A stretch of 64,000 nucleotides of DNA, taken from Vibrio tubiashii. GTDB lineage: Bacteria; Pseudomonadota; Gammaproteobacteria; Enterobacterales; Vibrionaceae. The translations under genes and the position numbers were made by a program. Below the pieces are notes generated by a model that was given only the letters and a program-made list of their open reading frames with translations, did not search any database and had not been told where the DNA came from. Shown here piece after piece: positions 1 to 64,000 of the stretch (position 1 is its first letter; the number at the start of each line of letters is the position of its first letter). The DNA is taken from positions 806,001-870,000 of the forward strand of contig NZ_CP117029.1 of NCBI RefSeq assembly GCF_028551255.1, written 5' to 3'.

Positions 1-145
1 TGCCTTGACGAAGGGCTTTTACTTCCCAGCCTTGAAGCTCCACACCTGCTTCGATTTCATCGTCGATGAAATACTCGTGGCGAGCTTTCTTATTGACAGC
101 GATGGTATTGCTACCCGCTTTTTGTTTAGATTTTTTCTTTGCCAT
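1..145 (-). CDS. smpB: SsrA-binding protein SmpB (N-terminal part, runs off the window)
   Basis: The minus-strand reading frame from the ATG at 145 encodes a lysine-rich start ([20 protein letters not shown]) followed by ARHEYFID and [13 protein letters not shown]. These are the conserved beginning of SmpB and its first beta-barrel strand. SmpB binds the tRNA-like domain of tmRNA and brings it to stalled ribosomes for trans-translation. Only about 48 of the usual 160 residues are inside the window; the rest lies to the left. It is divergent from ratA, and the smpB/ratA pairing is common in gammaproteobacteria. Recognition is by family memory and is secure despite truncation. Confidence 0.95.
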
Positions 146-263
146 AATGGCTGCATTATACGGCTAGGAGTTAAGTTAGGAAATCCCTTTATTTGCGCTG
201 AGTGCAAATAAAAGTAAAATTGCACCAAGCTTGAAGTTCAAGCAGATGTTACGAGGAGTCAAT

Positions 264-707
264 ATGAAGCAAGTTAGTCGTTCTGCTTTAGTGTCGTTTA
301 GTGCCCAGCAGATGTTCAATCTAGTGAACGACGTCGCGAGCTACCCTGAGTTTTTACCGGGTTGCTCTGGTTCGCGTGTGATTGAGTCGAGCTCGGATGC
401 GATGGTGGCTTCTGTTGATGTTGCAAAAGCAGGGATTAGCAAAACGTTTACCACGTCGAATGAGTTGGTTGATGGTGAGGCGATCCTGATGAATTTAGTC
501 GATGGGCCGTTTAAAACACTTAAAGGTGGATGGTTCTTTACTCCGCTTGATGAGCAGGCGTGTAAAGTTGAGCTTAAGCTTGAGTTTGAGTTTTCAAGCA
601 AGATGATTGAAATGGCGTTTGGTAAGGTTTTTAATGAACTGACCAGTAATATGGTCAACGCTTTTACGAAGCGCGCAAAACAGGTGTACCCAGCTTATGA
701 GTATTGA
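264..707 (+). CDS. ratA: RatA, START-domain coenzyme Q-binding/ribosome association protein
   Basis: This 147-residue protein of the COQ10/START family contains the family blocks [25 protein letters not shown] and [17 protein letters not shown]. In E. coli the protein was reported as a toxin blocking 70S ribosome association; COQ10 homologues bind ubiquinone. I start it at 264 because the frame has an upstream ATG at 231 without family similarity, whereas the ATG at 264 follows a GAGGAG ribosome-binding site at 253-258 and gives the usual N-terminus [10 protein letters not shown]. The end overlaps the start of rnfH by 11 bases, so the two are probably translationally coupled. Confidence 0.93.
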
Positions 708-1050
708 GTCTGAAATGATTCATGTTGAAGTCGTCTATGCTCTGCCGCAAGAGCAGCGTGTATTTACGTTAGTGGTTAATCAGTCAATGACCGTCGAAGA
801 GATCATTGCTCAGTCTGGTGTGCTTGAGTTATACCCTGAGATTGACCTAAAGAAGAATAAGGTCGGCGTATTTAGCCGTAATGTTAAGCTGGATGCTACG
901 ATCAATGATAAAGACCGCATCGAGATTTATCGTCCACTTCTAGCCGATCCAAAAGAGATCCGCCGCAAGCGAGCCGAGCAAGCCAAAGCCGCAGGCTCTG
1001 CCGATCCGGTCACGGGTGGTAAGAAAAATCCGTTGAGGAAGGAAGGCTAG
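697..1050 (+). CDS. rnfH: RnfH/RatB family protein (UPF0125)
   Basis: A 117-residue ubiquitin-like-fold protein of the RnfH family. Its pattern includes HVEVVYALP near the N-terminus, [15 protein letters not shown] in the middle and [21 protein letters not shown] near the end, all typical. The function is not firmly known; the name comes from association with rnf electron-transport clusters in some bacteria. It forms a two-gene operon with ratA, overlapping it by 11 bases, as in E. coli (ratAB). The tail after [14 protein letters not shown] is basic and variable. The downstream intergenic region is repeat-rich. Confidence 0.92.
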
Positions 1051-1054
1051 ATAG

Positions 1055-1170
1055 AACGGGCTTCGCCCTATGGACCGCTCCGCTTTTAGATAACGGGATC
1101 GGACTTCGTCCTTCGAGAGGCTGGAACGCTTCGCTCCGAGAGCCGAGACCGGGCTGCGCCCTTTGAGAGG
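1055..1170 (+). repeat. Cluster of short hairpin modules (family H)
   Basis: This stretch holds GGGCTTCGCCC at 1058-1068, GGACTTCGTCC at 1101-1111, a GCTTCGC module near 1127-1134 and GGGCTGCGCCC at 1151-1161. Each is a 4-bp GC stem with a 3-base loop, joined by linkers such as TATGGA and TTCGAGAGG. The same modules recur at about 25.4, 30.1, 32.8, 53.9, 54.1 and 55.8 kb. No reading frame is supported. The cluster lies just upstream of the 103-bp element at 1189. Confidence 0.85.
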
Positions 1171-1188
1171 AATGCGGTGCTATATACC

Positions 1189-1291
1189 GTCATTCCCTAG
1201 ACTGACGAAGGAAGAAGTAGGGAATCTCCATACTTCATCGACTTGCTTTAAGAGATCCCCAACTCACTCATTCTTCGTTCTTGAGGATGAC
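1189..1291. repeat. 103-bp REPIN-like inverted element, copy A
   Basis: Two 40-bp halves, 1189-1228 and 1252-1291, face each other across a 23-bp spacer. The outer ends read GTCATTCC and GGATGAC. Each half is itself an imperfect palindrome: ATTCCCTA pairs with TAGGGAAT in the left half, and ATCCTCAA with TTGGGGAT (one mismatch) in the right half. Copies B (25554) and C (55844) have the same 40-23-40 geometry, and related halves bracket the GIY-YIG gene at 3901. It could also be read as a transcription terminator-like structure, but there is no T-tract. Confidence 0.88.
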
Positions 1292-1311
1292 AGCTTAATT
1301 TATTGAAATAA

Positions 1312-1340
1312 AAAGGGTTGACACAAAATGCCAACCCTTA
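1312..1340 (-). terminator. Rho-independent terminator of bamE
   Basis: On the minus strand the sequence forms a GGGTTG/CAACCC stem (plus-strand 1315-1337) followed by TTTTTATTTC. It is separated from the bamE stop by the heptamer array. A closely similar terminator lies behind rluF at 30221-30242. Confidence 0.8.
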
Positions 1341-1346
1341 AAACTT

Positions 1347-1443
1347 TTCTCGCTTCTCGCTTCTCGCTTCTCGCTTCTCGCTTCTCGCTTCTCGCTTCTC
1401 GCTTCTCGCTTCTCGCTTCTCGCTTCTCGCTTCTCGCTTCTCG
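1347..1443. repeat. Heptamer tandem array, 13 perfect units of CTTCTCG plus one partial
   Basis: Units of 7 bp (CTTCTCG on plus; CGAGAAG on minus) run without interruption from 1353 to 1443, preceded by a partial unit at 1347-1352. The array starts directly at the bamE stop codon and sits between that stop and the terminator. Arrays of this kind usually vary in copy number between strains. Confidence 0.95.
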
Positions 1444-1803
1444 CTAGTTAATACTCTCAAAAAAGTCTTTGCTTGGCGGGAAATCGCCGGCGACATTAAC
1501 GAGTTGACCTTCACCGTTGAAGTCAACGATTAGGTTTTTCTGAATTGAGTCGTTGTGACCTTCGGTATGGTGGTAGATGTAGTACCAAGTATCAGGATAA
1601 CCATTCTCTACGAGCATAGGTGAGCCCATTACATAACGGACTTGCTCTTTCGTCATACCAAACTTTAATTGCTCTACTGCAGATTGCTCTACGTAGTTGC
1701 CTTGGTTGATATCAATGCGGTATACCAACTTTTCTAATAGCGAGCAGCCTGTCAGCATTGTCATAGCGAGTGGTACAGCGATAAGCCACTTTTTTAATTG
1801 CAT
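1444..1803 (-). CDS. bamE: Outer-membrane assembly lipoprotein BamE (SmpA)
   Basis: A 119-residue lipoprotein with signal peptide [17 protein letters not shown] and lipobox LTGC. The mature part carries the BamE fold motifs [19 protein letters not shown] and VRYVMGSPM. BamE is a small accessory subunit of the BAM complex, which inserts beta-barrel proteins into the outer membrane. The frame opens upstream at 1833, but the ATG at 1803 begins a proper lipoprotein signal, so I use it. The stop codon TAG is directly followed by the heptamer array on the minus strand. It is transcribed in the same direction as recN, with about 170 bases between. Confidence 0.95.
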
Positions 1804-1977
1804 ACTTAAATTCTTGTAACTGATAAAAATCAAACTCAGCCGATAATAAACAAGCTAAGCGCTAAAGTAAAAAGCTGAGAGCATTTTGAATTGATTCAGA
1901 CCATGATTTTTGAATTTGGTTGCAAAGTCGAGTCAAAATTCTTCATTGAAAGGAACTTTGACTCGAAAAAGCGGGGA

Positions 1978-3642
1978 TTAAGCGGCGATAAGCAGCTCTT
2001 TAGCGTTGGCTAGCGTTGAATCAGTAATTTCACTTCCGCCTAGTAGTCGGGCTAACTCTGAAACGCGTTGTTCATTGTCTAAGCAGTGCATCTGAGTTTC
2101 AGTTTTACCTGCTTTGGTTTGTTTCGCGACAAACAGCTGTTGGTGACCACAGCCCGCTACCTGAGGAAGGTGAGTGACACACAGAACTTGAGTGGATTCG
2201 CCAAGTTTACGTAGCATTTTGCCAACCACAGCGGCTGTTGGACCACTGATACCCACATCGACTTCATCGAAGATCAGGCTAGGAGTATCGACTTTCTGCG
2301 CTGTGATCACTTGAATTGCCAGCGATATACGCGAAAGCTCACCACCAGAGGCAACTTTGGCAATAGGTTGCATTGGTTGCCCGGGGTTGGTTGAGACAAC
2401 AAAGCACACGGTGTCCATGCCAAGTGGGGACGGGTGAGTGCCTTCATTTGATACCTCAATACGGAACTGCGCTTTTTCCATACTAAGTTCGTGCATGCTA
2501 GCCGTGATCAACTTATTGAGTTCTTTGGCATAACGAATGCGCGATTTATGGAGCTTTTCTGACGTTGCTAGGAAGCGTTGATATTTGTTTTCTACTTCTT
2601 GTTCAAGTTCTTCCAGGCGTTCGTCCGAGCAATCAAGTGCTTCTATTTGACCGAGTAGATCTTGATGATGTTGGTAAAGTTCATCAGGCATAACATGATG
2701 TTTTCTCGCCATCGACATGACTTTAGAGAAACGCTCTTCCACGTAAGCCATACGTGCAGGATCGACATCGATGTTGTCCAAGTAATTACGAAGTTCACTA
2801 TTCGCTTCTTCAACTTGAATAATGGCTTCAGCAAGCATATTGGGTAACTCAGCCAACTTTTCATCTAACTCTGCGAGCTGGATTAAGGAGTGATTGGCCG
2901 ATTGCAAAATACCAAGCGCGTTAACTTCTTCACCTTCGTAAATAAGTTCGATGGCTTGTTGGCAGGTAGAGGCAAGTTCTCCACTGTTTGAGAGACGCTT
3001 GTGTTCTTGTTCGAGTTCTTCATATTCATCCTCGCCAAGAGAGAGTTCATTAAGCTCTTTAATTTGGTACTCAAGAAGTTGTTTCTGAGCTAGGTTTGCC
3101 GCACTGTTTTCTTTCAACTGCTTAAGGTTGTTGTCTGATTGTCGCCAAGATTGGTAGGCGTTGCGCGTGCTCTTAAGCTGGTTAGAGTGACCTGCATATT
3201 GATCCAACATTGCCATTTGGTACTCACTTTTCATCAATTGATGATGAGCATGCTGACCATGGATGTTGATTAACAGCTGCCCCAAAGTTTTTAATTGAGA
3301 AAGTGGAACAGGGCTACCGTTAATAAATGCACGAGAACGGCCTTCTTTACTGATGATGCGACGCAGAATACAGTCGCTCCCATCTAATAAGTCGTTGTCT
3401 TCTAGCCAGCGAGTGGCATTGATATTGTTCTCTAAAGAGAAAGCCGCGCTTACTTCAGTTTTCTCTTCACCTTGACGTACCATGCTGGCTTCCGCACGCC
3501 CGCCTAAACACAAACCGAGAGCGTCAATGGCGATGGATTTACCTGCGCCAGTTTCACCGGTAATGGTTGTCATTCCCTTGGATAGCTCTAGCTGTAGAGA
3601 CTTAACAATTGCAAAATTATTAACACTTAGATGAGCCAGCAT
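1978..3642 (-). CDS. recN: DNA repair protein RecN (SMC-like ATPase)
   Basis: A 554-residue SMC-family ATPase. The N-terminus has [16 protein letters not shown] and the Walker A motif GETGAGKS (about residues 29-36). A long coiled-coil middle (roughly 150-370, rich in E, Q, L and K) follows. The C-terminal half holds the signature VASGGELSR and the Walker B region [12 protein letters not shown]. RecN acts early in double-strand break repair, bringing DNA ends together. Length is normal. Two LexA boxes upstream show strong SOS control. The gene order recN-nadK-grpE is standard for vibrios, although a GIY-YIG element is inserted between recN and nadK here. Confidence 0.98.
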
Positions 3643-3668
3643 TTTGTTGTACCTGTTTAAATGAACAA

Positions 3669-3688
3669 TACTGTATAAGAAAACAGTA
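3669..3688 (-). promoter_or_regulatory. LexA (SOS) box 1 upstream of recN
   Basis: TACTGTATAAGAAAACAGTA matches the gammaproteobacterial LexA core CTGT-N8-ACAG exactly and has the flanking TA...TA. It lies 27 bases upstream of the recN start. Confidence 0.9.
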
Positions 3689-3690
3689 TA

Positions 3691-3710
3691 TACTGTTTCT
3701 TTATACAGTA
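3691..3710 (-). promoter_or_regulatory. LexA (SOS) box 2 upstream of recN
   Basis: TACTGTTTCTTTATACAGTA is a second perfect CTGT-N8-ACAG site. Its centre is 22 bp, about two helical turns, from box 1. Double sites are known upstream of recN in E. coli and indicate tight repression. Confidence 0.9.
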
Positions 3711-3766
3711 AAGATTGTATTGAGAATTTTTTGATGGGGATCTAAACCTTGCTGGACGAGTTTATT

Positions 3767-4225
3767 GTCATTCCATAGAGCGACGAAGGAGAGAGTAGGG
3801 AATCTCGTAACAGCTTGGCCTAATAGTTCTTTTTTCAAACTTTTTATTCAGAGAACCCATCTACTATTGGTGCTGTATGGGGGAGGTATAAGGAGTTAAT
3901 GTGAAACAACCTGCCGTATACATAATGGCTAACCAGTCTGGTAGCTGTTTGTACATTGGTGTTACTAGTAATCTAAAAGCGCGGGTATGGCAGCACAAAA
4001 ATGGCAGTGTGGATGGATTTAGCAAGCGGTATAACATTAATCGATTAGTTCACTATGAGCTTTATCTTGATATCAAAGACGCCATAGTGAGAGAGAAACA
4101 GATGAAAAAGTGGAAGCGAGAATGGAAAGAGAGATTAATCAACGAAACCAATCGTCGTTGGGCTGACTTATACGACTTTCTTTGAGAGATTCCTGACTCT
4201 GTCGTTCCTCCATCTCAGGAATGAC
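3767..4225 (+). mobile_element. Candidate mobile unit: GIY-YIG nuclease gene bracketed by inverted 40-bp REP-like halves
   Basis: The left half (3767-3806) starts GTCATTCC and ends GGAATCTC. The right half (4186-4225) is its inverted counterpart, starting GAGATTCC and ending GGAATGAC. Both are 40 bp and correspond position for position to the halves of the 103-bp elements at 1189, 25554 and 55844. The right half is a perfect stem (ATTCCTGA with TCAGGAAT); the left has one mismatch. Between them lie a 94-bp leader and the GIY-YIG gene, whose stop codon ends at 4185, directly against the right half. Mobility is inferred from this architecture only. Confidence 0.7.
3901..4185 (+). CDS. Small GIY-YIG endonuclease-like protein (COG2827/YhbQ-like)
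   Basis: This 94-residue protein consists of one GIY-YIG domain. The paired motif is AVYIM (residues 5-9) and LYIGVT (about 18-23). The catalytic arginine is in LKARVWQHK, and the conserved glutamate is in IVREKQMKKWKREWK, followed by RLINETN and WADLYDF. This subfamily is widespread in Proteobacteria as stand-alone ORFs; its biological role is unclear, but the fold makes single-strand nicks or breaks in related enzymes. The start is GTG, 5 bases after AGGAG (3891-3895). The gene is enclosed by inverted repeat halves (see 3767-4225), which suggests it may act on those repeats. It interrupts the usual recN-nadK spacing. Confidence 0.88.
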   Translation: MKQPAVYIMANQSGSCLYIGVTSNLKARVWQHKNGSVDGFSKRYNINRLVHYELYLDIKDAIVREKQMKKWKREWKERLINETNRRWADLYDFL

Positions 4226-4264
4226 AGAACGTTGTATCTTGTCCTGTCATTACTTATTAAGCTC

Positions 4265-5149
4265 TTAAAACAACCGACTCGACCAGCCCAACTTGTTTCT
4301 TAAAACATGGTAGTAGCTGTAATCTTTCGGGTGGATCAGCTTAAGCACATTCGGGCTTTGGTAGATGTGGACTTCATCCCCCGGCGAAACTGGTAATGAT
4401 ACTTGGCCGTCACAGCCCACTTCTTGCATTCCGCGGTTATCTGGAGAAACGACAAGCTTAATGTGGCGCGCGCTATCGACCACAAGTGGGCGGCTAGATA
4501 GGGTATGCGGGAACATAGGCACCAGTGAAATGGCATTCAAACTTGGCGACAGAATAGGGCCTCCACCAGAGAGTGAGTAGGCGGTTGAGCCGGTTGGCGT
4601 AGATACAATGAGACCATCCGCACGCAAAGAGAACGCGAAGCTATCATCGATGTAAACTTCGAACTCAATCATATGGGCGACTTGCCCAGGGTGAAGCACC
4701 GCTTCGTTTAGCGCGGCATTGTGGCTCTTAACTTGCCCATGTCGATGCACTTCTGCTTCTAGCAAAAAGCGCTCTTCTTCGATGAACTCGCCGTTCAGTA
4801 CGGCTGATAAGGCTGTTTGGAAATCTTCTGGGTTTAGGTCGGTAAGGAAACCTAAGTTACCTCTGTTTACACCTATGACTGAAATATCAAAGCGAGAGAG
4901 GACACGAGCAGCGCCTAGCATGTTGCCATCACCACCCACGACGATCGCTAGGTCGGCAATACGACCAAGTTGAATCAGACTAGCGAAATCGTCACTAGGA
5001 ATATCATCTAAGATTTCACTCAATCGATCGTCGATATACACTTTATAACCTTCGCTTTGAAGCCAGGTATATAGCTCTCTATGAGTCGCTATAGCTTGCT
5101 GATCTCTTGGTTTACCAATGATGGCGATCACTTCAAAAGGTTTTTTCAT
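4265..5149 (-). CDS. nadK: NAD kinase
   Basis: A 294-residue ATP-NAD kinase producing NADP+. The N-terminal half carries the diagnostic VVGGDGNML motif (about residues 70-78) and [11 protein letters not shown]. The C-terminal half has the NAD-binding block [25 protein letters not shown]. Length and order match E. coli NadK (292 aa). The start [14 protein letters not shown] is the family start. It is transcribed divergently from grpE, so the grpE heat-shock promoter and the nadK promoter share about 140 bases. A repeat half ends 39 bases beyond its stop. Confidence 0.97.
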
Positions 5150-5170
5150 AGGTTTTCCGCACCAAATAGG

Positions 5171-5198
5171 CTTGATTCGACAATCTTCATCCCCATAA
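5171..5198 (+). promoter_or_regulatory. Sigma-32 heat-shock promoter of grpE
   Basis: CTTGAT (5171-5176), 14 bases, then CCCCATAA (5191-5198) fits the sigma-32 consensus CTTGAA-N13-15-CCCCATNT closely. It lies about 95 bases upstream of the grpE start. Confidence 0.85.
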
Positions 5199-5293
5199 TA
5201 ATGGCAAGTTAGCTATTTATGCGAATTTTTGTGTATCCCAATACGATAAACGTGATGTGTTGGGGACCAATAAAGTTGAATTCTGGAGATATC

Positions 5294-5890
5294 ATGAGCA
5301 ACGAAGAAAACAAAGTTACAGAAGAAGAGCTGGATCAAATCATCGAAGAAGCAGAGAAAGTAGAAGCAGCTGCTCAAGAAGTTGAAGCAGAGCTTGAAGA
5401 GATTGGTGATGAGAAAGACGCTAAGATTGCTCAACTAGAAGCAGCGCTACTAACAAGTGAAGCGAAAATTCAGGAACAGCAAGATGGTGTGCTACGTGCG
5501 AAGGCTGAAGTTGAAAACATGCGTCGCCGTACTGAAACTGAGATCGATAAAGCGCGTAAATACGCTCTAAACAAGTTTGCGGAAGAACTGTTGCCAGTTA
5601 TCGATAACTTAGAGCGAGCAATTCAAGCCGCTGACACTGAAAACGAAGTGGTTAAGCCACTGCTTGAAGGTGTGGAACTGACGCACAAAACGTTTGTAGA
5701 CACGGTTTCTAAGTTTGGTCTAAAAGAGATCAACCCTGAAGGTGAAGTGTTTAACCCAGAAATGCACCAAGCGATGTCTATCCAAGAAAGCCCAGACCAC
5801 GAAGCTAATACGGTTATGTTTGTTATGCAGAAAGGTTACGAGCTTAACGGTCGCGTGATTCGCCCTGCAATGGTAATGGTTGCTAAATAA
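5294..5890 (+). CDS. grpE: GrpE, nucleotide exchange factor of DnaK
   Basis: A 198-residue GrpE: an acidic N-terminal coiled coil (residues about 1-80, rich in E, A, K), then [13 protein letters not shown], then the C-terminal beta domain with [21 protein letters not shown] and [16 protein letters not shown]. GrpE releases ADP from DnaK and acts as a thermosensor through its long helices. The open frame begins at 5219, but the ATG at 5294 after CTGGAGAT is the family start. A sigma-32 promoter precedes it and a strong terminator follows. Its partners dnaK and dnaJ lie 2.3 kb downstream, separated by a transporter and a small four-helix gene. Confidence 0.97.
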
Positions 5891-5916
5891 TTTTCACACT
5901 TAACGTGTTTTAAACA

Positions 5917-5944
5917 GAAGAGAGGCTTAGGCCTCTCTTTTTTT
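5917..5944 (+). terminator. Terminator after grpE
   Basis: AGAGAGGC pairs with GCCTCTCT around a TTAG loop and is followed by a run of seven T. Confidence 0.92.
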
Positions 5945-6174
5945 ATCCTCTCAGACCAGTTGTGTTATTTCTCAATAAATAATTGATTTGGTGAATTATT
6001 CTTAGTATGAAGTTTAACCGAAAATTAATTTCTGATTTGAAACTTGTAACATTATCGTAAACAAAGTCTTTATTTTGTAACCTTTGTGTGTATTATGTGC
6101 GAACTCTGTCGGGAAAACTGGCGGAATAAACTATAAAACCATAAATTAAAAACACAACATTCTGGAGATGAATG

Positions 6175-7452
6175 ATGGATAAATCGCTTTCAAGCAAGAT
6201 TTTTGTAGGCTTGTTTGCTGGTCTACTGATCGGTACTGCGATCCAGTACTTATTTAGCGGGATTGCAATCTTTGATACTTACCTTCTAGGCGCTGCTGAA
6301 GGCGCGGGCGGTATGTTTGTATCACTGATCAAGTTACTTGTTGTACCTTTGGTATACGTTTCAATCGTATGTGGTATTGTTGACCTGAAAGACATCACTG
6401 CCTTTGGTCGTCTTGGTGGTAAAACCTTTGCTCTATACATTATTAACACCATCATCGCGATTACTGCGGCGCTTACAGTTGGTATGATTTTCCAACCAGG
6501 TGCTGACGCGAACCTAGCAGGTACGATTTCAGAAACGGTTAAACTCACAACAACTGAAACACCTGATATCTTCTCACTAGTGGTTAACATTGTACCAAGC
6601 AACCCTGTTCAAGCGTTTGCTAATGGTGACATGCTACAAATCATCTTCATGGCAATCCTGACAGGTCTTGCTATTCAAGCTCTTGATTCACGCGGTGGTC
6701 CGGCTATTCGCACATTCAAGATGGCAAACGAAATCATGATGAAGCTAGTTGGTCTAGTAATGAGCCTTGCTCCATACGGCGTATTTGCGCTGATGATTCA
6801 GCTAGGTGCAACGTTAGACGCGAACACGCTAATGTCTGTAGCAGGCTATGTAGCGCTTGTTGTGGCAATGCTAGTGTTCTGGATCTTCTTCTTCTACCCA
6901 ATGGCAGTAGGCATTGCGACAGGTACTTCTCCAAAGACGTTCCTACGTGCAACTCGTGAGCAGATCTTATTCTCTCTATCTACAGCAAGCTCGAACGCGA
7001 CGATCCCTGTAACAATGCGTACTCTGACTGAGAAGCTACACGTTTCAAAATCAGTAGCCGGTTTTGGTGTACCACTAGGTGCAACCATGAACATGTCTGG
7101 TGTGTCTATCTACATCGCACTTGCAACTATCTTCGTAGCAAACGCATTTGGTCAGCCAATCAACACTGCTGATGTGTTCACTCTAGGTCTTACTATCCTA
7201 CTTCTGTCAATCGGTGCTGGTGGTGTTCCTGGCGGTGGCGTTGTAATGGTTGGTGTTCTTCTTCACCAACTAGGTCTTCCACCAGAAGGTCTAGCAATCA
7301 TCGCAGCAGTTGACCGTATCAATGATATGTTCTGTACATCTTCTAACGTAGTGGGCGATACAGCAGTAAACACTATCGTTGCTAAAACGGAAGGTGAAAT
7401 CGGCAAACAAGAAGCAGAAGTAGAAGCGAAACCTGCTCAAGCGAATGCTTAA
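6175..7452 (+). CDS. DAACS-family amino acid/dicarboxylate:cation symporter
   Basis: A 425-residue inner-membrane transporter of the glutamate transporter fold (8 TM helices plus two hairpins). Visible blocks are the HP1 serine-rich loop SLSTASSNATIPVTM, the TM7 sodium motif NMSG (within GATMNMSGVSIYI; GltPh has NMDG), and the HP2/TM8 region with GVPGGGVVMV and DRINDMFCTSSNVVGD. Aligned with GltPh, the TM8 arginine (R397) that reads the substrate side-chain carboxylate is replaced by cysteine. This suggests a neutral amino acid rather than glutamate/aspartate. ATGs at 6172 and 6175 overlap; 6175 has better spacing from CTGGAG. The exact substrate is unknown. It has its own terminator and lies between grpE and dnaK. 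Confidence 0.9.
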   Translation: MDKSLSSKIFVGLFAGLLIGTAIQYLFSGIAIFDTYLLGAAEGAGGMFVSLIKLLVVPLVYVSIVCGIVDLKDITAFGRLGGKTFALYIINTIIAITAALTVGMIFQPGADANLAGTISETVKLTTTETPDIFSLVVNIVPSNPVQAFANGDMLQIIFMAILTGLAIQALDSRGGPAIRTFKMANEIMMKLVGLVMSLAPYGVFALMIQLGATLDANTLMSVAGYVALVVAMLVFWIFFFYPMAVGIATGTSPKTFLRATREQILFSLSTASSNATIPVTMRTLTEKLHVSKSVAGFGVPLGATMNMSGVSIYIALATIFVANAFGQPINTADVFTLGLTILLLSIGAGGVPGGGVVMVGVLLHQLGLPPEGLAIIAAVDRINDMFCTSSNVVGDTAVNTIVAKTEGEIGKQEAEVEAKPAQANA

Positions 7453-7473
7453 TCAATAAAGTGTCGGAATTTG

Positions 7474-7500
7474 AAAGCGAGCCATAGGGTTCGCTTTTTT
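7474..7500 (+). terminator. Terminator after the DAACS symporter
   Basis: AAGCGA pairs with TCGCTT around a short imperfect middle and is followed by six T. Confidence 0.75.
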
Positions 7501-7542
7501 GATCTAAGATTCGAGAAGCTAGAGGTAAGAATCGAGACGTTA

Positions 7543-7887
7543 CTAGCTCGACCTGTGCTTTATGATCAAAGCTCCTAAAATACGTGCAATATCATCGCAA
7601 ACATTGCACAACTCATCACATTGGTTTGAATGAAGATAATTTAGGGCAGACGCAAGTAGCAATTGGGTTTTGAGTTCTCCCACAGAACCTTTGGCTACAT
7701 TCAGGAAGTATGCCGTTTCTTTCCCACTTGTTCTTTCTACACCTTCAGCGATATTGCTGGGAATAGATATGCTGGAACGCCTTATTTGGTCACGAAAAGA
7801 GTAATCTTGAATATGTTGTACTGAAAGATACGTTTTCTTACAGAGTTCGAAACTTGTTTTCCAGACTTTTAGTTTTTCGTATTTCAC
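7543..7887 (-). CDS. Four-helix bundle protein (S23/IVS-encoded protein family)
   Basis: A 114-residue helical protein of the TIGR02436/S23 family. Family signatures are YEKLKVWKTSFELCKKTY at the N-terminus, DQIRRSSISIPSNIAEGVER in the middle and FLNVAKGSVGELKTQL after it. The family was first found inside 23S rRNA intervening sequences and is related in fold to the Avd accessory protein of diversity-generating retroelements; its cellular job is unknown. Here it is a stand-alone gene, with no rRNA or reverse transcriptase nearby. The start is GTG at 7887, preceded by AGGA. It faces opposite to dnaK and is flanked by a heptamer array on its upstream side and degenerate CGAG repeats on its downstream side (about 7508-7535). 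Confidence 0.85.
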   Translation of the reverse strand: MKYEKLKVWKTSFELCKKTYLSVQHIQDYSFRDQIRRSSISIPSNIAEGVERTSGKETAYFLNVAKGSVGELKTQLLLASALNYLHSNQCDELCNVCDDIARILGALIIKHRSS

Positions 7888-7996
7888 GTTAATTCCTATT
7901 TAAAACATTAGCTTGACCCAAAGGGTTAATGCTTGCGTATAGAAATAGTATTAATAGTTGAGACTTGACAGGAGTATCAATCTGTTAAAATTGTTT

Positions 7997-8041
7997 CTCG
8001 CCTCTCGCCTCTCGCCTCTCGCCTCTCGCCTCTCGCCTCTC
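7997..8041. repeat. Heptamer tandem array, 6 units of CTCGCCT
   Basis: Six perfect 7-bp units (7997-8038) plus a partial one. On the minus strand the unit is AGGCGAG, of the same ANNCGAG form as the arrays at 1347 and 10239. It lies upstream of the dnaK heat-shock promoters, between the four-helix gene and dnaK. Confidence 0.93.
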
Positions 8042-8073
8042 CAAATCTTTTTTAACTTTTTTTCACTTCGTCC

Positions 8074-8100
8074 CTTGAAAAGCCATTTGCCGCCCTTATC
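8074..8100 (+). promoter_or_regulatory. Sigma-32 promoter P1 of dnaK
   Basis: CTTGAAA (8074-8080) is a perfect -35 heat-shock element, preceded by CC as in E. coli dnaK. A weaker -10 (GCCCTTATC, 8092-8100) follows at the right distance. Confidence 0.7.
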
Positions 8101-8148
8101 TATTGGGCATAGAGAAGCAAACATCATTATTTTTGTTTGTGAGCAAGG

Positions 8149-8176
8149 GTTGAAACCCGATTCTCCATCCCCACAT
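8149..8176 (+). promoter_or_regulatory. Sigma-32 promoter P2 of dnaK
   Basis: GTTGAAA (8149-8155), 13 bases, then CCCCACAT (8169-8176) matches the heat-shock promoter pattern. It is 48 bases from the dnaK start. Two heat-shock promoters in a row resemble the layout at E. coli dnaK. Confidence 0.72.
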
Positions 8177-8223
8177 AGGGGATATAGCAAAACGAAAATA
8201 GAAATTTATTCGGAGATAGCCTG

Positions 8224-10140
8224 ATGGGTAAAATCATTGGTATTGACTTAGGTACTACTAACTCATGTGTTGCTGTACTAGACGGCGACAAACCACGTGT
8301 AATTGAAAACGCAGAGGGTGAGCGCACCACTGCATCGGTAATTGGTTACACAGACGGTGAAACGCTAGTAGGTCAACCTGCAAAACGTCAAGCAGTTACT
8401 AACCCAACTAACACGCTATTTGCAATTAAGCGTCTTATTGGTCGTCGTTTCGAAGACGAAGAAGTTCAGCGCGACATCGAAATCATGCCTTACAAAATCG
8501 TTAAGGCTGACAACGGTGATGCTTGGGTAGAAGCGCAAGGCCAGAAAATGGCAGCTCCTCAGGTTTCTGCTGAAATCCTAAAGAAAATGAAGAAAACTGC
8601 AGAAGACTTCCTAGGTGAGGAAGTAACTGGCGCAGTTATCACAGTGCCTGCTTACTTTAACGATGCTCAGCGTCAAGCAACTAAAGATGCTGGCCGTATC
8701 GCAGGTCTAGAAGTTAAACGTATCATCAACGAACCAACAGCAGCTGCTCTAGCATACGGTCTAGACAAGCAAGGCGGTGACCGCACTATCGCTGTATACG
8801 ACCTTGGTGGTGGTACTTTCGATATCTCTATCATCGAGATTGACGAAGTTGAAGGCGAGAAAACATTCGAAGTACTAGCAACTAACGGTGACACTCACTT
8901 AGGTGGTGAAGACTTCGATAACCGCATGATCAACTACCTAGTTGAAGAGTTCAAGAAAGAGCAAGGTATCGATCTTAAGAACGATCCTCTAGCAATGCAG
9001 CGTGTTAAAGAAGCAGCAGAAAAAGCGAAAATTGAGCTTTCTTCTACTTCTCAAACAGACGTAAACCTACCTTACGTGACTGCAGATGCGACTGGTCCTA
9101 AGCACATGAACGTTAAAGTGACGCGTGCGAAGCTAGAATCTCTAGTTGAAGACCTAGTTCAACGTTCTCTTGAGCCTCTGAAAGTTGCTCTAGCTGACGC
9201 AGACCTATCTGTAAACGACATTACTGACGTTATCCTAGTTGGTGGTCAGACTCGTATGCCAATGGTTCAAGCGAAAGTTGCTGAGTTCTTCGGTAAAGAA
9301 GCTCGTAAAGACGTGAACCCTGATGAAGCAGTAGCAATGGGTGCTGCAGTTCAAGGTGGTGTACTTGCTGGTGATGTTAAAGACGTACTTCTACTAGACG
9401 TTACTCCTCTGTCTCTAGGTATCGAGACTATGGGCGGCGTAATGACTAAGCTAGTTGAGAAGAACACTACTATCCCAACGAAAGCGAACCAAGTTTTCTC
9501 TACAGCAGAAGACAACCAGAATGCGGTTACAATCCACGTTCTTCAAGGTGAGCGTAAGCAGGCGATGTACAACAAGTCTCTAGGTCAGTTCAACCTAGAA
9601 GGTATTCAGCCAGCACCACGTGGTATGCCTCAAATCGAAGTAACTTTCGACCTAGATGCGGACGGTATCCTACACGTATCTGCGAAAGATAAGTCGACTG
9701 GTAAAGAGCAGAAGATCACTATCCAAGCTTCTGGCGGTCTAAGCGACGAAGATATCGAGAAAATGGTACAAGAAGCAGAAGCTAACAAAGAAGCGGACAA
9801 GAAGTTCGAAGAGCTAGCAACTGCACGTAACCAAGCTGACCAAATGATTCACGGTACTCGTAAGCAAGTGGAAGAAGCAGGTGATGCACTTCCAGCTGAC
9901 GAGAAAGAGAAGATTGAAGCAGCTATCTCTGAGCTAGAAGAAGCACGTAAGGGCGAAGACAAAGAAGCGATCGACGCTAAAGTTCAAGCACTTATGGCGG
10001 CAGCTCAAAAGCTAATGGAAATCGCTCAGCAGCAAGCTCAAGCACAGCAAGGTGCTGAAGCTGGTGCAGAACAAGCACAACCTCAAGACGACGTAGTTGA
10101 TGCTGAGTTTGAAGAAGTTAAGGAAGACGGCAAGAAGTAA
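8224..10140 (+). CDS. dnaK: Chaperone DnaK (Hsp70)
   Basis: A 638-residue Hsp70. The nucleotide-binding domain (1 to about 385) holds [42 protein letters not shown] and [12 protein letters not shown]. The linker [16 protein letters not shown] follows at about 385-400, then the substrate-binding domain and a helical lid. The C-terminus is glutamine/alanine-rich and ends with [14 protein letters not shown], close to the EEVKD-type tail used for co-chaperone contacts. DnaK refolds proteins with DnaJ and GrpE. Codon use is highly biased (GGT, CTA, GAA), as in a strongly expressed gene. Two sigma-32 promoters lie upstream, and a hairpin and heptamer array separate it from dnaJ. Confidence 0.99.
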
Positions 10141-10173
10141 TTCTTGATTCGACATACTTAATTTAATTTCTTG

Positions 10174-10201
10174 CGGGCGTTTGAGGAAACTCATACGCCC
10201 G
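10174..10201 (+). terminator. Hairpin after dnaK (probable partial terminator)
   Basis: CGGGCGTTTGAG pairs with CTCATACGCCCG (one mismatch) around a GAAA tetraloop. The T-tract is weak, so it could let part of transcription through to dnaJ and set the DnaK:DnaJ ratio. Confidence 0.65.
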
Positions 10202-10224
10202 TATGTTTGTAACTAAGATGTCAG

Positions 10225-10284
10225 TCTAGATAATGGTTCTCGAATCTCGAATCTCGAATCTCGAATCTCGAATCTTTATCTAGA
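10225..10284. repeat. Heptamer array (5 x CTCGAAT) enclosed by a perfect 9-bp inverted repeat
   Basis: Five perfect CTCGAAT units occupy 10239-10273. TCTAGATAA (10225-10233) and TTATCTAGA (10276-10284) are exact inverted copies flanking the array. The whole lies in the dnaK-dnaJ gap, so the transcript would carry it. Confidence 0.9.
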
Positions 10285-10351
10285 ATGATACAAACACCAA
10301 GCGGTGTGATAACTATCCTCCGTTTGCAGTACTACATTGGTGACGAAGAAC

Positions 10352-11494
10352 ATGTCAAAACGTGATTTTTACGAAGTATTAGGCGTAAGCCGCGATGCAT
10401 CAGAGCGTGATATTAAAAAGGCGTACAAGCGCCTAGCGATGAAATTCCACCCAGACCGTAACCAGGGTGATGAAAGCGCAGCAGATAAGTTTAAAGAAGT
10501 AAAAGAAGCGTACGAAATTCTTCTCGATCCGCAAAAGAAAGCGGCTTATGACCAATATGGTCATGCTGCTTTTGAACAAGGCGGTATGGGCGGCGGCGGC
10601 TTTGGTGGCGGCGGTGCAGATTTCGGCGACATCTTTGGTGATGTGTTTGGTGATATCTTCGGTGGCGGTCGTCGTGGTGGCGGTGGTCATCGTGCTCAGC
10701 GCGGTGCAGACCTACGTTACAACATGGAACTGTCACTTGAAGAAGCGGTTCGTGGTGTATCTAAAGAAATTGAAGTTCCAACACTGGTTCACTGTGACAG
10801 CTGTGAAGGTAGCGGTGCTAAGAAAGGCACTTCTGCGGAAACCTGTGGTACCTGTCATGGTCACGGTCAGGTTCAGATGCGTCAAGGTTTCTTTGCGGTT
10901 CAGCAAACCTGTCCTACCTGTCATGGTAAGGGCAAGATCATTAAAGACCCATGTAATGTATGTCATGGACAAGGTCGTAAGCAGAAGACTAAGACCCTTA
11001 ACGTTAAGATCCCAGCTGGCGTAGATACGGGCGATCGTATTCGTCTTTCTGGTGAAGGTGAAGCAGGAGAGCATGGCGCTCCGGCGGGTGACCTGTACGT
11101 TCAAGTTCATGTCAAAGAGCACCATATCTTTGAGCGTGATGGTAACAACCTTTACTGTGAAGTACCTGTGAGCTTTGCTATGGCAGCACTAGGTGGTGAA
11201 GTTGAAGTGCCAACACTTGATGGTCGTGTAAACCTTAAAGTTCCAACAGAGACCCAAACTGGTCGCATGTTCCGTATGCGTGGTAAAGGCGTGAAGGGTG
11301 TTCGTGGTGGCGGTGTTGGCGATCTGATTGTTAAACTAGTTGTCGAAACGCCAGTAAACCTAAGCTCGCGTCAGAAAGACCTACTAAAAGAATTTGAAGA
11401 GTCTTGTGGTGGTGAAGCGGCAACGAAACATAAGCCAAAATCAGAAGGCTTCTTCAACGGTGTGAAGAAATTCTTTGATGACCTAACTAGCTAA
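10352..11494 (+). CDS. dnaJ: Chaperone DnaJ (Hsp40)
   Basis: A 380-residue type I DnaJ. The J domain (1-70) has [24 protein letters not shown] in two blocks, including the HPD motif in FHPDRNQG. It is followed by a Gly/Phe-rich region (about 75-120), four zinc-binding CxxCxGxG repeats ([32 protein letters not shown]) and the C-terminal substrate domains. DnaJ delivers substrates to DnaK and stimulates its ATPase. The frame opens at 10337, but [11 protein letters not shown] at 10352 is the family start and follows GACGAAGAAC. It is downstream of dnaK in the same direction, ending at a strong terminator shared with the convergent pilE. Confidence 0.98.
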
Positions 11495-11517
11495 CTTTAG
11501 CACTAAGACTTAGAAAG

Positions 11518-11540
11518 CCTGCTTCTCAGCAGGCTTTTTT
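11518..11540 (+). terminator. Terminator after dnaJ
   Basis: GCCTGCTTCTCAGCAGGC forms a 7-bp stem with a short loop, followed by six T. The last T bases overlap the end of the convergent pilE frame. Confidence 0.93.
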
Positions 11541-11970
11541 ATTGCCAACAATTTGGTGGTGTCATTTCACCTGTTTGATTGATAGTCAGTTGGCTATAGT
11601 GATTGTTTGAACACTGATCCTTTAATTGTGCACCGATAGGTTCTGCCTTAATAGTGTACGCAGATGCTGTGGCTGAAACAGACACAGTGAAATGCTCACT
11701 ATCTACGGTGCAGAAACTACACACCCCTCCAGATAACACCGATGTCGCTGCCGATTGGTAACTCCCTGAATAGTGCTGTTCGAGTTCGATCTGAATTTTG
11801 GCTAGATCCGCCAGTGCAGCAGTCCGATGCGCCCTGAGTAAGTGACTTTGATAGCTTGGATATGCGATTGCCGCGACTATCGAGATAATGGCTAAAGCGA
11901 GCATCAATTCGACAAGTGTCATTGCTTTTACTCGATATTTTCTTGAATTACATAACTTTTTTCGAATCAT
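11539..11970 (-). CDS. pilE: Type IV minor pilin PilE-like
   Basis: A 143-residue prepilin with a short basic leader (about 16 residues) and the class III signal VKA|MTLVELMLALAIISIV, with the expected glutamate at mature position 5. The residue before the cut is alanine rather than the usual glycine, and mature residue 1 is methionine, both tolerated but less common. The hydrophobic helix is followed by AYPSYQSHLLRAHRTAALADL, typical for PilE. Paired cysteines near the C-terminus (DQCSNN, PPNCWQ) suggest the D-region disulfide. It is divergent from the fimT-pilWXV cluster, with about 100 bases of shared promoter. Confidence 0.87.
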   Translation of the reverse strand: MIRKKLCNSRKYRVKAMTLVELMLALAIISIVAAIAYPSYQSHLLRAHRTAALADLAKIQIELEQHYSGSYQSAATSVLSGGVCSFCTVDSEHFTVSVSATASAYTIKAEPIGAQLKDQCSNNHYSQLTINQTGEMTPPNCWQ

Positions 11971-12073
11971 TTCGAATGCTTCCTATCAGACTATTCGCCT
12001 ATTTTTCTTAGCTGTTAGCATGTCTTCAAGTTGGAAACTTCTTTACATTTGACTTTGCATAGGAATTTGGGAA

Positions 12074-12583
12074 ATGTCTCGCGGGTTTACTCTGTTAGAG
12101 CTATTAATCACGGTGCTGGTGTTGGCTGCAATACTTTCTGTCGCTGTACCCGGTTTTCATAATCTCCATCTCAATAGTCAAATGCTCAGAGCAGCCAACG
12201 AGCTCAATGGTTTTTTAAACCAAGCCCGTTCTGAAGCGATTTGGAGAAACCGCGATTTATGGGCGCATTTTACCTTCACTTCTTCGCCAGTTTTAGCCAA
12301 AGATTGGACGGTGACACTGACAGATTCAGACACTAGAGGAGAGGGCAACAAAATTCTATTCTTACAGGGCACTTCATTTAAAGACTTACAGCTCGATTGG
12401 ACTTATACCGCAGATAGAATCAAATTCGATGGTCTGCGTGGTCGAATTAAAGATGGCAGCTTGAGTTTCTACCCCAAAGGTCACGCGAGCCAAGCGTTGA
12501 TTGTGAAAAGTTCCTACGCGGGTAACCGAATCATGCTCTGCGCGCTAAGTGAAAGTCGTTATGGTTTTCCCAACTGTGCGTAA
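12074..12583 (+). CDS. fimT: Minor pilin FimT/GspH-like
   Basis: A 169-residue prepilin with a 4-residue leader and the sequence G|FTLLELLITVLVLAAILSV, including Glu5. The following PGFHNLHLNSQMLRAANELNGFLNQARSEAI in two blocks is characteristic of the FimT/GspH family. FimT-type pilins are minor components of type IV pili; in some species they bind DNA for uptake. The C-terminus has two cysteines (MLCALSES and FPNCA). The start ATG follows GGGAA. It overlaps pilW. Confidence 0.85.
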   Translation: MSRGFTLLELLITVLVLAAILSVAVPGFHNLHLNSQMLRAANELNGFLNQARSEAIWRNRDLWAHFTFTSSPVLAKDWTVTLTDSDTRGEGNKILFLQGTSFKDLQLDWTYTADRIKFDGLRGRIKDGSLSFYPKGHASQALIVKSSYAGNRIMLCALSESRYGFPNCA

Positions 12584-13211
12584 TTGTCGTCAACGTGGGG
12601 CAAGTCTAGCCGAGCTACTGATCGCTTCGATCATGGGAGTGATGGCGATTGGGGTTATCGGAACGGTATTTACTAGCGGACAAAAGCTCGCCACCGAGCG
12701 AGGAAAACAATTGCTGCTTGCGCAAAACCTATCGAGTACCCTATTGCAAATAAAAGAGGACATTCACCGAGCAGGTTTTAATGGCGTTGCAGCTATCCCT
12801 GCCCAGTTGTCTGGAGCGACTTCTCATCTTTATATCGACAATGAGCTAGGGGTACTTGGCTATGTTTACCGCATCGCTTCTACGGGAAGCGCTTCATTTC
12901 GAAATGTCGTCTATAAACGTGAAGAGTCAGAAACCATAGAGCTAGGAGACTCACTCAAACTGTGCGAAAAGCACACTAGCGAGCCTCTCTCAATTTCCTC
13001 CGCTTCTTCATCTGGGCTCGGAGGTTACTGTTTTAATTTGTTTAACCCTAAACAAATATCTGTGACAGAGTTTTCGCTCAATAAAGAAGTGGTCAAAGGT
13101 GGCGAGGCGGAGACGCGAATGGTGACCATATCAATCCACGCGCACCTTCTTTCTGACACTGAGATAACTTATGAATCCAATCTCACTGCGTTACTTAGGA
13201 ACTGGCAATGA
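12561..13211 (+). CDS. pilW: Minor pilin PilW-like
   Basis: About 216 residues. The N-terminus has a charged leader (NCRQRG) and the pilin segment G|ASLAELLIASIMGVMAIGVI with Glu5. The rest is a beta-rich ectodomain with two late cysteines (KLCEKH, GGYCFN). PilW-type proteins help to initiate type IV pilus assembly. The start could be GTG at 12549 or ATG at 12561; neither has a strong ribosome-binding site, and both overlap the end of fimT, indicating coupling. It overlaps the next gene by 4 bases. Confidence 0.8.
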   Translation: MVFPTVRNCRQRGASLAELLIASIMGVMAIGVIGTVFTSGQKLATERGKQLLLAQNLSSTLLQIKEDIHRAGFNGVAAIPAQLSGATSHLYIDNELGVLGYVYRIASTGSASFRNVVYKREESETIELGDSLKLCEKHTSEPLSISSASSSGLGGYCFNLFNPKQISVTEFSLNKEVVKGGEAETRMVTISIHAHLLSDTEITYESNLTALLRNWQ

Positions 13212-14452
13212 GGCGCACCATTGAAAGAGGGTTTGCGACTCTACTTATTACCAGCGTTGTTTTGGTCACGGCTTTGTTAGTCGGGTTAACTAGTTATAAA
13301 GTTCTGTTTTATCAGATTAAACGAGCGCAAAATGAAGTTAAGGTTAGGAAGGCTCACTGGCAATCTGAAGCGGGTGTAGAATGCGCCTACGCTTATGTAA
13401 ATGCATTTCCGGATCAGCTTAACGCGCTTTCTTCTGCGGCTAACACCTTACTTAATGATGTATGTAAAGAAACCTTGCAACTCGAAGCGCTTTATATTGA
13501 GCCGCTCAACGAAGATAACTACCTAGTACACGCCATTAGTGAAAACTATCGAATTAATCGCCGTTTTCATCACAGTGAAGTGAGTGGTATGGGCGCGATT
13601 CAATCGACAGCGGATTTACGTTTGATTGGGAGCATCGATATTGCTCCAGATGCGCCAAGAGAGGCTCGAACTGATGGTTTTTATGACTGCGTGGCGGTGA
13701 GGTATCTCTCTAAAGTGGCGTATGAAACAGGGGGAAGTACAGGAACATTGTCGACCAGCGCGCCTATGGTTAACGGACCTTATTCAGGTTTTAATGGCGA
13801 GTGCGCACCAGAGTACAAAACCTCTCTGTCTAGCAATCAAAGCACCTCTGAAACAGGCAATTTGTTTAAAAACGATTACCAACAAGATTCGCAGCTTAAT
13901 ACGTTTCAGAATTACTTTAATATGACGAAAAACGCTGAAAACATTGCGCGCGCCAAGCTGCAATATCAGGTGATCTCGCTAGCGACTGTTTCTGACGGCC
14001 ACAACTGCGCTGATGTGATTAATAGCCAATTAACATCGACCAATAACAAGCTATGGATAGAAGGGCACTGCATCATCACCACTCCTTTGAACATTGCTTG
14101 GCCTTCATCACTCGTGGTAGAGAATGGTATTTTCTCTTCGACAGGTTCAAATGTATTTGCCGGATCTTTCTATCACTTAGTGGACATGACGTCATTAGAC
14201 TTTAGCGCGTCGAGCCTGAATGATTATTGGAATGCAGTCAGCTTTAATAGTTCTATTCAGGCTTGGCTGGGTAGTCATACCGTCTATTTTGATAACGGTT
14301 CATTTCATCCCAAAGGTGGGTTGCACTTTGATGCGCCGGGTGGGGAAGTGGTACTAAAAGGCTCCTATGACTTAGATTACTCAGCAGCGAATAACCCTAT
14401 TGAGGGGCGTAAAGTATTTGCTTGGTATCCCGGAGGCTGGTATGGGCAATAG
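13208..14452 (+). CDS. PilX-like minor pilin/pilus-tip protein with large ectodomain
   Basis: A 414-residue protein with one N-terminal hydrophobic helix (GFATLLITSVVLVTALLVGL) after a basic leader, then EAGVECAYAY, which resembles the PilX/GspK start of the ectodomain. As in PilX and GspK, glutamate at mature position 5 is absent. The long C-terminal part has several cysteines (NDVCKE, DCVAVR, GECAPE, HNCADV, GHCIITT) and no domain I can name. Its place between pilW and pilV supports a role in the pilus initiation complex. It overlaps pilW by 4 bases and pilV by 11 bases. Confidence 0.72.
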   Translation: MRRTIERGFATLLITSVVLVTALLVGLTSYKVLFYQIKRAQNEVKVRKAHWQSEAGVECAYAYVNAFPDQLNALSSAANTLLNDVCKETLQLEALYIEPLNEDNYLVHAISENYRINRRFHHSEVSGMGAIQSTADLRLIGSIDIAPDAPREARTDGFYDCVAVRYLSKVAYETGGSTGTLSTSAPMVNGPYSGFNGECAPEYKTSLSSNQSTSETGNLFKNDYQQDSQLNTFQNYFNMTKNAENIARAKLQYQVISLATVSDGHNCADVINSQLTSTNNKLWIEGHCIITTPLNIAWPSSLVVENGIFSSTGSNVFAGSFYHLVDMTSLDFSASSLNDYWNAVSFNSSIQAWLGSHTVYFDNGSFHPKGGLHFDAPGGEVVLKGSYDLDYSAANNPIEGRKVFAWYPGGWYGQ

Positions 14453-14861
14453 TCGGCGAGGTTTTTCTCTATTGGAGGTGTTAATTGCCTTGTTGCTGAT
14501 CGGTATTGCGAGTCTGGCTTTGATAAAGTTGCAGGTCTACACCGAGCAAAGGAGTGATTTCGCGGTTAAGAGTATTGAAGGGTTAAATCTGATTGAAAAT
14601 AAACTGGAGTGGTTTCGTACCCGAGGGGCAGACCCAAGTCAGTCTAGCGTCGCGGTGGCAGATTTCGATTTGATAAGCAGTGGTTCTGACTCTCTACCTC
14701 CTTATCAGCTTAGTTGGCAAATTAGCACGCCATCTGCTGCGCTCTCTTCTTCACTTAAACAGATAACGATTAGCGCACACTGGCAAGATCGTCTGGGAGA
14801 ACTTCAGCAGTTAACTCTTACTACTATGATTGCAAGGGATGGTGAGTTTATAAGCAGATAG
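14442..14861 (+). CDS. pilV: Minor pilin PilV-like
   Basis: A 139-residue prepilin with leader MGNSRRG and mature start FSLLEVLIALLLIGIASLAL. I take the ATG at 14442, since GGAGG at 14432-14436 precedes it by 5 bases and the longer frame (from 14400) lies inside the upstream gene. The ectodomain is short and serine-rich. It closes the fimT-pilW-pilX-pilV operon. No clear terminator is seen behind it. Confidence 0.82.
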   Translation: MGNSRRGFSLLEVLIALLLIGIASLALIKLQVYTEQRSDFAVKSIEGLNLIENKLEWFRTRGADPSQSSVAVADFDLISSGSDSLPPYQLSWQISTPSAALSSSLKQITISAHWQDRLGELQQLTLTTMIARDGEFISR

Positions 14862-15132
14862 ATTCATATTGTGAATTGATAGATCTATTTTACTAACCTG
14901 CATACGTTATATTTTGCATTTTAGTTTCATTATTGTTTATTAATCTCGGGAGTTTGTGTTTGTAGTTTGTTGCACGTAGATGGCGTTTTTGCAAAATATG
15001 TCTCCAATTATGGAAAAACCTCTAGATTGTTGTGCTTTATTAGAGTGGATTCACTAAAATACATGGTGAAAAATAGACCGACATAATAAATGCATAAAGG
15101 TCTACCGCAACAACATCACATATGGAGTTACC

Positions 15133-16692
15133 ATGAGTAACCAAGCAATTAATAAAGCTCCGTCACCAAAGCCTAGTGGTATGGACCGCTTCCTAAACTT
15201 TATTGAACGAGCGGGTAACAAGATCCCAGATCCTGCCATCCTGTTCTTTTGGGCACTGATCATTACATGGGGTGCATCTGCCCTTCTTTCTAACTTCACG
15301 TTCGACCTTATTAATCCACGTTCGGGTGAAGCGCTTGCAATCAACAACCTTCTGACTGGCGAATCTCTAGCAAGCTTTCTAGCGAACATGGTTACTACCT
15401 TTACTGGTTTTGCACCACTAGGTATCGTGCTTGTAGCGATGCTAGGTGTTGGTGTTGCTGACTCTTCTGGCTTCATTACAACTGGCCTTAAGAAAATGCT
15501 TAACTTCACACCAGCTAAGCTTCTTACACCAATGCTAATCCTTGTCGCAATCGTATCGCACACTGCTGCAGATGCGGGCTACGTACTGGTTATTCCTCTT
15601 GGTGGTATCATTTTCCACGCAGCTGGTCGTCACCCTCTAGCTGGTATCGCAGCGGCGTTTGCTGGTGTATCTGGTGGTTTCTCTGCTAACTTTATCCCTT
15701 CAGGTATTGACCCACTATTAGCAGGTTTCACGCAAACAGCAGCACAAGTTCTTGACCCTGAGTACGTAGTTAACCCACTGGCGAACATCTTCTTCACGGG
15801 TATTTCTTCAGTCATCATCGTAGCGATTGGTTGGTATGTTACTGAGAAAATCATTGAACCTCGCCTAGCTAATACACCAGTTGATGAAGATGCAGAAAAA
15901 GCACCGGATCTAGGTTCATTCACTGAGCTAGAGTCAAAAGCGTTCCGTTACGCTGGTTGGGCTATGCTTGCGGGTATCGCTCTATTGGTTGTTGCTCTGA
16001 TCCCAGAAACATCAGCACTGCGTTCTCCTGAAGGTGAAATCACAGCGTTCTCAGCACCAATTATGAAGTCGATTGTTCCATTGATCTTCATTCTGTTTAT
16101 CATCCCTGGTTACGTTTACGGTAAAGTGTCGGGTACGTTCAAAACCAGTAACGATATTATCAAAGCGATGGCAGATACTATGTCTACCATGGGCGCTTAC
16201 ATCGTAATGTCGTTCTTCTGTGCTCAGTTCCTATCGGCGTTCGCTCAGTCAAACATTGGTACTCTTCTAGCGCTATACGGTGCTGAAGGCCTGAAAGCGA
16301 TGAACCTACCAGGTGAAGCAACGATCATCGGTATGATCCTTCTGACTGCGTCTGTGAACCTTCTCATTGGTTCTGCGTCAGCGAAATGGGCTCTGATTGG
16401 TCCAATCCTAGTTCCAATGCTAATGGCAGTTGGTATCTCACCAGAACTGTCTCAAGCGGCTTACCGTGTTGGTGATTCTGTTTCGAACATCATCTCTCCT
16501 CTGATGGTTTTCTTCCCACTTGTTGTGGTTTACTGTCAGCGCTACGTGAAGTCGACTGGTATCGGTACTCTAGCTTCACTAATGATGCCATTCTCTATCG
16601 CAATGCTGATTGGTTGGTCTATCTTCCTAGTTGTGTACTGGATGCTAGGTATCCCTCTAGGTATTCAAGCGCCTTACACTTACACGATGTAA
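15133..16692 (+). CDS. AbgT-family transporter (first of two)
   Basis: A 519-residue polytopic membrane protein of the AbgT family (PF03806). Hallmarks are FIERAGNKIPDPAILFFW near the N-terminus, LGVGVADSSGF, SHTAADAGYVLVIPL, AAAFAGVSGGFSANFIPSG and, in the C-terminal half, YRVGDSVSNIISPLM. Family members import p-aminobenzoyl-glutamate (AbgT) or export sulfonamides and related compounds (MtrF, YdaH). The substrate here cannot be read from sequence. The start follows GGAGTTACC. It has its own terminator, and a paralogue follows 335 bases later. Confidence 0.9.
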   Translation: MSNQAINKAPSPKPSGMDRFLNFIERAGNKIPDPAILFFWALIITWGASALLSNFTFDLINPRSGEALAINNLLTGESLASFLANMVTTFTGFAPLGIVLVAMLGVGVADSSGFITTGLKKMLNFTPAKLLTPMLILVAIVSHTAADAGYVLVIPLGGIIFHAAGRHPLAGIAAAFAGVSGGFSANFIPSGIDPLLAGFTQTAAQVLDPEYVVNPLANIFFTGISSVIIVAIGWYVTEKIIEPRLANTPVDEDAEKAPDLGSFTELESKAFRYAGWAMLAGIALLVVALIPETSALRSPEGEITAFSAPIMKSIVPLIFILFIIPGYVYGKVSGTFKTSNDIIKAMADTMSTMGAYIVMSFFCAQFLSAFAQSNIGTLLALYGAEGLKAMNLPGEATIIGMILLTASVNLLIGSASAKWALIGPILVPMLMAVGISPELSQAAYRVGDSVSNIISPLMVFFPLVVVYCQRYVKSTGIGTLASLMMPFSIAMLIGWSIFLVVYWMLGIPLGIQAPYTYTM

Positions 16693-16719
16693 TTGTTGAC
16701 TACCGAACACCCAATGATA

Positions 16720-16752
16720 AAGCCTCGCTAATTAGCGAGGCTTTTGTTTTTG
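16720..16752 (+). terminator. Terminator after the first AbgT gene
   Basis: AAGCCTCGCTA pairs with TAGCGAGGCTT, followed by TTGTTTTTG. Confidence 0.88.
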
Positions 16753-17027
16753 TGGTGGAATATAAATCCAGTAAATGTCTGTTTCCTGGTTTTTTGAAAT
16801 GTAAAAATTAATTTTTATTGGTTGTTAATTCTATCTAAGTGCTTTGGGGTAACATTAATGGTAGATCTGCATTAGGCCTATTGGCCTATTGTCTTGTGAT
16901 AAGCATTCACTATGGTTTTTTATTTTGCTCACACTTCTAAGCGTGGTTTTACACCCTATATTCTGTTTGATAATGTGCCCGACCAATTTATTAAATGTGA
17001 CTCAGTTAAAAGTTTAGGATGTCATTT
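16753..17027. other. Intergenic region between the AbgT genes
   Basis: AT-rich, no supported gene. It probably holds the promoter of the second AbgT gene, but I see no convincing consensus promoter. A short palindromic AGGCCTATTGGCCT stretch lies near 16873. Confidence 0.5.
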
Positions 17028-18584
17028 ATGAGTGAAATTGCAGCGTCTGAAGCAAAGCCTTCAGGGGTTATCGGGTTCATCGAAAGAGCGGGTAAGAAAA
17101 TCCCAGATCCGGTCATTATTTTTATGTTCTTGTTTGCGTTTTCTCTGGTTGTTACCGGATTGATGGATGGCGTGAGCTTTGAAACCATGGGCAAGGGCGG
17201 GGAAGCCGTTCAGTTCTCGATTAAGAACATGTTAGCGGCGGAAAACTTCCGTTGGATGTTTGAGAACGCACTATTGCAAAACTGGTTAGCGTTTGGTCAT
17301 GGCGTACTTGGCGTTATCTTGATTGTAATGCTAGGTGTTGGCATTGCGGAAAACTCTGGACTTTTAACCGCAGTCATCAAGAAAGTAGGTCTAAAGATTA
17401 GTGACCGCTTACTTCCATTGTTGGTTGTCTTCCTTGGTATCATGAGTTCTATTGCGGCGGATGCGGGTTACTTAGTACTGATTCCTCTTGCGGGTCTTCT
17501 TTATGCAGGACTAGGCAAAAACCCATTGATCGGTATGGCAGCGGCATTTGCGGGTGTATCAGCAGGCTTTAGTGCTAACTTGCTGCCAGCGACACCCGTT
17601 GATGTTGTTTTAGGCGTGAATGCTAAGATCTTTGCTGAATCTCAAAACATCCCGTTCGTTGGTCGTAACGGTGAAGAACTTAACCCTGCTACCATGCACT
17701 ACTTCTTCGTTTTGGTATCAACCTTCCTGCTTGCTGTGGTTGGTGCGTGGGTGACCAAGCGCTTTATCACTCCTCGTCTGGAAAAGATGTCTTATCAACT
17801 GCCTGAGGAAGTGAACTTTGATGAGTTCGAACTTACCAAGCAAGAGCAAAAAGGTCTGCGTTGGGCTGGTGTTGGCCTAGTAGCGACTTTAGCAGCGATC
17901 TATGGCTTGGCGATTGGCCCATTAGCGACTTACACCAATGACGCAGGAAAAGAGGTAACCCCTTACCTAGATAACATCATCCTTCTTATCTCTTTAGTGT
18001 TTGCGGTTGTTGGTCTTTGTTTTGGTGTGGCAACAGGCAAGTTCAAGAAGCTGCAAGATGTAGTAAGTGCTATGGTGAAGCAGATGAACACCATGGGTTA
18101 TGTGTTAGTACTGACCTTCTTCTGTTACAACTTCTTGGCGCTACTTAGCTACTCAGGTTTAGGCACTTACGTGACTTACCTAGGCGCGACTTTCTTACAG
18201 TCGCTAGGTCTGCAACAGTTCCCTGCGTTAATGCTACTTGGCTTTATTCTAACTACTGCTGTGATTAACTTGTTCGTTGGTGGTCTAACATCAAAGTGGA
18301 TGTTGCTTGGTCCAATTTTCGTTCCTATGCTGTATCAGGTTAACCCGAACATGACGCCAGACTTAGTCACCGCGGCTTACCGTGTTGCTGACTCTTCAAC
18401 CAACATCATTACTCCAATGATGAGCTATGCGGGTGTGGTACTGGCCTTTATGCGTAAGTACAAACCTGAGCTGACATTTGGTGATGTGATTGCCATTATG
18501 GTGCCTTATTCTGTGGCTTTCTTGACTCTGTGGTCGGCGGTATTGATTGGTTTCTTTACCTTTGGTTTGCCGTTAGGTTTTTAA
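17028..18584 (+). CDS. AbgT-family transporter (second of two)
   Basis: About 518 residues, paralogous to the preceding gene over its whole length: IERAGKKIPDPVIIFMF, LGVGIAENSGLL, IAADAGYLVLIPLAGLLY, AAAFAGVSAGFSANLLPA and YRVADSSTNIITPMMS. Codon use is less biased than in the first copy (more TTA and GTG), so it is unlikely to be a recent duplicate. AGGA at 17016-17019 favours the ATG at 17028 over the one at 17019. The substrate is unknown; p-aminobenzoyl-glutamate or drug export are the family options. A strong terminator follows. Confidence 0.9.
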   Translation: MSEIAASEAKPSGVIGFIERAGKKIPDPVIIFMFLFAFSLVVTGLMDGVSFETMGKGGEAVQFSIKNMLAAENFRWMFENALLQNWLAFGHGVLGVILIVMLGVGIAENSGLLTAVIKKVGLKISDRLLPLLVVFLGIMSSIAADAGYLVLIPLAGLLYAGLGKNPLIGMAAAFAGVSAGFSANLLPATPVDVVLGVNAKIFAESQNIPFVGRNGEELNPATMHYFFVLVSTFLLAVVGAWVTKRFITPRLEKMSYQLPEEVNFDEFELTKQEQKGLRWAGVGLVATLAAIYGLAIGPLATYTNDAGKEVTPYLDNIILLISLVFAVVGLCFGVATGKFKKLQDVVSAMVKQMNTMGYVLVLTFFCYNFLALLSYSGLGTYVTYLGATFLQSLGLQQFPALMLLGFILTTAVINLFVGGLTSKWMLLGPIFVPMLYQVNPNMTPDLVTAAYRVADSSTNIITPMMSYAGVVLAFMRKYKPELTFGDVIAIMVPYSVAFLTLWSAVLIGFFTFGLPLGF

Positions 18585-18606
18585 TCTTACCGAGCTCTCT
18601 ATTCAC

Positions 18607-18634
18607 AACGCCCAGCTTAAAACGCTGGGCGTTT
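18607..18634 (+). terminator. Terminator after the second AbgT gene
   Basis: AACGCCCAGC pairs with GCTGGGCGTT around a TTAAAA-type loop, then TTTG. It lies directly in front of tadA. Confidence 0.88.
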
Positions 18635-18647
18635 TGTTATACTCGAT

Positions 18648-19229
18648 TTGAAACGCTATAATCCATCCCCCAAATTAATGCTGCGAGCAAACATAGTGTC
18701 TACTGAGCAAGAAGCCCCACAATTTTCTGAACTAGATCATCATTTTATGCGCTTGGCACTTAAGCTGGCCGAAAGAGCAGAAGCTGAAGGTGAAGTGCCT
18801 GTTGGCGCTGTACTGGTAAAAGAGGGCGAAGTGATTGCGGAGGGGTGGAATCAATCCATCGGTGAGCATGATGCGACGGCTCACGCTGAAATGCAGACCC
18901 TACGTAAAGCGGGGCAAGCCTTGCAGAACTACCGTTTGTTGGACACGACGCTTTACGTCACTTTAGAACCATGCCCGATGTGCGCAGGTGCACTTCTACA
19001 CAGTCGAGTTAAACGAATCGTATTTGGGGCGCGCGATCTCAAAGCAGGGGCAGCAGGAAGTGTGTTAAATCTATTTGAGCACCAAGCGGCTTATCACTAT
19101 GCGGATGTTGAATATGGCTTACTAGAAGATGAGTGCCGTATTCAGTTACAGACATTTTTTAGACGTCGTCGTAAAGAACAAAAAGCGCAGCGTAAAAAAG
19201 CGAGAAAGTTGCAGCAGAAGGAGCAGTAG
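18648..19229 (+). CDS. tadA: tRNA-specific adenosine deaminase TadA
   Basis: This enzyme converts adenosine-34 of tRNA-Arg(ACG) to inosine. The zinc site is visible as TAHAEMQTL (His and proton-shuttle Glu) and PCPMCAGAL (two Cys), with VPVGAVLV upstream and RVKRIVFGARD downstream. The C-terminus is a very basic tail (FFRRRRKEQKAQRKKARKLQ). The frame is open from the ATG at 18648, but starts at ATG 18678 or GTG 18696 are equally possible because the first residues are not family-like. The neighbours tadA-mltF-purL are conserved in gammaproteobacteria. Confidence 0.95.
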   Translation: MKRYNPSPKLMLRANIVSTEQEAPQFSELDHHFMRLALKLAERAEAEGEVPVGAVLVKEGEVIAEGWNQSIGEHDATAHAEMQTLRKAGQALQNYRLLDTTLYVTLEPCPMCAGALLHSRVKRIVFGARDLKAGAAGSVLNLFEHQAAYHYADVEYGLLEDECRIQLQTFFRRRRKEQKAQRKKARKLQQKEQ

Positions 19230-19236
19230 GTTTTTA

Positions 19237-19264
19237 AGCAAACATCTTGGCTAAGATGTTTGCT
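19237..19264. terminator. Hairpin between tadA and the convergent small ORF
   Basis: AGCAAACATCTT pairs perfectly with AAGATGTTTGCT around GGCT. No T-tract follows on either strand, so it may act as an RNA stability structure or a weak terminator. Confidence 0.6.
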
Positions 19265-19272
19265 CTCTGGGT

Positions 19273-19407
19273 TTATACAGCGATTAACTGCATAAATGCG
19301 CGGTGACGTGCAATCACCTTTTTCTTGTTGTTGCTCAGCATACGCTTGCGGCGGTTTGCGGCAACGGTTTTATTAAGGCGTTTTGACTGCATTTTACGTC
19401 TAAGCAT
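19273..19407 (-). CDS. Unrecognised 44-residue very basic protein
   Basis: The minus-strand frame from the ATG at 19407 encodes MLRRKMQSKRLNKTV, then AANRRKRMLSNNKKK, then VIARHRAFMQLIAV and a stop. A consensus AGGAGG (19414-19419 on the plus strand as CCTCCT) lies 6 bases before the start, stronger than at most genes here. About 16 of 44 residues are K, R or H. I do not recognise the family; its size and charge resemble ribosome-associated or nucleic-acid-binding small proteins, but that is inference. It is convergent to tadA and oriented like mltF, about 200 bases beyond mltF. Confidence 0.7.
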   Translation of the reverse strand: MLRRKMQSKRLNKTVAANRRKRMLSNNKKKVIARHRAFMQLIAV

Positions 19408-19573
19408 AAAACAACCTCCTATTGTGGTTAAAATAAAATCAATCACGATCGCTATCGAAGGTAACTGATATTCAGACGGTTAACGTCTTATACCTGCTCA
19501 TTGTTACGATTTTAAGAAAGTTCGCAAGTGATCTTCGACACGATATTATATGTGGGCGAGGGAGAGGGAATTC

Positions 19574-19606
19574 AAGAGCGCAATCTTTAAACAAAATTGC
19601 GCTCTT
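19574..19606. terminator. Hairpin behind mltF
   Basis: AAGAGCGCAAT pairs with ATTGCGCTCTT around a 11-base A-rich loop. No classical T-run on the minus strand; probable mltF 3' end structure. Confidence 0.6.
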
Positions 19607-19614
19607 AACAGTGA

Positions 19615-21147
19615 CTATTCGTTGCTGCTTTCACTTGCAGAAACAGGCTCTGCCGCTGAGATAGGGATGGCGTCTGAGATTGCGGTTTCGGGCACTTGGA
19701 TTACTGTGAGATCATCTATGCTTACGTCGTCGCTAGACGCTGTCTGCTGCTCAACATGACCAATGATACTTTGGTAATAGCGACGGATATTTTCAACGTA
19801 ATTACGCGCTTCATCACCGCGGGCAAAACCATAGCGAGTTTGGCTGTAGTATTTCTTTTGACGCAGCAGTGGTAGACGATCTTTTACATCTGACCACGCA
19901 TCTGGGTTACCACCCTGACGTTTAGTCAGACGTCTCGCATCCATCATATGCCCATAACCCACGTTGTATGAAGCGAGCGCAAACCAGATCTTTTCATGCT
20001 CTTCAATCGAATCAGGAATACGATCGACCATTCTGCGCAGGTATTCAACACCGCCACGTACCGATTGCTCAGGATCGAGACGGTTAGTCACTCCAACACT
20101 TTTTGCCGTTGGCAAGGTCAGCATCATCATACCGCGTACACCAGTCGGCGATTTTGCCACTGGGTTCCAGTGAGACTCTTGGTAAGCCAAGGCTGCCACT
20201 AAGCGCCAATCAAACTCGTCAGAATATTTCTTAAATAGAGGAGACCATTTAGGTAGTTTCGAATCGAGCGCACGAATGAAGGCACGGGTATCGACATAAT
20301 CAAAGCTGCCAATGTGGCCAATGTATTTCTCTTCTAAAGAAGCTAAGTGGCCGGATTGATTAACTGCACCGAAAAACTCAATCAATAAGCCATATAAGCT
20401 TTCATCTTGAGAAGGGCGCAAGAACCATGAGATGGGTTGGTCTTCTGTCAGTTCGAATGCTAACGCAATGTCTGGGTAGATACGCTGTGATAATGAAACC
20501 TCGACCGAATCCGCGACCGTGAATCTAAGTTCCCCTTGAGAGACGGCTTTAAGCAGATCGTTAACGTCAGCATTTGGGTCGATATAGTAAGAAAAATCTG
20601 GATGCTGAGCCTGAATGTCGGTCAGGGTTTTATTGAAGTGAGAATCTCCAACAATACTCAGAACGTCTTTCCCTTCATTTTTCTCAATCAATTCTGCTTG
20701 TTTTGCCAGTAACTGCTTTAAGTTTCTTGGACGCCAATTACCTTTTTTGTAGACCACTTGTTGGCTTACATAATAGTAAGCAGGGCCGGGACGGAAGTTT
20801 TTAAGCCTTTCTGGAGATTGGCTAAGCCCGGCGGCAATGATGTCGATCTCTCCTTTTTCTAGGGCAGGGTAAAGGCTAGAGATACGATAAGCAGGCTTCA
20901 TTTCAAGTTGAACGCCCAACTCGTTGGCAAACTCGCGCGCCAATTCATAGTCAAGACCCGCTGGGCCGTCTGGGCCAATGTAATACGATAGTTGATTATT
21001 GAGTGTGCCCACGCGCAGGACGCCACGCTCTTTAATTAAGTCGAGTTCACTTTTAGGTTCAGATTCTATTTGGCAGCCAGAGAGCAGCAAAGCTGCAAAC
21101 ATAACTAGGCTCAGTGACTTAAAGTGACTTATATAATACTTCTTCAT
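19615..21147 (-). CDS. mltF: Membrane-bound lytic murein transglycosylase MltF
   Basis: A two-domain periplasmic lipoprotein of about 510 residues. It has a signal peptide ending in the lipobox LLSGC; then an SBP_bac_3-like domain (RVGTLNNQLSYYIG, GLDYELAREFANELGV, IIAAGLSQSPERLKNF); then a lysozyme-like SLT domain with catalytic glutamate in LAYQESHWNP, plus GVRGMMMLT and FALASYNVGYGHM. It cleaves peptidoglycan to 1,6-anhydromuropeptides. The frame opens at 21162; ATG 21147 gives the more typical lipoprotein signal. It is divergent from purL, as in E. coli. Confidence 0.96.
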   Translation of the reverse strand: MKKYYISHFKSLSLVMFAALLLSGCQIESEPKSELDLIKERGVLRVGTLNNQLSYYIGPDGPAGLDYELAREFANELGVQLEMKPAYRISSLYPALEKGEIDIIAAGLSQSPERLKNFRPGPAYYYVSQQVVYKKGNWRPRNLKQLLAKQAELIEKNEGKDVLSIVGDSHFNKTLTDIQAQHPDFSYYIDPNADVNDLLKAVSQGELRFTVADSVEVSLSQRIYPDIALAFELTEDQPISWFLRPSQDESLYGLLIEFFGAVNQSGHLASLEEKYIGHIGSFDYVDTRAFIRALDSKLPKWSPLFKKYSDEFDWRLVAALAYQESHWNPVAKSPTGVRGMMMLTLPTAKSVGVTNRLDPEQSVRGGVEYLRRMVDRIPDSIEEHEKIWFALASYNVGYGHMMDARRLTKRQGGNPDAWSDVKDRLPLLRQKKYYSQTRYGFARGDEARNYVENIRRYYQSIIGHVEQQTASSDDVSIDDLTVIQVPETAISDAIPISAAEPVSASESSNE

Positions 21148-21281
21148 TAACGACGATCTCATACATCCAGTACGGCATTTATATCAAAGTGTCATAACAA
21201 GGCAAGCCAATCAGTGATTCGGCGAGATAAGAGTTCTTAAATTCTCAATCTTGCTGTATTTCAAAATTGACAAAAAAAATG

Positions 21282-21297
21282 ACGCAAACGGTTGCTT
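21282..21297 (+). promoter_or_regulatory. PurR operator upstream of purL
   Basis: ACGCAAACGGTTGCTT matches the PurR consensus ACGCAAACGTTTGCGT at 13 of 16 positions. It lies just upstream of the purL -35 region. Confidence 0.8.
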
Positions 21298-21303
21298 TTG
21301 GTG

Positions 21304-21332
21304 TTACATCACAAAAACAATTGCTATATAAT
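21304..21332 (+). promoter_or_regulatory. Sigma-70 promoter of purL
   Basis: TTACAT (21304-21309), a 17-bp spacer and a perfect TATAAT (21327-21332). The resulting leader would be about 125 bases and contains small hairpins (around 21365-21402) of no known class. Confidence 0.75.
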
Positions 21333-21462
21333 GCGCTCGCATCAAAGAGGTGGAATCGGCATAGGTTTGAAAAACCTTCGGGAATAGCTTCGAAGGAAAT
21401 ACAGTAACCCACTGAATTTATTCCAATATCACCTTAATCAATTGCATAAGAGACCTAAGCGC

Positions 21463-24400
21463 ATGAGAATTTTTCGTGGCTCCCCAGCTCTATCTGAATT
21501 TCGTGTTAACAAGCTTCTAGAGCTTTGTCGTGAACTAGGCCTACCTGTAACAGGTATTTACGCTGAGTTTGCACACTTTGCTGATCTAACGACAGACTTA
21601 GATGCGTCTGAAGTTGAGAAACTAGAAAAACTACTGACTTACGGTCCAACAATTGAAGAGCACGAGCCAGAAGGTCTTCTTCTGCTTGCTACTCCTCGTC
21701 CTGGCACTATCTCGCCTTGGTCTTCAAAATCGACTGACATTGCTAATAACTGTGGTCTAGATAAAGTGGTTCGTCTAGAGCGTGGTACGGCTTATTACAT
21801 TGAAACGTCTGCTGAACTGACAGAGCTTCAATTAGTCGAGCTTAAAGCAATTCTTCACGACCGCATGATGGAAGTGGTTTTCACTGATTTTGAATCTGCA
21901 CAAGCACTTTTCCAAGTGGCAGAGCCAGCACCAGTGGCGGATGTTGACCTACTTAAAGGCGGCCGCGCCGCGCTTGAAAACGCAAACGTTACCCTAGGCC
22001 TTGCACTTGCTGATGACGAAATCGAATACCTTTACGACGCGTTCGTCAACAAGCTAGATCGTAACCCAACAGACATCGAGCTGATGATGTTTGCACAGGC
22101 GAACTCGGAGCACTGTCGTCACAAGATCTTCAACGCAGACTGGACTATCGACGGCGTTAAGCAAGAGAAGTCTCTGTTCAAGATGATCAAAAACACATTT
22201 GAAACCACACCAGAAAACGTGCTGTCTGCTTACAAAGATAACGCAGCGGTAATGGTGGGTTCTGATGTAGGTCGTTTCTTCCCGAACCCAGAAACTCGCC
22301 AGTACGGTTACAACCAAGAGAAAGCACATATCCTAATGAAGGTGGAAACGCATAACCACCCAACGGCTATCTCTCCTTGGCCGGGCGCTTCAACAGGTTC
22401 TGGTGGTGAAATCCGCGACGAAGGCGCGACAGGTATTGGTGGTAAGCCAAAAGCTGGTCTAGTTGGTTTCACAACGTCTAACTTACGTATTCCAGGTTTT
22501 GAACAGCCATGGGAAACAGACTTCGGTAAGCCAGGTCGCATCGTTAACGCACTAGATATTATGCTAGAAGGCCCACTTGGTGGCGCGGCGTTCAACAACG
22601 AATTTGGTCGTCCAAATCTACTTGGTTACTTCCGTACTTACGAAGAAAAAGTGAACTCTCACGCTGGCGAAGAGGTTCGTGGTTACCACAAGCCAATCAT
22701 GATTGCTGGAGGTATGGGTAACATCCGTGACGAGCACGTGCAGAAGAAAGAGATCCCAGTCGGTGCAAGCCTAATCGTTCTTGGTGGTCCTGCAATGAAC
22801 ATCGGTCTTGGTGGCGGTGCAGCGTCTTCAATGGCGTCTGGTCAATCAGCAGAAGATTTAGATTTTGCTTCAGTACAGCGTGAAAACCCAGAGATGGAGC
22901 GCCGCTGTCAGGAAGTGATCGACCGTTGTTGGCAGCTTGGTGAAGAGAACCCAATCGCATTCATCCACGATGTGGGCGCGGGCGGTATCTCTAACGCACT
23001 TCCAGAGCTTGTTGATGATGGCGAGCGTGGTGGTATCTTCCAACTGCGTGATGTACCAAACGACGAACCAGGCATGAGTCCACTTGAGATCTGGTGTAAT
23101 GAATCTCAAGAGCGCTACGTAATGGCAGTCGCGCCAGAGAATATGGAAGTATTCGATGCGATCTGTAAGCGTGAACGCGCACCATACGCTGTAGTCGGTG
23201 TGGCAACGGAAGAGCGTGAACTGAAACTTGAAGATTCACACTTCGACAATACGCCAATCGACATGCCAATGGATGTACTTCTAGGCAAGACGCCTAAGAT
23301 GCACCGTGATGCGAAGACGCTAAAAGCGAATAACCCTGCAGTTAACCGTGACGGCATTGAGTTAAATGAAGCAGCAGAGCGCGTTCTACGTCTACCAACG
23401 GTTGCAGAGAAAACATTCCTTATCACTATCGGTGACCGCACGGTGACTGGTCTAGTGGCGCGTGACCAAATGGTTGGTCCATGGCAGGTGCCAGTAGCAA
23501 ACTGCGCAGTAACAGCAGCAAGCTACGACACTTACCACGGTGAAGCGATGTCGATGGGTGAGCGTACGCCAGTTGCTCTACTGGACTTCGGTGCTTCAGC
23601 TCGTCTAGCTGTTGGTGAAGCAATCACGAACATCGCAGCAACAAACATCGGTGATATCAAACACATTAAACTGTCTGCGAACTGGATGTCTCCAGCTGGT
23701 CACCCTGGTGAAGATGCCGGTCTTTACGAAGCGGTGAAAGCCGTAGGTGAAGAGCTATGTCCAGCACTTGGTCTAACAATCCCTGTGGGTAAAGACTCAA
23801 TGTCGATGAAGACCAAGTGGGAAGAGAACGGCGAGCAGAAAGAAGTTACGTCTCCGCTATCTCTAATCATCACTGCGTTTGCACGTGTTGAAGATGTACG
23901 TAAGACAATCACACCACAGCTTCGTACAGACAAAGGCGATACTAGCCTTGTACTAATCGACCTAGGTAACGGTCAAAACCGTCTAGGTGCAACAGCACTG
24001 GCGCAGGTTTACAAGCAGCTTGGTGATAAGCCAGCAGACGTAGACAACGCAGCGCAGCTAAAAGGTTTCTACGAAGGCGTTCAGACTCTAGTTGCGAACG
24101 ATCAAGTAGTGGCATACCACGATAAGGGTGATGGCGGTCTATTCGTTACTTTAGCTGAGATGGCATTTGCAGGTCACTGTGGTGTGAAAGCTGACATTGC
24201 TGACCTAGGTGAAGATGCTCTAGCTGCGCTATTTAACGAAGAGCTAGGTGCGGTACTTCAGGTTAAGAACGAAGATTTAGACGCTGTACTTTCAACGCTT
24301 GCAGCAAATGGCCTAGAAGCGTGTTCACACGTAATCGGCTCTGTCGAAGCGTCTGATGAGCTAGTGATTACTTCTGGTGAGACAGTGGTTCTAGAGCGTA

Positions 24401-25359
24401 ACCGCACTGAACTACGCACTATCTGGGCGGAGACAACGCACAAGATGCAAGGTCTACGTGACAACCCAGCATGTGCTGACCAAGAGCATGAAGCGAAGAA
24501 AGACAACTCTGACCCAGGTTTGAACGTTAAGCTAAGCTTCGATGTGAACGAAGACATAGCAGCACCTTACATTGCGAAAGGTGCTAAGCCTAAGATGGCA
24601 ATTCTGCGTGAGCAGGGTGTTAACTCTCACGTTGAGATGGCGGCGGCATTTGACCGTGCTGGCTTTGAAGCAACTGATATTCACATGAGCGACATCCTAA
24701 CAGGTCAAGCGGTTCTAGAAGAGTACCAAGGCCTAGTGGCTTGTGGTGGTTTCTCTTACGGTGACGTACTAGGTGCGGGTGAAGGTTGGGCTAAATCTAT
24801 CTTGTTCAACGAGCAAGCTCGTAATCAGTTCCAAGGCTTCTTCCAGCGTGAAGATACTTTCTCTCTAGGTGTGTGTAACGGCTGTCAGATGCTATCGAAC
24901 CTGAAAGAGCTAATTCCAGGTGCAGAACTATGGCCACGATTCGTTCGTAACGAATCTGAGCGTTTTGAAGCTCGCTTCAGCCTAGTTGAAGTTCAGAAAT
25001 CTGATTCTGTGTTCTTCGACGGCATGGCAGGTTCTCGTATGCCAATCGCAGTGTCTCACGGTGAAGGCCGCGTAGAAGTGCGTGATGCTGACCACCTAGC
25101 AGCGATTGAAGCTTCTGGTACGGTTGCGGTTCGTTACGTGGATAACCACGGTAACCCAACGCAGCAATACCCGAATAACCCGAACGGTTCACCAAACGCA
25201 ATCACAGGTCTAACGACTCAAGATGGCCGTGTGACTATCATGATGCCACACCCTGAGCGTGTATTCCGCACTGTGGCGAATTCTTGGTCTCCAGAAGGTT
25301 GGGGCGAGAACGGTGCTTGGATGCGTATGTTCCAAAACGCACGTAAGAACATCGGCTAA
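21463..25359 (+). CDS. purL: Phosphoribosylformylglycinamidine synthase PurL
   Basis: A 1298-residue large PurL: N-terminal PurS-like domain ([19 protein letters not shown]), FGAM synthase halves ([60 protein letters not shown]) and a C-terminal glutamine amidotransferase with the nucleophile in [10 protein letters not shown] and the HPERVFR end. It performs the fourth step of purine synthesis. The first ATG of the frame (21442) adds seven residues not found in the family; I use 21463. A PurR box lies upstream. Codon bias is strong, as for highly expressed genes. Confidence 0.98.
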
Positions 25360-25394
25360 TTAAGCCGAGATTCGTTCTCTACACTGTAAATAGT

Positions 25395-25430
25395 AAAGCG
25401 CTGGTTGAGAGGCCAGCGCTTTCTTTGTTT
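25395..25430 (+). terminator. Terminator after purL
   Basis: AAAGCGCTGG pairs with CCAGCGCTTT around TTGAGAGG, followed by CTTTGTTT. Confidence 0.88.
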
Positions 25431-25435
25431 AGAAG

Positions 25436-25550
25436 CGTGAAGCGGGAACGGGCTGCGCCCTATGGAACGCTGCACTTATGGATAGCGGGAACGGACTTCG
25501 TCCTATGGATCGCTTCGCTACGGAAGCTGACTACGTCCTCGAAATGTGAG
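25436..25550 (+). repeat. Cluster of short hairpin modules (family H)
   Basis: Contains GGGCTGCGCCC, then TATGGAACGCTGC, then GGACTTCGTCC followed by TATGGATCGCTTCGCT, and a divergent GACTACGTC module. Order and linkers match the clusters at 1055 and 55767. No gene is supported. It runs directly into the 103-bp element at 25554. Confidence 0.85.
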
Positions 25551-25553
25551 GAA

Positions 25554-25656
25554 GTCATTCCATAGACCGAAGAATGAGGGAGTAGGGAATCTCTGTTAGT
25601 TTTCTACTCGTTTTGTGAGATCCCCAACTCGCTCGTGCCTCACTCTTGAGGATGAC
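25554..25656. repeat. 103-bp REPIN-like inverted element, copy B
   Basis: Halves at 25554-25593 and 25617-25656, with a 23-bp spacer. The left half starts GTCATTCCATAGACCGAAG and ends TAGGGAATCTC; the right half starts GAGATCCCCAACTCGCTCG and ends TTGAGGATGAC. The geometry is identical to copies A and C. Confidence 0.88.
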
Positions 25657-25681
25657 GTCATTCCTCGTTCTTAGGGGGGGG
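25657..25681. repeat. Truncated extra repeat half ending in a G8 tract
   Basis: Directly after copy B, GTCATTCCTCGTTCTTAG starts like another half but stops after about 17 bases at a run of eight G (25674-25681). It looks like a broken third half; the homopolymer could be length-variable. Confidence 0.7.
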
Positions 25682-25809
25682 CAATAAATTATTAGTGCCT
25701 CATTTAAAGAAACTATTGGCAAACAGCCATTTTTTGCGCTCTAATACCGCGCTTGCCAAGGGATGGCTAAATCCCTCAATATTCCATTAGAATCCCTTAG
25801 GAAATGAAA

Positions 25810-26160
25810 ATGTCGAACAACAAAAAATTTGCCATTCGTGTTACTGAAAAGCGTAACGGTTGGTGTGCAGAGATCACTCGCCAAGTGACTTCACGTAAAA
25901 CGTCAGTATCAAAACGTGAAACTGGCTTTGAAACTGAATCAGCAGCACAAGAGTGGGCTGAAAAAGAGCTAGCAGGTTTTATTCAAAACCAAGCTCAACG
26001 TAATGAGCGTAAAGGCGAAGCACGTAAAGTTCGCATCGAACGTGAAGAGCGACTAGCTCAAGAAGCCGCTGAGAAGAAAGCACGTTACGAAGAAGCGAAA
26101 CGCGCAGCTGCAGCGCAAGCTGAACTTGACGATGAAGATGATTTCTTCGAAGAAGAGTAA
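25810..26160 (+). CDS. DUF3622 family protein
   Basis: A 116-residue hydrophilic protein. The N-terminal part (FAIRVTEKRNGWCAEITRQV, TSRKTSVSKRETGFETE) forms the small conserved domain I recall as DUF3622 in vibrios. The rest is a charged helix (ARKVRIEREERLAQEAAEKK) ending in an acidic tail (DDEDDFFEEE). The function is unknown. AGGA at 25799-25802 is 7 bases from the ATG at 25810, so the ATG at 25804 is less likely. A bidirectional terminator separates it from DUF4250. Confidence 0.8.
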   Translation: MSNNKKFAIRVTEKRNGWCAEITRQVTSRKTSVSKRETGFETESAAQEWAEKELAGFIQNQAQRNERKGEARKVRIEREERLAQEAAEKKARYEEAKRAAAAQAELDDEDDFFEEE

Positions 26161-26176
26161 TAAGTCGTCATTCAAT

Positions 26177-26205
26177 AAAAAACCGCCAGCGAGGCGGTTT
26201 TTTTG
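26177..26205. terminator. Bidirectional terminator between DUF3622 and DUF4250 genes
   Basis: AAAACCGCC pairs with GGCGGTTTT around AGCGA; T-run on plus, A-run (T on minus) on the other side. Confidence 0.9.
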
Positions 26206-26223
26206 TATCTAATCAACGACAGA

Positions 26224-26415
26224 TTAGCGGAACTGGCCAGCTTCAGGTAAGAAATCAAATCCAGCAGAGGCCAACTTGGTTTCTAGCGCTGATTTATCAA
26301 TGTCAAAGAAAGCCACAAGCTTGTCTAAATCACCGCCGAAGTCGTCGCGTAGCTTCATGTTGACGATGCTCATCAGCATGACAGGGTCCATGGTTTCAAA
26401 GTTGGCTAAGTTCAT
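26224..26415 (-). CDS. DUF4250 family protein
   Basis: A 63-residue protein beginning [20 protein letters not shown], followed by KLRDDFGGDLDKLV, the pattern I recall for DUF4250. The function is unknown. Its ATG overlaps the stop codon of yaeP (TAATG), so the two are translated together. Confidence 0.85.
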   Translation of the reverse strand: MNLANFETMDPVMLMSIVNMKLRDDFGGDLDKLVAFFDIDKSALETKLASAGFDFLPEAGQFR

Positions 26416-26621
26416 TACTTGTCCTCAAAATCTGAGATCAGCAAGTTTGCCGCCGCAAATGCCGCTTTTTCACGAGCCTCTTTAGGCAAAGACTCATCCG
26501 CAGCGATGTCGTTTAACGCTCTTACTGCGCATGAAATAGCTTGTGGGACATAGGCTTGATCGCCGCTTCCAATCTGTGCGTACAGTTCGCGCACTAATTC
26601 ACAACAGCCGTATACTTGCAT
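26415..26621 (-). CDS. yaeP: YaeP/UPF0253 family protein
   Basis: A 68-residue protein matching YaeP of E. coli in [29 protein letters not shown] and [17 protein letters not shown]. The function is unknown. In E. coli it is next to rof; here it is followed by and overlaps the DUF4250 gene. No promoter was identified with confidence. Confidence 0.9.
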
Positions 26622-26740
26622 GGCTTATACTCCGATAAATGATAACTGCTCTCAAATATACACACTCAAATTGTGAAACTCAAAGTGTAAGCTTGTCCTA
26701 ACGCAAAGCGTATGACGACGTGTTCAAAACCTAAGCAAAA

Positions 26741-27394
26741 TTAATCAGTTTGCAGTTGTTGCTCTAGCTGGAAGGTGACCTCTGGGGCGAGCTGGAGTTG
26801 CTTTGCTAGCTCTTGAAGGTAAGCCTTTTCCATAAAGTTCTGCTCATCAACCACAATCAAAGAGGCAAGATACACCTCTGAGGCCTGCTGTGGTGATTGA
26901 GCAAGCCTTGCAATTTCGCTTGGGTCGAGTGGCTTGTTGAGCTCACTGTGAATCAATTGCTGAAGTTGGGTATTGGCCCCTGCTTGAGTAAGAGTTGATT
27001 CAATACGTTCCATTTCTTCATTATCGACGTGGCCATCAGCTTTTGCGGCGGCAATCATTGCTTTGATGATCAACTCGTCATGGATATTGTCATTTGAATT
27101 AAAGGTTTCTTGTGGAGATGAAGTAGACTGCTTGCCTTGATAGTCGTTGTAGACTTTGTAAGCTAAAGCGCCAAGCGCAGCGACGCCACCAATCTTTAGC
27201 GCGTTTTTGCCGACTTTTTTGCCCATCTTTTTACTCTTCTTCGAACCCATTAATAGGCTCACTAAGCCACCACCTACGGCTCCTGCACCTAAAGACTTTA
27301 GAGTGTTTGAATTGGATTGCTGCTTAAGCTGCTGTTGCCCTTTTTGGACAATGTCTGAGCTAAGGGCTTGATTGAGTAAGCTTTTAAGATCCAT
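26741..27394 (-). CDS. DUF533 (YebE-like) inner membrane protein with TerB-like domain
   Basis: A 217-residue protein. The N-terminal part has DLKSLLNQALSSD and two glycine-rich hydrophobic segments (LGAGAVGGGLVSLLMG and LKIGGVAALGALAYKVY), characteristic of DUF533. The C-terminal part (KAMIAAAKADGHVDNEEMER) is a TerB-like helical domain with acidic residues. E. coli YebE is its nearest named relative and is envelope-stress responsive. It is a single-gene unit next to purN. Confidence 0.87.
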   Translation of the reverse strand: MDLKSLLNQALSSDIVQKGQQQLKQQSNSNTLKSLGAGAVGGGLVSLLMGSKKSKKMGKKVGKNALKIGGVAALGALAYKVYNDYQGKQSTSSPQETFNSNDNIHDELIIKAMIAAAKADGHVDNEEMERIESTLTQAGANTQLQQLIHSELNKPLDPSEIARLAQSPQQASEVYLASLIVVDEQNFMEKAYLQELAKQLQLAPEVTFQLEQQLQTD

Positions 27395-27463
27395 ACGTTA
27401 CCTCCGTCATTTTTGTCAGGATAAGGTAGCGAAGATGAATGGAGGATTAACAGTCGTAAACAA

Positions 27464-27490
27464 AAAAGACGAGCATGAGCTCGTCTTTGT
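27464..27490 (-). terminator. Terminator after purN
   Basis: AAAGACGAGC pairs with GCTCGTCTTT around ATGA; on the minus strand a T6 run follows. Confidence 0.9.
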
Positions 27491-27513
27491 ATTTGATTGG
27501 GTTTAGCAGTGTA

Positions 27514-28155
27514 TTAGTCTTCTGCGTGACCGTGGATTCCAAGCAGCTTACCATCGAGGTAGGCTTCTTTTTCATCTTTCATTACCAAGCGCTCTTCCAC
27601 TAACCATTTTACCACCATAGGATAAATACGGTGTTCTTGAGTTTGAACACGTTCAGTCAGTGTCTCGACGGTATCTTCGTCAAAAATCGGCACTTTCGCT
27701 TGCAGAATCACAGGACCACCATCGAGTTGCTCTGTCACAAAGTGAACGCTAGTACCGTGTTCTTCATCACCAGCATGGATAGCACGTTGGTAAGTGTTCA
27801 ATCCAGGGTATTTAGGCAATAGAGAAGGGTGGATGTTAATCATGCGTCCCATATAGTGACGAACGAATTCGCCACTTAAGATACGCATGTAACCCGCAAG
27901 CACGATGACATCAGGTTGATACTCATCGATCTGCTTCATCAACTCATGGTCAAAGGCATCACGAGTATCGAATGCTTTAGGATCAAGGAAATGTGCTGCT
28001 GAACCTGCTTTTTCTGCTCGTTCTAAAGCATAGACGCCTGCTTTGTTAGAGAATACGGCAGTGACTCGGCCACCTGTAATTTGGGTGTTACATGCGTCAA
28101 TAATCGCCTGTAAGTTGGAGCCATTTCCTGAAACTAAAACAACAATACTCTTCAT
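27514..28155 (-). CDS. purN: Phosphoribosylglycinamide formyltransferase PurN
   Basis: A 213-residue GAR transformylase. It has the start KSIVVLVSGNGSNLQAIIDA (phosphate-binding), LAGYMRILSGEFV and the folate/catalytic block INIHPSLLPKYPGLNT with the catalytic Asn-His, then HGTSVHFVTEQLDGGPVI. It transfers a formyl group from 10-formyl-THF to GAR, step 3 of purine synthesis. It follows purM by 2 bases in one operon. Confidence 0.97.
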   Translation of the reverse strand: MKSIVVLVSGNGSNLQAIIDACNTQITGGRVTAVFSNKAGVYALERAEKAGSAAHFLDPKAFDTRDAFDHELMKQIDEYQPDVIVLAGYMRILSGEFVRHYMGRMINIHPSLLPKYPGLNTYQRAIHAGDEEHGTSVHFVTEQLDGGPVILQAKVPIFDEDTVETLTERVQTQEHRIYPMVVKWLVEERLVMKDEKEAYLDGKLLGIHGHAED

Positions 28156-28157
28156 GC

Positions 28158-29198
28158 TTATTTGATCTCTACTTGTTCTTCGCCTGCTTCAGCGTTTGCG
28201 ATTTCGCCAATTGCCCATGCATTCTCACCTTCGTCCTGAAGAAGCTTAACAGCAGCATCTGCTTGATCTTTTGGTAGAGCAATAACAAGGCCAACACCAC
28301 AGTTAAATGTGCGGTACATTTCGTGAGTGGTTACGTTGCCTTTTTCTTGTAGCCATTTGAAGATAACAGGCCATTCCCAGCTGTTCCCATCAACAACGGC
28401 TTTAGTGCCTTGTGGAAGAACGCGTGGGATGTTTTCCCAGAAACCACCACCTGTGATGTGAGAGATTGCATGGATATCGTGCTTCTCAATCATCTTAAGT
28501 GCTGATTTGATGTAAATTTTTGTTGGTTCTAGTAGGTGCTCACCAATAGTGCGGCCTGCTAGTTCTTCGTTTTTGTCTGCGCCAGATACTTCAAGAATTT
28601 TACGGATCAACGAGTAACCGTTTGAGTGTGGCCCGCTTGAACCTACAGCGATAAGTGCATCACCAGCGGCAACTTTAGTGCCGTCGATAACGTCTTCTTT
28701 TTCAACAACACCAACACAGAAGCCAGCAACGTCGTAGTCTTCGCCTTCGTACATACCTGGCATTTCAGCCGTTTCACCACCGATTAGCGCACAGCCTGCT
28801 TGTACACAGCCGTCTGCGATACCAGATACTACGTCAGCAGCCGTATCGACATCGAGTTTGCCTGTTGCGTAGTAATCTAAGAAGAACAATGGCTCAGCGC
28901 CTTGTACGATTAGATCGTTTACACACATGGCAACAAGATCAACACCAATAGTGTCGTGCTTTTTCATATCCAGAGCTAAGCGCAGTTTAGTACCAACGCC
29001 GTCTGTACCTGAAACAAGAACTGGCTGCTTGTATTTAGTTGGCAGTTCGCATAGTGCGCCAAAACCACCAATACCACCCATTACCTCTGGGCGACGTGTG
29101 CGTTTTACAGCACCTTTAATACGGTCAACAAGCGCATTGCCTGCATCGATGTCAACGCCAGCGTCTTTGTAGCTAAGAGAAGTGTTATCAGCACTCAC
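28158..29198 (-). CDS. purM: Phosphoribosylformylglycinamidine cyclo-ligase PurM
   Basis: A 346-residue AIR synthetase. Features are [30 protein letters not shown] (phosphate loop), [29 protein letters not shown] and FNCGVGLV. It closes the imidazole ring in step 5 of purine synthesis. It is first gene of the purMN operon, with a PurR box about 70 bases upstream, in the region shared with upp. Confidence 0.98.
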
Positions 29199-29264
29199 AG
29201 GGAAGTCCTCTGGTTTAAAGTTGGATATGAAAACGGCGCTATTCTACCAGTGGATAAACATAGA

Positions 29265-29280
29265 TAGCAAACGTTTGCGC
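29265..29280. promoter_or_regulatory. PurR operator between purM and upp
   Basis: TAGCAAACGTTTGCGC differs from the palindromic PurR consensus at only a few outer bases (core GCAAACGTTTGC is perfect). It can serve the purMN promoter and possibly upp. Confidence 0.85.
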
Positions 29281-29376
29281 AAGTTTTTTCTTTTGTCATA
29301 GAACAAGAAATTGAGAACGAAATCGTTTATAATCTGAAGGTTTGTTTAAAAATCATCACATAAGCCGGAGATGGAA

Positions 29377-30003
29377 ATGAAAGTTGTTGAAGTAAAACAC
29401 CCTCTTGTTAAGCACAAACTTGGTCTAATGAGAGAAGGTGACATCAGCACTAAGCGCTTTCGCGAGCTAGCTACAGAAGTTGGTAGCCTGCTTACTTACG
29501 AAGCGACTGCAGACTTTGAAACAGAAAAAGTAACCATTGAAGGTTGGAATGGTCCAGTTGAAGTTGACCAAATTAAAGGTAAGAAGGTAACAGTTGTGCC
29601 AATCCTGCGTGCAGGTCTTGGTATGATGGACGGCGTTCTTGAGCATATGCCAAGTGCACGTATCAGTGTTGTTGGTATCTACCGTGATGAAGAAACACTA
29701 GAACCTGTTCCTTACTTCAACAAGCTAGCATCAAACATGGATGAGCGTATTGCGCTTGTTGTTGACCCAATGCTAGCGACTGGCGGTTCAATGATCGCAA
29801 CAATCGATCTGCTTAAAGAGAAAGGCTGTAAGGCTATTAAAGTTCTTGTGCTTGTTGCTGCACCTGAAGGTATTGAAGCACTTGAAAAAGCACACCCAGA
29901 TGTTGAGCTATTCACCGCTGCTATCGATGAGAAGCTAAACGACAAAGGCTACATCGTTCCTGGTCTTGGCGACGCAGGCGATAAGATCTTCGGTACAGTA
30001 TAA
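29377..30003 (+). CDS. upp: Uracil phosphoribosyltransferase Upp
   Basis: A 208-residue enzyme that converts uracil and PRPP to UMP. Motifs are [15 protein letters not shown] at the N-terminus, [13 protein letters not shown], the PRPP loop [12 protein letters not shown] and the uracil-binding C-terminus [16 protein letters not shown]. The frame opens at 29371 but the ATG at 29377 is the family start and is 6 bases behind GGAG. No uraA is present downstream, unlike E. coli; a terminator closes the unit. Confidence 0.97.
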
Positions 30004-30028
30004 GCTGAAGACGCTAAGTGAATGACAA

Positions 30029-30054
30029 GAGGAGCCGATTGGCTCCTTTTTTGT
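30029..30054 (+). terminator. Terminator after upp
   Basis: GGAGCC GATT GGCTCC followed by six T. Confidence 0.93.
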
Positions 30055-30058
30055 CTAA

Positions 30059-30142
30059 GAGCGGACTTCGTCCTTGAGAGCGCTCCGCTGCGAGATTGGG
30101 CTGTGCCCGCGGGAGTCTAGAACGGGCTTCGCCCTTCGAGAT
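30059..30142 (+). repeat. Cluster of short hairpin modules (family H)
   Basis: GGACTTCGTCC, a GCTCCGCTGCGAG module, GGGCTGTGCCC and GGGCTTCGCCC with linkers CTTGAGAG and CTTCGAGA. Between upp and rluF; no gene. Unlike the clusters at 1055, 25436 and 55767 it has no 103-bp element behind it. Confidence 0.82.
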
Positions 30143-30215
30143 ATGTTCGTGGTAAGTGAGTCGAAAATTGCAGGCAGTGATATTTTTCTTAGGATCTAAT
30201 TGTCTGGATATAAAA

Positions 30216-30263
30216 GAAAAGGGTTGCACAGTGTGCCAACCCTTCAATATTTCTCGCTTCTCG
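30216..30263 (-). terminator. rluF 3' cassette: two heptamers plus terminator
   Basis: On the minus strand the rluF stop TAG is followed at once by CGAGAAGCGAGAA (30251-30263), then the stem GGGTT/AACCC with inner GCAC/GTGC (30221-30242) and TTTTCTTTT. This repeats the arrangement behind bamE (1312-1446). Confidence 0.8.
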
Positions 30264-31298
30264 CTATTTCTTCAAACTCAAAGTACCGCCAGAGCGTGGT
30301 TTGGCAGGGCGCTGTGATTTGTCACTGGCAGGCTTATAGAAAGTCTTACCTTTATTTGGCTTGGCTTTTGAGTCGCTTGAGTTGTTACCACTATTGCGGC
30401 CTTTCTTCGAGTTTGGTGCATGGCGGAACTCATCGGCGTTACGGCCTTTAAAAGTACGATTCTTCTGATTGCGACGTGCTTTAGAGTCTTGGTTCTCTTC
30501 GCGGCTATCAAACAGCTTGGCATCAGTCGCTTTGCGAATGCGTTTACCCTTGCTATCTACTTTAGATGCCTCTTCAGTGCCGCTAGAGTCTTCACACATT
30601 GCCAGAATCTCGGCTACTTCCGCATCTGTTAGGTAACGCCATTGTCCATTAGGAATCCCATCAAGCGAGATGTTCATAATGCGTACACGGCGAAGCTTGA
30701 AGACTTCATAGCCTAATGCTTCACACATACGACGGATTTGGCGGTTGAGACCTTGAGTAAGCACAATGCGGAACGAGAATTTAGTCTCTTTAGTCACAGT
30801 ACAAGGAAGAGTGATGGTATCGAGGATATTCACCCCTGAAGACATCTGCTTAATAAACTCTTCAGTGATTGGCTTATCTACGCGAACCACGTACTCTTTT
30901 TCGTGGTTATTACCGGCGCGAAGAATCTTGTTTACGATATCGCCATCGTTGGTTAAGAAGATCAAACCGTCTGAAGGTTTGTCTAAGCGGCCAATAGGGA
31001 AAATACGTTTCTTGTGGCCAATGAAGTCAACGATATTACCCGGAATATCACGCTCTGTGGTACAGGTAATACCCGTCGGCTTATTGAGTGCGATGTAAAC
31101 AGGTTTGTCAGTGGCAGCCGCGATTGGCTTATCATCAACTCGGACGTCATCACCTAGCTGAACCTTGGTACCCATTTCAGGTACTTTACCATTAATGGTG
31201 ACACGGCCTTGCTCGATGAGGCGGTCAGCTTCACGGCGTGAGCAAAAACCTGTTTCGCTGATAAACTTATTGAGGCGTTTAGCGTTATCTTGTGACAT
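30264..31298 (-). CDS. rluF: 23S rRNA pseudouridine-2604 synthase RluF
   Basis: A 344-residue RsuA-family pseudouridine synthase: S4 domain ([20 protein letters not shown]), catalytic block with aspartate in [20 protein letters not shown], and [20 protein letters not shown]. RluF modifies U2604 (and U2605 weakly) of 23S rRNA. The catalytic part ends near residue 235; the last 110 residues are a disordered basic tail ([34 protein letters not shown]), longer than in E. coli. A CTCC-type ribosome-binding site precedes the start on the minus strand. Confidence 0.93.
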
Positions 31299-31392
31299 GT
31301 TGTTCTCCTAACGTTTCACAACGGCGGTTTAAAGGTGTGCTGACCAATAAATCAGCACATAGAGGGCGCGCATTCTAGCACTGTGCTACGCG

Positions 31393-31974
31393 TTAACCCA
31401 GTCGTTTTTGGTGGCGTTCACGAGTTTCGATTTTTTTCTCGGCGCTTTTTCGCAGTAAGACGTACACGGCACCGGTGCCACCATGAAAGCGCTGAGCACT
31501 GTGAACACATTGCACCTCTTTAATTTGCATCAGCCATTGAGCGACAAAACTCTTCATCAGTGCTGGTGGGTTTGAACGTTCACCTTTGCCATGAACAATG
31601 ACTACGGTACGAATATCCATCCGCATACATTGCTTTAAGAACTTAACCACTTCATCGCGTGCTTGTTCGAGCGTGCGCTTGTGTAAATCGAGTCTTGCTT
31701 GTATTGGGTATTTAGCAAGACGTAGCTTCTTGTACACACCGTCTTGGACGCCATCACGTTTGAACTCGATAATATCGTCAGGCTTTATCATCTCAGCATG
31801 ATCGATGGACAGATATTCAGGGTCGTCTTCTGTTAACCAAATAGCTGCCTCACGCTTGGCAAGTTGTGCATCGGTTACCTGATGTTGTTTTTTATGTTCG
31901 GTCGTATCTTGCTGAAGAGGTTTTACATCGCCCATCATTTGTTGGAATAGGCTTAAGTCGTCATCTTGAGACAT
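31393..31974 (-). CDS. smrA: Smr-domain DNA endonuclease SmrA
   Basis: A 193-residue protein matching E. coli SmrA (YdaL) through its length: LSLFQQMMGDVKPL at the start, IIEFKRDGVQDGVYKKLR in the middle, then the Smr domain with LDLHKRTLEQARDEV, VVIVHGKGERS and HGGTGAVYVLLRK. Smr domains nick DNA or RNA, related to MutS2 C-termini. It is separated from rluF by about 95 bases in the same direction. Confidence 0.9.
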   Translation of the reverse strand: MSQDDDLSLFQQMMGDVKPLQQDTTEHKKQHQVTDAQLAKREAAIWLTEDDPEYLSIDHAEMIKPDDIIEFKRDGVQDGVYKKLRLAKYPIQARLDLHKRTLEQARDEVVKFLKQCMRMDIRTVVIVHGKGERSNPPALMKSFVAQWLMQIKEVQCVHSAQRFHGGTGAVYVLLRKSAEKKIETRERHQKRLG

Positions 31975-32057
31975 AGCTACATCTCAGAGTAGGAAATCAA
32001 TATCAACATTATACCTGTGAAGGTAAGGGGGGGATCAAGAGTTTGCTAGATGAGAAA

Positions 32058-32092
32058 TAAAAAACCGAAGCAGACAAGGTATCTACTTCGGT
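32058..32092 (-). terminator. Terminator after the DUF3149 gene
   Basis: ACCGAAGCAGA pairs with TCTACTTCGGT (one mismatch) around a 7-base loop; the minus strand continues TTTTTTATTTC. Confidence 0.87.
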
Positions 32093-32132
32093 GCATAGCG
32101 AATGTCTATTCTATGAATAGGGCTAAGCGATT

Positions 32133-32273
32133 CTAGTGAGGAGATTTGTCGTTCATCACTTTGTAGATGAAGTAACCGCCGTAGAACAGCATTAGACCGA
32201 AGGCGCCAAAGATGACAATCATTGAAGATAGACCTACCGCATTACCAAATAGGAGATCAAGCCAAAAGTCCAT
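32133..32273 (-). CDS. DUF3149 small membrane protein
   Basis: A 46-residue protein: MDFWLDLLFGNAVGLSSMI, then VIFGAFGLMLFYGGYFIYKV and MNDKSPH. One transmembrane helix (about residues 15-38). This is the pattern I recall for the DUF3149 family of gammaproteobacteria; the function is unknown. GGAGGAATTT directly before the ATG is a near-perfect ribosome-binding site. Its own terminator follows. Confidence 0.85.
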   Translation of the reverse strand: MDFWLDLLFGNAVGLSSMIVIFGAFGLMLFYGGYFIYKVMNDKSPH

Positions 32274-32538
32274 AAATTCCTCCATGGAGACAAAGTGTGA
32301 TGACAAGGGTTAAGGTAAACTGTGGTTAAATATGCAACACTGATCTGGATCAATTGTTGTTATTAGGTTGCGGATTTGTTCTTGTTGATGTGTTTTTGCT
32401 CACACTTTATTCGTGTTAGATGATGTTTTATACAAACGAACAATAAAATTGAAAAAGTTACTCAAAATGGCTTGCGTTAGAAATCAGAATCCGTAATATA
32501 CGCCTTCGTTGACGGGCAATGAGCTCGAATAAACATCT
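32274..32538. other. Region between the DUF3149 gene and the tRNA-Pro locus
   Basis: No gene is supported. It must contain the DUF3149 promoter on the minus strand. A tract at 32458-32538 shows weak similarity to the sequence at 32600-32632 in front of the true tRNA (both carry AACAT-T-CGGTG), consistent with a local duplication. Confidence 0.5.
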
Positions 32539-32605
32539 CGGTGAATAGCGTGCTTGATAACGCATCTCGGGGTTTTGGAATAGCAGACCAGAGGGTGACC
32601 CTCTA
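32539..32605 (+). pseudogene. Degenerate tRNA-Pro copy
   Basis: CGGTGAATAGCG is identical to the first 12 bases of the functional tRNA-Pro 94 bases downstream. CGCATCT in the D-arm and GACCAGAGGGT in the anticodon-arm region also match. Insertions in the anticodon loop and loss of the T-arm and acceptor 3' end make it unable to fold as a tRNA. Confidence 0.75.
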
Positions 32606-32632
32606 GTAACGCAAGTTTCCAAGTCAACATTT

Positions 32633-32709
<77 letters not shown>

Positions 32710-32716
32710 CCTTTAG

Positions 32717-32747
32717 AAAAGCCGTAGCAGAAATGCTACGGCTTTTT
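32717..32747 (+). terminator. Terminator after tRNA-Pro
   Basis: AAAAGCCGTAGCA pairs with TGCTACGGCTTTT around GAAA, followed by T. Confidence 0.9.
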
Positions 32748-32752
32748 GCGTT

Positions 32753-32848
32753 TAGGAACGGGCTACGCCCTATGGAAAGCGGGAACGGACTGCGTCCTAA
32801 GGAACGCTGCGCTTTTGGTAAATGGGATCGTGCTGCTCCCTGCTAGAA
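32753..32848 (+). repeat. Cluster of short hairpin modules (family H)
   Basis: GGGCTACGCCC, TATGGAAAGCGGGAAC, GGACTGCGTCC, AAGGAACGCTGCGCTTTTGG and a GATCGTGCTGCTCCC module. Same order as elsewhere. No gene. Confidence 0.83.
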
Positions 32849-32886
32849 AGCTAGATTTGACTCCGGAATAAAGTGGAGCAAATTTA

Positions 32887-32966
32887 GTTATCCAGTTATC
32901 CAGTTATCCAGTTATCCAGTTATCCAGTTATCCAGTTATCCAGTTATCCAGTTATCCAGTTATCCA
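32887..32966. repeat. Octamer tandem array, 10 units of AGTTATCC
   Basis: Ten perfect contiguous 8-bp units. On the minus strand the unit is GGATAACT, identical to the array at 53956. The array ends exactly at ATAGGACGCAGTCC, a family H hairpin module in reverse orientation (32967-32980). Confidence 0.95.
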
Positions 32967-33010
32967 TAGGACGCAGTCCGTTCCCTAATCCCGCATCCTA
33001 AATCCCTATC
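32967..33010 (-). repeat. Inverted family H module beside the octamer array
   Basis: ATAGGACGCAGTCCGTTCCC followed by two CCCGC-type fragments (ATCCCGCATCC, TATCCCGCTTCTC). It is the reverse complement of the GGACTGCGTCCTAT module. Confidence 0.78.
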
Positions 33011-33017
33011 CCGCTTC

Positions 33018-33881
33018 TCAATACTTAAACTCACAATTTGAAGCTTTGCTCTTCGAAAGCTGGGTCACCTTAAAACCTTCATCTTTCAATAGCTGCAACA
33101 CGCTTTGCTCACCGATTAAATGTAGGGTTCCAACGACGATGACGTATGACCCTTTGGCTTTAGGCAGCCATTTGGGGTTGGAAAGCTTTTCTGCCCAATC
33201 AAGATTGCGGTCGATGAGAAATGATTTTTCAAAATCCGCAGACATTTGTGTTAGTGAGGCAAACTCTTCCAGTTTACTCATATCACCCGCTTTCCAGCTT
33301 TCTATTAAGCAATGTGTCGCATCCTCAGAATGATCGAACTCCTCGATAGCGCTGATCAATAGCTCTTTGCCAGATTCTTTCTGCCCAGTGAGTAAGTCTA
33401 TTTGAAACTGTAGTGACTCTAAGCTGAGCACCGGTTTTTCCCATAAGTTAGCTTTGTAAGCGAGCCTAACATCTACCCCATCTGCGGCAGAGTAGCCAAG
33501 GTATTCAATTTGTCTCATCTGAATGGCGAGAGCGGTAGCCCATGGCGGAGTGTGTAACAGTTCATTTGCGTTGAGCTCTAACAAATTAGATATACCAATG
33601 AGCTCGTTTTGTTGCTCCTTTGACAGTACATCCTTGGATACCAGTGTTGTTGGTGGATACTTGATACCATTGTTTTGGCGAATATCGGTTTCAACGATTA
33701 AGCCTTGGCTTGTCTTAAGTCGCTTGAAGACAATTTCAGGTAAGGGGTACATACTTTTATCGCCAACATGAACTGAGCCCATAACTGTGTATTTCAGTCC
33801 ACCTTTTTCAATGTTCCAGATCAGAGGCTCGGCTTGGATGCTTGCTGATAACACCAATAGTAAGAGAAGTAATTTACGCAT
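33018..33881 (-). CDS. TraB/GumN family periplasmic protein
   Basis: A 287-residue protein with signal peptide MRKLLLLLLVLSASIQA. TraB/GumN features are WNIEKGGLKYTVMGSVHVGD near the N-terminus (in two blocks), YSAADGVDVRLAYKA in the middle and VIVVGTLHLIGEQSVLQLL near the end; the paired G-H motifs (GSVHVG, GTLHL) may form the active centre of this Tiki-like putative metalloprotease fold. The substrate is unknown. It is divergent from chb. Confidence 0.82.
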   Translation of the reverse strand: MRKLLLLLLVLSASIQAEPLIWNIEKGGLKYTVMGSVHVGDKSMYPLPEIVFKRLKTSQGLIVETDIRQNNGIKYPPTTLVSKDVLSKEQQNELIGISNLLELNANELLHTPPWATALAIQMRQIEYLGYSAADGVDVRLAYKANLWEKPVLSLESLQFQIDLLTGQKESGKELLISAIEEFDHSEDATHCLIESWKAGDMSKLEEFASLTQMSADFEKSFLIDRNLDWAEKLSNPKWLPKAKGSYVIVVGTLHLIGEQSVLQLLKDEGFKVTQLSKSKASNCEFKY

Positions 33882-34286
33882 TAATGGATCCTTACCGATG
33901 CGGAAAAATTGTTGAAATCCGTTATTTCAACGGAGTTTGACGAGGAAAAAGTGAGTACAAAATCACGTTTTCGTATTCAAGTCATCTTTAGATATTACGA
34001 TAACAAATGCCGTGTTGTGATCTTTCTTCACTTTAAATTGTGTTTTGCACCCGAAAGCTGTGATTTGGTTCTCAGTAATCTCGTCAAATTAACTACGTCG
34101 AAATTGACGAGTTGGATAAGTTCATGTTTTTTATCGCTTAAATTTAATTTGAAAATGTAAAATTTGAATCTGATCACTTTCAGTGATGATTAATTTTACG
34201 ATGAAAAATAACTCGCGATATGTTGTTTGCATCTTAGTTTTAGAGCCAACTTTTTTCGGCTTAATTTACGTTTTGGGGTAAGTAAG
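33882..34286. promoter_or_regulatory. Regulatory region between the TraB/GumN gene and chb
   Basis: No gene. Two inverted repeats stand out: GTTGAAAT-5-ATTTCAAC (33911-33931, perfect) and CTCGTCAAATT with AATTGACGAG (34080-34111, one bulge). Neither has a T-tract, so they are better candidates for protein or RNA regulatory sites than for terminators. AT-rich upstream tract before chb. Confidence 0.55.
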
Positions 34287-36938
34287 ATGTTTAAACAGAG
34301 TCTGATCGCGGCGTCGGTTGTCGCTACATTAGCAGGTTGTTCTTCGTTTCAATCTAATGAGCAAAGTGTTGTTAACTCACTCGCGAACAATCTAGATATT
34401 CAATATCAAGTGCTAACTAACCACGGCGCTAACGAAGGACTTGCTTGTCAAGAGATGGGTGCAGAGTGGGCGTCTTGTAACAAGGTAAACATGACGCTCG
34501 TTAACCAAGGTCAAGCGGTTGACTCTAAAGATTGGGCTATCTACTTTCACAGCATTCGCTTGATTTTAGATGTCGACAACGAACAATTTAAAATCTCTCG
34601 TGTAACGGGTGACCTACACAAACTAGAACCAACCGATAAGTTTGATGGTTTTGCCGCGGGCGAAGAGGTGGTACTTCCACTGGTTGGCGAATACTGGCAG
34701 CTATTTGAAACTGATTTTATGCCTGGTGCTTTTGTTGCTGCTCCAAACGCCGAGCCTAAGATGATTGCTTCTCTTAACACAGAAGACGTGGCCTCTTTCG
34801 TAACTGGCCTTGAGGGTAACAACCTGAAGCGTACGCCAGATGACAACAACGTATTTGCTAACGCAGTGTCTCGTTTCGAGAAGAACCAAGACCTAGTAAA
34901 ACAAGACGTATCAACCACGCTACTACCAACGCCAATGTCTGTTGAAGTAGGTAAAGGTACTGTAGATATCGCAGCGGGTATTGCGCTGCCTAAAGATGCA
35001 TTTGATGCGACTCAATTTTCGGCAATTCAAGATCGTGCAGAGGTGGTAGGTGTGGACGTTCGTGGTGAGCTTCCTGTAAGCATCACTGTTGTTCCTGCAG
35101 ACTTCACCGGTGAGTTAGCAAAATCTGGTGCTTACGAAATGAGTATCACAGGCGACGGTATTGCGATTAAAGCGTTCGACCAAGCAGGCGCTTTCTACGC
35201 AGTACAATCTATCTTTGGCCTGGTAGATAGCCAAAATGCTGATTCTCTACCACAACTGTCTATTAAAGACGCGCCTCGCTTTGATTACCGTGGTGTGATG
35301 GTGGATGTGGCGCGTAACTTCCACTCTAAAGACGCAATTCTTGCAACGCTAGACCAAATGGCTGCGTACAAGATGAACAAACTACACCTTCACCTAACAG
35401 ATGATGAAGGATGGCGTATAGAAATCCCGGGTCTGCCTGAGCTGACAGAAGTGGGTGCTAACCGTTGTTTCGATTTGGAAGAGAAAAGCTGTTTACTGCC
35501 TCAGCTTGGCTCAGGTTCAACATCAGATAACTTTGGTTCTGGCTACTTCAGCAAAGCAGACTACGTGGACATCCTAAAATACGCGAAAGCGCGTAACATC
35601 GAAGTGATTCCTGAAATCGATATGCCAGCACACGCTCGTGCCGCAGTGGTATCAATGGAAGCACGTTACGACCGCCTAATGGAAGAAGGTAAAGAAGCAG
35701 AAGCGAACGAATACCGATTGATGGATCCTCAAGATACATCGAACGTAACCACAGTTCAGTTCTACAACAAGCAAAGCTTCATCAACCCGTGTATTGAATC
35801 TTCAACTCGCTTTGTTGATAAAGTAATTTCAGAAGTGGCAGCAATGCACGCCGAGGCTGGTGCGCCGCTAACAACATGGCACTTCGGTGGTGACGAAGCG
35901 AAGAACATCAAGCTAGGCGCAGGTTTCCAAGATGTGAACGCTGAAGACAAAGTAAGCTGGAAGGGTACGATTGACCTGTCTAAACAAGATAAGCCATTCG
36001 CACAGTCTCCACAATGTCAGACGCTAATTACCGACGGTACAGTAAGCGACTTTGCTCACTTACCAAGTCACTTCGCAGAAGAAGTATCGAAGATTGTGGC
36101 AGAGAAGGGCATTGCAAACTTCCAAGCTTGGCAAGATGGTCTTAAATACAGTGAAGGTGAGAAAGCGTTCGCAACAGAAAACACACGTGTTAACTTCTGG
36201 GACGTTCTTTACTGGGGTGGCACATCGTCAGTGTACGAGTGGTCTAAGAAAGGTTATGACGTGATCGTTTCTAACCCTGACTACGTTTACATGGACATGC
36301 CATACGAAGTGGACCCGAAAGAGCGTGGTTACTACTGGGCAACACGTGCAACAGACACTCGTAAGATGTTTGGTTTTGCACCAGAGAACATGCCTCAGAA
36401 CGCAGAAACTTCTGTAGACCGCGATGGCAACGGCTTTACTGGTAAAGGTGAAATTGAAGCGAAACCTTTCTACGGTCTATCAGCACAGCTTTGGTCTGAG
36501 ACAGTACGTAACGACGAGCAATACGAGTACATGGTATTCCCTCGCGTACTAGCAGCAGCTGAGCGTGCATGGCACCGTGCTGATTGGGAAAACGACTACA
36601 AAGTGGGCGTTGAATACTCGCAAAACTCTAACCTAGTAGACAAAGCTGCGCTAAACCAAGATTACAACCGCTTTGCCAACCTACTTGGTCAACGTGAACT
36701 TGCGAAGCTAGAGAAATCAGGTATCGACTACCGCCTACCTGTACCAGGTGCGAAAGTAGAAGATGGCACGCTTTCAATGAACGTTCAGTTCCCTGGTGTT
36801 GAGCTTCAATACTCTCTAGATGGTAAGAACTGGCTGACTTACGCAGACAGCACTCGTCCAAATGTAGAAGGTGAGGTCTTTATTCGCTCGGTGACAGCGA
36901 CGGGCGACAAGGTAAGTCGTGTGACTAGCGTCAAATAG
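34287..36938 (+). CDS. Beta-N-acetylhexosaminidase (chitobiase), GH20 lipoprotein
   Basis: An 883-residue lipoprotein (signal MFKQSLIAASVVATLAGC). Domains in order: N-terminal CHB carbohydrate-binding-like domain (to about residue 180), GH20b-like domain (SITGDGIAIKAFDQAGAFYAV), GH20 catalytic barrel (RFDYRGVMVDVARNFHSK, LHLHLTDDEGWRIEI) with the catalytic Asp-Glu pair in WHFGGDEAKN, and a small C-terminal beta domain. It releases GlcNAc from chitobiose and chitin oligosaccharides at the outer membrane or periplasm. The frame opens at 34227; 34287 starts the lipoprotein signal. Nearby nagC/nagA/nagE process the product. Strong codon bias suggests high expression. Confidence 0.95.
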   Translation: MFKQSLIAASVVATLAGCSSFQSNEQSVVNSLANNLDIQYQVLTNHGANEGLACQEMGAEWASCNKVNMTLVNQGQAVDSKDWAIYFHSIRLILDVDNEQFKISRVTGDLHKLEPTDKFDGFAAGEEVVLPLVGEYWQLFETDFMPGAFVAAPNAEPKMIASLNTEDVASFVTGLEGNNLKRTPDDNNVFANAVSRFEKNQDLVKQDVSTTLLPTPMSVEVGKGTVDIAAGIALPKDAFDATQFSAIQDRAEVVGVDVRGELPVSITVVPADFTGELAKSGAYEMSITGDGIAIKAFDQAGAFYAVQSIFGLVDSQNADSLPQLSIKDAPRFDYRGVMVDVARNFHSKDAILATLDQMAAYKMNKLHLHLTDDEGWRIEIPGLPELTEVGANRCFDLEEKSCLLPQLGSGSTSDNFGSGYFSKADYVDILKYAKARNIEVIPEIDMPAHARAAVVSMEARYDRLMEEGKEAEANEYRLMDPQDTSNVTTVQFYNKQSFINPCIESSTRFVDKVISEVAAMHAEAGAPLTTWHFGGDEAKNIKLGAGFQDVNAEDKVSWKGTIDLSKQDKPFAQSPQCQTLITDGTVSDFAHLPSHFAEEVSKIVAEKGIANFQAWQDGLKYSEGEKAFATENTRVNFWDVLYWGGTSSVYEWSKKGYDVIVSNPDYVYMDMPYEVDPKERGYYWATRATDTRKMFGFAPENMPQNAETSVDRDGNGFTGKGEIEAKPFYGLSAQLWSETVRNDEQYEYMVFPRVLAAAERAWHRADWENDYKVGVEYSQNSNLVDKAALNQDYNRFANLLGQRELAKLEKSGIDYRLPVPGAKVEDGTLSMNVQFPGVELQYSLDGKNWLTYADSTRPNVEGEVFIRSVTATGDKVSRVTSVK

Positions 36939-36960
36939 CGGATTCGTTTCCCATAAAAAC

Positions 36961-36996
36961 AAAAATGCCCGACCATTGAACTGGTCGGGCATTTTT
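36961..36996. terminator. Bidirectional terminator between chb and the POT transporter
   Basis: AAAATGCCCGACC pairs with GGTCGGGCATTTT; T6 follows on plus and A-rich sequence (T on minus) on the other side. Confidence 0.93.
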
Positions 36997-37008
36997 TGTT
37001 TTCTACTA

Positions 37009-38262
37009 TTAAGCAACTTGAGCTTGCTGCTCTTCAACTTGTTCTGCATTGCTGATTGGAGACTCAGCACCGTGCATCCAACGAACTAATGTATTTGAGA
37101 ACATTAAGAGGATGACACCAGAAACGGTTGCGGCAATGGCGATGCCACCAAAGATAGACATTGCACCTAGCTCACCTACATGAGAACCAATTAAACCAGC
37201 GACATAGTTAGCAATGGCGTTGAAACCAAACCATGCACCCATCATCAGTGATGCAAGGCGAAGTGGTGCTAGTTTTGTTACCAGTGCTAAGAAGAACAGA
37301 GCTAAGGCAAATTTGACCGGTGAATTCGGCTCTTTTTTACCTAGCTTAACCCAGAAAGCGGCAAGTACAGGTGCCAGAGTAATGATAAAGAATGGGTTGA
37401 GTGATTGGAACCAGGCGGCAGGAACTTCAAAACTACCAATCATACGATCTGTGTACTGCTGAGTGTAGATGTTCATCAGACCGCCAGCTTGCTCAAAACC
37501 AGCCCAGAATACGATAACAAATAGCCCCATAACTAGAATAACCTTCAAACGGTCAACTTCTTGCTTAGTTAAAGGTTGTTTTTGTGCCGATTTTTTGTTT
37601 TCTAAGTCACGAGCAGCAGCAGGTACAGTACCAATTTCGCCCAACCAAGATTTCGCCATGGTCATTTGCATGATAAGGCTAATGACCATACCGATACCCG
37701 CGACAACAAAGCCAGCTTTCCAGCCAAATTCATTGGTGACAGAACCTGAAACAACACCTGCGATAAGGGCACCCAAGTTGATACCCATGTAGAAGATAGT
37801 GAATGCGCCGTCACGACGGTTGTCACCTTCTTCATACAGGTCACCAACCATAGTCGAGATGTTTGGTTTAAAGAGACCATTACCTGCGATCAGCAGTGCC
37901 AAACCAAGGTAGAAGCTGTGAACTGCGCTCATGCCGACCATTTCAGCCGGCAGTGCTAGCGTGAACTGGCCAATAGCCATTAGGGCTCCACCAATTAGAA
38001 TTGAGCGGCGTTGACCTAGGTAGTTATCCGCTAACCAGCCACCGATCATTGGCGTAATGTAAACGAGTCCAGTATAGATGCCATACAAATCGAGAGCATC
38101 TTTAGTCGACCAGCCCAAGCCGCCGTTAAGGGTTGTATCTGTTAGATAAAGAACAAGAATGGCACGCATGGCGTAGTAGGAAAAACGCTCCCACAACTCA
38201 GTACCAAACAAAAGGAATAGACCACGAGGGTGGCCAAGGATTTGTTGATGTTGGTTTGTCAT
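37009..38262 (-). CDS. POT-family peptide:proton symporter, apparently missing two-helix segment
   Basis: A 417-residue MFS transporter of the POT/PTR family: GTELWERFSYYAMRAILVLYL (ExxERFxYY motif, residues about 20-30), FKPNISTMVGDLYEEGDNRRDGAFTIFYMGINLGA (in parts; second POT signature) and WFQSLNPFFIITLAPVLAAFW. It imports di/tripeptides with protons. Compared with relatives of 460-500 residues, it jumps from VKFALALFFLA straight to LVTKLAPLRLASLMMGAWF; about 45 residues normally between these blocks (a helix and the GELCLSPVGLSM-like region) are absent. The junction codons are at about 37275-37290. The deletion is in frame. Whether the product works is unclear. Confidence 0.88.
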   Translation of the reverse strand: MTNQHQQILGHPRGLFLLFGTELWERFSYYAMRAILVLYLTDTTLNGGLGWSTKDALDLYGIYTGLVYITPMIGGWLADNYLGQRRSILIGGALMAIGQFTLALPAEMVGMSAVHSFYLGLALLIAGNGLFKPNISTMVGDLYEEGDNRRDGAFTIFYMGINLGALIAGVVSGSVTNEFGWKAGFVVAGIGMVISLIMQMTMAKSWLGEIGTVPAAARDLENKKSAQKQPLTKQEVDRLKVILVMGLFVIVFWAGFEQAGGLMNIYTQQYTDRMIGSFEVPAAWFQSLNPFFIITLAPVLAAFWVKLGKKEPNSPVKFALALFFLALVTKLAPLRLASLMMGAWFGFNAIANYVAGLIGSHVGELGAMSIFGGIAIAATVSGVILLMFSNTLVRWMHGAESPISNAEQVEEQQAQVA

Positions 38263-38576
38263 AAATTTTACTAATGTGATTTATTAAAGATTTTTATTTG
38301 TTGTTACGTATACTCTTTAGTGAATCTATCTGCAATGACTGTAAATATAAGCTAGATTTATGATTTTAATTTAAGTGTCTGAAATAAAACAAATATTTGC
38401 TTAGATTGATTAAAAAATGACGTGCTACAAACTTAGTTTTCAAAATCGAGATTGTTGTTTTTACAATACGCTGTCATATCAAAGAGCAAAGAGAAGTAGG
38501 CAATATTGACAAGGGTTGGTTGGTAAGTAAGCAAATGGATTGATTTTCAGTAATTGAAGAAGCTTGCGGTGAAAAG
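38263..38576. other. Region between the POT gene and asnB
   Basis: AT-rich upstream region of the POT gene; ends at the asnB terminator. No gene or recognisable RNA; no repeat element of the kinds seen elsewhere. Confidence 0.5.
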
Positions 38577-38601
38577 AAAAGAGGCTCAATGAGCCTCTTT
38601 T
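38577..38601 (-). terminator. Terminator after asnB
   Basis: AAAAGAGGCTC AAT GAGCCTCTTTT, symmetrical with T-tract on both strands. Confidence 0.9.
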
Positions 38602-38614
38602 GAATTTGGTTTGA

Positions 38615-40279
38615 TTAGTAAGAGTCGTTATGAACGCTTTGAACTGCTCGGCCTGATGGGTCGGCCATGTTCTTGAATGACTCATCCCATTCAATCGCCT
38701 TAGCTGACGAACAAGCTACCGATGGACCTCCAGGGACACATTCTGCCGCTGATGGAAGCGGGAATAGCTCTTCAAAGATCTCGCGGTATACATAGCCTTC
38801 TTTTGTTGTTGGTGTGTTGTATGGGAAGCGGTAGGCTGCCGTTTCCATTTGTTGATCAGAGACTTTCGCTTCAGCCACTTCTTTTAGTGTATCGATCCAG
38901 CTGTAACCTACGCCATCAGAGAACTGCTCTTTCTGACGCCATGCAATAGAGTCTGGCAGGTAGTGCTCGAAACATTCACGCAGGATGTGTTTTTCCATCT
39001 TACCGTTGCCACACATCTTGTCTTCAGGGTTTAGACGCATTGCTACATCGATAAACTCTTTGTCTAGGAAAGGTACACGACCTTCAACACCCCAGGCAGC
39101 TAGCGATTTGTTTGCACGAGCACAGTCAAACATGTTTAGTGCAAGCAGCTTACGTACCGTCTCTTCGTGGAACTCTTTTGCGTTTGGCGCTTTGTGGAAG
39201 TATAGGTAACCACCAAAGATCTCATCTGCACCTTCTCCAGAAAGTACCATCTTGATACCCATAGCCTTAATCTTACGCCCCATCAGGAACATAGGAGTAG
39301 ACGCACGGATAGTTGTTACGTCGTAAGTTTCAATGTGGTAGATAACGTCACGGATGGCATCTAAGCCTTCTTGAATCGTGTAGGTCATCTCATGGTGAAC
39401 AGTACCGATCTGGTCGGCTACTTCACGTGCTGCTTTCAGATCTGGTGCACCTTCTAGGCCAACAGCAAATGAGTGTAGTTGAGGCCACCATGCTTCAGAC
39501 TTTTCATCATCTTCAATACGCATTGCAGCAAAACGCTTAGCAACAGCAGAAGTGATTGAAGAATCTAGACCACCAGATAGAAGTACGCCGTAAGGAACGT
39601 CTGTCATTAGCTGACGTTTAACCGCAGCCTCTAGCGCTTCAGTCAGCTCTTCTTTGCTGGTGCTGTTCCCTTGAACTGCTGCATACTCATTCCAATCACG
39701 AATGTAGTAACGCTGTGGCTTTGCATCACCACTACTGTAGTAGCAACCAGGAGGGAACTCGCTCACTGTCTTACAAACAGGTACGAGCGCTTTCATTTCT
39801 GATGCCACGTAATAGTTGCCGTGCTCATCGTAACCTTGGTATAGAGGAATAATACCGATGTGGTCACGACCGACTAGGTAGGTATCTTTCTCTTCATCGT
39901 AAAGCACAAAAGCGAAAATACCGTTGAGTTCTTCTAGAAGGTCTGCACCGAGGTCTTGATACAAAGCTAGGATTACTTCACAGTCAGAATCGGTTTGGAA
40001 GTCGTATTTGCCTTCGTAGCGAGCACGAATTTCTTTGTGGTTGTAGATCTCGCCATTGACCGCAAGGATGTGTTTTTTATCAGAGCTATATAGAGGTTGC
40101 GCGCCACTATTTAGACCAACAATCGCCAAACGCTCATGAGCTAGAATTGCTTTCTCTGAAGAATAAATACCAGACCAGTCAGGACCACGATGGCGAAGCT
40201 TCTTAGACATTTCCAAAGCAACAGGGCGTAGAGCTTCTGCGTCACTCTTTATGTCAAGAATACCGAAAATCGAACACAT
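38615..40279 (-). CDS. asnB: Asparagine synthetase B (glutamine-hydrolysing)
   Basis: A 554-residue two-domain enzyme. The class II amidotransferase nucleophile is Cys2 (MCSIFGILD), with LRHRGPDWSG and LAVNGEIYNHKEIR following. The synthetase domain has the PP-loop VLLSGGLDSSITS (about residues 233-245), SFAVGLEGAPDL and LSGEGADEIFGGYLYFH. It makes asparagine from aspartate, glutamine and ATP. Length equals E. coli AsnB (554). Neighbours suggest no common operon; own terminator follows. Confidence 0.98.
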   Translation of the reverse strand: MCSIFGILDIKSDAEALRPVALEMSKKLRHRGPDWSGIYSSEKAILAHERLAIVGLNSGAQPLYSSDKKHILAVNGEIYNHKEIRARYEGKYDFQTDSDCEVILALYQDLGADLLEELNGIFAFVLYDEEKDTYLVGRDHIGIIPLYQGYDEHGNYYVASEMKALVPVCKTVSEFPPGCYYSSGDAKPQRYYIRDWNEYAAVQGNSTSKEELTEALEAAVKRQLMTDVPYGVLLSGGLDSSITSAVAKRFAAMRIEDDEKSEAWWPQLHSFAVGLEGAPDLKAAREVADQIGTVHHEMTYTIQEGLDAIRDVIYHIETYDVTTIRASTPMFLMGRKIKAMGIKMVLSGEGADEIFGGYLYFHKAPNAKEFHEETVRKLLALNMFDCARANKSLAAWGVEGRVPFLDKEFIDVAMRLNPEDKMCGNGKMEKHILRECFEHYLPDSIAWRQKEQFSDGVGYSWIDTLKEVAEAKVSDQQMETAAYRFPYNTPTTKEGYVYREIFEELFPLPSAAECVPGGPSVACSSAKAIEWDESFKNMADPSGRAVQSVHNDSY

Positions 40280-40459
40280 ACAACTTCCCTTTAAAATAAA
40301 ATTAACTTGTTGAGTTCAATTTGCCATTCTGATTAAAAAAATCAACCGTGTTTGATGAAAAAGTTTAATGAACTCGGTTGTAATTAAATTTCATTTAATA
40401 AAATTGCGTTTTTGGTGAATGAAGTCTAGGTGCTGCTTTGATTTTGTTCGGCGGAGACA

Positions 40460-40487
40460 AAAAAAGGCAGCGATTTGCTGCCTTTTG
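40460..40487 (-). terminator. Terminator after the CPA2 antiporter gene
   Basis: AAAAGGCAGC GATT GCTGCCTTTT-type stem; minus strand continues T-rich. Confidence 0.88.
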
Positions 40488-40494
40488 ACTGAGA

Positions 40495-42078
40495 TTATTT
40501 AGTGAAGTTGGGCTTGAGTTGATCGCAGACATGCCTCGCAAAACCGCTACCTGCCTCACTGTAAATGTTAAATGCAGCGTCTACACCACCTTCGACCAAC
40601 GCATCTAGCTGATCTGGGTATTCTGCAATAGCGGCAATCTGACCTTGGAAGTTTTTACGCTGTAGCTGCTCTAAAGCGATTTGGTTACCTTGGTGGTGTG
40701 GCATCGCAAGTAATACGAGTTTTACGTTGGCTACGTCTAGGATGCGCTCCCAAAAATCAGGGTCGGTAGCATCGCCTTCAATCACGTTTCTACCGTGAGC
40801 TTTGTGTTGATGGGCCGCATCTTCGCGAACTTCGATACCTAAGCTGATTTTGCCATAGCGATTTCTCAGCTCGTCGTAAGCACCAGTGCCAATTCGCCCC
40901 ATACCAAGGATCAGAACTTGAGCGTGGCCTGGACTGATCAGTTGATCACGGATGTTGAGGTTTTCTGCTGCATGTTCGCGTAACCAACGACCTGAGCGTT
41001 GATAAAGCGAGTGACCGTGGCGACTCAGTGGTGCGGCTAATACAAACGAAATTGAAACGGCAATGGCAAGGGCGACAAGAATATCACCGCTCATCCAGCC
41101 CATTTTAAAGGCTAACCCACCAACGATAAGACCAAACTCACTGAAGTTAAACAGGCTTAATGACGCAAGTAGAGAGGTGCGCACGCGAAACTTAAATGCA
41201 TTAAGCACTAAGAAGTAGAGAATCCCTTTTAGTGGCAGCAGCAACATGAACAAAATTGCGAGTGCAAAGCCAGAGAGTGTTGGCTGAGCGGATAAGCCGA
41301 TATTTAGGAAGAAGCAGACTAGGAATAGCTCTTTTAGGTTGAATAGAGATTTCGATAATTCCGACGCTTTCTTATGTCCGGCGAGTAACATGCCAAGGAT
41401 AAGAGCACCGAGATCTGGCTTCATGCCGACTAATTCGAATAGACCCGCACCTGCAACCAAGGCAAAGAAAATCCCTAGAAGTACCAACATTTCTCCGTGG
41501 CCGACCCAATCAAGCATTTTGAAGAATAGAGGTCTGAGTAATGGTAGGGCAAATAGCGCGATTGCGTACCATTCTGGAAGCTTGCCCGTTGAAGCGGTAA
41601 GGAACACAACGGCGAAGATGTCCTGCATGACCAGAATTCCAATCGCAATGGTGCCGTAGGTAGCATTCATCTCCCCTTTCTCTTGCAGTGACTTTACCGC
41701 AAAGACGGTACTGGAGAAGGATAAGGCAAATCCGAGCAAGACGATTTGATCGATAGACATCGCCGCTAGCGAACTGACCCCTAAGAATTTGAAACAGAAC
41801 AGCGCAACACTAAAGAGTGCAGTGGACAATAGATTGTGTAAGGTCGCACCTGCCCAGATCTCTTTCGAGAGTAGGGTCTTGATATCGAGCTTCAGGCCAA
41901 TAGTAAAAAGAAGCAGTGTTACACCGAGATCAGCAAGCGTGATGATGGTGTCATTAGACTGAAAGCCGAAAGCGTGCAGTCCGAAGCCTGCCAATAAAAA
42001 GCCAACTAGTGGGGGGAGGTTGCATTTCAGTGCAATAAATCCGGCGAGAAACGCCGCTGAAATCAAGATCAGTTCCAT
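40495..42078 (-). CDS. CPA2-family cation:proton antiporter with TrkA-N domain (Kef-like)
   Basis: A 527-residue membrane protein. The N-terminal 370 residues form the Na+/H+ exchanger domain (about 12 helices), with GFLLAGFGLHAFGF, LADLGVTLLLFTIGLKLD and GFALSFSSTVFAVK. The C-terminal part is a Rossmann-type TrkA-N domain (QVLILGMGRIGTGAYDEL, then GIEVRED and VIEGDATDPDFWERI) that likely senses NAD(H) or other nucleotides. It resembles KefB/KefC and YbaL but is distinct; the ion (K+ or Na+) cannot be read. It follows nagC in the same direction but a terminator lies between. Confidence 0.87.
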   Translation of the reverse strand: MELILISAAFLAGFIALKCNLPPLVGFLLAGFGLHAFGFQSNDTIITLADLGVTLLLFTIGLKLDIKTLLSKEIWAGATLHNLLSTALFSVALFCFKFLGVSSLAAMSIDQIVLLGFALSFSSTVFAVKSLQEKGEMNATYGTIAIGILVMQDIFAVVFLTASTGKLPEWYAIALFALPLLRPLFFKMLDWVGHGEMLVLLGIFFALVAGAGLFELVGMKPDLGALILGMLLAGHKKASELSKSLFNLKELFLVCFFLNIGLSAQPTLSGFALAILFMLLLPLKGILYFLVLNAFKFRVRTSLLASLSLFNFSEFGLIVGGLAFKMGWMSGDILVALAIAVSISFVLAAPLSRHGHSLYQRSGRWLREHAAENLNIRDQLISPGHAQVLILGMGRIGTGAYDELRNRYGKISLGIEVREDAAHQHKAHGRNVIEGDATDPDFWERILDVANVKLVLLAMPHHQGNQIALEQLQRKNFQGQIAAIAEYPDQLDALVEGGVDAAFNIYSEAGSGFARHVCDQLKPNFTK

Positions 42079-42100
42079 ATTCGTGTTGTTTCGTCCTAAA

Positions 42101-42128
42101 AAAACGGGCTACATATCGTAGCCCGTTA
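42101..42128 (-). terminator. Terminator after nagC
   Basis: AACGGGCTAC ATATC GTAGCCCGTT; minus strand continues with seven T. Confidence 0.93.
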
Positions 42129-42164
42129 TTCTAACTCAATTAGTTGCTTACAGGGGGGAGAAGA

Positions 42165-43379
42165 TTAATCTTCTAACAATTTTTGTAGCAGAACTCCGTT
42201 TAGCATTGCGCGTTTTATCATTGCGAATGCACCTAAGGTAGGCTGCTTATCAATTTGCGAAGCAACAATCGGTAAATCTGTGTGGAAAGTGGTGAGAGAT
42301 TGGTTCTCAACGTTACGGCGAATCGCTGGGAAAAGAATCTCTTCACATTGAGTAATGTCGCCAGCAATCACGATCTTTTGCGGGTTAAACAAGTTGATCG
42401 TAATCGCAATTGCCTTACCCAATTGGTTACCAACACGTACTAAGCTCTGTTTAGCCAGTTCATCACCCATATTGGCATGTTCACAGACGTCAGAGATACC
42501 GATGGTTTCAAGTTCAGTTAAGCTTGATTCATAACCTTGTTTGATCAGTTTGTTGACTCGTTCAACGATAGCTGGGTTAGCGGCTACAGTTTCTAGACAG
42601 CCAAAGTTGCCACATTGGCATTGCTCGCCAAGGGGATCTATTTGAATATGACCGATTTCACCGACGTTGCGGTTAAAGCCTAGGAATACTTGACCGTTAA
42701 CGATAATACCGGCACCTGTCCCTCGGTGAACACTGACAAGAATGGAATCTTGGCAATCTTGGCTAGCGCCAAAGTAGTGTTCAGCAAGCGCCATACCACG
42801 AACGTCGTTGCCAACAAAACATTGTACATGGAAGGTGTTATGAATCAGCTCAGATAGCGCTAGGTTGTCAATCGAGATATTTGGCATGTATTCAACCACG
42901 CCAGTTTCTGGATTGACGAGACCAGGCAGGGCAACACCAATCGCAATAAGTTGATTGATATTGGTCTGGTTATCTTGAATAAAGCTTTTTAACTGGGAAA
43001 GTAACCCTTCGACCAGCTCTTCTTGGGTTGTATAGAAGAATTCGTTGTAATCTGAGGCAAGCTCTTTGCCGCCCAAATCGTACAAACTGAACTGAAGGTA
43101 GTCACGACCAAGTCGAATCGCTACTGAGTGGAAAGGCTCAACTTCTGTTGTCAAAGAGATCGCTCGGCGTCCCCCTGTAGAAGCTTGTTGCGCGACCTCT
43201 TTAATCAGGCCGCGCTCTAGAAGTTGGCGGGTAATTTTTGTAACACTGGCAGGCGCCAGCTGGCTAACATCAGCAACTTGAATCCTCGAAATTGGACCTT
43301 GCTGATCGATCAGCCTGTAAACAGCTGCACTATTTAGTTGTTTTACTAAATCTACGTTACCTATTTGTCCGCCATTCAT
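42165..43379 (-). CDS. nagC: N-acetylglucosamine repressor NagC (ROK family)
   Basis: A 404-residue ROK-family regulator. The N-terminal winged helix has AAVYRLIDQQGPISRIQVAD and LAPASVTKITRQLLERGLI. The ROK sugar-binding domain carries VHRGTGAGIIVNGQVFLG, GEIGHIQIDPLGEQC and the zinc motif CQCGNFGCLETV. It represses nag and chitin genes and is released by GlcNAc-6-phosphate. It follows nagA by 2 bases, so nagAC are one operon. Confidence 0.95.
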   Translation of the reverse strand: MNGGQIGNVDLVKQLNSAAVYRLIDQQGPISRIQVADVSQLAPASVTKITRQLLERGLIKEVAQQASTGGRRAISLTTEVEPFHSVAIRLGRDYLQFSLYDLGGKELASDYNEFFYTTQEELVEGLLSQLKSFIQDNQTNINQLIAIGVALPGLVNPETGVVEYMPNISIDNLALSELIHNTFHVQCFVGNDVRGMALAEHYFGASQDCQDSILVSVHRGTGAGIIVNGQVFLGFNRNVGEIGHIQIDPLGEQCQCGNFGCLETVAANPAIVERVNKLIKQGYESSLTELETIGISDVCEHANMGDELAKQSLVRVGNQLGKAIAITINLFNPQKIVIAGDITQCEEILFPAIRRNVENQSLTTFHTDLPIVASQIDKQPTLGAFAMIKRAMLNGVLLQKLLED

Positions 43380-43381
43380 TC

Positions 43382-44518
43382 TTAATTTTGCTCGTATTGT
43401 CCGTTAACAACTGTCGCCTGAACATTGAAGTCACGATCAAATACGGTAAGGTTAGCCACCATGCCTTTTTTAACTCGGCCTAGTTGCTCTTCCAAACCCA
43501 TTGCTTTCGCAGGATACAGAGTAGCCATGCGCAGTGCTTCGTCCAGTGCGATACCGACGTGCTCAACCGTGTTTTGAACTGCTTCAATCATTGTTAGTGC
43601 TGAGCCGCCAAGTGTGCCGTTTTCATCAACACACTTACCATCTCGGTAATATACTTTCTTACCAACAAAAATAAAGTAATCCATGTCAGCGCCTGCAGGA
43701 GCTGTGGCATCGGTCACTAATACTAATTTTTCGCCCTTAATTTTGTGAGCGATACGAATGTTTGCATAGTCTACGTGGAAGCCATCAGCAATGATGCCCG
43801 CATAAACGTCAGGGGTATCGTAGATCGCGCCTACAACACCTGGTTCACGGCCGACCATTGGCGTCATTGCGTTGAACAAGTGAGTCGCAAATGAGATACC
43901 TGCGTCAAAGCCTTTACGTGCTTCGGCATACGTGGCATTCGTGTGACCAATTGATACCACAATCCCTGCTGCTTTTAAGCGTTCGATATGTGCAGGGTCA
44001 TTGTGTTCTGGCGCTAGTGTTACTTTGGCGATGACGTCTGTGTTTTCACACATGAAGTCGATCATGCTGTCTTCAGAAGGACGGATATGATCGACACTGT
44101 GAATCCCTTTTTTCATCACGTTTAGGTATGGACCTTCAAGGTGCAGACCGAGTGACTGATTTTGGTATTTAGCATGGTAGTCACGCGCTGCCGCTACCGC
44201 TTGACGCATATCTTCATCAGAAGATGTAATTAGCGTTGGAAGGAAGCTTGTACAACCAGATTTCAGGTTCGCTTCATGCATGATTTGCATAGTTTCAGCG
44301 GTAATCTCGTCGTTTAGCATCACGCCACCACAACCGTTCAATTGCAGGTCGATAAAGCCAGGGCTAACGTTTGCACCATTTAAATCTCGTGTCTCGATAC
44401 CTGCAGGCAGTTCAGACACTGGGCATACTGACTCAATCAGATTGTTGTTAATAATTACAGCATGTTCAACGAGGACGTCGCTGCCGGTATAAATTTTACA
44501 GTTAGTTAGCGCATACAT
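43382..44518 (-). CDS. nagA: N-acetylglucosamine-6-phosphate deacetylase NagA
   Basis: A 378-residue amidohydrolase. It has [25 protein letters not shown] (metal-binding Glu), [10 protein letters not shown] (SIGHTNAT), [12 protein letters not shown] and [12 protein letters not shown] with the catalytic Asp. It removes acetate from GlcNAc-6-P, giving GlcN-6-P for glycolysis through NagB. It is first gene of the nagAC operon, divergent from nagE. Confidence 0.97.
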
Positions 44519-44868
44519 GGTTAGCTAATCCTTATAAGTTTAGAATCTTAATACCTTAGGTCATCAATTGAAGTTAAATATTCACTAAATAGTTGTACTT
44601 TATTTGTGAGCTTCAATTAGATCGCAAAATATCTTTAGCAAACGAAAAAATGAGTTCTCAATATTGTGTAAGCACCTTGTATGGTGCTACATCCGCTAGT
44701 GATTTACGTCGCATTGGTATCAAGCGCGAAGAGTACGCCTGACAATCACTTCGGCCTTATTTGTACTGATAGGTTAACGCGAATGTGGCTCAATGAATGC
44801 TATTTTTTTGGATTGTAAAATAAGTTTTATGATCTCGCTAGCAAAAACCTTCCGGATCACCTGTTTCT

Positions 44869-44884
44869 GGTGATTATGATCACA
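44869..44884 (+). promoter_or_regulatory. Candidate CRP site upstream of nagE
   Basis: GGTGA-TTATGA-TCACA differs from TGTGA-N6-TCACA in one base. It is about 120 bases before nagE, suitable for cAMP-CRP activation of this PTS gene. Confidence 0.72.
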
Positions 44885-44896
44885 AATGATGAGGTT

Positions 44897-44918
44897 TTAA
44901 TTTGCGGAGCAAAATTAA
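44897..44918. promoter_or_regulatory. Candidate NagC operator upstream of nagE
   Basis: TTAATTTGC-GGA-GCAAAATTAA is a near-perfect inverted repeat with the AT flanks and GC centre expected for NagC-like sites. Confidence 0.55.
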
Positions 44919-45001
44919 TGTCATAAACTGAGCAGGACTAAATTGAGCGGCTAAAAAAAGTGGCTCAGCCAAAATACAAAATCCTATAGGGGGAACTTAA
45001 G

Positions 45002-46576
45002 GTGAATATTCTTGGATATGCGCAAAAGTTAGGTAAAGCTCTTATGCTTCCTATCGCAACGCTTCCAGTTGCGGCGCTCTTACTACGTTTGGGTCAAGGT
45101 GACCTATTAGACATTCCATTTATGGCGCAAGCTGGTGGCGCTATCTTTGGTCAACTTCCACTACTATTCGGTCTAGGTATCGCGATTGGTCTTTCTAAAG
45201 ACGGTCAAGGTGCTGCAGGTCTAGCGGGTGCGGTTGCTTACTTCGTACTTACAGCGACAGCAACAACAATCAATGCTGACGTTAACATGTCATTCTTCGG
45301 TGGTATCATCGCTGGTATTATCGCTGGTCACTCTTACAACGCTTTCCATGCTACACGTCTTCCTGAGTGGTTGGCATTCTTCTCTGGCAAACGTCTAGTA
45401 CCAATCATGGCTGGTCTATTCGCGCTAGTTGCAGGTGCAATTTCTGGTGTTGTATGGCCAACGATCCAAGGCGGTCTTGACGCACTAGCACACGCAGTTT
45501 CTACTTCTGGTGCTATTGGTCAGTTCGTATACGGTACTCTTAACCGTGCACTTATCCCTGTAGGTCTTCACCACGTTCTTAACTCTTACTTCTGGTTCGG
45601 TATGGGTACGTGTCAAGAAGTTCTAGTTACTGGCGCTCAAGCTGCTGGTCAAGCACTTCCTGCTCTACAGCAACTTTGTGTAGACCCAGCTCTAGCTAAG
45701 ACTCTTGTTGCTGGTCAATCTCACACGTTTGAGTTTGCTAACTCTGTAACTCCAGAAATCACTGCAACTGTTAAAGAAGTAACTGAAACAGTTAAATCTG
45801 GTGACCTACACCGTTACTTCGGCGGCGATAAGTCTGCTGGTGTATTCATGAACGGTTTCTTCCCAGTAATGATGTTCGGTCTACCTGGTGCAGCTCTAGC
45901 TATGTACCTAGCAGCTCCTGCTGAAAAACGTAGCCAAGTTGGTGGTGCACTATTCTCAGTAGGTTTCTGTTCTTTCCTAACAGGTATCACAGAGCCTCTA
46001 GAGTTCATGTTCGTATTCCTTGCACCTGCGCTATACGCAATGCACGCAGTATTTACAGGTCTATCTCTAGTTGTTGCTAACATGTTTGGTACTCTGCACG
46101 GCTTCGGCTTCTCTGCAGGTCTAATCGACTTCATCCTAAACTGGGGTCTAGCAACTAAGCCGGTAACTCTACTACTAATCGGTCTAGGTTTCGGTGCTCT
46201 ATACTTCTTCACATTCAGCTTCGCAATCCGCGCATTCAACCTGAAATCGCCAGGTCGTGAAGACGATGAAGAAGAAACTGCAGGCGCTCCTGCTGGTGAA
46301 GCGAAAAACGGCGACCTAGCGCGTCAATACCTAAAAGCTCTAGGTGGTCACGACAACCTAACGTCAATCGATGCTTGTATCACTCGTCTACGTCTTACTC
46401 TAAAAGACCGCTCAGTAGCTGACGAAGTTGTACTTAAGAAGCTTGGTGCGAAAGGTGTTGTTAAGCTAGGTGAGAACAACCTTCAAGTTATCCTTGGTCC
46501 TCTAGCTGAAATCGTTGCTGGCGAAATGAAAGCAATCGGTGCTAACGAAGACCTATCTGATGTAAAACTTCCTTAA
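45002..46576 (+). CDS. nagE: PTS N-acetylglucosamine-specific EIICB component NagE
   Basis: A 524-residue PTS permease. The EIIC domain (1 to about 400) has AQKLGKALMLPIATLPVAALL, RALIPVGLHHVLNSYFWFG and GITEPLEFMFVFLAPALY. The EIIB domain (about 435-510) carries the phosphocysteine in IDACITRLRLTLKD. There is no EIIA domain, so phosphate must come from a separate EIIA (Crr), unlike the EIICBA NagE of E. coli. The start is GTG after AGGGGGA. Very strong codon bias suggests high expression. Confidence 0.95.
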   Translation: MNILGYAQKLGKALMLPIATLPVAALLLRLGQGDLLDIPFMAQAGGAIFGQLPLLFGLGIAIGLSKDGQGAAGLAGAVAYFVLTATATTINADVNMSFFGGIIAGIIAGHSYNAFHATRLPEWLAFFSGKRLVPIMAGLFALVAGAISGVVWPTIQGGLDALAHAVSTSGAIGQFVYGTLNRALIPVGLHHVLNSYFWFGMGTCQEVLVTGAQAAGQALPALQQLCVDPALAKTLVAGQSHTFEFANSVTPEITATVKEVTETVKSGDLHRYFGGDKSAGVFMNGFFPVMMFGLPGAALAMYLAAPAEKRSQVGGALFSVGFCSFLTGITEPLEFMFVFLAPALYAMHAVFTGLSLVVANMFGTLHGFGFSAGLIDFILNWGLATKPVTLLLIGLGFGALYFFTFSFAIRAFNLKSPGREDDEEETAGAPAGEAKNGDLARQYLKALGGHDNLTSIDACITRLRLTLKDRSVADEVVLKKLGAKGVVKLGENNLQVILGPLAEIVAGEMKAIGANEDLSDVKLP

Positions 46577-46604
46577 TTACGACACGTAAACTAAGAAAGT
46601 GATG

Positions 46605-46628
46605 AAAGCCTCCTTCGGGAGGCTTTCT
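46605..46628 (+). terminator. Terminator after nagE
   Basis: GAAAGCCTCC TTCG GGAGGCTTTC, a stem capped by a TTCG tetraloop; T-tract short. Confidence 0.88.
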
Positions 46629-46822
46629 TGCGTTTTGAGGGTTTCGAAACTGATCCCTGCTAGCTTATTAACCATACAGAGAAAAAAAAGACGTTTTGCT
46701 TCGAGATATTGTTGTGTAATCCACCATAATTGTGGATCATTAGACGCTATGTACTTGACGGTCATTTAAATCGTCTAAGTAAGAATTATCTGAACAATAC
46801 TAAAACAATTGAGGTGCTATAG

Positions 46823-48493
46823 ATGAGTGAAGCTGAGGCTCGTCCATCGAATTTCATTCGCCAAATCATTGATAAAGATTTAGCGGATGGTAAACACACT
46901 AGCGTGCATACTCGTTTCCCGCCAGAGCCAAACGGCTATCTGCATATCGGTCACGCTAAGTCAATTTGCTTAAACTTTGGTATTGCTCAGGACTACCAGG
47001 GAAAGTGTAACCTACGTTTTGATGACACTAACCCAGAAAAAGAAGACGTTGAATACGTTGAGTCAATTAAGAATGATGTGAGCTGGTTAGGCTTCGAGTG
47101 GGATGGGGACGTATGTTACTCATCAAACTACTTCGATAAGCTATACGGCTACGCAGTGGAATTAATTAACAAAGGCTTAGCGTACGTTGAAGAGCTAAGT
47201 CCTGAGCAGATCCGTGAGTATCGTGGCACACTTACCCAGCCTGGTAAGCCAAGCCCGTACCGTGATCGTACACCTGAAGAAAACTTAGCGCTGTTTGAGA
47301 AAATGCGTGACGGTGGATTCGAAGAAGGTAAAGCGTGTCTACGTGCAAAGATTGATCTGGCATCTTCTTTCATTGTGCTGCGCGATCCTGTTCTTTACCG
47401 TGTGCGCTTTGCTGAGCACCACCAAACGGGTGACAAGTGGTGCATCTACCCAATGTACGACTTTACTCACTGTATTTCGGATGCGCTAGAAGGCATTACC
47501 CACTCACTGTGTACGCTTGAGTTCCAAGATAACCGTCGTCTATATGACTGGGTACTAGAGAACATCACTATTGATTGCCAACCTCACCAGTATGAGTTTA
47601 GTCGCCTAAACCTAGAGTACACGGTGATGTCTAAGCGTAAGCTAAACCAACTTGTCACTGAGAACCTAGTGAACGGTTGGGACGATCCTCGTATGCCGAC
47701 TATTTCTGGTCTACGTCGTCGCGGCTTTACGCCTGCTTCTATTCGTGAGTTCTGTAAACGTATTGGTGTTACCAAGCAAGACAACATGATTGAGATGAGT
47801 TCTCTTGAGTCTTGTATTCGTGATGACTTGAACGAAAACGCACCTCGCGCAATGGCTGTGCTTGATCCGGTTAAGATCGTTATCGAGAACTTCGAAGAAG
47901 GCAAAGTAGAGTCTTTGACGGTAGCAAATCATCCAAACAAACCTGAGATGGGCGAGCGCGAAGTACCGTTCACTCGCGAAGTTTGGATTGAGCGTGAAGA
48001 CTTCCGTGAAGAAGCGAACAAGAAGTACAAGCGTCTGGTTCTGGGTAAAGAAGTGCGCCTACGTGGTGCTTACGTGATCAAAGCTGAGCGTATCGAAAAA
48101 GATGCAGAGGGTAACATTACCACTATCTTCTGTAGCTACGATGCAGACACGCTAGGTAAGAACCCAGCTGATGGCCGTAAAGTGAAAGGTGTTATTCACT
48201 GGGTATCTGCTGATAAAGGCTTGCCAGCTGAGATTCGTCTATACGATCGCTTGTTCACTGTGCCGAACCCAGCAGCAGCGGATAACTTTGCTGAGACAAT
48301 CAACCCTGAGTCACTGGTTAAGCTGAATGGTTTTGTTGAGCCAAGCCTAGCTCAAGCGCAAGCTGAGAAGGGTTTCCAGTTTGAGCGTATGGGCTACTTC
48401 TGTACGGATATTAAAGATTCTAAGCCAGAGGCTTTAGTGTTTAACCGAACTGTAGGTCTTCGCGATACTTGGGCGAAAATCGAAGCTAAGTAA
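46823..48493 (+). CDS. glnS: Glutaminyl-tRNA synthetase
   Basis: A 556-residue class I synthetase. HIGH motif region is [19 protein letters not shown] (about residues 33-51), with [15 protein letters not shown] following; the KMSKS counterpart is TVMSKRKLN (about 268-276). The C-terminal anticodon-binding beta barrels ([18 protein letters not shown]) end with [11 protein letters not shown]. It charges tRNA-Gln. Length and motifs are as in E. coli (554). Confidence 0.98.
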
Positions 48494-48513
48494 TCGTCTT
48501 GCACTCTAGTTTG

Positions 48514-48541
48514 AAAGCCAGTCCTCGTGACTGGTTTTTTT
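48514..48541 (+). terminator. Terminator after glnS
   Basis: CCAGTC CTC GTGACTGG-type stem followed by seven T. Confidence 0.88.
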
Positions 48542-48572
48542 ATAGATGGCGATTGGGATTAAATAGCAGGCA

Positions 48573-48603
48573 ATAAAAAACGCCAGCTTTTGGCTGACGT
48601 TTT
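48573..48603 (-). terminator. Terminator after fur
   Basis: AACGCCAGC TTTT GGCTGACGTT; minus strand continues TTTTTTATTG. Confidence 0.88.
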
Positions 48604-48625
48604 AAAGTTGGCTGTTAAGACGAAA

Positions 48626-49075
48626 TTATTTCTTCGACTTATGCGCGTCTGGGTTGTCTTTGCAGCTACCGTCAGCACATTTACCGTAAAGGTAAAGGCT
48701 GTGGTTAGTCAAAATAACATTGTACTGGGCCGCGATTTCTTTCTGACGTTCTTCAATGATGTCATCAGAAAACTCAATCACTTCACCACAATCTAGACAC
48801 ACTAGATGGTCATGGTGGTGCTGAGTTGACAGTTCAAATACAGATTTGCCGCCTTCAAAGTGGTGGCGAGTTACGATACCTGCATCATCAAATTGGTTTA
48901 ATACGCGGTATACAGTCGCTAGACCAATCTCTTCACCTAGATCAATCAGCTTTTTGTACAGTTCTTCAGCACTGATATGTTGGCATTCAGGTTGCTGTAA
49001 TACTTCTAAAATCTTTAGTCTTGGAAGGGTAACTTTAAGACCAGCATCCTTAAGCGCTTGGTTATTGTCTGACAT
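48626..49075 (-). CDS. fur: Ferric uptake regulator Fur
   Basis: A 149-residue iron-responsive repressor. The DNA-binding half has DAGLKVTLPRLKILEVLQ and EIGLATVYRVLNQFDDAGIV. The metal sites are HHFEGGKSVFELSTQHHHDHL and CLDCGEVIEF, with the C-terminal CADGSC. The long frame starts at 49129, but MSDNNQALKDAG at 49075 is the family start. It sits near fldA, as in other vibrios and enterics. No clear Fur box was found in its own promoter. Confidence 0.98.
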   Translation of the reverse strand: MSDNNQALKDAGLKVTLPRLKILEVLQQPECQHISAEELYKKLIDLGEEIGLATVYRVLNQFDDAGIVTRHHFEGGKSVFELSTQHHHDHLVCLDCGEVIEFSDDIIEERQKEIAAQYNVILTNHSLYLYGKCADGSCKDNPDAHKSKK

Positions 49076-49278
49076 ATACTTTCCTGTTGATGATCTGCAG
49101 TTATTAACAGAATTCAATATTCCTATCATTATAGGGTAGTACTGATAAACAATAAACCACGAACTTCAAAGGGTTACTAGTATTTTTTTATAAACAAGTG
49201 AGAAGTCACTGATAAAACATGTCAGACCAGTTACAATTGGTTAACAAGTGAGGAAGAATAATCAGTTAAGGACAAGGA

Positions 49279-49782
49279 ATGAATAAGTCATTGGCTAAAA
49301 TTTATAAGCCTGGAGTGGTTAAATTTGCGCTCAACTCTTGGCCACCTTTTTGGGGGGCGGGGATCAAGATACTCTCAATCAGTGACGACTTTCGTGAAGT
49401 CAAAATGAAACTTAAGCTACGTTGGTGGAACAAAAATGCCAATCGTACCCAATATGGCGGCAGCATTTTCTCTTTAACCGATCCTGTCTACTCTTTGATG
49501 TTAATGGGGATCTTAGGCGAGCGTTACTACGTCTGGGATAAGGAAGCGAGTATCAACTTCATCAAGCCGGGGCAAAGTGATCTGTTTGCTGAGTTTTGTG
49601 TCACTCAAGATCAGCTTGAAGATATTTTAAAGCAGACGGCTGACGGCGATAAATGTTTCCCAGAGTTCATTATTTATGTCAAAGACAAACAAGGCAATGT
49701 GGTGTCTGAGGTGCAGCGTAAACTCTATGTGCGTAAAAAACCGCAATTTAGAGAAGAGGATGCAGAGGAACAAACGGCATAA
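49279..49782 (+). CDS. DUF4442 hotdog-fold protein
   Basis: A 167-residue protein: NSWPPFWGAGIKILSISDDF, MKLKLRWWNKNANRTQYGG, SIFSLTDPVYSLMLMGILG. This fits the DUF4442 family of hotdog-fold proteins related to acyl-CoA thioesterases. The substrate is unknown; the conserved YGGSIFSLTDP block is the probable active region. It is divergent from fur and convergent with fldA. Confidence 0.82.
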   Translation: MNKSLAKIYKPGVVKFALNSWPPFWGAGIKILSISDDFREVKMKLKLRWWNKNANRTQYGGSIFSLTDPVYSLMLMGILGERYYVWDKEASINFIKPGQSDLFAEFCVTQDQLEDILKQTADGDKCFPEFIIYVKDKQGNVVSEVQRKLYVRKKPQFREEDAEEQTA

Positions 49783-49783
49783 A

Positions 49784-49809
49784 AAAACCTCCTTTACGGA
49801 GGTTTCTTA
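49784..49809. terminator. Bidirectional terminator between DUF4442 gene and fldA
   Basis: AAAACCTCC TTTAC GGAGGTTT with A-run and T-run flanks. Confidence 0.88.
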
Positions 49810-49823
49810 ATTCGGCGAGGAGA

Positions 49824-50357
49824 TTAGTCTTCTAGCTCTGCTAGGCACATCTCTTCGTGAATCTGCTTACACCAGCTGTTCACGCGCTCTTCAGTTAGCT
49901 CTGGCTGGCGGTCTTCATCGATACATAGACCAACGAATTGGCTGTCATCGCCTTCAACTAGGCCTTTAGATGCTTCGAACTCATAGCCTTCAGTTGAAGT
50001 GTAGCCAAGGATAGTACCACCTTTAGCTTCAACGATATCACGTACTGTACCCATAGCGTCACAGAAGTACTCTGCGTAGTCTTCTTGGTCACCACAGCCA
50101 AAGATTGCGACTAGCTTAGTCGAAAAATCGATTTGCTCTAGCTCTGGGAAGAAATCATCCCAGTCACATTGTGCTTCGCCGTAGTACCAAGTTGGGATAC
50201 CAAGAAGCAGAAGATCGAAGTTATCAATATCTTCTTTGCTGCTTTTAGCGATATCTTGAACGTGAACCAGTTGTTTACCTAGTTGCTTTTGAATCATCTT
50301 TGCAACAGCTTCAGTGTTACCTGTGTCGCTACCAAAGAAGATGCCTACACTTGCCAT
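49824..50357 (-). CDS. fldA: Flavodoxin FldA
   Basis: A 177-residue long-chain flavodoxin. The FMN phosphate loop is GIFFGSDTGNTEAVAKMI; LLLGIPTWYYGEAQCDWDDF holds the aromatic FMN-stacking loop (W57-like), and FGCGDQEDYAEYFCDAMG the second. It carries electrons at low potential, for example to IspG/IspH, biotin synthase and pyruvate-formate lyase activase. It is oriented like DUF2788 upstream. Confidence 0.97.
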   Translation of the reverse strand: MASVGIFFGSDTGNTEAVAKMIQKQLGKQLVHVQDIAKSSKEDIDNFDLLLLGIPTWYYGEAQCDWDDFFPELEQIDFSTKLVAIFGCGDQEDYAEYFCDAMGTVRDIVEAKGGTILGYTSTEGYEFEASKGLVEGDDSQFVGLCIDEDRQPELTEERVNSWCKQIHEEMCLAELED

Positions 50358-50401
50358 AGATTCGTTACCTTTACTAATTTCTGTTGTGGGCTCGGTTGAT
50401 A

Positions 50402-50623
50402 TCAGCCGATACCACCACCTTCCCAGCTAAGCTGAATAATGCCTTTGGCGATAAACCCAGCACAGCCAAGGAATAGGACTAACCATACAATGCGACGACC
50501 GAAAGGGGGAACATTACCCGCTTTTAAGACATCTTTTATCGCCATACCGATAAAGAAAAAGATAGACGCGAAAAGCAGATCGAGACCAATTGACTCGAGC
50601 ATGTTCATGTAGTCGTAGAGCAT
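50402..50623 (-). CDS. DUF2788 membrane protein
   Basis: A 73-residue protein with two hydrophobic helices (LDLLFASIFFFIGMAI and IVWLVLFLGCAGFIAKGI) linked by VLKAGNVPPFGRR. This is the pattern I recall for DUF2788. The function is unknown. The position between ybfF and fldA is conserved in vibrios. Confidence 0.87.
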   Translation of the reverse strand: MLYDYMNMLESIGLDLLFASIFFFIGMAIKDVLKAGNVPPFGRRIVWLVLFLGCAGFIAKGIIQLSWEGGGIG

Positions 50624-50716
50624 GGAATCCCTTTATGCCAAATTACTTGCGCCGCACTATACCACTGTTACTGAATAAAGTTAACGGGCATAGTACAACT
50701 GATCTCTCATTCTGTT

Positions 50717-51481
50717 TTACGCAATGAACTTGCGAATAGCACGTATCACTTCAGCCGGCTTTTCGGCATGTAACCAATGTCCGGTATTAGCGATAACATG
50801 GGCTTTAGCATTGCTAAACTGCTGTTTCACTTGCCCTTGGTGCTCTGCGGTTAAGTAATCTGAATCACCACCTTTGATAAATAGGGTAGGCGTAGAAATT
50901 GTTTCAATAGTTTGCCAACCAAGAATCTCCCAGTAGTTATCCCACAAGCTTTCGACATTAAAGCGCCATGCCAAATGTTCACCTGTGTTATACAAAGACT
51001 TACCAAGAAACTGGCGCACACCTTCTAACTCGATATGCTCGGCTAAAATACTAAGCGCTTGCTTACGCTGGGTAGGCTTTTGCTCGATCACGGCTTTGAG
51101 TCCGTTAAACACATTATCATGACGACTTTGTGTGTATTGGACCGGTGCCATATCTAAAACAAGCAGCTTATGAATCTGATCTTGCGCGATTTCCGCTAAC
51201 TTCATTGCTACCTTGCCACCCATAGAGTGGCCGACTACGGTGTAGTTGGTGAGATTGAGATGTTGCAATAGAGCATAGACATCTTGTGCCATCAACGGGT
51301 AGCTATGTTCACCACTTTGAAATGAGAGGCCATGGTTGCGCAGGTCAATACTTAGCACTTGATGATCTTCTTTTAGATCGCGAGCAAGCAAACCTAAGTT
51401 ATCCAAATTACCAAACAACCCATGGATCAATACAATGGTGTGACCCTCACCTTCGAGTTTGTAGTTGAGCAGATGTGACAT
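50717..51481 (-). CDS. ybfF: Alpha/beta hydrolase, YbfF-type esterase
   Basis: A 254-residue alpha/beta hydrolase. It has the oxyanion region VLIHGLFGNLDNLGLLARDL, nucleophile serine in VVGHSMGGKVAMKLAE and catalytic histidine in VIANTGHWLHAEKP. Related to E. coli YbfF, an esterase with acyl-CoA and carboxyl ester activity in vitro. It is divergent from seqA, as in E. coli. Confidence 0.92.
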   Translation of the reverse strand: MSHLLNYKLEGEGHTIVLIHGLFGNLDNLGLLARDLKEDHQVLSIDLRNHGLSFQSGEHSYPLMAQDVYALLQHLNLTNYTVVGHSMGGKVAMKLAEIAQDQIHKLLVLDMAPVQYTQSRHDNVFNGLKAVIEQKPTQRKQALSILAEHIELEGVRQFLGKSLYNTGEHLAWRFNVESLWDNYWEILGWQTIETISTPTLFIKGGDSDYLTAEHQGQVKQQFSNAKAHVIANTGHWLHAEKPAEVIRAIRKFIA

Positions 51482-51573
51482 TTTATTCTATTCGTGACAG
51501 GTAAACCGTAGAGTCTCTTTAAAGATCTCGCTATAATCCCCCAGAGTTTAAACATAGAGATTGTGAAAAGCGA

Positions 51574-52113
51574 ATGAAAACAATTGAGGTTGATGAGGAT
51601 CTATACCGTTACATCGCAAGTCAAACCCAGCATATTGGTGAGAGTGCTTCGGACATTTTGCGTCGTCTTTTGATGACTGAAGGTCAAGCACCTGTTGCCA
51701 AACCGCAGGTTGTGGCGCAACCAAAGGGTGTAGTGGTTAGCAAAGATGCAATAAAAGAAGAAACAGTAGATAGCGTTAAAGAGATGCGATCATTGCTTAT
51801 CTCTGACGAGTTTGCTGGTCTTAAGAAAGCGATTGACCGCTTTATGCTGGTTCTAGCAACGCTGCATCGCATTAACCCGAATGACTTTTCAGAAGCGACT
51901 CAGGTTAAAGGCCGTAAGCGTGTTTACTTCGCTGATAATGAGCAAACACTGCTGGCTAACGGTAACACGACTAAACCGAAATCAATCCCTGGTTCACCAT
52001 TTTGGGTCATTACCAACAATAACACTAGCCGCAAGAGGCAGATGGTTGACCAACTGATGGCGAGGATGAACTTCCCATCAGACCTGATTGAGAAAGTGAC
52101 AAACTCAATCTAA
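51574..52113 (+). CDS. seqA: Replication initiation negative regulator SeqA
   Basis: A 179-residue protein. The N-terminal oligomerization helix pair is MKTIEVDEDLYRYIASQTQ, then ESASDILRRLL. The C-terminal GATC-binding domain has VKGRKRVYFADNEQTLL and SIPGSPFWVITNNNTSRKRQ. SeqA sequesters hemimethylated origin DNA. In Dam-containing vibrios it acts on chromosome I and II origins. The pair seqA-pgm is conserved. Confidence 0.97.
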   Translation: MKTIEVDEDLYRYIASQTQHIGESASDILRRLLMTEGQAPVAKPQVVAQPKGVVVSKDAIKEETVDSVKEMRSLLISDEFAGLKKAIDRFMLVLATLHRINPNDFSEATQVKGRKRVYFADNEQTLLANGNTTKPKSIPGSPFWVITNNNTSRKRQMVDQLMARMNFPSDLIEKVTNSI

Positions 52114-52128
52114 AGAATTCTGATTGAA

Positions 52129-52172
52129 ACCTCATAATGCACAACTCAGTTAACGTATTATGAGGTTTTTTT
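52129..52172 (+). terminator. Terminator after seqA
   Basis: AACCTCATAATGC pairs with GTATTATGAGGTT (mismatch near the loop) and is followed by seven T. Confidence 0.88.
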
Positions 52173-52203
52173 ATTTCTACATATTTTTAAGAAAGGATGT
52201 CAA

Positions 52204-53850
52204 ATGGCTATGCACCCACGAGCGGGACAAAAAGCTCAACAGCAAGACCTGCATAATATTCCAGCCCTAGTTGCAAATTATTTTCTTCTTCAACCTGACT
52301 CTTCGAACCCTGACCACAAAGTTGAATTTGGTACATCTGGTCACCGTGGTAGCGCAGATAAGTCTACATTCAACGAACACCATATTTTGGCGATTGCTCA
52401 AGCGGTAGCGGAAGTTCGCGCAGAAAAAGGCACAAAAGGCCCACTGTTTGTTGGTAAAGATACGCACGCGCTATCTGAGCCGGCATTTTCAACAGTTGTC
52501 GAAGTGCTTGTCGCTAACGGTGTGCAAGTGATTGTTCAACAAGATAACGGTTACACGCCAACGCCGGGTGTTTCTCATGCTATTTTGACTCACAACCTGA
52601 AACATCAAGACAAAGCAGACGGCATTGTGATTACACCGTCTCATAACCCACCGCAAGATGGTGGTATTAAGTACAACCCAACTCATGGTGGTCCTGCGGA
52701 AGGTGAATTGACACAAGCGATTCAAGACCGTGCAAATGTACTTATCGCTGAAGGTTTGCAAGGCGTTAAACGTATGCCGTTAGGTGAAGCTAAAGCTTCA
52801 GAACTGTTCATCGAGCAAGATCTTGTAAAGCCATACATTGATGACTTAGTTAATGTTATCGATATGGAAGCTATTCAAAAAGCAAACCTAAAAATTGGAG
52901 TCGATCCACTTGGCGGCAGCGGTATCGACTACTGGCGTCAAATCGGCTCTGCTTACAATCTAGATCTGACTTTGGTTAGCGAAGCGATTGATCCATCATT
53001 CCAGTTTATGTCGTTAGATAAAGATGGCGTGGTTCGTATGGACTGTTCATCGCCTTACGCAATGGCGGGTCTGTTAGCGCTAAAAGATGAATATGATTTG
53101 GCGTTTGGTAATGACCCAGACTACGACCGCCATGGTATTGTTACACCAAAAGGTCTGATGAACCCAAATCACTTCTTAGCGGTATGTATCGACTACCTAT
53201 ACCGCCATCGCGAAGGATGGGGTAAAGACGTCGCTGTTGGTAAAACACTAGTATCAAGCGCACTAATTGACCGTGTAGTTGCTGATCTTGGTCGCGAACT
53301 GTGTGAAGTCCCTGTTGGCTTTAAGTGGTTTGTTGATGGCCTGTATGAAGGTAAATTTGGTTTTGGTGGCGAAGAGTCAGCAGGGGCATCTTTCCTACGT
53401 AAAGATGGTACGCCTTGGTCTACCGATAAAGATGGCATCATTCTATGTCTTCTAGCTGCTGAGATTACAGCGGTAACAGGCAAGAACCCTCAAGAGTACT
53501 ATGAAGAGCTAGCGGCGAAACATGGCGCATCGGAATACAACCGTATTCAAGCTGTGGCTAATGGTCCGCAAAAAGATGTGCTTAAGAAACTGTCTGCTGA
53601 GATGGTAACGGCAGAAACGCTAGCAGGTGAAGCGATCACTGCACGTTTGACACATGCTCCGGGTAATGGCGCGGCAATCGGCGGTCTGAAAGTGACGACG
53701 GAAAATGGTTGGTTTGCGGCTCGCCCATCTGGCACAGAAGACATCTACAAGATCTACTGTGAGAGCTTTAAAGGCGAAGAGCATTTGAAGCAGATCGAAG
53801 CAGAAGCGCAAGAGATCGTGAATCAGGTATTTGCTGACGCAGGTCTTTAA
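52204..53850 (+). CDS. pgm: Phosphoglucomutase (alpha-D-glucose phosphate-specific)
   Basis: A 548-residue phosphohexomutase. It has [13 protein letters not shown] at the N-terminus, the active phosphoserine in [19 protein letters not shown], the metal loop [12 protein letters not shown], the sugar loop [16 protein letters not shown] and the phosphate-binding [12 protein letters not shown]. It interconverts glucose-1-P and glucose-6-P, feeding glycogen and envelope polysaccharides. Length equals E. coli Pgm (546). Confidence 0.97.
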
Positions 53851-53873
53851 TTCCGACCATTAAGTGTTGTATC

Positions 53874-53903
53874 AAGGGCTGACTATTTGTCAGCCTTTTT
53901 TTT
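53874..53903 (+). terminator. Terminator after pgm
   Basis: AAGGGCTGAC TATTT GTCAGCCTT followed by a T8 run. Confidence 0.93.
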
Positions 53904-53917
53904 GTAGCTGAGAACTG

Positions 53918-54003
53918 GAACGGGCTGCGCCCTTCGGGAACGGACTTCGTCCTATGGATAACTGGATAACTGGATAACTGGATAACTGGATAACTGGATA
54001 ACT
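53918..54003. repeat. Family H hairpins followed by octamer array (6 x GGATAACT)
   Basis: GGAACGGGCTGCGCCCTTC and GAACGGACTTCGTCCTAT precede six perfect 8-bp units at 53956-54003. The array begins directly after GGACTTCGTCCTAT, the same junction as at 32966/32967 read on the other strand. Confidence 0.92.
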
Positions 54004-54015
54004 GAAATTGCTCCC

Positions 54016-54876
54016 TCATAGTTTAGTTGTCAACTCTCGCTCTCTAGAAGGGCGAAGCCCGATCCCGCTTTCCATAGCGCAGCGTTCCTGCTCTCCATAG
54101 GACGAAGTCCGTTCCAGCTTCCTGCCTTGCCCCGGCCAAGTGTCAGGCACAACAAACCAAAATTGACCGTTTTGTGTCTGAGCATGGACAAACCTTCCAT
54201 TGGGTTTATCGATAGGGTTGATGAATTCTTCTAGTCCGACCGCCCAAAGTGGCTTTTCAAGTTCATACAGAGGCTCACCGATTTGTTCCCACTGGCTTTG
54301 ATAGCACCAGTGTCCGGTGATTTGACTTTGATTGAGTGACAGTCCTAAACATTCTTGTGGAACGGTCTCTGGCGAAAAGGGATTAATGTACAACCTTCCT
54401 TGAATCAATAGATGTTCTGTTAGATCTTGATATTGAGGGTATTGGTTAAGAAACTCATCAGTCGAGCTCATTTTTAGCTGGTGGGAGAGCATTCTGGCCA
54501 GTTTTTTATCAAGCTGATCATGAGCGTTTGGTCCATACCAAATTCCGCTATGTAAAAGGTAGAATTTGATTGCCACTTCCCAATGTTCTTTACGCTGTTG
54601 CTGATGATTTTTAAGAATAAGATCAATCGCGCCTAAGGTTTGCCCACAAGATTTATTGATCTGAATTTCTTCATCGAGCAATGCAAAGCGGTCACTTTGA
54701 GTGAGTAACTTGGTGCAAAGGTATTGATAGATAAAACCAAGTCGCGGGTTACCTTGATATTCCTCTTCGATATAGGGAGGAACAGATAGAGAAGAGAGCT
54801 CCTCAAAAGGTGGCTTTAACTCGAATAGTGATGGAGTCTTGGCAATCCAATGATAAAAACGCTGTAGAGAATGCAT
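54016..54876 (-). CDS. DUF1853 family protein with repeat-derived C-terminus
   Basis: A protein of about 286 residues: HSLQRFYHWIAKTPSLFELKP, NPRLGFIYQYLCTKLL, GAIDLILKN, HWEVAIKFYLL and GRLYINPF match the DUF1853 family (E. coli YdiJ-unrelated; function unknown, PD-(D/E)XK-like fold suspected from E-V-A-I-K). The frame is open from 54987, but ATG 54876 fits the family start. The final 33 or so residues (KLERTSSYGEQERC and later) are translated from an intergenic hairpin cluster (54041-54116), so the original C-terminus probably ended near VPDTWPG. Divergent from ybgI. Confidence 0.8.
   Translation of the reverse strand: MHSLQRFYHWIAKTPSLFELKPPFEELSSLSVPPYIEEEYQGNPRLGFIYQYLCTKLLTQSDRFALLDEEIQINKSCGQTLGAIDLILKNHQQQRKEHWEVAIKFYLLHSGIWYGPNAHDQLDKKLARMLSHQLKMSSTDEFLNQYPQYQDLTEHLLIQGRLYINPFSPETVPQECLGLSLNQSQITGHWCYQSQWEQIGEPLYELEKPLWAVGLEEFINPIDKPNGRFVHAQTQNGQFWFVVPDTWPGQGRKLERTSSYGEQERCAMESGIGLRPSRERELTTKL
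54041..54116 (-). repeat. Inverted family H cluster overlapping the 3' end of the DUF1853 gene
   Basis: Read on the minus strand: GGAACGGACTTCGTCCTATG, then GGAACGCTGCGCTATGG, then GGGATCGGGCTTCGCCCTTC. It is inverted relative to the cluster at 53918 and lies inside the open reading frame. Confidence 0.85.
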
Positions 54877-55004
54877 CCTTGAGCCTATAACTGTGTGGTT
54901 AAAGAGAGTGTACCATGCACTCGCCTCTAGCATCACTGGTGCGGTTGACTTACACTTTGCTACAGTGAATTGAGCAAGCCTCGACAATAAAAATGGAAGC
55001 CCAA

Positions 55005-55763
55005 ATGAATAACTTACAGCTAGAAAAAATCCTCAACGAGAAGCTATCTCCTCAACTGATTAAAGACTATGCGCCGAATGGCTTGCAGGTTGAGGGAAAA
55101 GAGCAGATTAAAAAAGTCGTCACTGGTGTAACTGCTTCTCAAGCATTGATTGATAAAGCGGTTGAGTTAAAAGCTGATGCGCTACTGGTTCATCATGGTT
55201 ATTTCTGGAAAGGTGAGCCAGAACCTATTCGTGGTATGAAAGGCAAGCGCATTCGTACTTTGATAAAAAACGACATTAATTTAATGGGTTACCATCTGCC
55301 ACTTGATATCCACCCTGAGTTAGGTAACAACGCGGAACTTGCTCGCTTACTCGATATTGAAGTAGAAGGCGGCCTAGAAGGGCACCCACAATCCGTGGCT
55401 ATGTTTGGACGTTTGAAATCTCCAATGATGGGGACTGAGTTTGCAGCCAAGATCAATCAAGTACTCAATCGCCAGCCCCTTCATATTGCACCGGAAAATG
55501 CAGGTAAAGTGATTGAAACGGTCGGTTGGTGCACAGGTGGTGGTCAGGACTTTATTGAATTGGCAGCGAGACACGGTTTAGATGCGTTTATTTCGGGTGA
55601 GATCTCAGAACGCACTACTTATTCTGCTCGTGAGCAGGACATTCACTACTTTGCAGCAGGTCACCACGCGACAGAGCGCTACGGAATCAAAGCACTAGGC
55701 GAGTGGCTAGCCACAGAACATGGCCTAGATGTTGAGTTTATTGATATTGATAATCCGGTGTAG
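55005..55763 (+). CDS. Nif3-like dinuclear metal centre protein YbgI
   Basis: A 252-residue protein of the NIF3/YbgI family: SPQLIKDYAPNGLQVEGKE, DALLVHHGYFWKGEPEPI (metal-binding His), YHLPLDIHPELGNNAELA (His/Asp) and HYFAAGHHATERYGIKAL (His/Glu). It forms hexameric rings with two metals per subunit; in E. coli it is linked to GTP cyclohydrolase-type fold naming, but the activity is unsettled. I use ATG 55005 after GGAAG; the frame opens at 54993. A repeat block begins 4 bases after its stop. Confidence 0.93.
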   Translation: MNNLQLEKILNEKLSPQLIKDYAPNGLQVEGKEQIKKVVTGVTASQALIDKAVELKADALLVHHGYFWKGEPEPIRGMKGKRIRTLIKNDINLMGYHLPLDIHPELGNNAELARLLDIEVEGGLEGHPQSVAMFGRLKSPMMGTEFAAKINQVLNRQPLHIAPENAGKVIETVGWCTGGGQDFIELAARHGLDAFISGEISERTTYSAREQDIHYFAAGHHATERYGIKALGEWLATEHGLDVEFIDIDNPV

Positions 55764-55766
55764 AGA

Positions 55767-55840
55767 AGGAACGGGCTACGCCCTACGGGAGAGCTGCGCT
55801 TTTGGAGAACGGGATCGGGCTTCGCCCTGCGAGAGAAATA
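55767..55840 (+). repeat. Cluster of short hairpin modules (family H)
   Basis: GGAACGGGCTACGCCCTACG, GAGCTGCGCTTTTGGAG, then GGGATCGGGCTTCGCCCTGC. It starts right behind the ybgI stop and runs into the 103-bp element. Confidence 0.85.
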
Positions 55841-55843
55841 TTT

Positions 55844-55946
55844 GTCATTCCTTAGACCGAAGAATGAGGGAGTAAGGAATCTCTAAAGGTTGGCGGCTCG
55901 CGGTGAGAGATCCCCAACTCACTCGTGCCTCGTTCTTGAGGATGAC
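55844..55946. repeat. 103-bp REPIN-like inverted element, copy C
   Basis: Halves at 55844-55883 and 55907-55946 with a 23-bp spacer. In this copy the left stem reads ATTCCTTA with TAAGGAAT where copy A has ATTCCCTA with TAGGGAAT: both arms changed together, a compensatory pair that supports selection on the hairpin. Confidence 0.9.
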
Positions 55947-55962
55947 AACTAATCTAATAAAA

Positions 55963-55995
55963 AAGGGCTAATGTTCGCACATTAGCCCTTTAACG
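55963..55995 (-). terminator. Terminator after gltA
   Basis: AAAGGGCTAATGT pairs with ACATTAGCCCTTT around TCGC; minus strand continues TTTATTAG. Confidence 0.92.
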
Positions 55996-56011
55996 TTTTG
56001 CTAGTTAGCTA

Positions 56012-57301
56012 TTATTCACGCTCATGCAGAGGTGAGAACTCACGTTGTACTTCACCTGTGTAAAGCTGACGCGGACGACCGATACGGTTTAGTGGATCGC
56101 TGTGCATTTCGTTCCAGTGAGCAATCCAACCGATAGTACGCGAAATCGCGAAGATAACAGTGAACATAGATACTGGGATACCGATAGCTTTAAGAATGAT
56201 ACCAGAGTAGAAGTCTACGTTCGGGTATAGCTTCTTAGAAACAAAGTATTCGTCAGAAAGCGCGATACGCTCAAGTTCCATTGCCACATCAAGTAGTGGA
56301 TCTTTGATATTAAGCTCTTTAAGAACTTCGTGACATGTTTCGCGCATAACCGTTGCACGAGGGTCGTAGTTCTTGTAGACACGGTGACCGAAGCCCATTA
56401 GGCGGAATGGGTCATCTTTGTCTTTCGCGCGCTCAACATACTCAGGAATGTTTTCTACGCTACCGATCTCTTCAAGCATCTTCAGACATGCTTCGTTCGC
56501 GCCGCCGTGAGCTGGGCCCCAAAGAGAAGCGATACCCGCTGCAATACATGCAAATGGGTTAGCACCAGAAGAACCAGATAGACGTACTGTTGATGTTGAC
56601 GCGTTTTGCTCGTGGTCTGCGTGTAGAGTAAAGATTTTATCCATTGCGCGAGCAACGACAGGGTTCACTTCGTACTCTTCACATGGATTAGCGAACATCA
56701 TGTGTAGGTAGTTTTCAGCGTAGCTCAAATCATTACGTGGGTAGATGAAAGGCTGACCGATAGAGTACTTGTAACACATAGCCGCAAGCGTTGGCATTTT
56801 CGACAGTAGTCGGTATGCCGCGATTTCGCGGTGCTCGTCGTTGTTGATATCTAATGAATCGTGGTAGAACGCAGCAAGTGCACCTACTACACCACACATT
56901 ACAGCCATAGGGTGAGCGTCACGGCGGAAACCGTGGAAGAAACTAGCAATTTGCTCATGGACCATAGTGTGACGAGTAACAGTAGTTTTGAATTGCTCGT
57001 ATTGTTCACGTGTTGGGGCTTCACCGTAAAGAAGGATGTAACATACTTCTAAGTAATCAGCGTTATTTGCTAGCTGATCAATTGGGTAACCGCGGTGCAA
57101 AAGAATACCTTTACCGCCGTCAATGTAGGTGATTTGAGATTCACAAGATGCAGTGGCAAGAAAACCTGGGTCAAAAGTAAAAAATCCGTTTGCTCCAAGT
57201 GTACGAACATCAATCACAGGTGTGCCTAGGGCACCTTCCATAATTGGCAGTTCGATAGGTGCTTGACCTTCAACATGAAGGGTAGCTTTCTTATCTGCCA
57301 T
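56012..57301 (-). CDS. gltA: Citrate synthase
   Basis: A 429-residue type II citrate synthase. It has [14 protein letters not shown] near the N-terminus, [20 protein letters not shown] (catalytic His), [17 protein letters not shown] and [13 protein letters not shown], then the C-terminal [13 protein letters not shown] with catalytic Asp and GRPRQLYTG. It condenses oxaloacetate with acetyl-CoA. It is divergent from sdhCDAB, as in E. coli, so the two TCA units share a control region. Confidence 0.98.
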
Positions 57302-57696
57302 AACAATCTCCTTTGTTTATTATTTAATCCGTCCAGGATGTTTGTGTGCCATTTTTGTACGTGTGATCGTTATCAAAGTCAATTTTTCTCATCTGATGTG
57401 TGCACTTGTTATGATTTTTTGAACGTATAAGGTGAAAAATCTGGTCTGTGTAGCAAAAATTGTTACATCAATTGTATTAGAATGTTGCCAGCCGTATAGT
57501 GGCGCAGTAAATTTTGGTGGAAACCTTATAAATTCAAGGCTTGAAACAAATGTGAGGTGAAGTTTTAATCCTTGTTGTTAACAATTATTTTACAAAATAC
57601 TCCGGCAATTGTTGCAGTCTAGTGTTAAATAAATGTTAACTTTTGTAGGTTTGCAATCAAAATTCGTTCATAACTATAAATGCTCAATGGAGCTGA
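57302..57696. promoter_or_regulatory. Shared gltA/sdhC control region
   Basis: A 395-base AT-rich divergent region with no gene. It contains at least one ArcA-type direct repeat (57624-57639) near sdhC and a GTTGTTAACAAT palindrome near 57576. Promoters for both sides are expected; none could be set with certainty. Confidence 0.6.
57624..57639 (+). promoter_or_regulatory. Candidate ArcA box upstream of sdhC
   Basis: GTTAA-ATAAAT-GTTAA: two direct repeats 11 bases apart, as in the ArcA consensus. Located 58 bases before sdhC, fitting anaerobic repression of the TCA operon known in E. coli. Confidence 0.65.
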
Positions 57697-58089
57697 GTGA
57701 GCAAGCCCGTGAAAGAAAGAAAGTCAAGACCTGTTAATTTAGATTTACAGACCGTAAGCTTTCCGATCACTGCAATCGCATCAATTTTACACCGTGTATC
57801 CGGTGTAATTACGTTTGTCGCAATCGGAATCCTGCTTTGGTTACTATCCATTTCTCTATCCTCCCCAGTCGGTTACGCACAAGCTGTTGACTTAGTCGAT
57901 GGTTTCTTTGTGAAGTTTATCTTATGGGGCATCCTAACGGCTTTGGCCTATCACATTGCAGGTGGCATTCGTCACTTACTAATGGATCTTGGTCATTTCG
58001 AAGAGCTGGAATCTGGCGCGATGAGCGCTAAGGTTGCATTCGCAGCAACAGCCGTTCTGTCTCTACTGGCGGGGGTAATGGTATGGTAA
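57697..58089 (+). CDS. sdhC: Succinate dehydrogenase cytochrome b556 subunit SdhC
   Basis: A 130-residue membrane subunit with three helices. RPVNLDLQTVSFPITAIASI and LHRVSGVITFVAIGILLWLL match E. coli SdhC; the heme-ligand histidine lies in LAYHIAGGIRHLLMDLGH. The start is GTG at 57697 behind GGAG (a second GTG at 57709 is possible). It overlaps sdhD by 7 bases. Confidence 0.96.
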   Translation: MSKPVKERKSRPVNLDLQTVSFPITAIASILHRVSGVITFVAIGILLWLLSISLSSPVGYAQAVDLVDGFFVKFILWGILTALAYHIAGGIRHLLMDLGHFEELESGAMSAKVAFAATAVLSLLAGVMVW

Positions 58090-58427
58090 AACACATTTCA
58101 TCTTTTGGTCGTAATGGTGTGCACGATTTCTTATTGATTCGTGCGACTGCAATCATTATGACGCTTTACACTATCTATCTGGTTAGCTTCTGTGCTTTCA
58201 CAGATATTTCTTACGTATCTTGGACCCAGTTCTTTGGTGGTACATTCACTAAAGTGTTTACAATGCTGGCGCTTGTATCTGTTCTAATTCACGCGTGGAT
58301 TGGTTTATGGCAGGTACTGACTGATTACATCAAGTGCGCCAAGCTTCGTGGTGGCCTACAGCTAGCTATCATTGCTGTATTGTTCGGTTACTTCTTCTCT
58401 GGTCTATTTATTCTGTGGGGTGCGTAA
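58083..58427 (+). CDS. sdhD: Succinate dehydrogenase membrane anchor SdhD
   Basis: A 114-residue anchor with three helices. It has FGRNGVHDFLLIRATAIIMTLY at the N-terminus in parts, and LIHAWIGLWQVLTDYIK with the heme/quinone region. It ends at 58427, directly before the GTG of sdhA (no gap). Together with SdhC it binds heme b and quinone. Confidence 0.96.
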   Translation: MVKHISSFGRNGVHDFLLIRATAIIMTLYTIYLVSFCAFTDISYVSWTQFFGGTFTKVFTMLALVSVLIHAWIGLWQVLTDYIKCAKLRGGLQLAIIAVLFGYFFSGLFILWGA

Positions 58428-60194
58428 GTGTCTATTCCAGTTCGCGAATTTGATGCCGTAGTAATCGGCGCTGGTGGTGCAGGCATGCGCGCTGCACTGC
58501 AAATCTCTGAGCAAGGCCTATCTTGTGCATTGCTTTCTAAAGTATTTCCAACTCGTTCACACACTGTTTCTGCACAAGGTGGTATCACGGTTGCGCTAGG
58601 TAATGCGCACGAAGATCACTGGGAACAGCATATGTACGATACCGTTAAAGGTTCCGACTATATTGGTGACCAAGACGCAATCGAATACATGTGTAAAAAC
58701 GGACCAGAGTCAGTGATTGAATTAGAGAAAATGGGTCTCCCATTCTCTCGCTTTGACAATGGTAGAATCTACCAACGTCCGTTTGGCGGACAGTCGAAGA
58801 ACTTCGGTGGTGAGCAAGCAGCACGTACAGCTGCGGCGGCTGACCGTACAGGTCACGCTCTACTTCACACGCTATACCAACAAAACGTTAAGCACAAAAC
58901 AACTATCTTCTCAGAGTGGTATGCACTCGACCTAGTTAAGAATGAAGATGGCGCAGTTCTTGGCTGTACAGCCCTTTGTATGGAAACGGGCGAAGTTTGT
59001 TACTTCAAATCGAAAGCAACCATTCTGGCGACAGGTGGTGCTGGCCGTATTTACGCTTCAACAACTAACGCTCACATCAACACGGGTGATGGCGTTGGTA
59101 TGGCACTACGCGCTGGCGTTCCAATGCAAGATATGGAAATGTGGCAGTTCCACCCAACAGGTATCGCTGGAGCCGGTGTTCTGGTAACTGAAGGTTGTCG
59201 TGGTGAAGGTGGTTATCTACTGAATAAAGACGGTGAACGCTTCATGGAGCGTTACGCACCAAACGCGAAAGACCTTGCTGGTCGTGATGTTGTTGCTCGT
59301 TCAATGATGATCGAAATCCGTGAAGGTCGCGGCTGCGATGGCCCTTGGGGTCCTCACATTAAACTGAAACTGGATCACCTAGGTAAAGAGACACTTGAGT
59401 CGCGCCTGCCGGGTGTTTGTGAGCTATCTCGTACCTTTGCTCACGTAGATCCAGTGAAAGAGCCAATTCCGGTAATCCCGACTTGTCACTACATGATGGG
59501 TGGCATTCCAACTCAAGTCTCTGGTCAGGCTATTAAGCAAGATGAAGCGGGCGCTGATGTTGAAGTTCAAGGTCTATTTGCTTGTGGTGAGATCGCATCA
59601 GTATCTGTTCACGGTGCAAACCGCCTAGGTGGTAACTCTTTACTAGACTTAGTTGTATTTGGTCGCGCTACAGGTCTACACCTTGGTGAAACACTTGCTA
59701 AGCAAGCTGAAGCTAAGCCAGCAACGGAAGCTGACATTGAGCGTTCACTAGAGCGCTACAACCGTTGGGAAAATAGCACTGAAGGCGAAGATCCAGCGCA
59801 AATTCGCAAAGATCTGCAACAATGTATGCAGAACAACTTCTCGGTATTCCGTGAAGGCGATGCAATGGCAAAAGGTCTAGAAGAGCTAAAAGTTATTCGT
59901 GAGCGCCTGAAGAATGCTCACCTTTCTGATAAGTCGACCGAGTTCAACACCCAGCGTATTGAGTGTTTAGAGCTAGAAAACTTGATGGAAACTGCTTATG
60001 CAACGGCTGTTGCGGCTAATTACCGTACAGAAAGTCGCGGTGCACACGCTCGCTTTGATTTCCCAGACCGTGATGATGAGCAGTGGCTATGCCACTCAAT
60101 CTATAATCCGGACAATGAAGCTATGACAAAGCGTGGTGTAAACATGGAGCCAATCCATCGTGAAGCATTCCCGCCGAAAGCACGTACGTACTAG
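58428..60194 (+). CDS. sdhA: Succinate dehydrogenase flavoprotein subunit SdhA
   Basis: A 588-residue flavoprotein. FAD fold [17 protein letters not shown]; covalent FAD histidine in [13 protein letters not shown] (His about residue 45); active-site blocks [49 protein letters not shown] and [20 protein letters not shown]. It oxidises succinate. The start codon is GTG immediately after the sdhD stop, so translation is coupled. Confidence 0.98.
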
Positions 60195-60212
60195 GGAGAG
60201 GAGGATAATATT

Positions 60213-60923
60213 ATGAAACTGAATTTCTCTTTGTATCGCTACAATCCGGATGTCGATCAAAAGCCATACATGAAGGACTACACGCTGGAAGTAGAAGAAG
60301 GATCAGACATGATGCTTCTAGATGCGTTGATTCTGCTAAAAGAGCAAGATCCAACGATCTCTTTCCGTCGTTCTTGTCGTGAGGGCGTATGTGGCTCAGA
60401 TGGTCTAAACATGAACGGTAAGAATGGCCTGGCTTGTATTACACCACTTTCTGCATTAAGCGGTGACAAGATAGTCATCCGTCCACTGCCTGGTTTGCCT
60501 GTTGTGCGAGATCTTATCGTTGACATGACACAGTTCTACGATAACTATGCGAAAGTTAAGCCATTCTTGATTGATGACGGCGCGCTGCCACCATCACGAG
60601 AGAACCTGCAAACGCCTGATGAGCGTGCACATTTAGATGGTTTATATGAATGTATTATGTGTGCATGTTGTACGACGTCATGCCCATCATTCTGGTGGAA
60701 TCCAGATAAATTTATCGGTCCTGCAGGTCTTCTTGCGGCGTATCGTTGGCTAATTGATAGCCGTGATACAGCGACAGATGAACGTTTGTCAAATCTTGAT
60801 GATGCATTTAGCGTTTTCCGTTGCCATGGCATCATGAATTGTGTAAGTGTTTGTCCTAAGGGACTAAATCCAACGAAGGCAATCGGTCATATTAAGACGA
60901 TGCTAGTAAACCGTTCGATTTAA
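60213..60923 (+). CDS. sdhB: Succinate dehydrogenase iron-sulfur subunit SdhB
   Basis: A 236-residue subunit. The 2Fe-2S site is SCREGVCGSDGLNMNG with a later LACIT; the 4Fe-4S and 3Fe-4S sites are ECIMCACCTTSCPSFWW and CHGIMNCVSVCPKGLNP. It passes electrons from FAD to quinone. The start follows GGGAGAGGAGG 18 bases after sdhA. A strong hairpin follows before sucA. Confidence 0.98.
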   Translation: MKLNFSLYRYNPDVDQKPYMKDYTLEVEEGSDMMLLDALILLKEQDPTISFRRSCREGVCGSDGLNMNGKNGLACITPLSALSGDKIVIRPLPGLPVVRDLIVDMTQFYDNYAKVKPFLIDDGALPPSRENLQTPDERAHLDGLYECIMCACCTTSCPSFWWNPDKFIGPAGLLAAYRWLIDSRDTATDERLSNLDDAFSVFRCHGIMNCVSVCPKGLNPTKAIGHIKTMLVNRSI

Positions 60924-60937
60924 TTAACAAAAAATTG

Positions 60938-60958
60938 CCGACCCACTCTGGGTCGGCT
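60938..60958 (+). terminator. Hairpin between sdhB and sucA
   Basis: GCCGACCC ACTCT GGGTCGGC is a perfect 8-bp stem followed by TCTTAATAG. The weak T-tract suggests partial termination or an mRNA end-stabilising structure within the sdhCDAB-sucAB transcript. Confidence 0.75.
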
Positions 60959-61015
60959 CTTAATAGCTCGGCGTAAGACCGAAGCAAACGTGAAAACTAC
61001 TGGTTAAGGGAAAAT

Positions 61016-63841
61016 ATGCACAACGGCGTGATGAAGGCGTGGCTCGAGTCTTCACACTTGGCTGGCGCCAATGCAACGTATGTAGAGGACCTCTACGAAC
61101 TGTATCTAAGTGATCCCGATCTGGTAAGTGAGGAGTGGAAACGTGTTTTTGATGGCTTGCCTAAGCCTTCAGAAGAGGTGGTTGATCAACCCCATTCACG
61201 TGTCCGTGACTACTTCCGACGACTCGCTCAAGAAACAAAGCATTACAATGTCCAAGTTAGTGATCCTGATGTCGACGCTAAACAGGTAAAAGTACTTCAA
61301 TTAATCAATGCTTACCGCTTTCGTGGTCATGAAGCGGCACAGCTTGACCCTCTAGGTTTATGGCAACGCCCACCAGTGGCGGAGCTAGATCCTGCATTCC
61401 ACAATCTTACCGAAGACGATCTAGAAGAGACTTTCAACGTGGGTTCTTTTGCTATTGGCAAAGACACCATGCAATTGAAAGACATCCACTCGTCACTGAA
61501 CAAAATTTACTGTGGCTCTATCGGTGCTGAATATATGCACATGACAGACACTGAGCAAAAACGTTGGATCCAGCAGCGTTTAGAGTCAGTGGTCGGTCAG
61601 CCGTCATTCAGCAAAGAAGAAAAACAAGAATTCCTCGAAGAGCTAACAGCAGCAGAAGGTTTAGAGCGCTATCTTGGTGCGAAATTCCCAGGTGCGAAGC
61701 GTTTCTCTCTAGAAGGTGGTGATGCCCTAATCCCTATGACGAAAGAGTTAATTCGTCATGCGGGTAAGAGCGGTATGCGCGAAGTCGTGATTGGTATGGC
61801 ACACCGTGGTCGTCTGAACATGCTTGTGAACGTACTTGGTAAGAAGCCACAAGATCTATTTGATGAGTTTGCTGGTAAACATGACGACACTTGGGGTACA
61901 GGTGACGTTAAGTACCACCAAGGCTTCTCAGCAGACTTCGCGACACCAGGTGGTGATGTTCACTTAGCACTTGCGTTTAACCCGTCTCACCTTGAGATCG
62001 TTAACCCTGTAGTTATCGGTTCGGTGCGCGCGCGTCAAGATCGTTTAGGTGATACAGAAGGTAGTACCGTTCTTCCAATTACCATTCACGGTGACTCTGC
62101 GATCGCAGGTCAGGGTGTTGTTGCTGAAACATTTAACATGTCTCAGGCACGTGGTTTCCGTGTAGGTGGTACGGTTCGCATCGTTGTAAATAACCAAGTT
62201 GGCTTTACTACATCTAACCCGACCGACACACGTTCGACTATGTACTGTACCGATATCGCTAAGATGGTTCAGGCACCAATTTTCCACGTTAATGCTGATG
62301 ATCCAGAAGCGGTTGCTTTTGTCACTCGTATTGCGCTGGATTACCGTAACGAATTTAAACGTGATGTTGTGATTGACTTGGTTTGTTACCGTCGTCATGG
62401 TCACAACGAAGCGGATGAGCCAAACGCGACTCAGCCGTTGATGTACCAAAAAATCAAGAAACACCCAACTCCGCGTAAGCTTTATGCTGACGTGCTGATT
62501 GAACGTGGTGATTTTGGTATTGATACTGCGACCCAGTATGTCAATGAATACCGTGATGCATTAGATCGCGGTGAAGTCGTGGTTAAAGAATGGCGCCCGA
62601 TGGCGTTGCACTCAGTAGACTGGTCTCCATACCTTGGGCACGACTGGGATACGGAATGGAATAGCCAATTCGATACTAAGCGTTTACTAGAGCTTGGTCA
62701 GCGTCTGTGTACTTACCCTGAAAGTCACAAGCTGCAAAGTCGAGTGAACAAGCTTTACAACGATCGTACAGCGATGTTGAGCGGTGAAAAAGCGATTGAC
62801 TGGGGTATGGCTGAAACTTTGGCTTACGCAACTCTGGTTGACGATGGCAAGCGCATTCGTATTTCTGGTCAAGACTCTGGTCGTGGTACTTTCTTCCACC
62901 GCCACTCAGTTTTGCACAACCAAAATGACGCGAGCACTTTTGTTCCGCTAGCAAATATTCACGACAAGCAAGGCCCATTTGAAGTCTTTGACTCTGTTCT
63001 ATCTGAAGAAGCAGTACTGGCATTTGAGTACGGTTACGCGACAGCAGAACCAAGTGGCCTAACTATTTGGGAAGCGCAGTTTGGTGATTTTGCCAACGGT
63101 GCTCAAGTAGTGATTGACCAGTTTATTTCATCAGGTGAGCAAAAATGGGCACGTTTATGTGGTCTGACAATGCTTCTTCCTCATGGTTATGAAGGTCAAG
63201 GCCCAGAGCACTCATCAGCTCGCCTAGAACGTTACCTACAGCTTTGTGCTGAGCAAAACATGCAGGTTGTTGTGCCTTCTACTCCAGCTCAGGTATACCA
63301 CATGATTCGTCGCCAGGTTGTAAGACCTATGCGTCGTCCACTTGTGGTGATGTCTCCTAAATCATTGCTGCGTCACCCGCTATGTACTTCAACAATTGAA
63401 GACCTAGCTGAGGGCACATTCCAAGCGGCAATTGGTGAAATTGACAACCTAGAAGCTGCGAAAGTGAAACGCGTGGTTTTCTGTTCAGGTAAAGTTTACT
63501 TCGATCTGCTAGAGCAGCGTCGTAACAATGAACAAGATGATGTGGCGATTGTTCGTATCGAGCAGCTTTATCCATTCCCTCTTGAGGAAGTAAAAGCCGC
63601 TATCGAGCAATACACTAACGTTGAAGATTACGTTTGGTGTCAAGAAGAGCCGCAAAACCAAGGCGCTTGGTACTCTAGCCAACACAACTTCCGTGCTGCA
63701 ATCCCAGCCGGCGCTGATCTGAAATACGCTGGTCGCCCAGCTTCAGCATCACCTGCAGTAGGCTACATGTCAGTACACTTGAAACAACAAAAAGCGCTAG
63801 TTGATGATGCGCTTAACGTGAATACAAAAACTTCGGACTAA
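61016..63841 (+). CDS. sucA: 2-oxoglutarate dehydrogenase E1 component SucA
   Basis: A 941-residue thiamine-diphosphate enzyme. N-terminal KAWLESSHLAGANATYVEDL and LINAYRFRGHEAAQLDPLG (in parts); ThDP/metal region GMAHRGRLNMLVNVLGK, HGDSAIAGQGVVAETFNM and VNNQVGFTTSNP; then ADEPNATQPLMYQ, GQDSGRGTFFHRHSVLH and the C-terminal LLPHGYEGQGPEHSSARLER. It decarboxylates 2-oxoglutarate and transfers the succinyl group to SucB. Length is normal (933 in E. coli). Confidence 0.98.
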   Translation: MHNGVMKAWLESSHLAGANATYVEDLYELYLSDPDLVSEEWKRVFDGLPKPSEEVVDQPHSRVRDYFRRLAQETKHYNVQVSDPDVDAKQVKVLQLINAYRFRGHEAAQLDPLGLWQRPPVAELDPAFHNLTEDDLEETFNVGSFAIGKDTMQLKDIHSSLNKIYCGSIGAEYMHMTDTEQKRWIQQRLESVVGQPSFSKEEKQEFLEELTAAEGLERYLGAKFPGAKRFSLEGGDALIPMTKELIRHAGKSGMREVVIGMAHRGRLNMLVNVLGKKPQDLFDEFAGKHDDTWGTGDVKYHQGFSADFATPGGDVHLALAFNPSHLEIVNPVVIGSVRARQDRLGDTEGSTVLPITIHGDSAIAGQGVVAETFNMSQARGFRVGGTVRIVVNNQVGFTTSNPTDTRSTMYCTDIAKMVQAPIFHVNADDPEAVAFVTRIALDYRNEFKRDVVIDLVCYRRHGHNEADEPNATQPLMYQKIKKHPTPRKLYADVLIERGDFGIDTATQYVNEYRDALDRGEVVVKEWRPMALHSVDWSPYLGHDWDTEWNSQFDTKRLLELGQRLCTYPESHKLQSRVNKLYNDRTAMLSGEKAIDWGMAETLAYATLVDDGKRIRISGQDSGRGTFFHRHSVLHNQNDASTFVPLANIHDKQGPFEVFDSVLSEEAVLAFEYGYATAEPSGLTIWEAQFGDFANGAQVVIDQFISSGEQKWARLCGLTMLLPHGYEGQGPEHSSARLERYLQLCAEQNMQVVVPSTPAQVYHMIRRQVVRPMRRPLVVMSPKSLLRHPLCTSTIEDLAEGTFQAAIGEIDNLEAAKVKRVVFCSGKVYFDLLEQRRNNEQDDVAIVRIEQLYPFPLEEVKAAIEQYTNVEDYVWCQEEPQNQGAWYSSQHNFRAAIPAGADLKYAGRPASASPAVGYMSVHLKQQKALVDDALNVNTKTSD

Positions 63842-63869
63842 GAACTAGAAGTTAAAGGAAGAAACAGAT

Positions 63870-64000
63870 ATGACAATTGAAATTCTGGTTCCAGATTTAC
63901 CTGAATCGGTTGCTGACGCAACAGTCGCAACATGGCACAAACAACCTGGTGACGCAGTAGAGCGTGACGAGGTTCTAGTAGATATCGAAACGGATAAAGT
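63870..64000 (+). CDS. sucB: Dihydrolipoamide succinyltransferase SucB (5' part, runs off the window)
   Basis: The first 43 codons encode the lipoyl domain: MTIEILVPDLPESVADATVA, TWHKQPGDAVERDEVLVDI, ETDK. The lipoyl-lysine is K43, the last complete residue seen. It is the E2 core of the 2-oxoglutarate dehydrogenase complex. The start is 29 bases after sucA, behind AAAGGAAG. The remaining about 360 residues are outside. Confidence 0.96.
   Translation, partial: MTIEILVPDLPESVADATVATWHKQPGDAVERDEVLVDIETDK

Follow-up and report, generated by a model that had tools for sequence, protein, structure and literature searches.

A GIY-YIG nuclease-like gene bracketed by inverted CGTC-type repeats in Vibrio tubiashii: a candidate mobile unit with gene-free relatives and counterparts in many phyla

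In the stretch of Vibrio tubiashii DNA analysed here (64,000 nucleotides, hereafter the window), a small GIY-YIG nuclease-like gene is bracketed by two inverted repeat halves, and this arrangement recurs in many phyla. The presence of the gene goes together with repeat number, the gene has been exchanged at its slot between Vibrio clades, and it is accompanied by gene-free elements whose spacers match its 3' end. The account that we consider probable is that the product of this gene, a predicted cutter of single-stranded DNA, acts at the bracketing halves, that half, gene and half likely form a mobile unit and that the 103-bp relatives are probably deleted copies of it. The architecture described in an earlier note on the same DNA was right and its derivation of the gene-free elements is probably right, while the RAYT-like role that it suggested for the GIY-YIG enzyme is putative, cleavage and transposition being predicted here.

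All coordinates of a 94-aa gene between inverted 40-bp halves, and of a stop codon abutting the right half, were verified (Table 1). Both halves of the gene unit carry the tag TGTC, CGTC is found at 1188-1191, and the tags point outward (HH arrangement) in the gene unit and in all three gene-free elements of the window. AT occupies the first and second stem positions (ATTCC/GGAAT), and the halves have a short outer stem, a long interior and the tail CTC in place of the stem, loop and CCA tail of CGTC REPs. The earlier description of the halves as palindromic calls for a caveat: as single-stranded DNA the left half folds poorly alone (-1.9 kcal/mol, z 0.65), and the right half has the better fold (-8.9, z -2.1).

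Table 1. The gene unit, its neighbours and the gene-free elements (positions of the window)
Feature	Position	Strand	Remarks
Gene-free 103-bp element	1189-1291	+	Spacer 1229-1251; at same site in G130, not in G001/G070
recN, left neighbour of slot	1978-3642	-	RecF/RecN/SMC-type protein; Pfam SMC_N
Left 40-bp half	3767-3806	+	Tag TGTC, outer stem ATTCC/GGAAT; outward tag as in relatives
Leader	3807-3900	+	Likely ribosome-binding site AAGGAG (~3890-3895), function inferred
GIY-YIG nuclease-like gene, 94 aa	3901-4185	+	ORF, PF01541; GTG start, TGA at 4183-4185
Right 40-bp half, inverted	4186-4225	-	Tag TGTC; first base directly after stop codon
nadK (NAD kinase), right neighbour of slot	4265-5149	-	Pfam NAD_kinase
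Gene-free 103-bp element	25554-25656	+	Spacer 25594-25616; absent at same site from G001, G070, G130
Gene-free 103-bp element	55844-55946	+	Spacer 55884-55906; at same site in G001, not in G070

The window protein contains a GIY-YIG domain (PF01541, E 4e-14) and no other Pfam domain; in particular, the HuH/Y1 tyrosine transposase domain is absent. Its structure was modelled with a mean pLDDT of 96.2, and the nearest folds, at modest scores, are UPF0213 (TM 0.59) and the N-terminal nuclease of UvrC (TM 0.52). By sequence profile and by structure the nearest solved fold is 1zg2, of the UPF0213/YhbQ type, and by sequence no close solved homolog was found. UPF0213-type GIY-YIG genes of Vibrio differ from the window type in their 27-33% identity and in lacking outward tagged hairpins (0 of 12 sides at 6 loci). 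Y7, Y18, G20 and E65 do not vary among 29 aligned sequences, and R28 hardly does; dN/dS among six pairs of window-type genes is 0.06-0.12, synonymous change being saturated for most wider gene pairs. A defence gene was considered and rejected (best PADLOC match E 0.0037, partial only), as was a phage origin (no PHROG match and no phage record). Rfam at the gathering threshold yielded one tRNA only. As a separate observation, a 23S_rRNA_IVP gene (PF05635, four-helix-bundle type; 7543-7887, minus strand) is flanked on both sides by short arrays of 7-bp repeats of the TCTCGAA/CTCTCGC type (7506-7537 and 7981-8057; such arrays also at 10230-10278 and 1333-1465), which is possibly another gene-repeat pairing.

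Each gene-free element consists of 40 + 23 + 40 = 103 bp, with a 23-nt spacer at the place where the gene unit has its gene. The claim that these elements are made of the same halves is borne out on the left, with 85-90% identity to the left half of the gene unit in all three, and is loose wording on the right, because only about 28 of 40 positions are identical there (by eye). When the 23 distinct spacers from 29 gene-free elements were compared with the gene, they were found to match its last 13 bases, in register with the right half, with a mean of 9.43 versus 4.73 (sd 0.98), and none of 5000 joint position permutations reached the observed value; with the 5' side of the gene the match of the same 23 spacers was not significant (p 0.08). 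On pSymB of S. meliloti, a copy consisting of repeat, leader, the last ~100 bases of the gene and repeat adjoins the full gene, and seven gene-free units with a 140-bp spacing precede the gene in one Vibrio genome (G013; genomes are given by our G numbers and loci by L numbers), such an array being present also in G025. The spacer match and the deleted copy of S. meliloti argue for the earlier proposal that the 103-bp elements derive from the gene unit, and to judge from sequence they probably are internally deleted gene elements. Far from its gene, G025 also has a run of seven nearly identical window-type halves at an exact 128-bp spacing (contig 1, 2158712-2159519).

Within the genus, the pattern GTCATTCCN{20,28}GGAATCTC, describing the half, was found in 57 of 148 genomes with up to 91 copies per genome, while the reversed pattern matched once each in 4 genomes and nowhere in the remaining 144; the recurrence of the half is more than chance. 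A GIY-YIG homolog is present in 35 of the 148 genomes, four of which (G071, G076, G102, G132) have weak UPF0213-type matches only and were counted as gene-less in the comparison of repeat numbers. The gene occupies several intergenic slots in Vibrio. It lies next to nadK in the window and in seven genomes (G013, G021, G025, G130, G120, G131, G110), and in all of these but G021, where the contig ends first, recN lies on the opposite side or upstream. A GTCAT...ATCT palindrome occurs within 600 bp of the gene at 25 of 31 Vibrio loci and at the remaining 6 none was found at that distance; 6 of the 31 loci are bracketed on both sides, or 1 of 31 under a stricter de novo hairpin rule. The tag is CGTC or TGTC in 24 of 28 Vibrio elements and the stem starts with AT in 22 of 28; most tails are CTC, and most loops measure at least 18 nt. 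The gene of G130 is broken, and G134 has what appears by eye to be a decayed relic. In four genomes (G108, G145, G103, G084; L246-L249) a second, diverged GIY-YIG-like gene, 27-32% identical to the query, is located a few kb away; it may be an inactive companion, since its YIG motif is lost in G103 and G084.

Comparison of the recN-nadK slot between genomes shows that Vibrio clades have exchanged the gene there, because the flanks and the gene of G025 have different nearest relatives: the flanks resemble those of the G131/G110 clade (nadK 87%, recN 92-94%), while the gene shares 88% identity with the one in distant G013 and only 60-63% with those of its G131/G110 neighbours. The earlier note had suggested a search for empty sites between recN and nadK. 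No clean one is offered by G001 and G070, whose NadK protein is 100% identical to that of the window, since their slot holds another repeat type and hence no exact junction can be read; one filled/empty pair was found in G131 and G088, where G131 has an 873-bp block of array and gene between direct copies of a half that is single in G088, so that the two sequences part within a half. Judged on its sequence, this pair fits insertion at a half and loss between halves equally well. Among 23 gene-less slots near G131, 17 have one G131-type half, some decayed (by eye; two of these genomes, G006 and G012, have the gene elsewhere), one has a truncated half, two have single halves of another type, two have gene-free arrays and one was unreadable. 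No target-site duplications were seen in the alignments of the slot and of the window elements. The Vibrio evidence from filled and empty sites amounts to one pair, as G110 and G122 did not align cleanly, and a filled/empty pair in Sinorhizobium is rougher than G131/G088. A second empty-site comparison, at a DHH-galU slot, was abandoned after a check of 28 other loci, galU being duplicated and DHH standing beside galU only in L188 (G010). The repeat type that fills the slot of G001 and G070 is of the GAACGGACTTCGTCCT/AGTTATCC kind, and in the window GAACGGACTTCGTCCT-type hairpins around 8-bp tandem arrays of AGTTATCC are observed at 32783-32998 and 53923-54120, in opposite orientation.

Outside Vibrio, at least 533 relatives were confirmed when named genome contigs were scanned, and the best 80 of them, with 50-60% identity, were kept; these best 80 of at least 533 belong to Proteobacteria, Planctomycetes, Nitrospira, Chloroflexi, Bacteroidetes, candidate phyla and one archaeal MAG, and single assignments may err because many are MAGs. 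Over 111 loci (31 from Vibrio plus the best 80 of at least 533), the palindrome density is 1.27/kb within 600 bp of the gene and 0.08/kb beyond 1.5 kb, and the reversed rule for the GTCAT...ATCT palindrome returned none over the same 111 loci. Four loci that were fragments or duplicates (L028, L061, L063, L138) were dropped, and 107 were scored. When hairpins beside the gene were scored de novo, with no motif assumed, the most frequent 4-mer at their outer edge was GTCA, which is present there on 135 of 214 sides versus 5 of 138 windows 1.5 kb away, a contrast part of which is expected because these control windows are probably mostly coding; the opposite orientation was found beside the gene on 54 of 214 sides (both counts include the best of at least 533). 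At the 76 non-Vibrio loci, again drawn from the best of at least 533, an outward-tagged palindrome stands on 121 of 152 gene sides and on both sides at 51 of 76 loci, counts that stand without a control set. The tag of these 121 elements is CGTC or TGTC in 109 and the stem starts with AT in 98, with an 8-bp stem in 98, a 4-nt loop in 80 and a CCA tail in 83. Upstream flanks compared with reversed downstream flanks exceeded the 99% level of mismatched pairs at 19 of 74 distant and 2 of 34 Vibrio-type loci; however, the direct orientation exceeded it too (16 of 74 and 8 of 34) and many loci carry arrays, hence this comparison was set aside in favour of the hairpin-edge counts.

Eight homologs from a plasmid collection were read by eye. 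A tagged palindrome is close on both sides of the gene in A. lipoferum, S. meliloti, N. aromaticivorans, A. caviae and a Rhizobium CIAT894 plasmid; the homolog of N. gonorrhoeae, which aligns with 95% of the query at 52.8% identity, is flanked on either side by palindromic GTCATTCCCGC repeats, and the repeat next to its stop codon points inward; that of a Planktothrix plasmid has repeats of a looser kind, and close upstream of the Photobacterium GJ3 homolog no tagged palindrome was found. The halves are therefore not absent around other members of the GIY-YIG family, and the family goes with such repeats far outside the window, in keeping with the earlier pairing of the two. As to the surroundings of these homologs, the one of the Planktothrix plasmid (L287) has a type IIL restriction enzyme on one side and DISARM drmA on the other, and the bracketed homolog of the Azospirillum lipoferum 4B plasmid (L283) is placed between sufB and sufC.

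The presence of the gene is correlated with repeat number, as the earlier note had anticipated. In a search of the 57 genomes positive for the half pattern, window-type halves are most numerous in the four with a window-type gene (G013 79, G021 31, G130 20, G025 17) and number 0-12 in the other 53, the next being G001 with 12 and no gene found. For the generic half in Vibrio, the mean is 11.8 with the gene and 4.4 without it, a modest difference with kinship ignored (p 0.02). In a class-wide sample of 370 genomes the gene is present in 88, the canonical repeat in 79 and both in 42 (odds ratio 6.0, p 1e-10, kinship ignored), so that 46 of the 88 have the gene without the canonical repeat and 37 genomes have the repeat without a detected gene. 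In the only copy-number test corrected for kinship, covering 49 mixed families with both states, the repeat is higher with the gene in 22, lower in 9 and tied in 18 (p 0.015). On whether repeats are equally abundant without the gene, which would speak against the proposal, the outcome is mixed, because several genomes without a detected gene are rich in repeats (G107 50, G148 35, G032 35, G466 90, G420 58).

CGTC REPs, according to the available parts of Di Nocera, De Gregorio, Rocco 2013 (PMC3733652), have an unpaired CGTC (or TGTC) end tag, AT in stem positions one and two, a stem of 8-9 bp, a loop of 4-5 nt and a CCA tail, form HH dimers with the tags outside and are carried by A. lipoferum, S. 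meliloti and N. aromaticivorans among others named; the same parts state that they "apparently lack a dedicated transposase", and the word Vibrio does not occur there. The window halves share with this description the tag, the AT-starting stem and the tags-outside dimers, and the non-Vibrio elements mostly share the 8-bp stem, the 4-nt loop and the CCA tail as well, whereas Vibrio halves depart in stem, loop and tail; because of this departure the window halves are classed as CGTC-type, outside the four published families. A second point of comparison is the RAYT (TnpA-REP)/REPIN system, in which, as far as the available text of PMC8266576 and PMC3116915 goes, a small nuclease-type gene is likewise flanked by palindromic repeats that are also numerous without the gene, many as inverted pairs. 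However, the enzymes are unrelated, GIY-YIG here and HuH/Y1 tyrosine in RAYT, and the tag is GTCA/CGTC here versus GTAG in REP/REPIN. From the sequences compared, the GIY-YIG family is likely the missing partner of the CGTC-class repeats that were once reported without one.

Site-specific single-stranded nucleases of the GIY-YIG superfamily, termed Ssn, are said to have been described together with the Neisseria NTS repeat by Chenal et al. in Nat Commun in 2025; homologs and matching sequences reportedly number in the thousands. The homolog found in N. gonorrhoeae is presumably the published Ssn, and the window protein most likely belongs to these single-strand nucleases by sequence. The likeness is that a small GIY-YIG protein of one domain goes with a repeat spread over the genome (17-79 copies of the window-type half in four genomes), and the difference lies in the ~40-bp Vibrio halves with their longer interior. 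The earlier note knew of no established name for such a system, a statement that has to be given up, as Ssn is reportedly a close published equivalent and most of the non-Vibrio repeats fit the CGTC REP superfamily; that GIY-YIG enzymes pair with repeats is probably already known, since Ssn and its Neisseria repeat have reportedly been published. What is added here beyond Ssn is the gene-bracketing unit, the deleted derivatives and the exchange between clades, single-strand cleavage being predicted only. In the literature searched, no paper was found linking GIY-YIG with REP or CGTC repeats, nor a statement that the repeat paired with GIY-YIG belongs to the CGTC REP class, that the bracketed unit is a mobile cassette or that it has deleted derivatives, and a term search of the available part of PMC12306157 did not return GIY.

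The favoured reading is an Ssn-type, repeat-specific single-strand nuclease that would act on its own bracketing halves, combined with repair-based copying of units. The enzyme would recognise the tagged half when it is single-stranded and folded, either on lagging strands or in DNA from transformation, and would nick near its tag, and this nick may start recombination by which units are inserted, copied or removed at existing halves. The further idea that CGTC REPs and GIY-YIG genes together move DNA without a transposase, as a ~460-bp unit copied by host repair that sheds 103-bp non-autonomous copies, is possible and is put forward tentatively. Neisseria Ssn reportedly cuts single-stranded repeats and in this way tunes natural transformation or recombination at repeats, and the same action without any mobility, with gene and repeats being moved by homologous recombination, would suffice for the exchange between halves at a fixed slot. 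However, such an enzyme leaves unexplained both the peak of window-type halves in genomes with a window-type gene and the spacers resembling deleted gene copies, and we hold it to be somewhat unlikely as a full account.

Repeats acting as terminators or mRNA ends could also gather in intergenic slots, the small gene being there by chance; the right half, which folds and directly follows the stop codon, and the other repeat types held by intergenic slots here agree with this, but outward tags on both sides at 51 of 76 non-Vibrio loci (best of at least 533), their absence from all 12 sides of UPF0213-type genes and the association in the class sample make mere coincidence of place very unlikely. 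It is even harder to credit that a RAYT or another Y1 transposase spreads the repeats with the GIY-YIG gene as a passenger in repeat clusters. At least one Y1 match is present in 11 of 20 Vibrio genomes searched, with two in G025, and the association of GTAG REPs with RAYTs is established; however, a tyrosine transposase gene with CGTC repeats on its flanks had not been found (both statements from the available parts of PMC3733652), and among the 20 genomes no Y1/RAYT gene was found in G013, G021 and G130 despite their 79, 31 and 20 window-type halves, which makes RAYTs an unlikely engine.

What multiplies CGTC REPs was left open in the available parts of Di Nocera et al. 2013 (PMC3733652), and the present data point to one enzyme family. 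As a candidate target can be read beside many GIY-YIG genes, the question of the multiplier can be put to a simple cleavage assay. Should the enzyme also drive the spread of the repeats, the family would be a second, unrelated counterpart of RAYT/REPIN, built on a hydrolytic nuclease, and if movement without a transposase were true, these units would rank with the smallest autonomous mobile elements and would drive a REP class present in many phyla.
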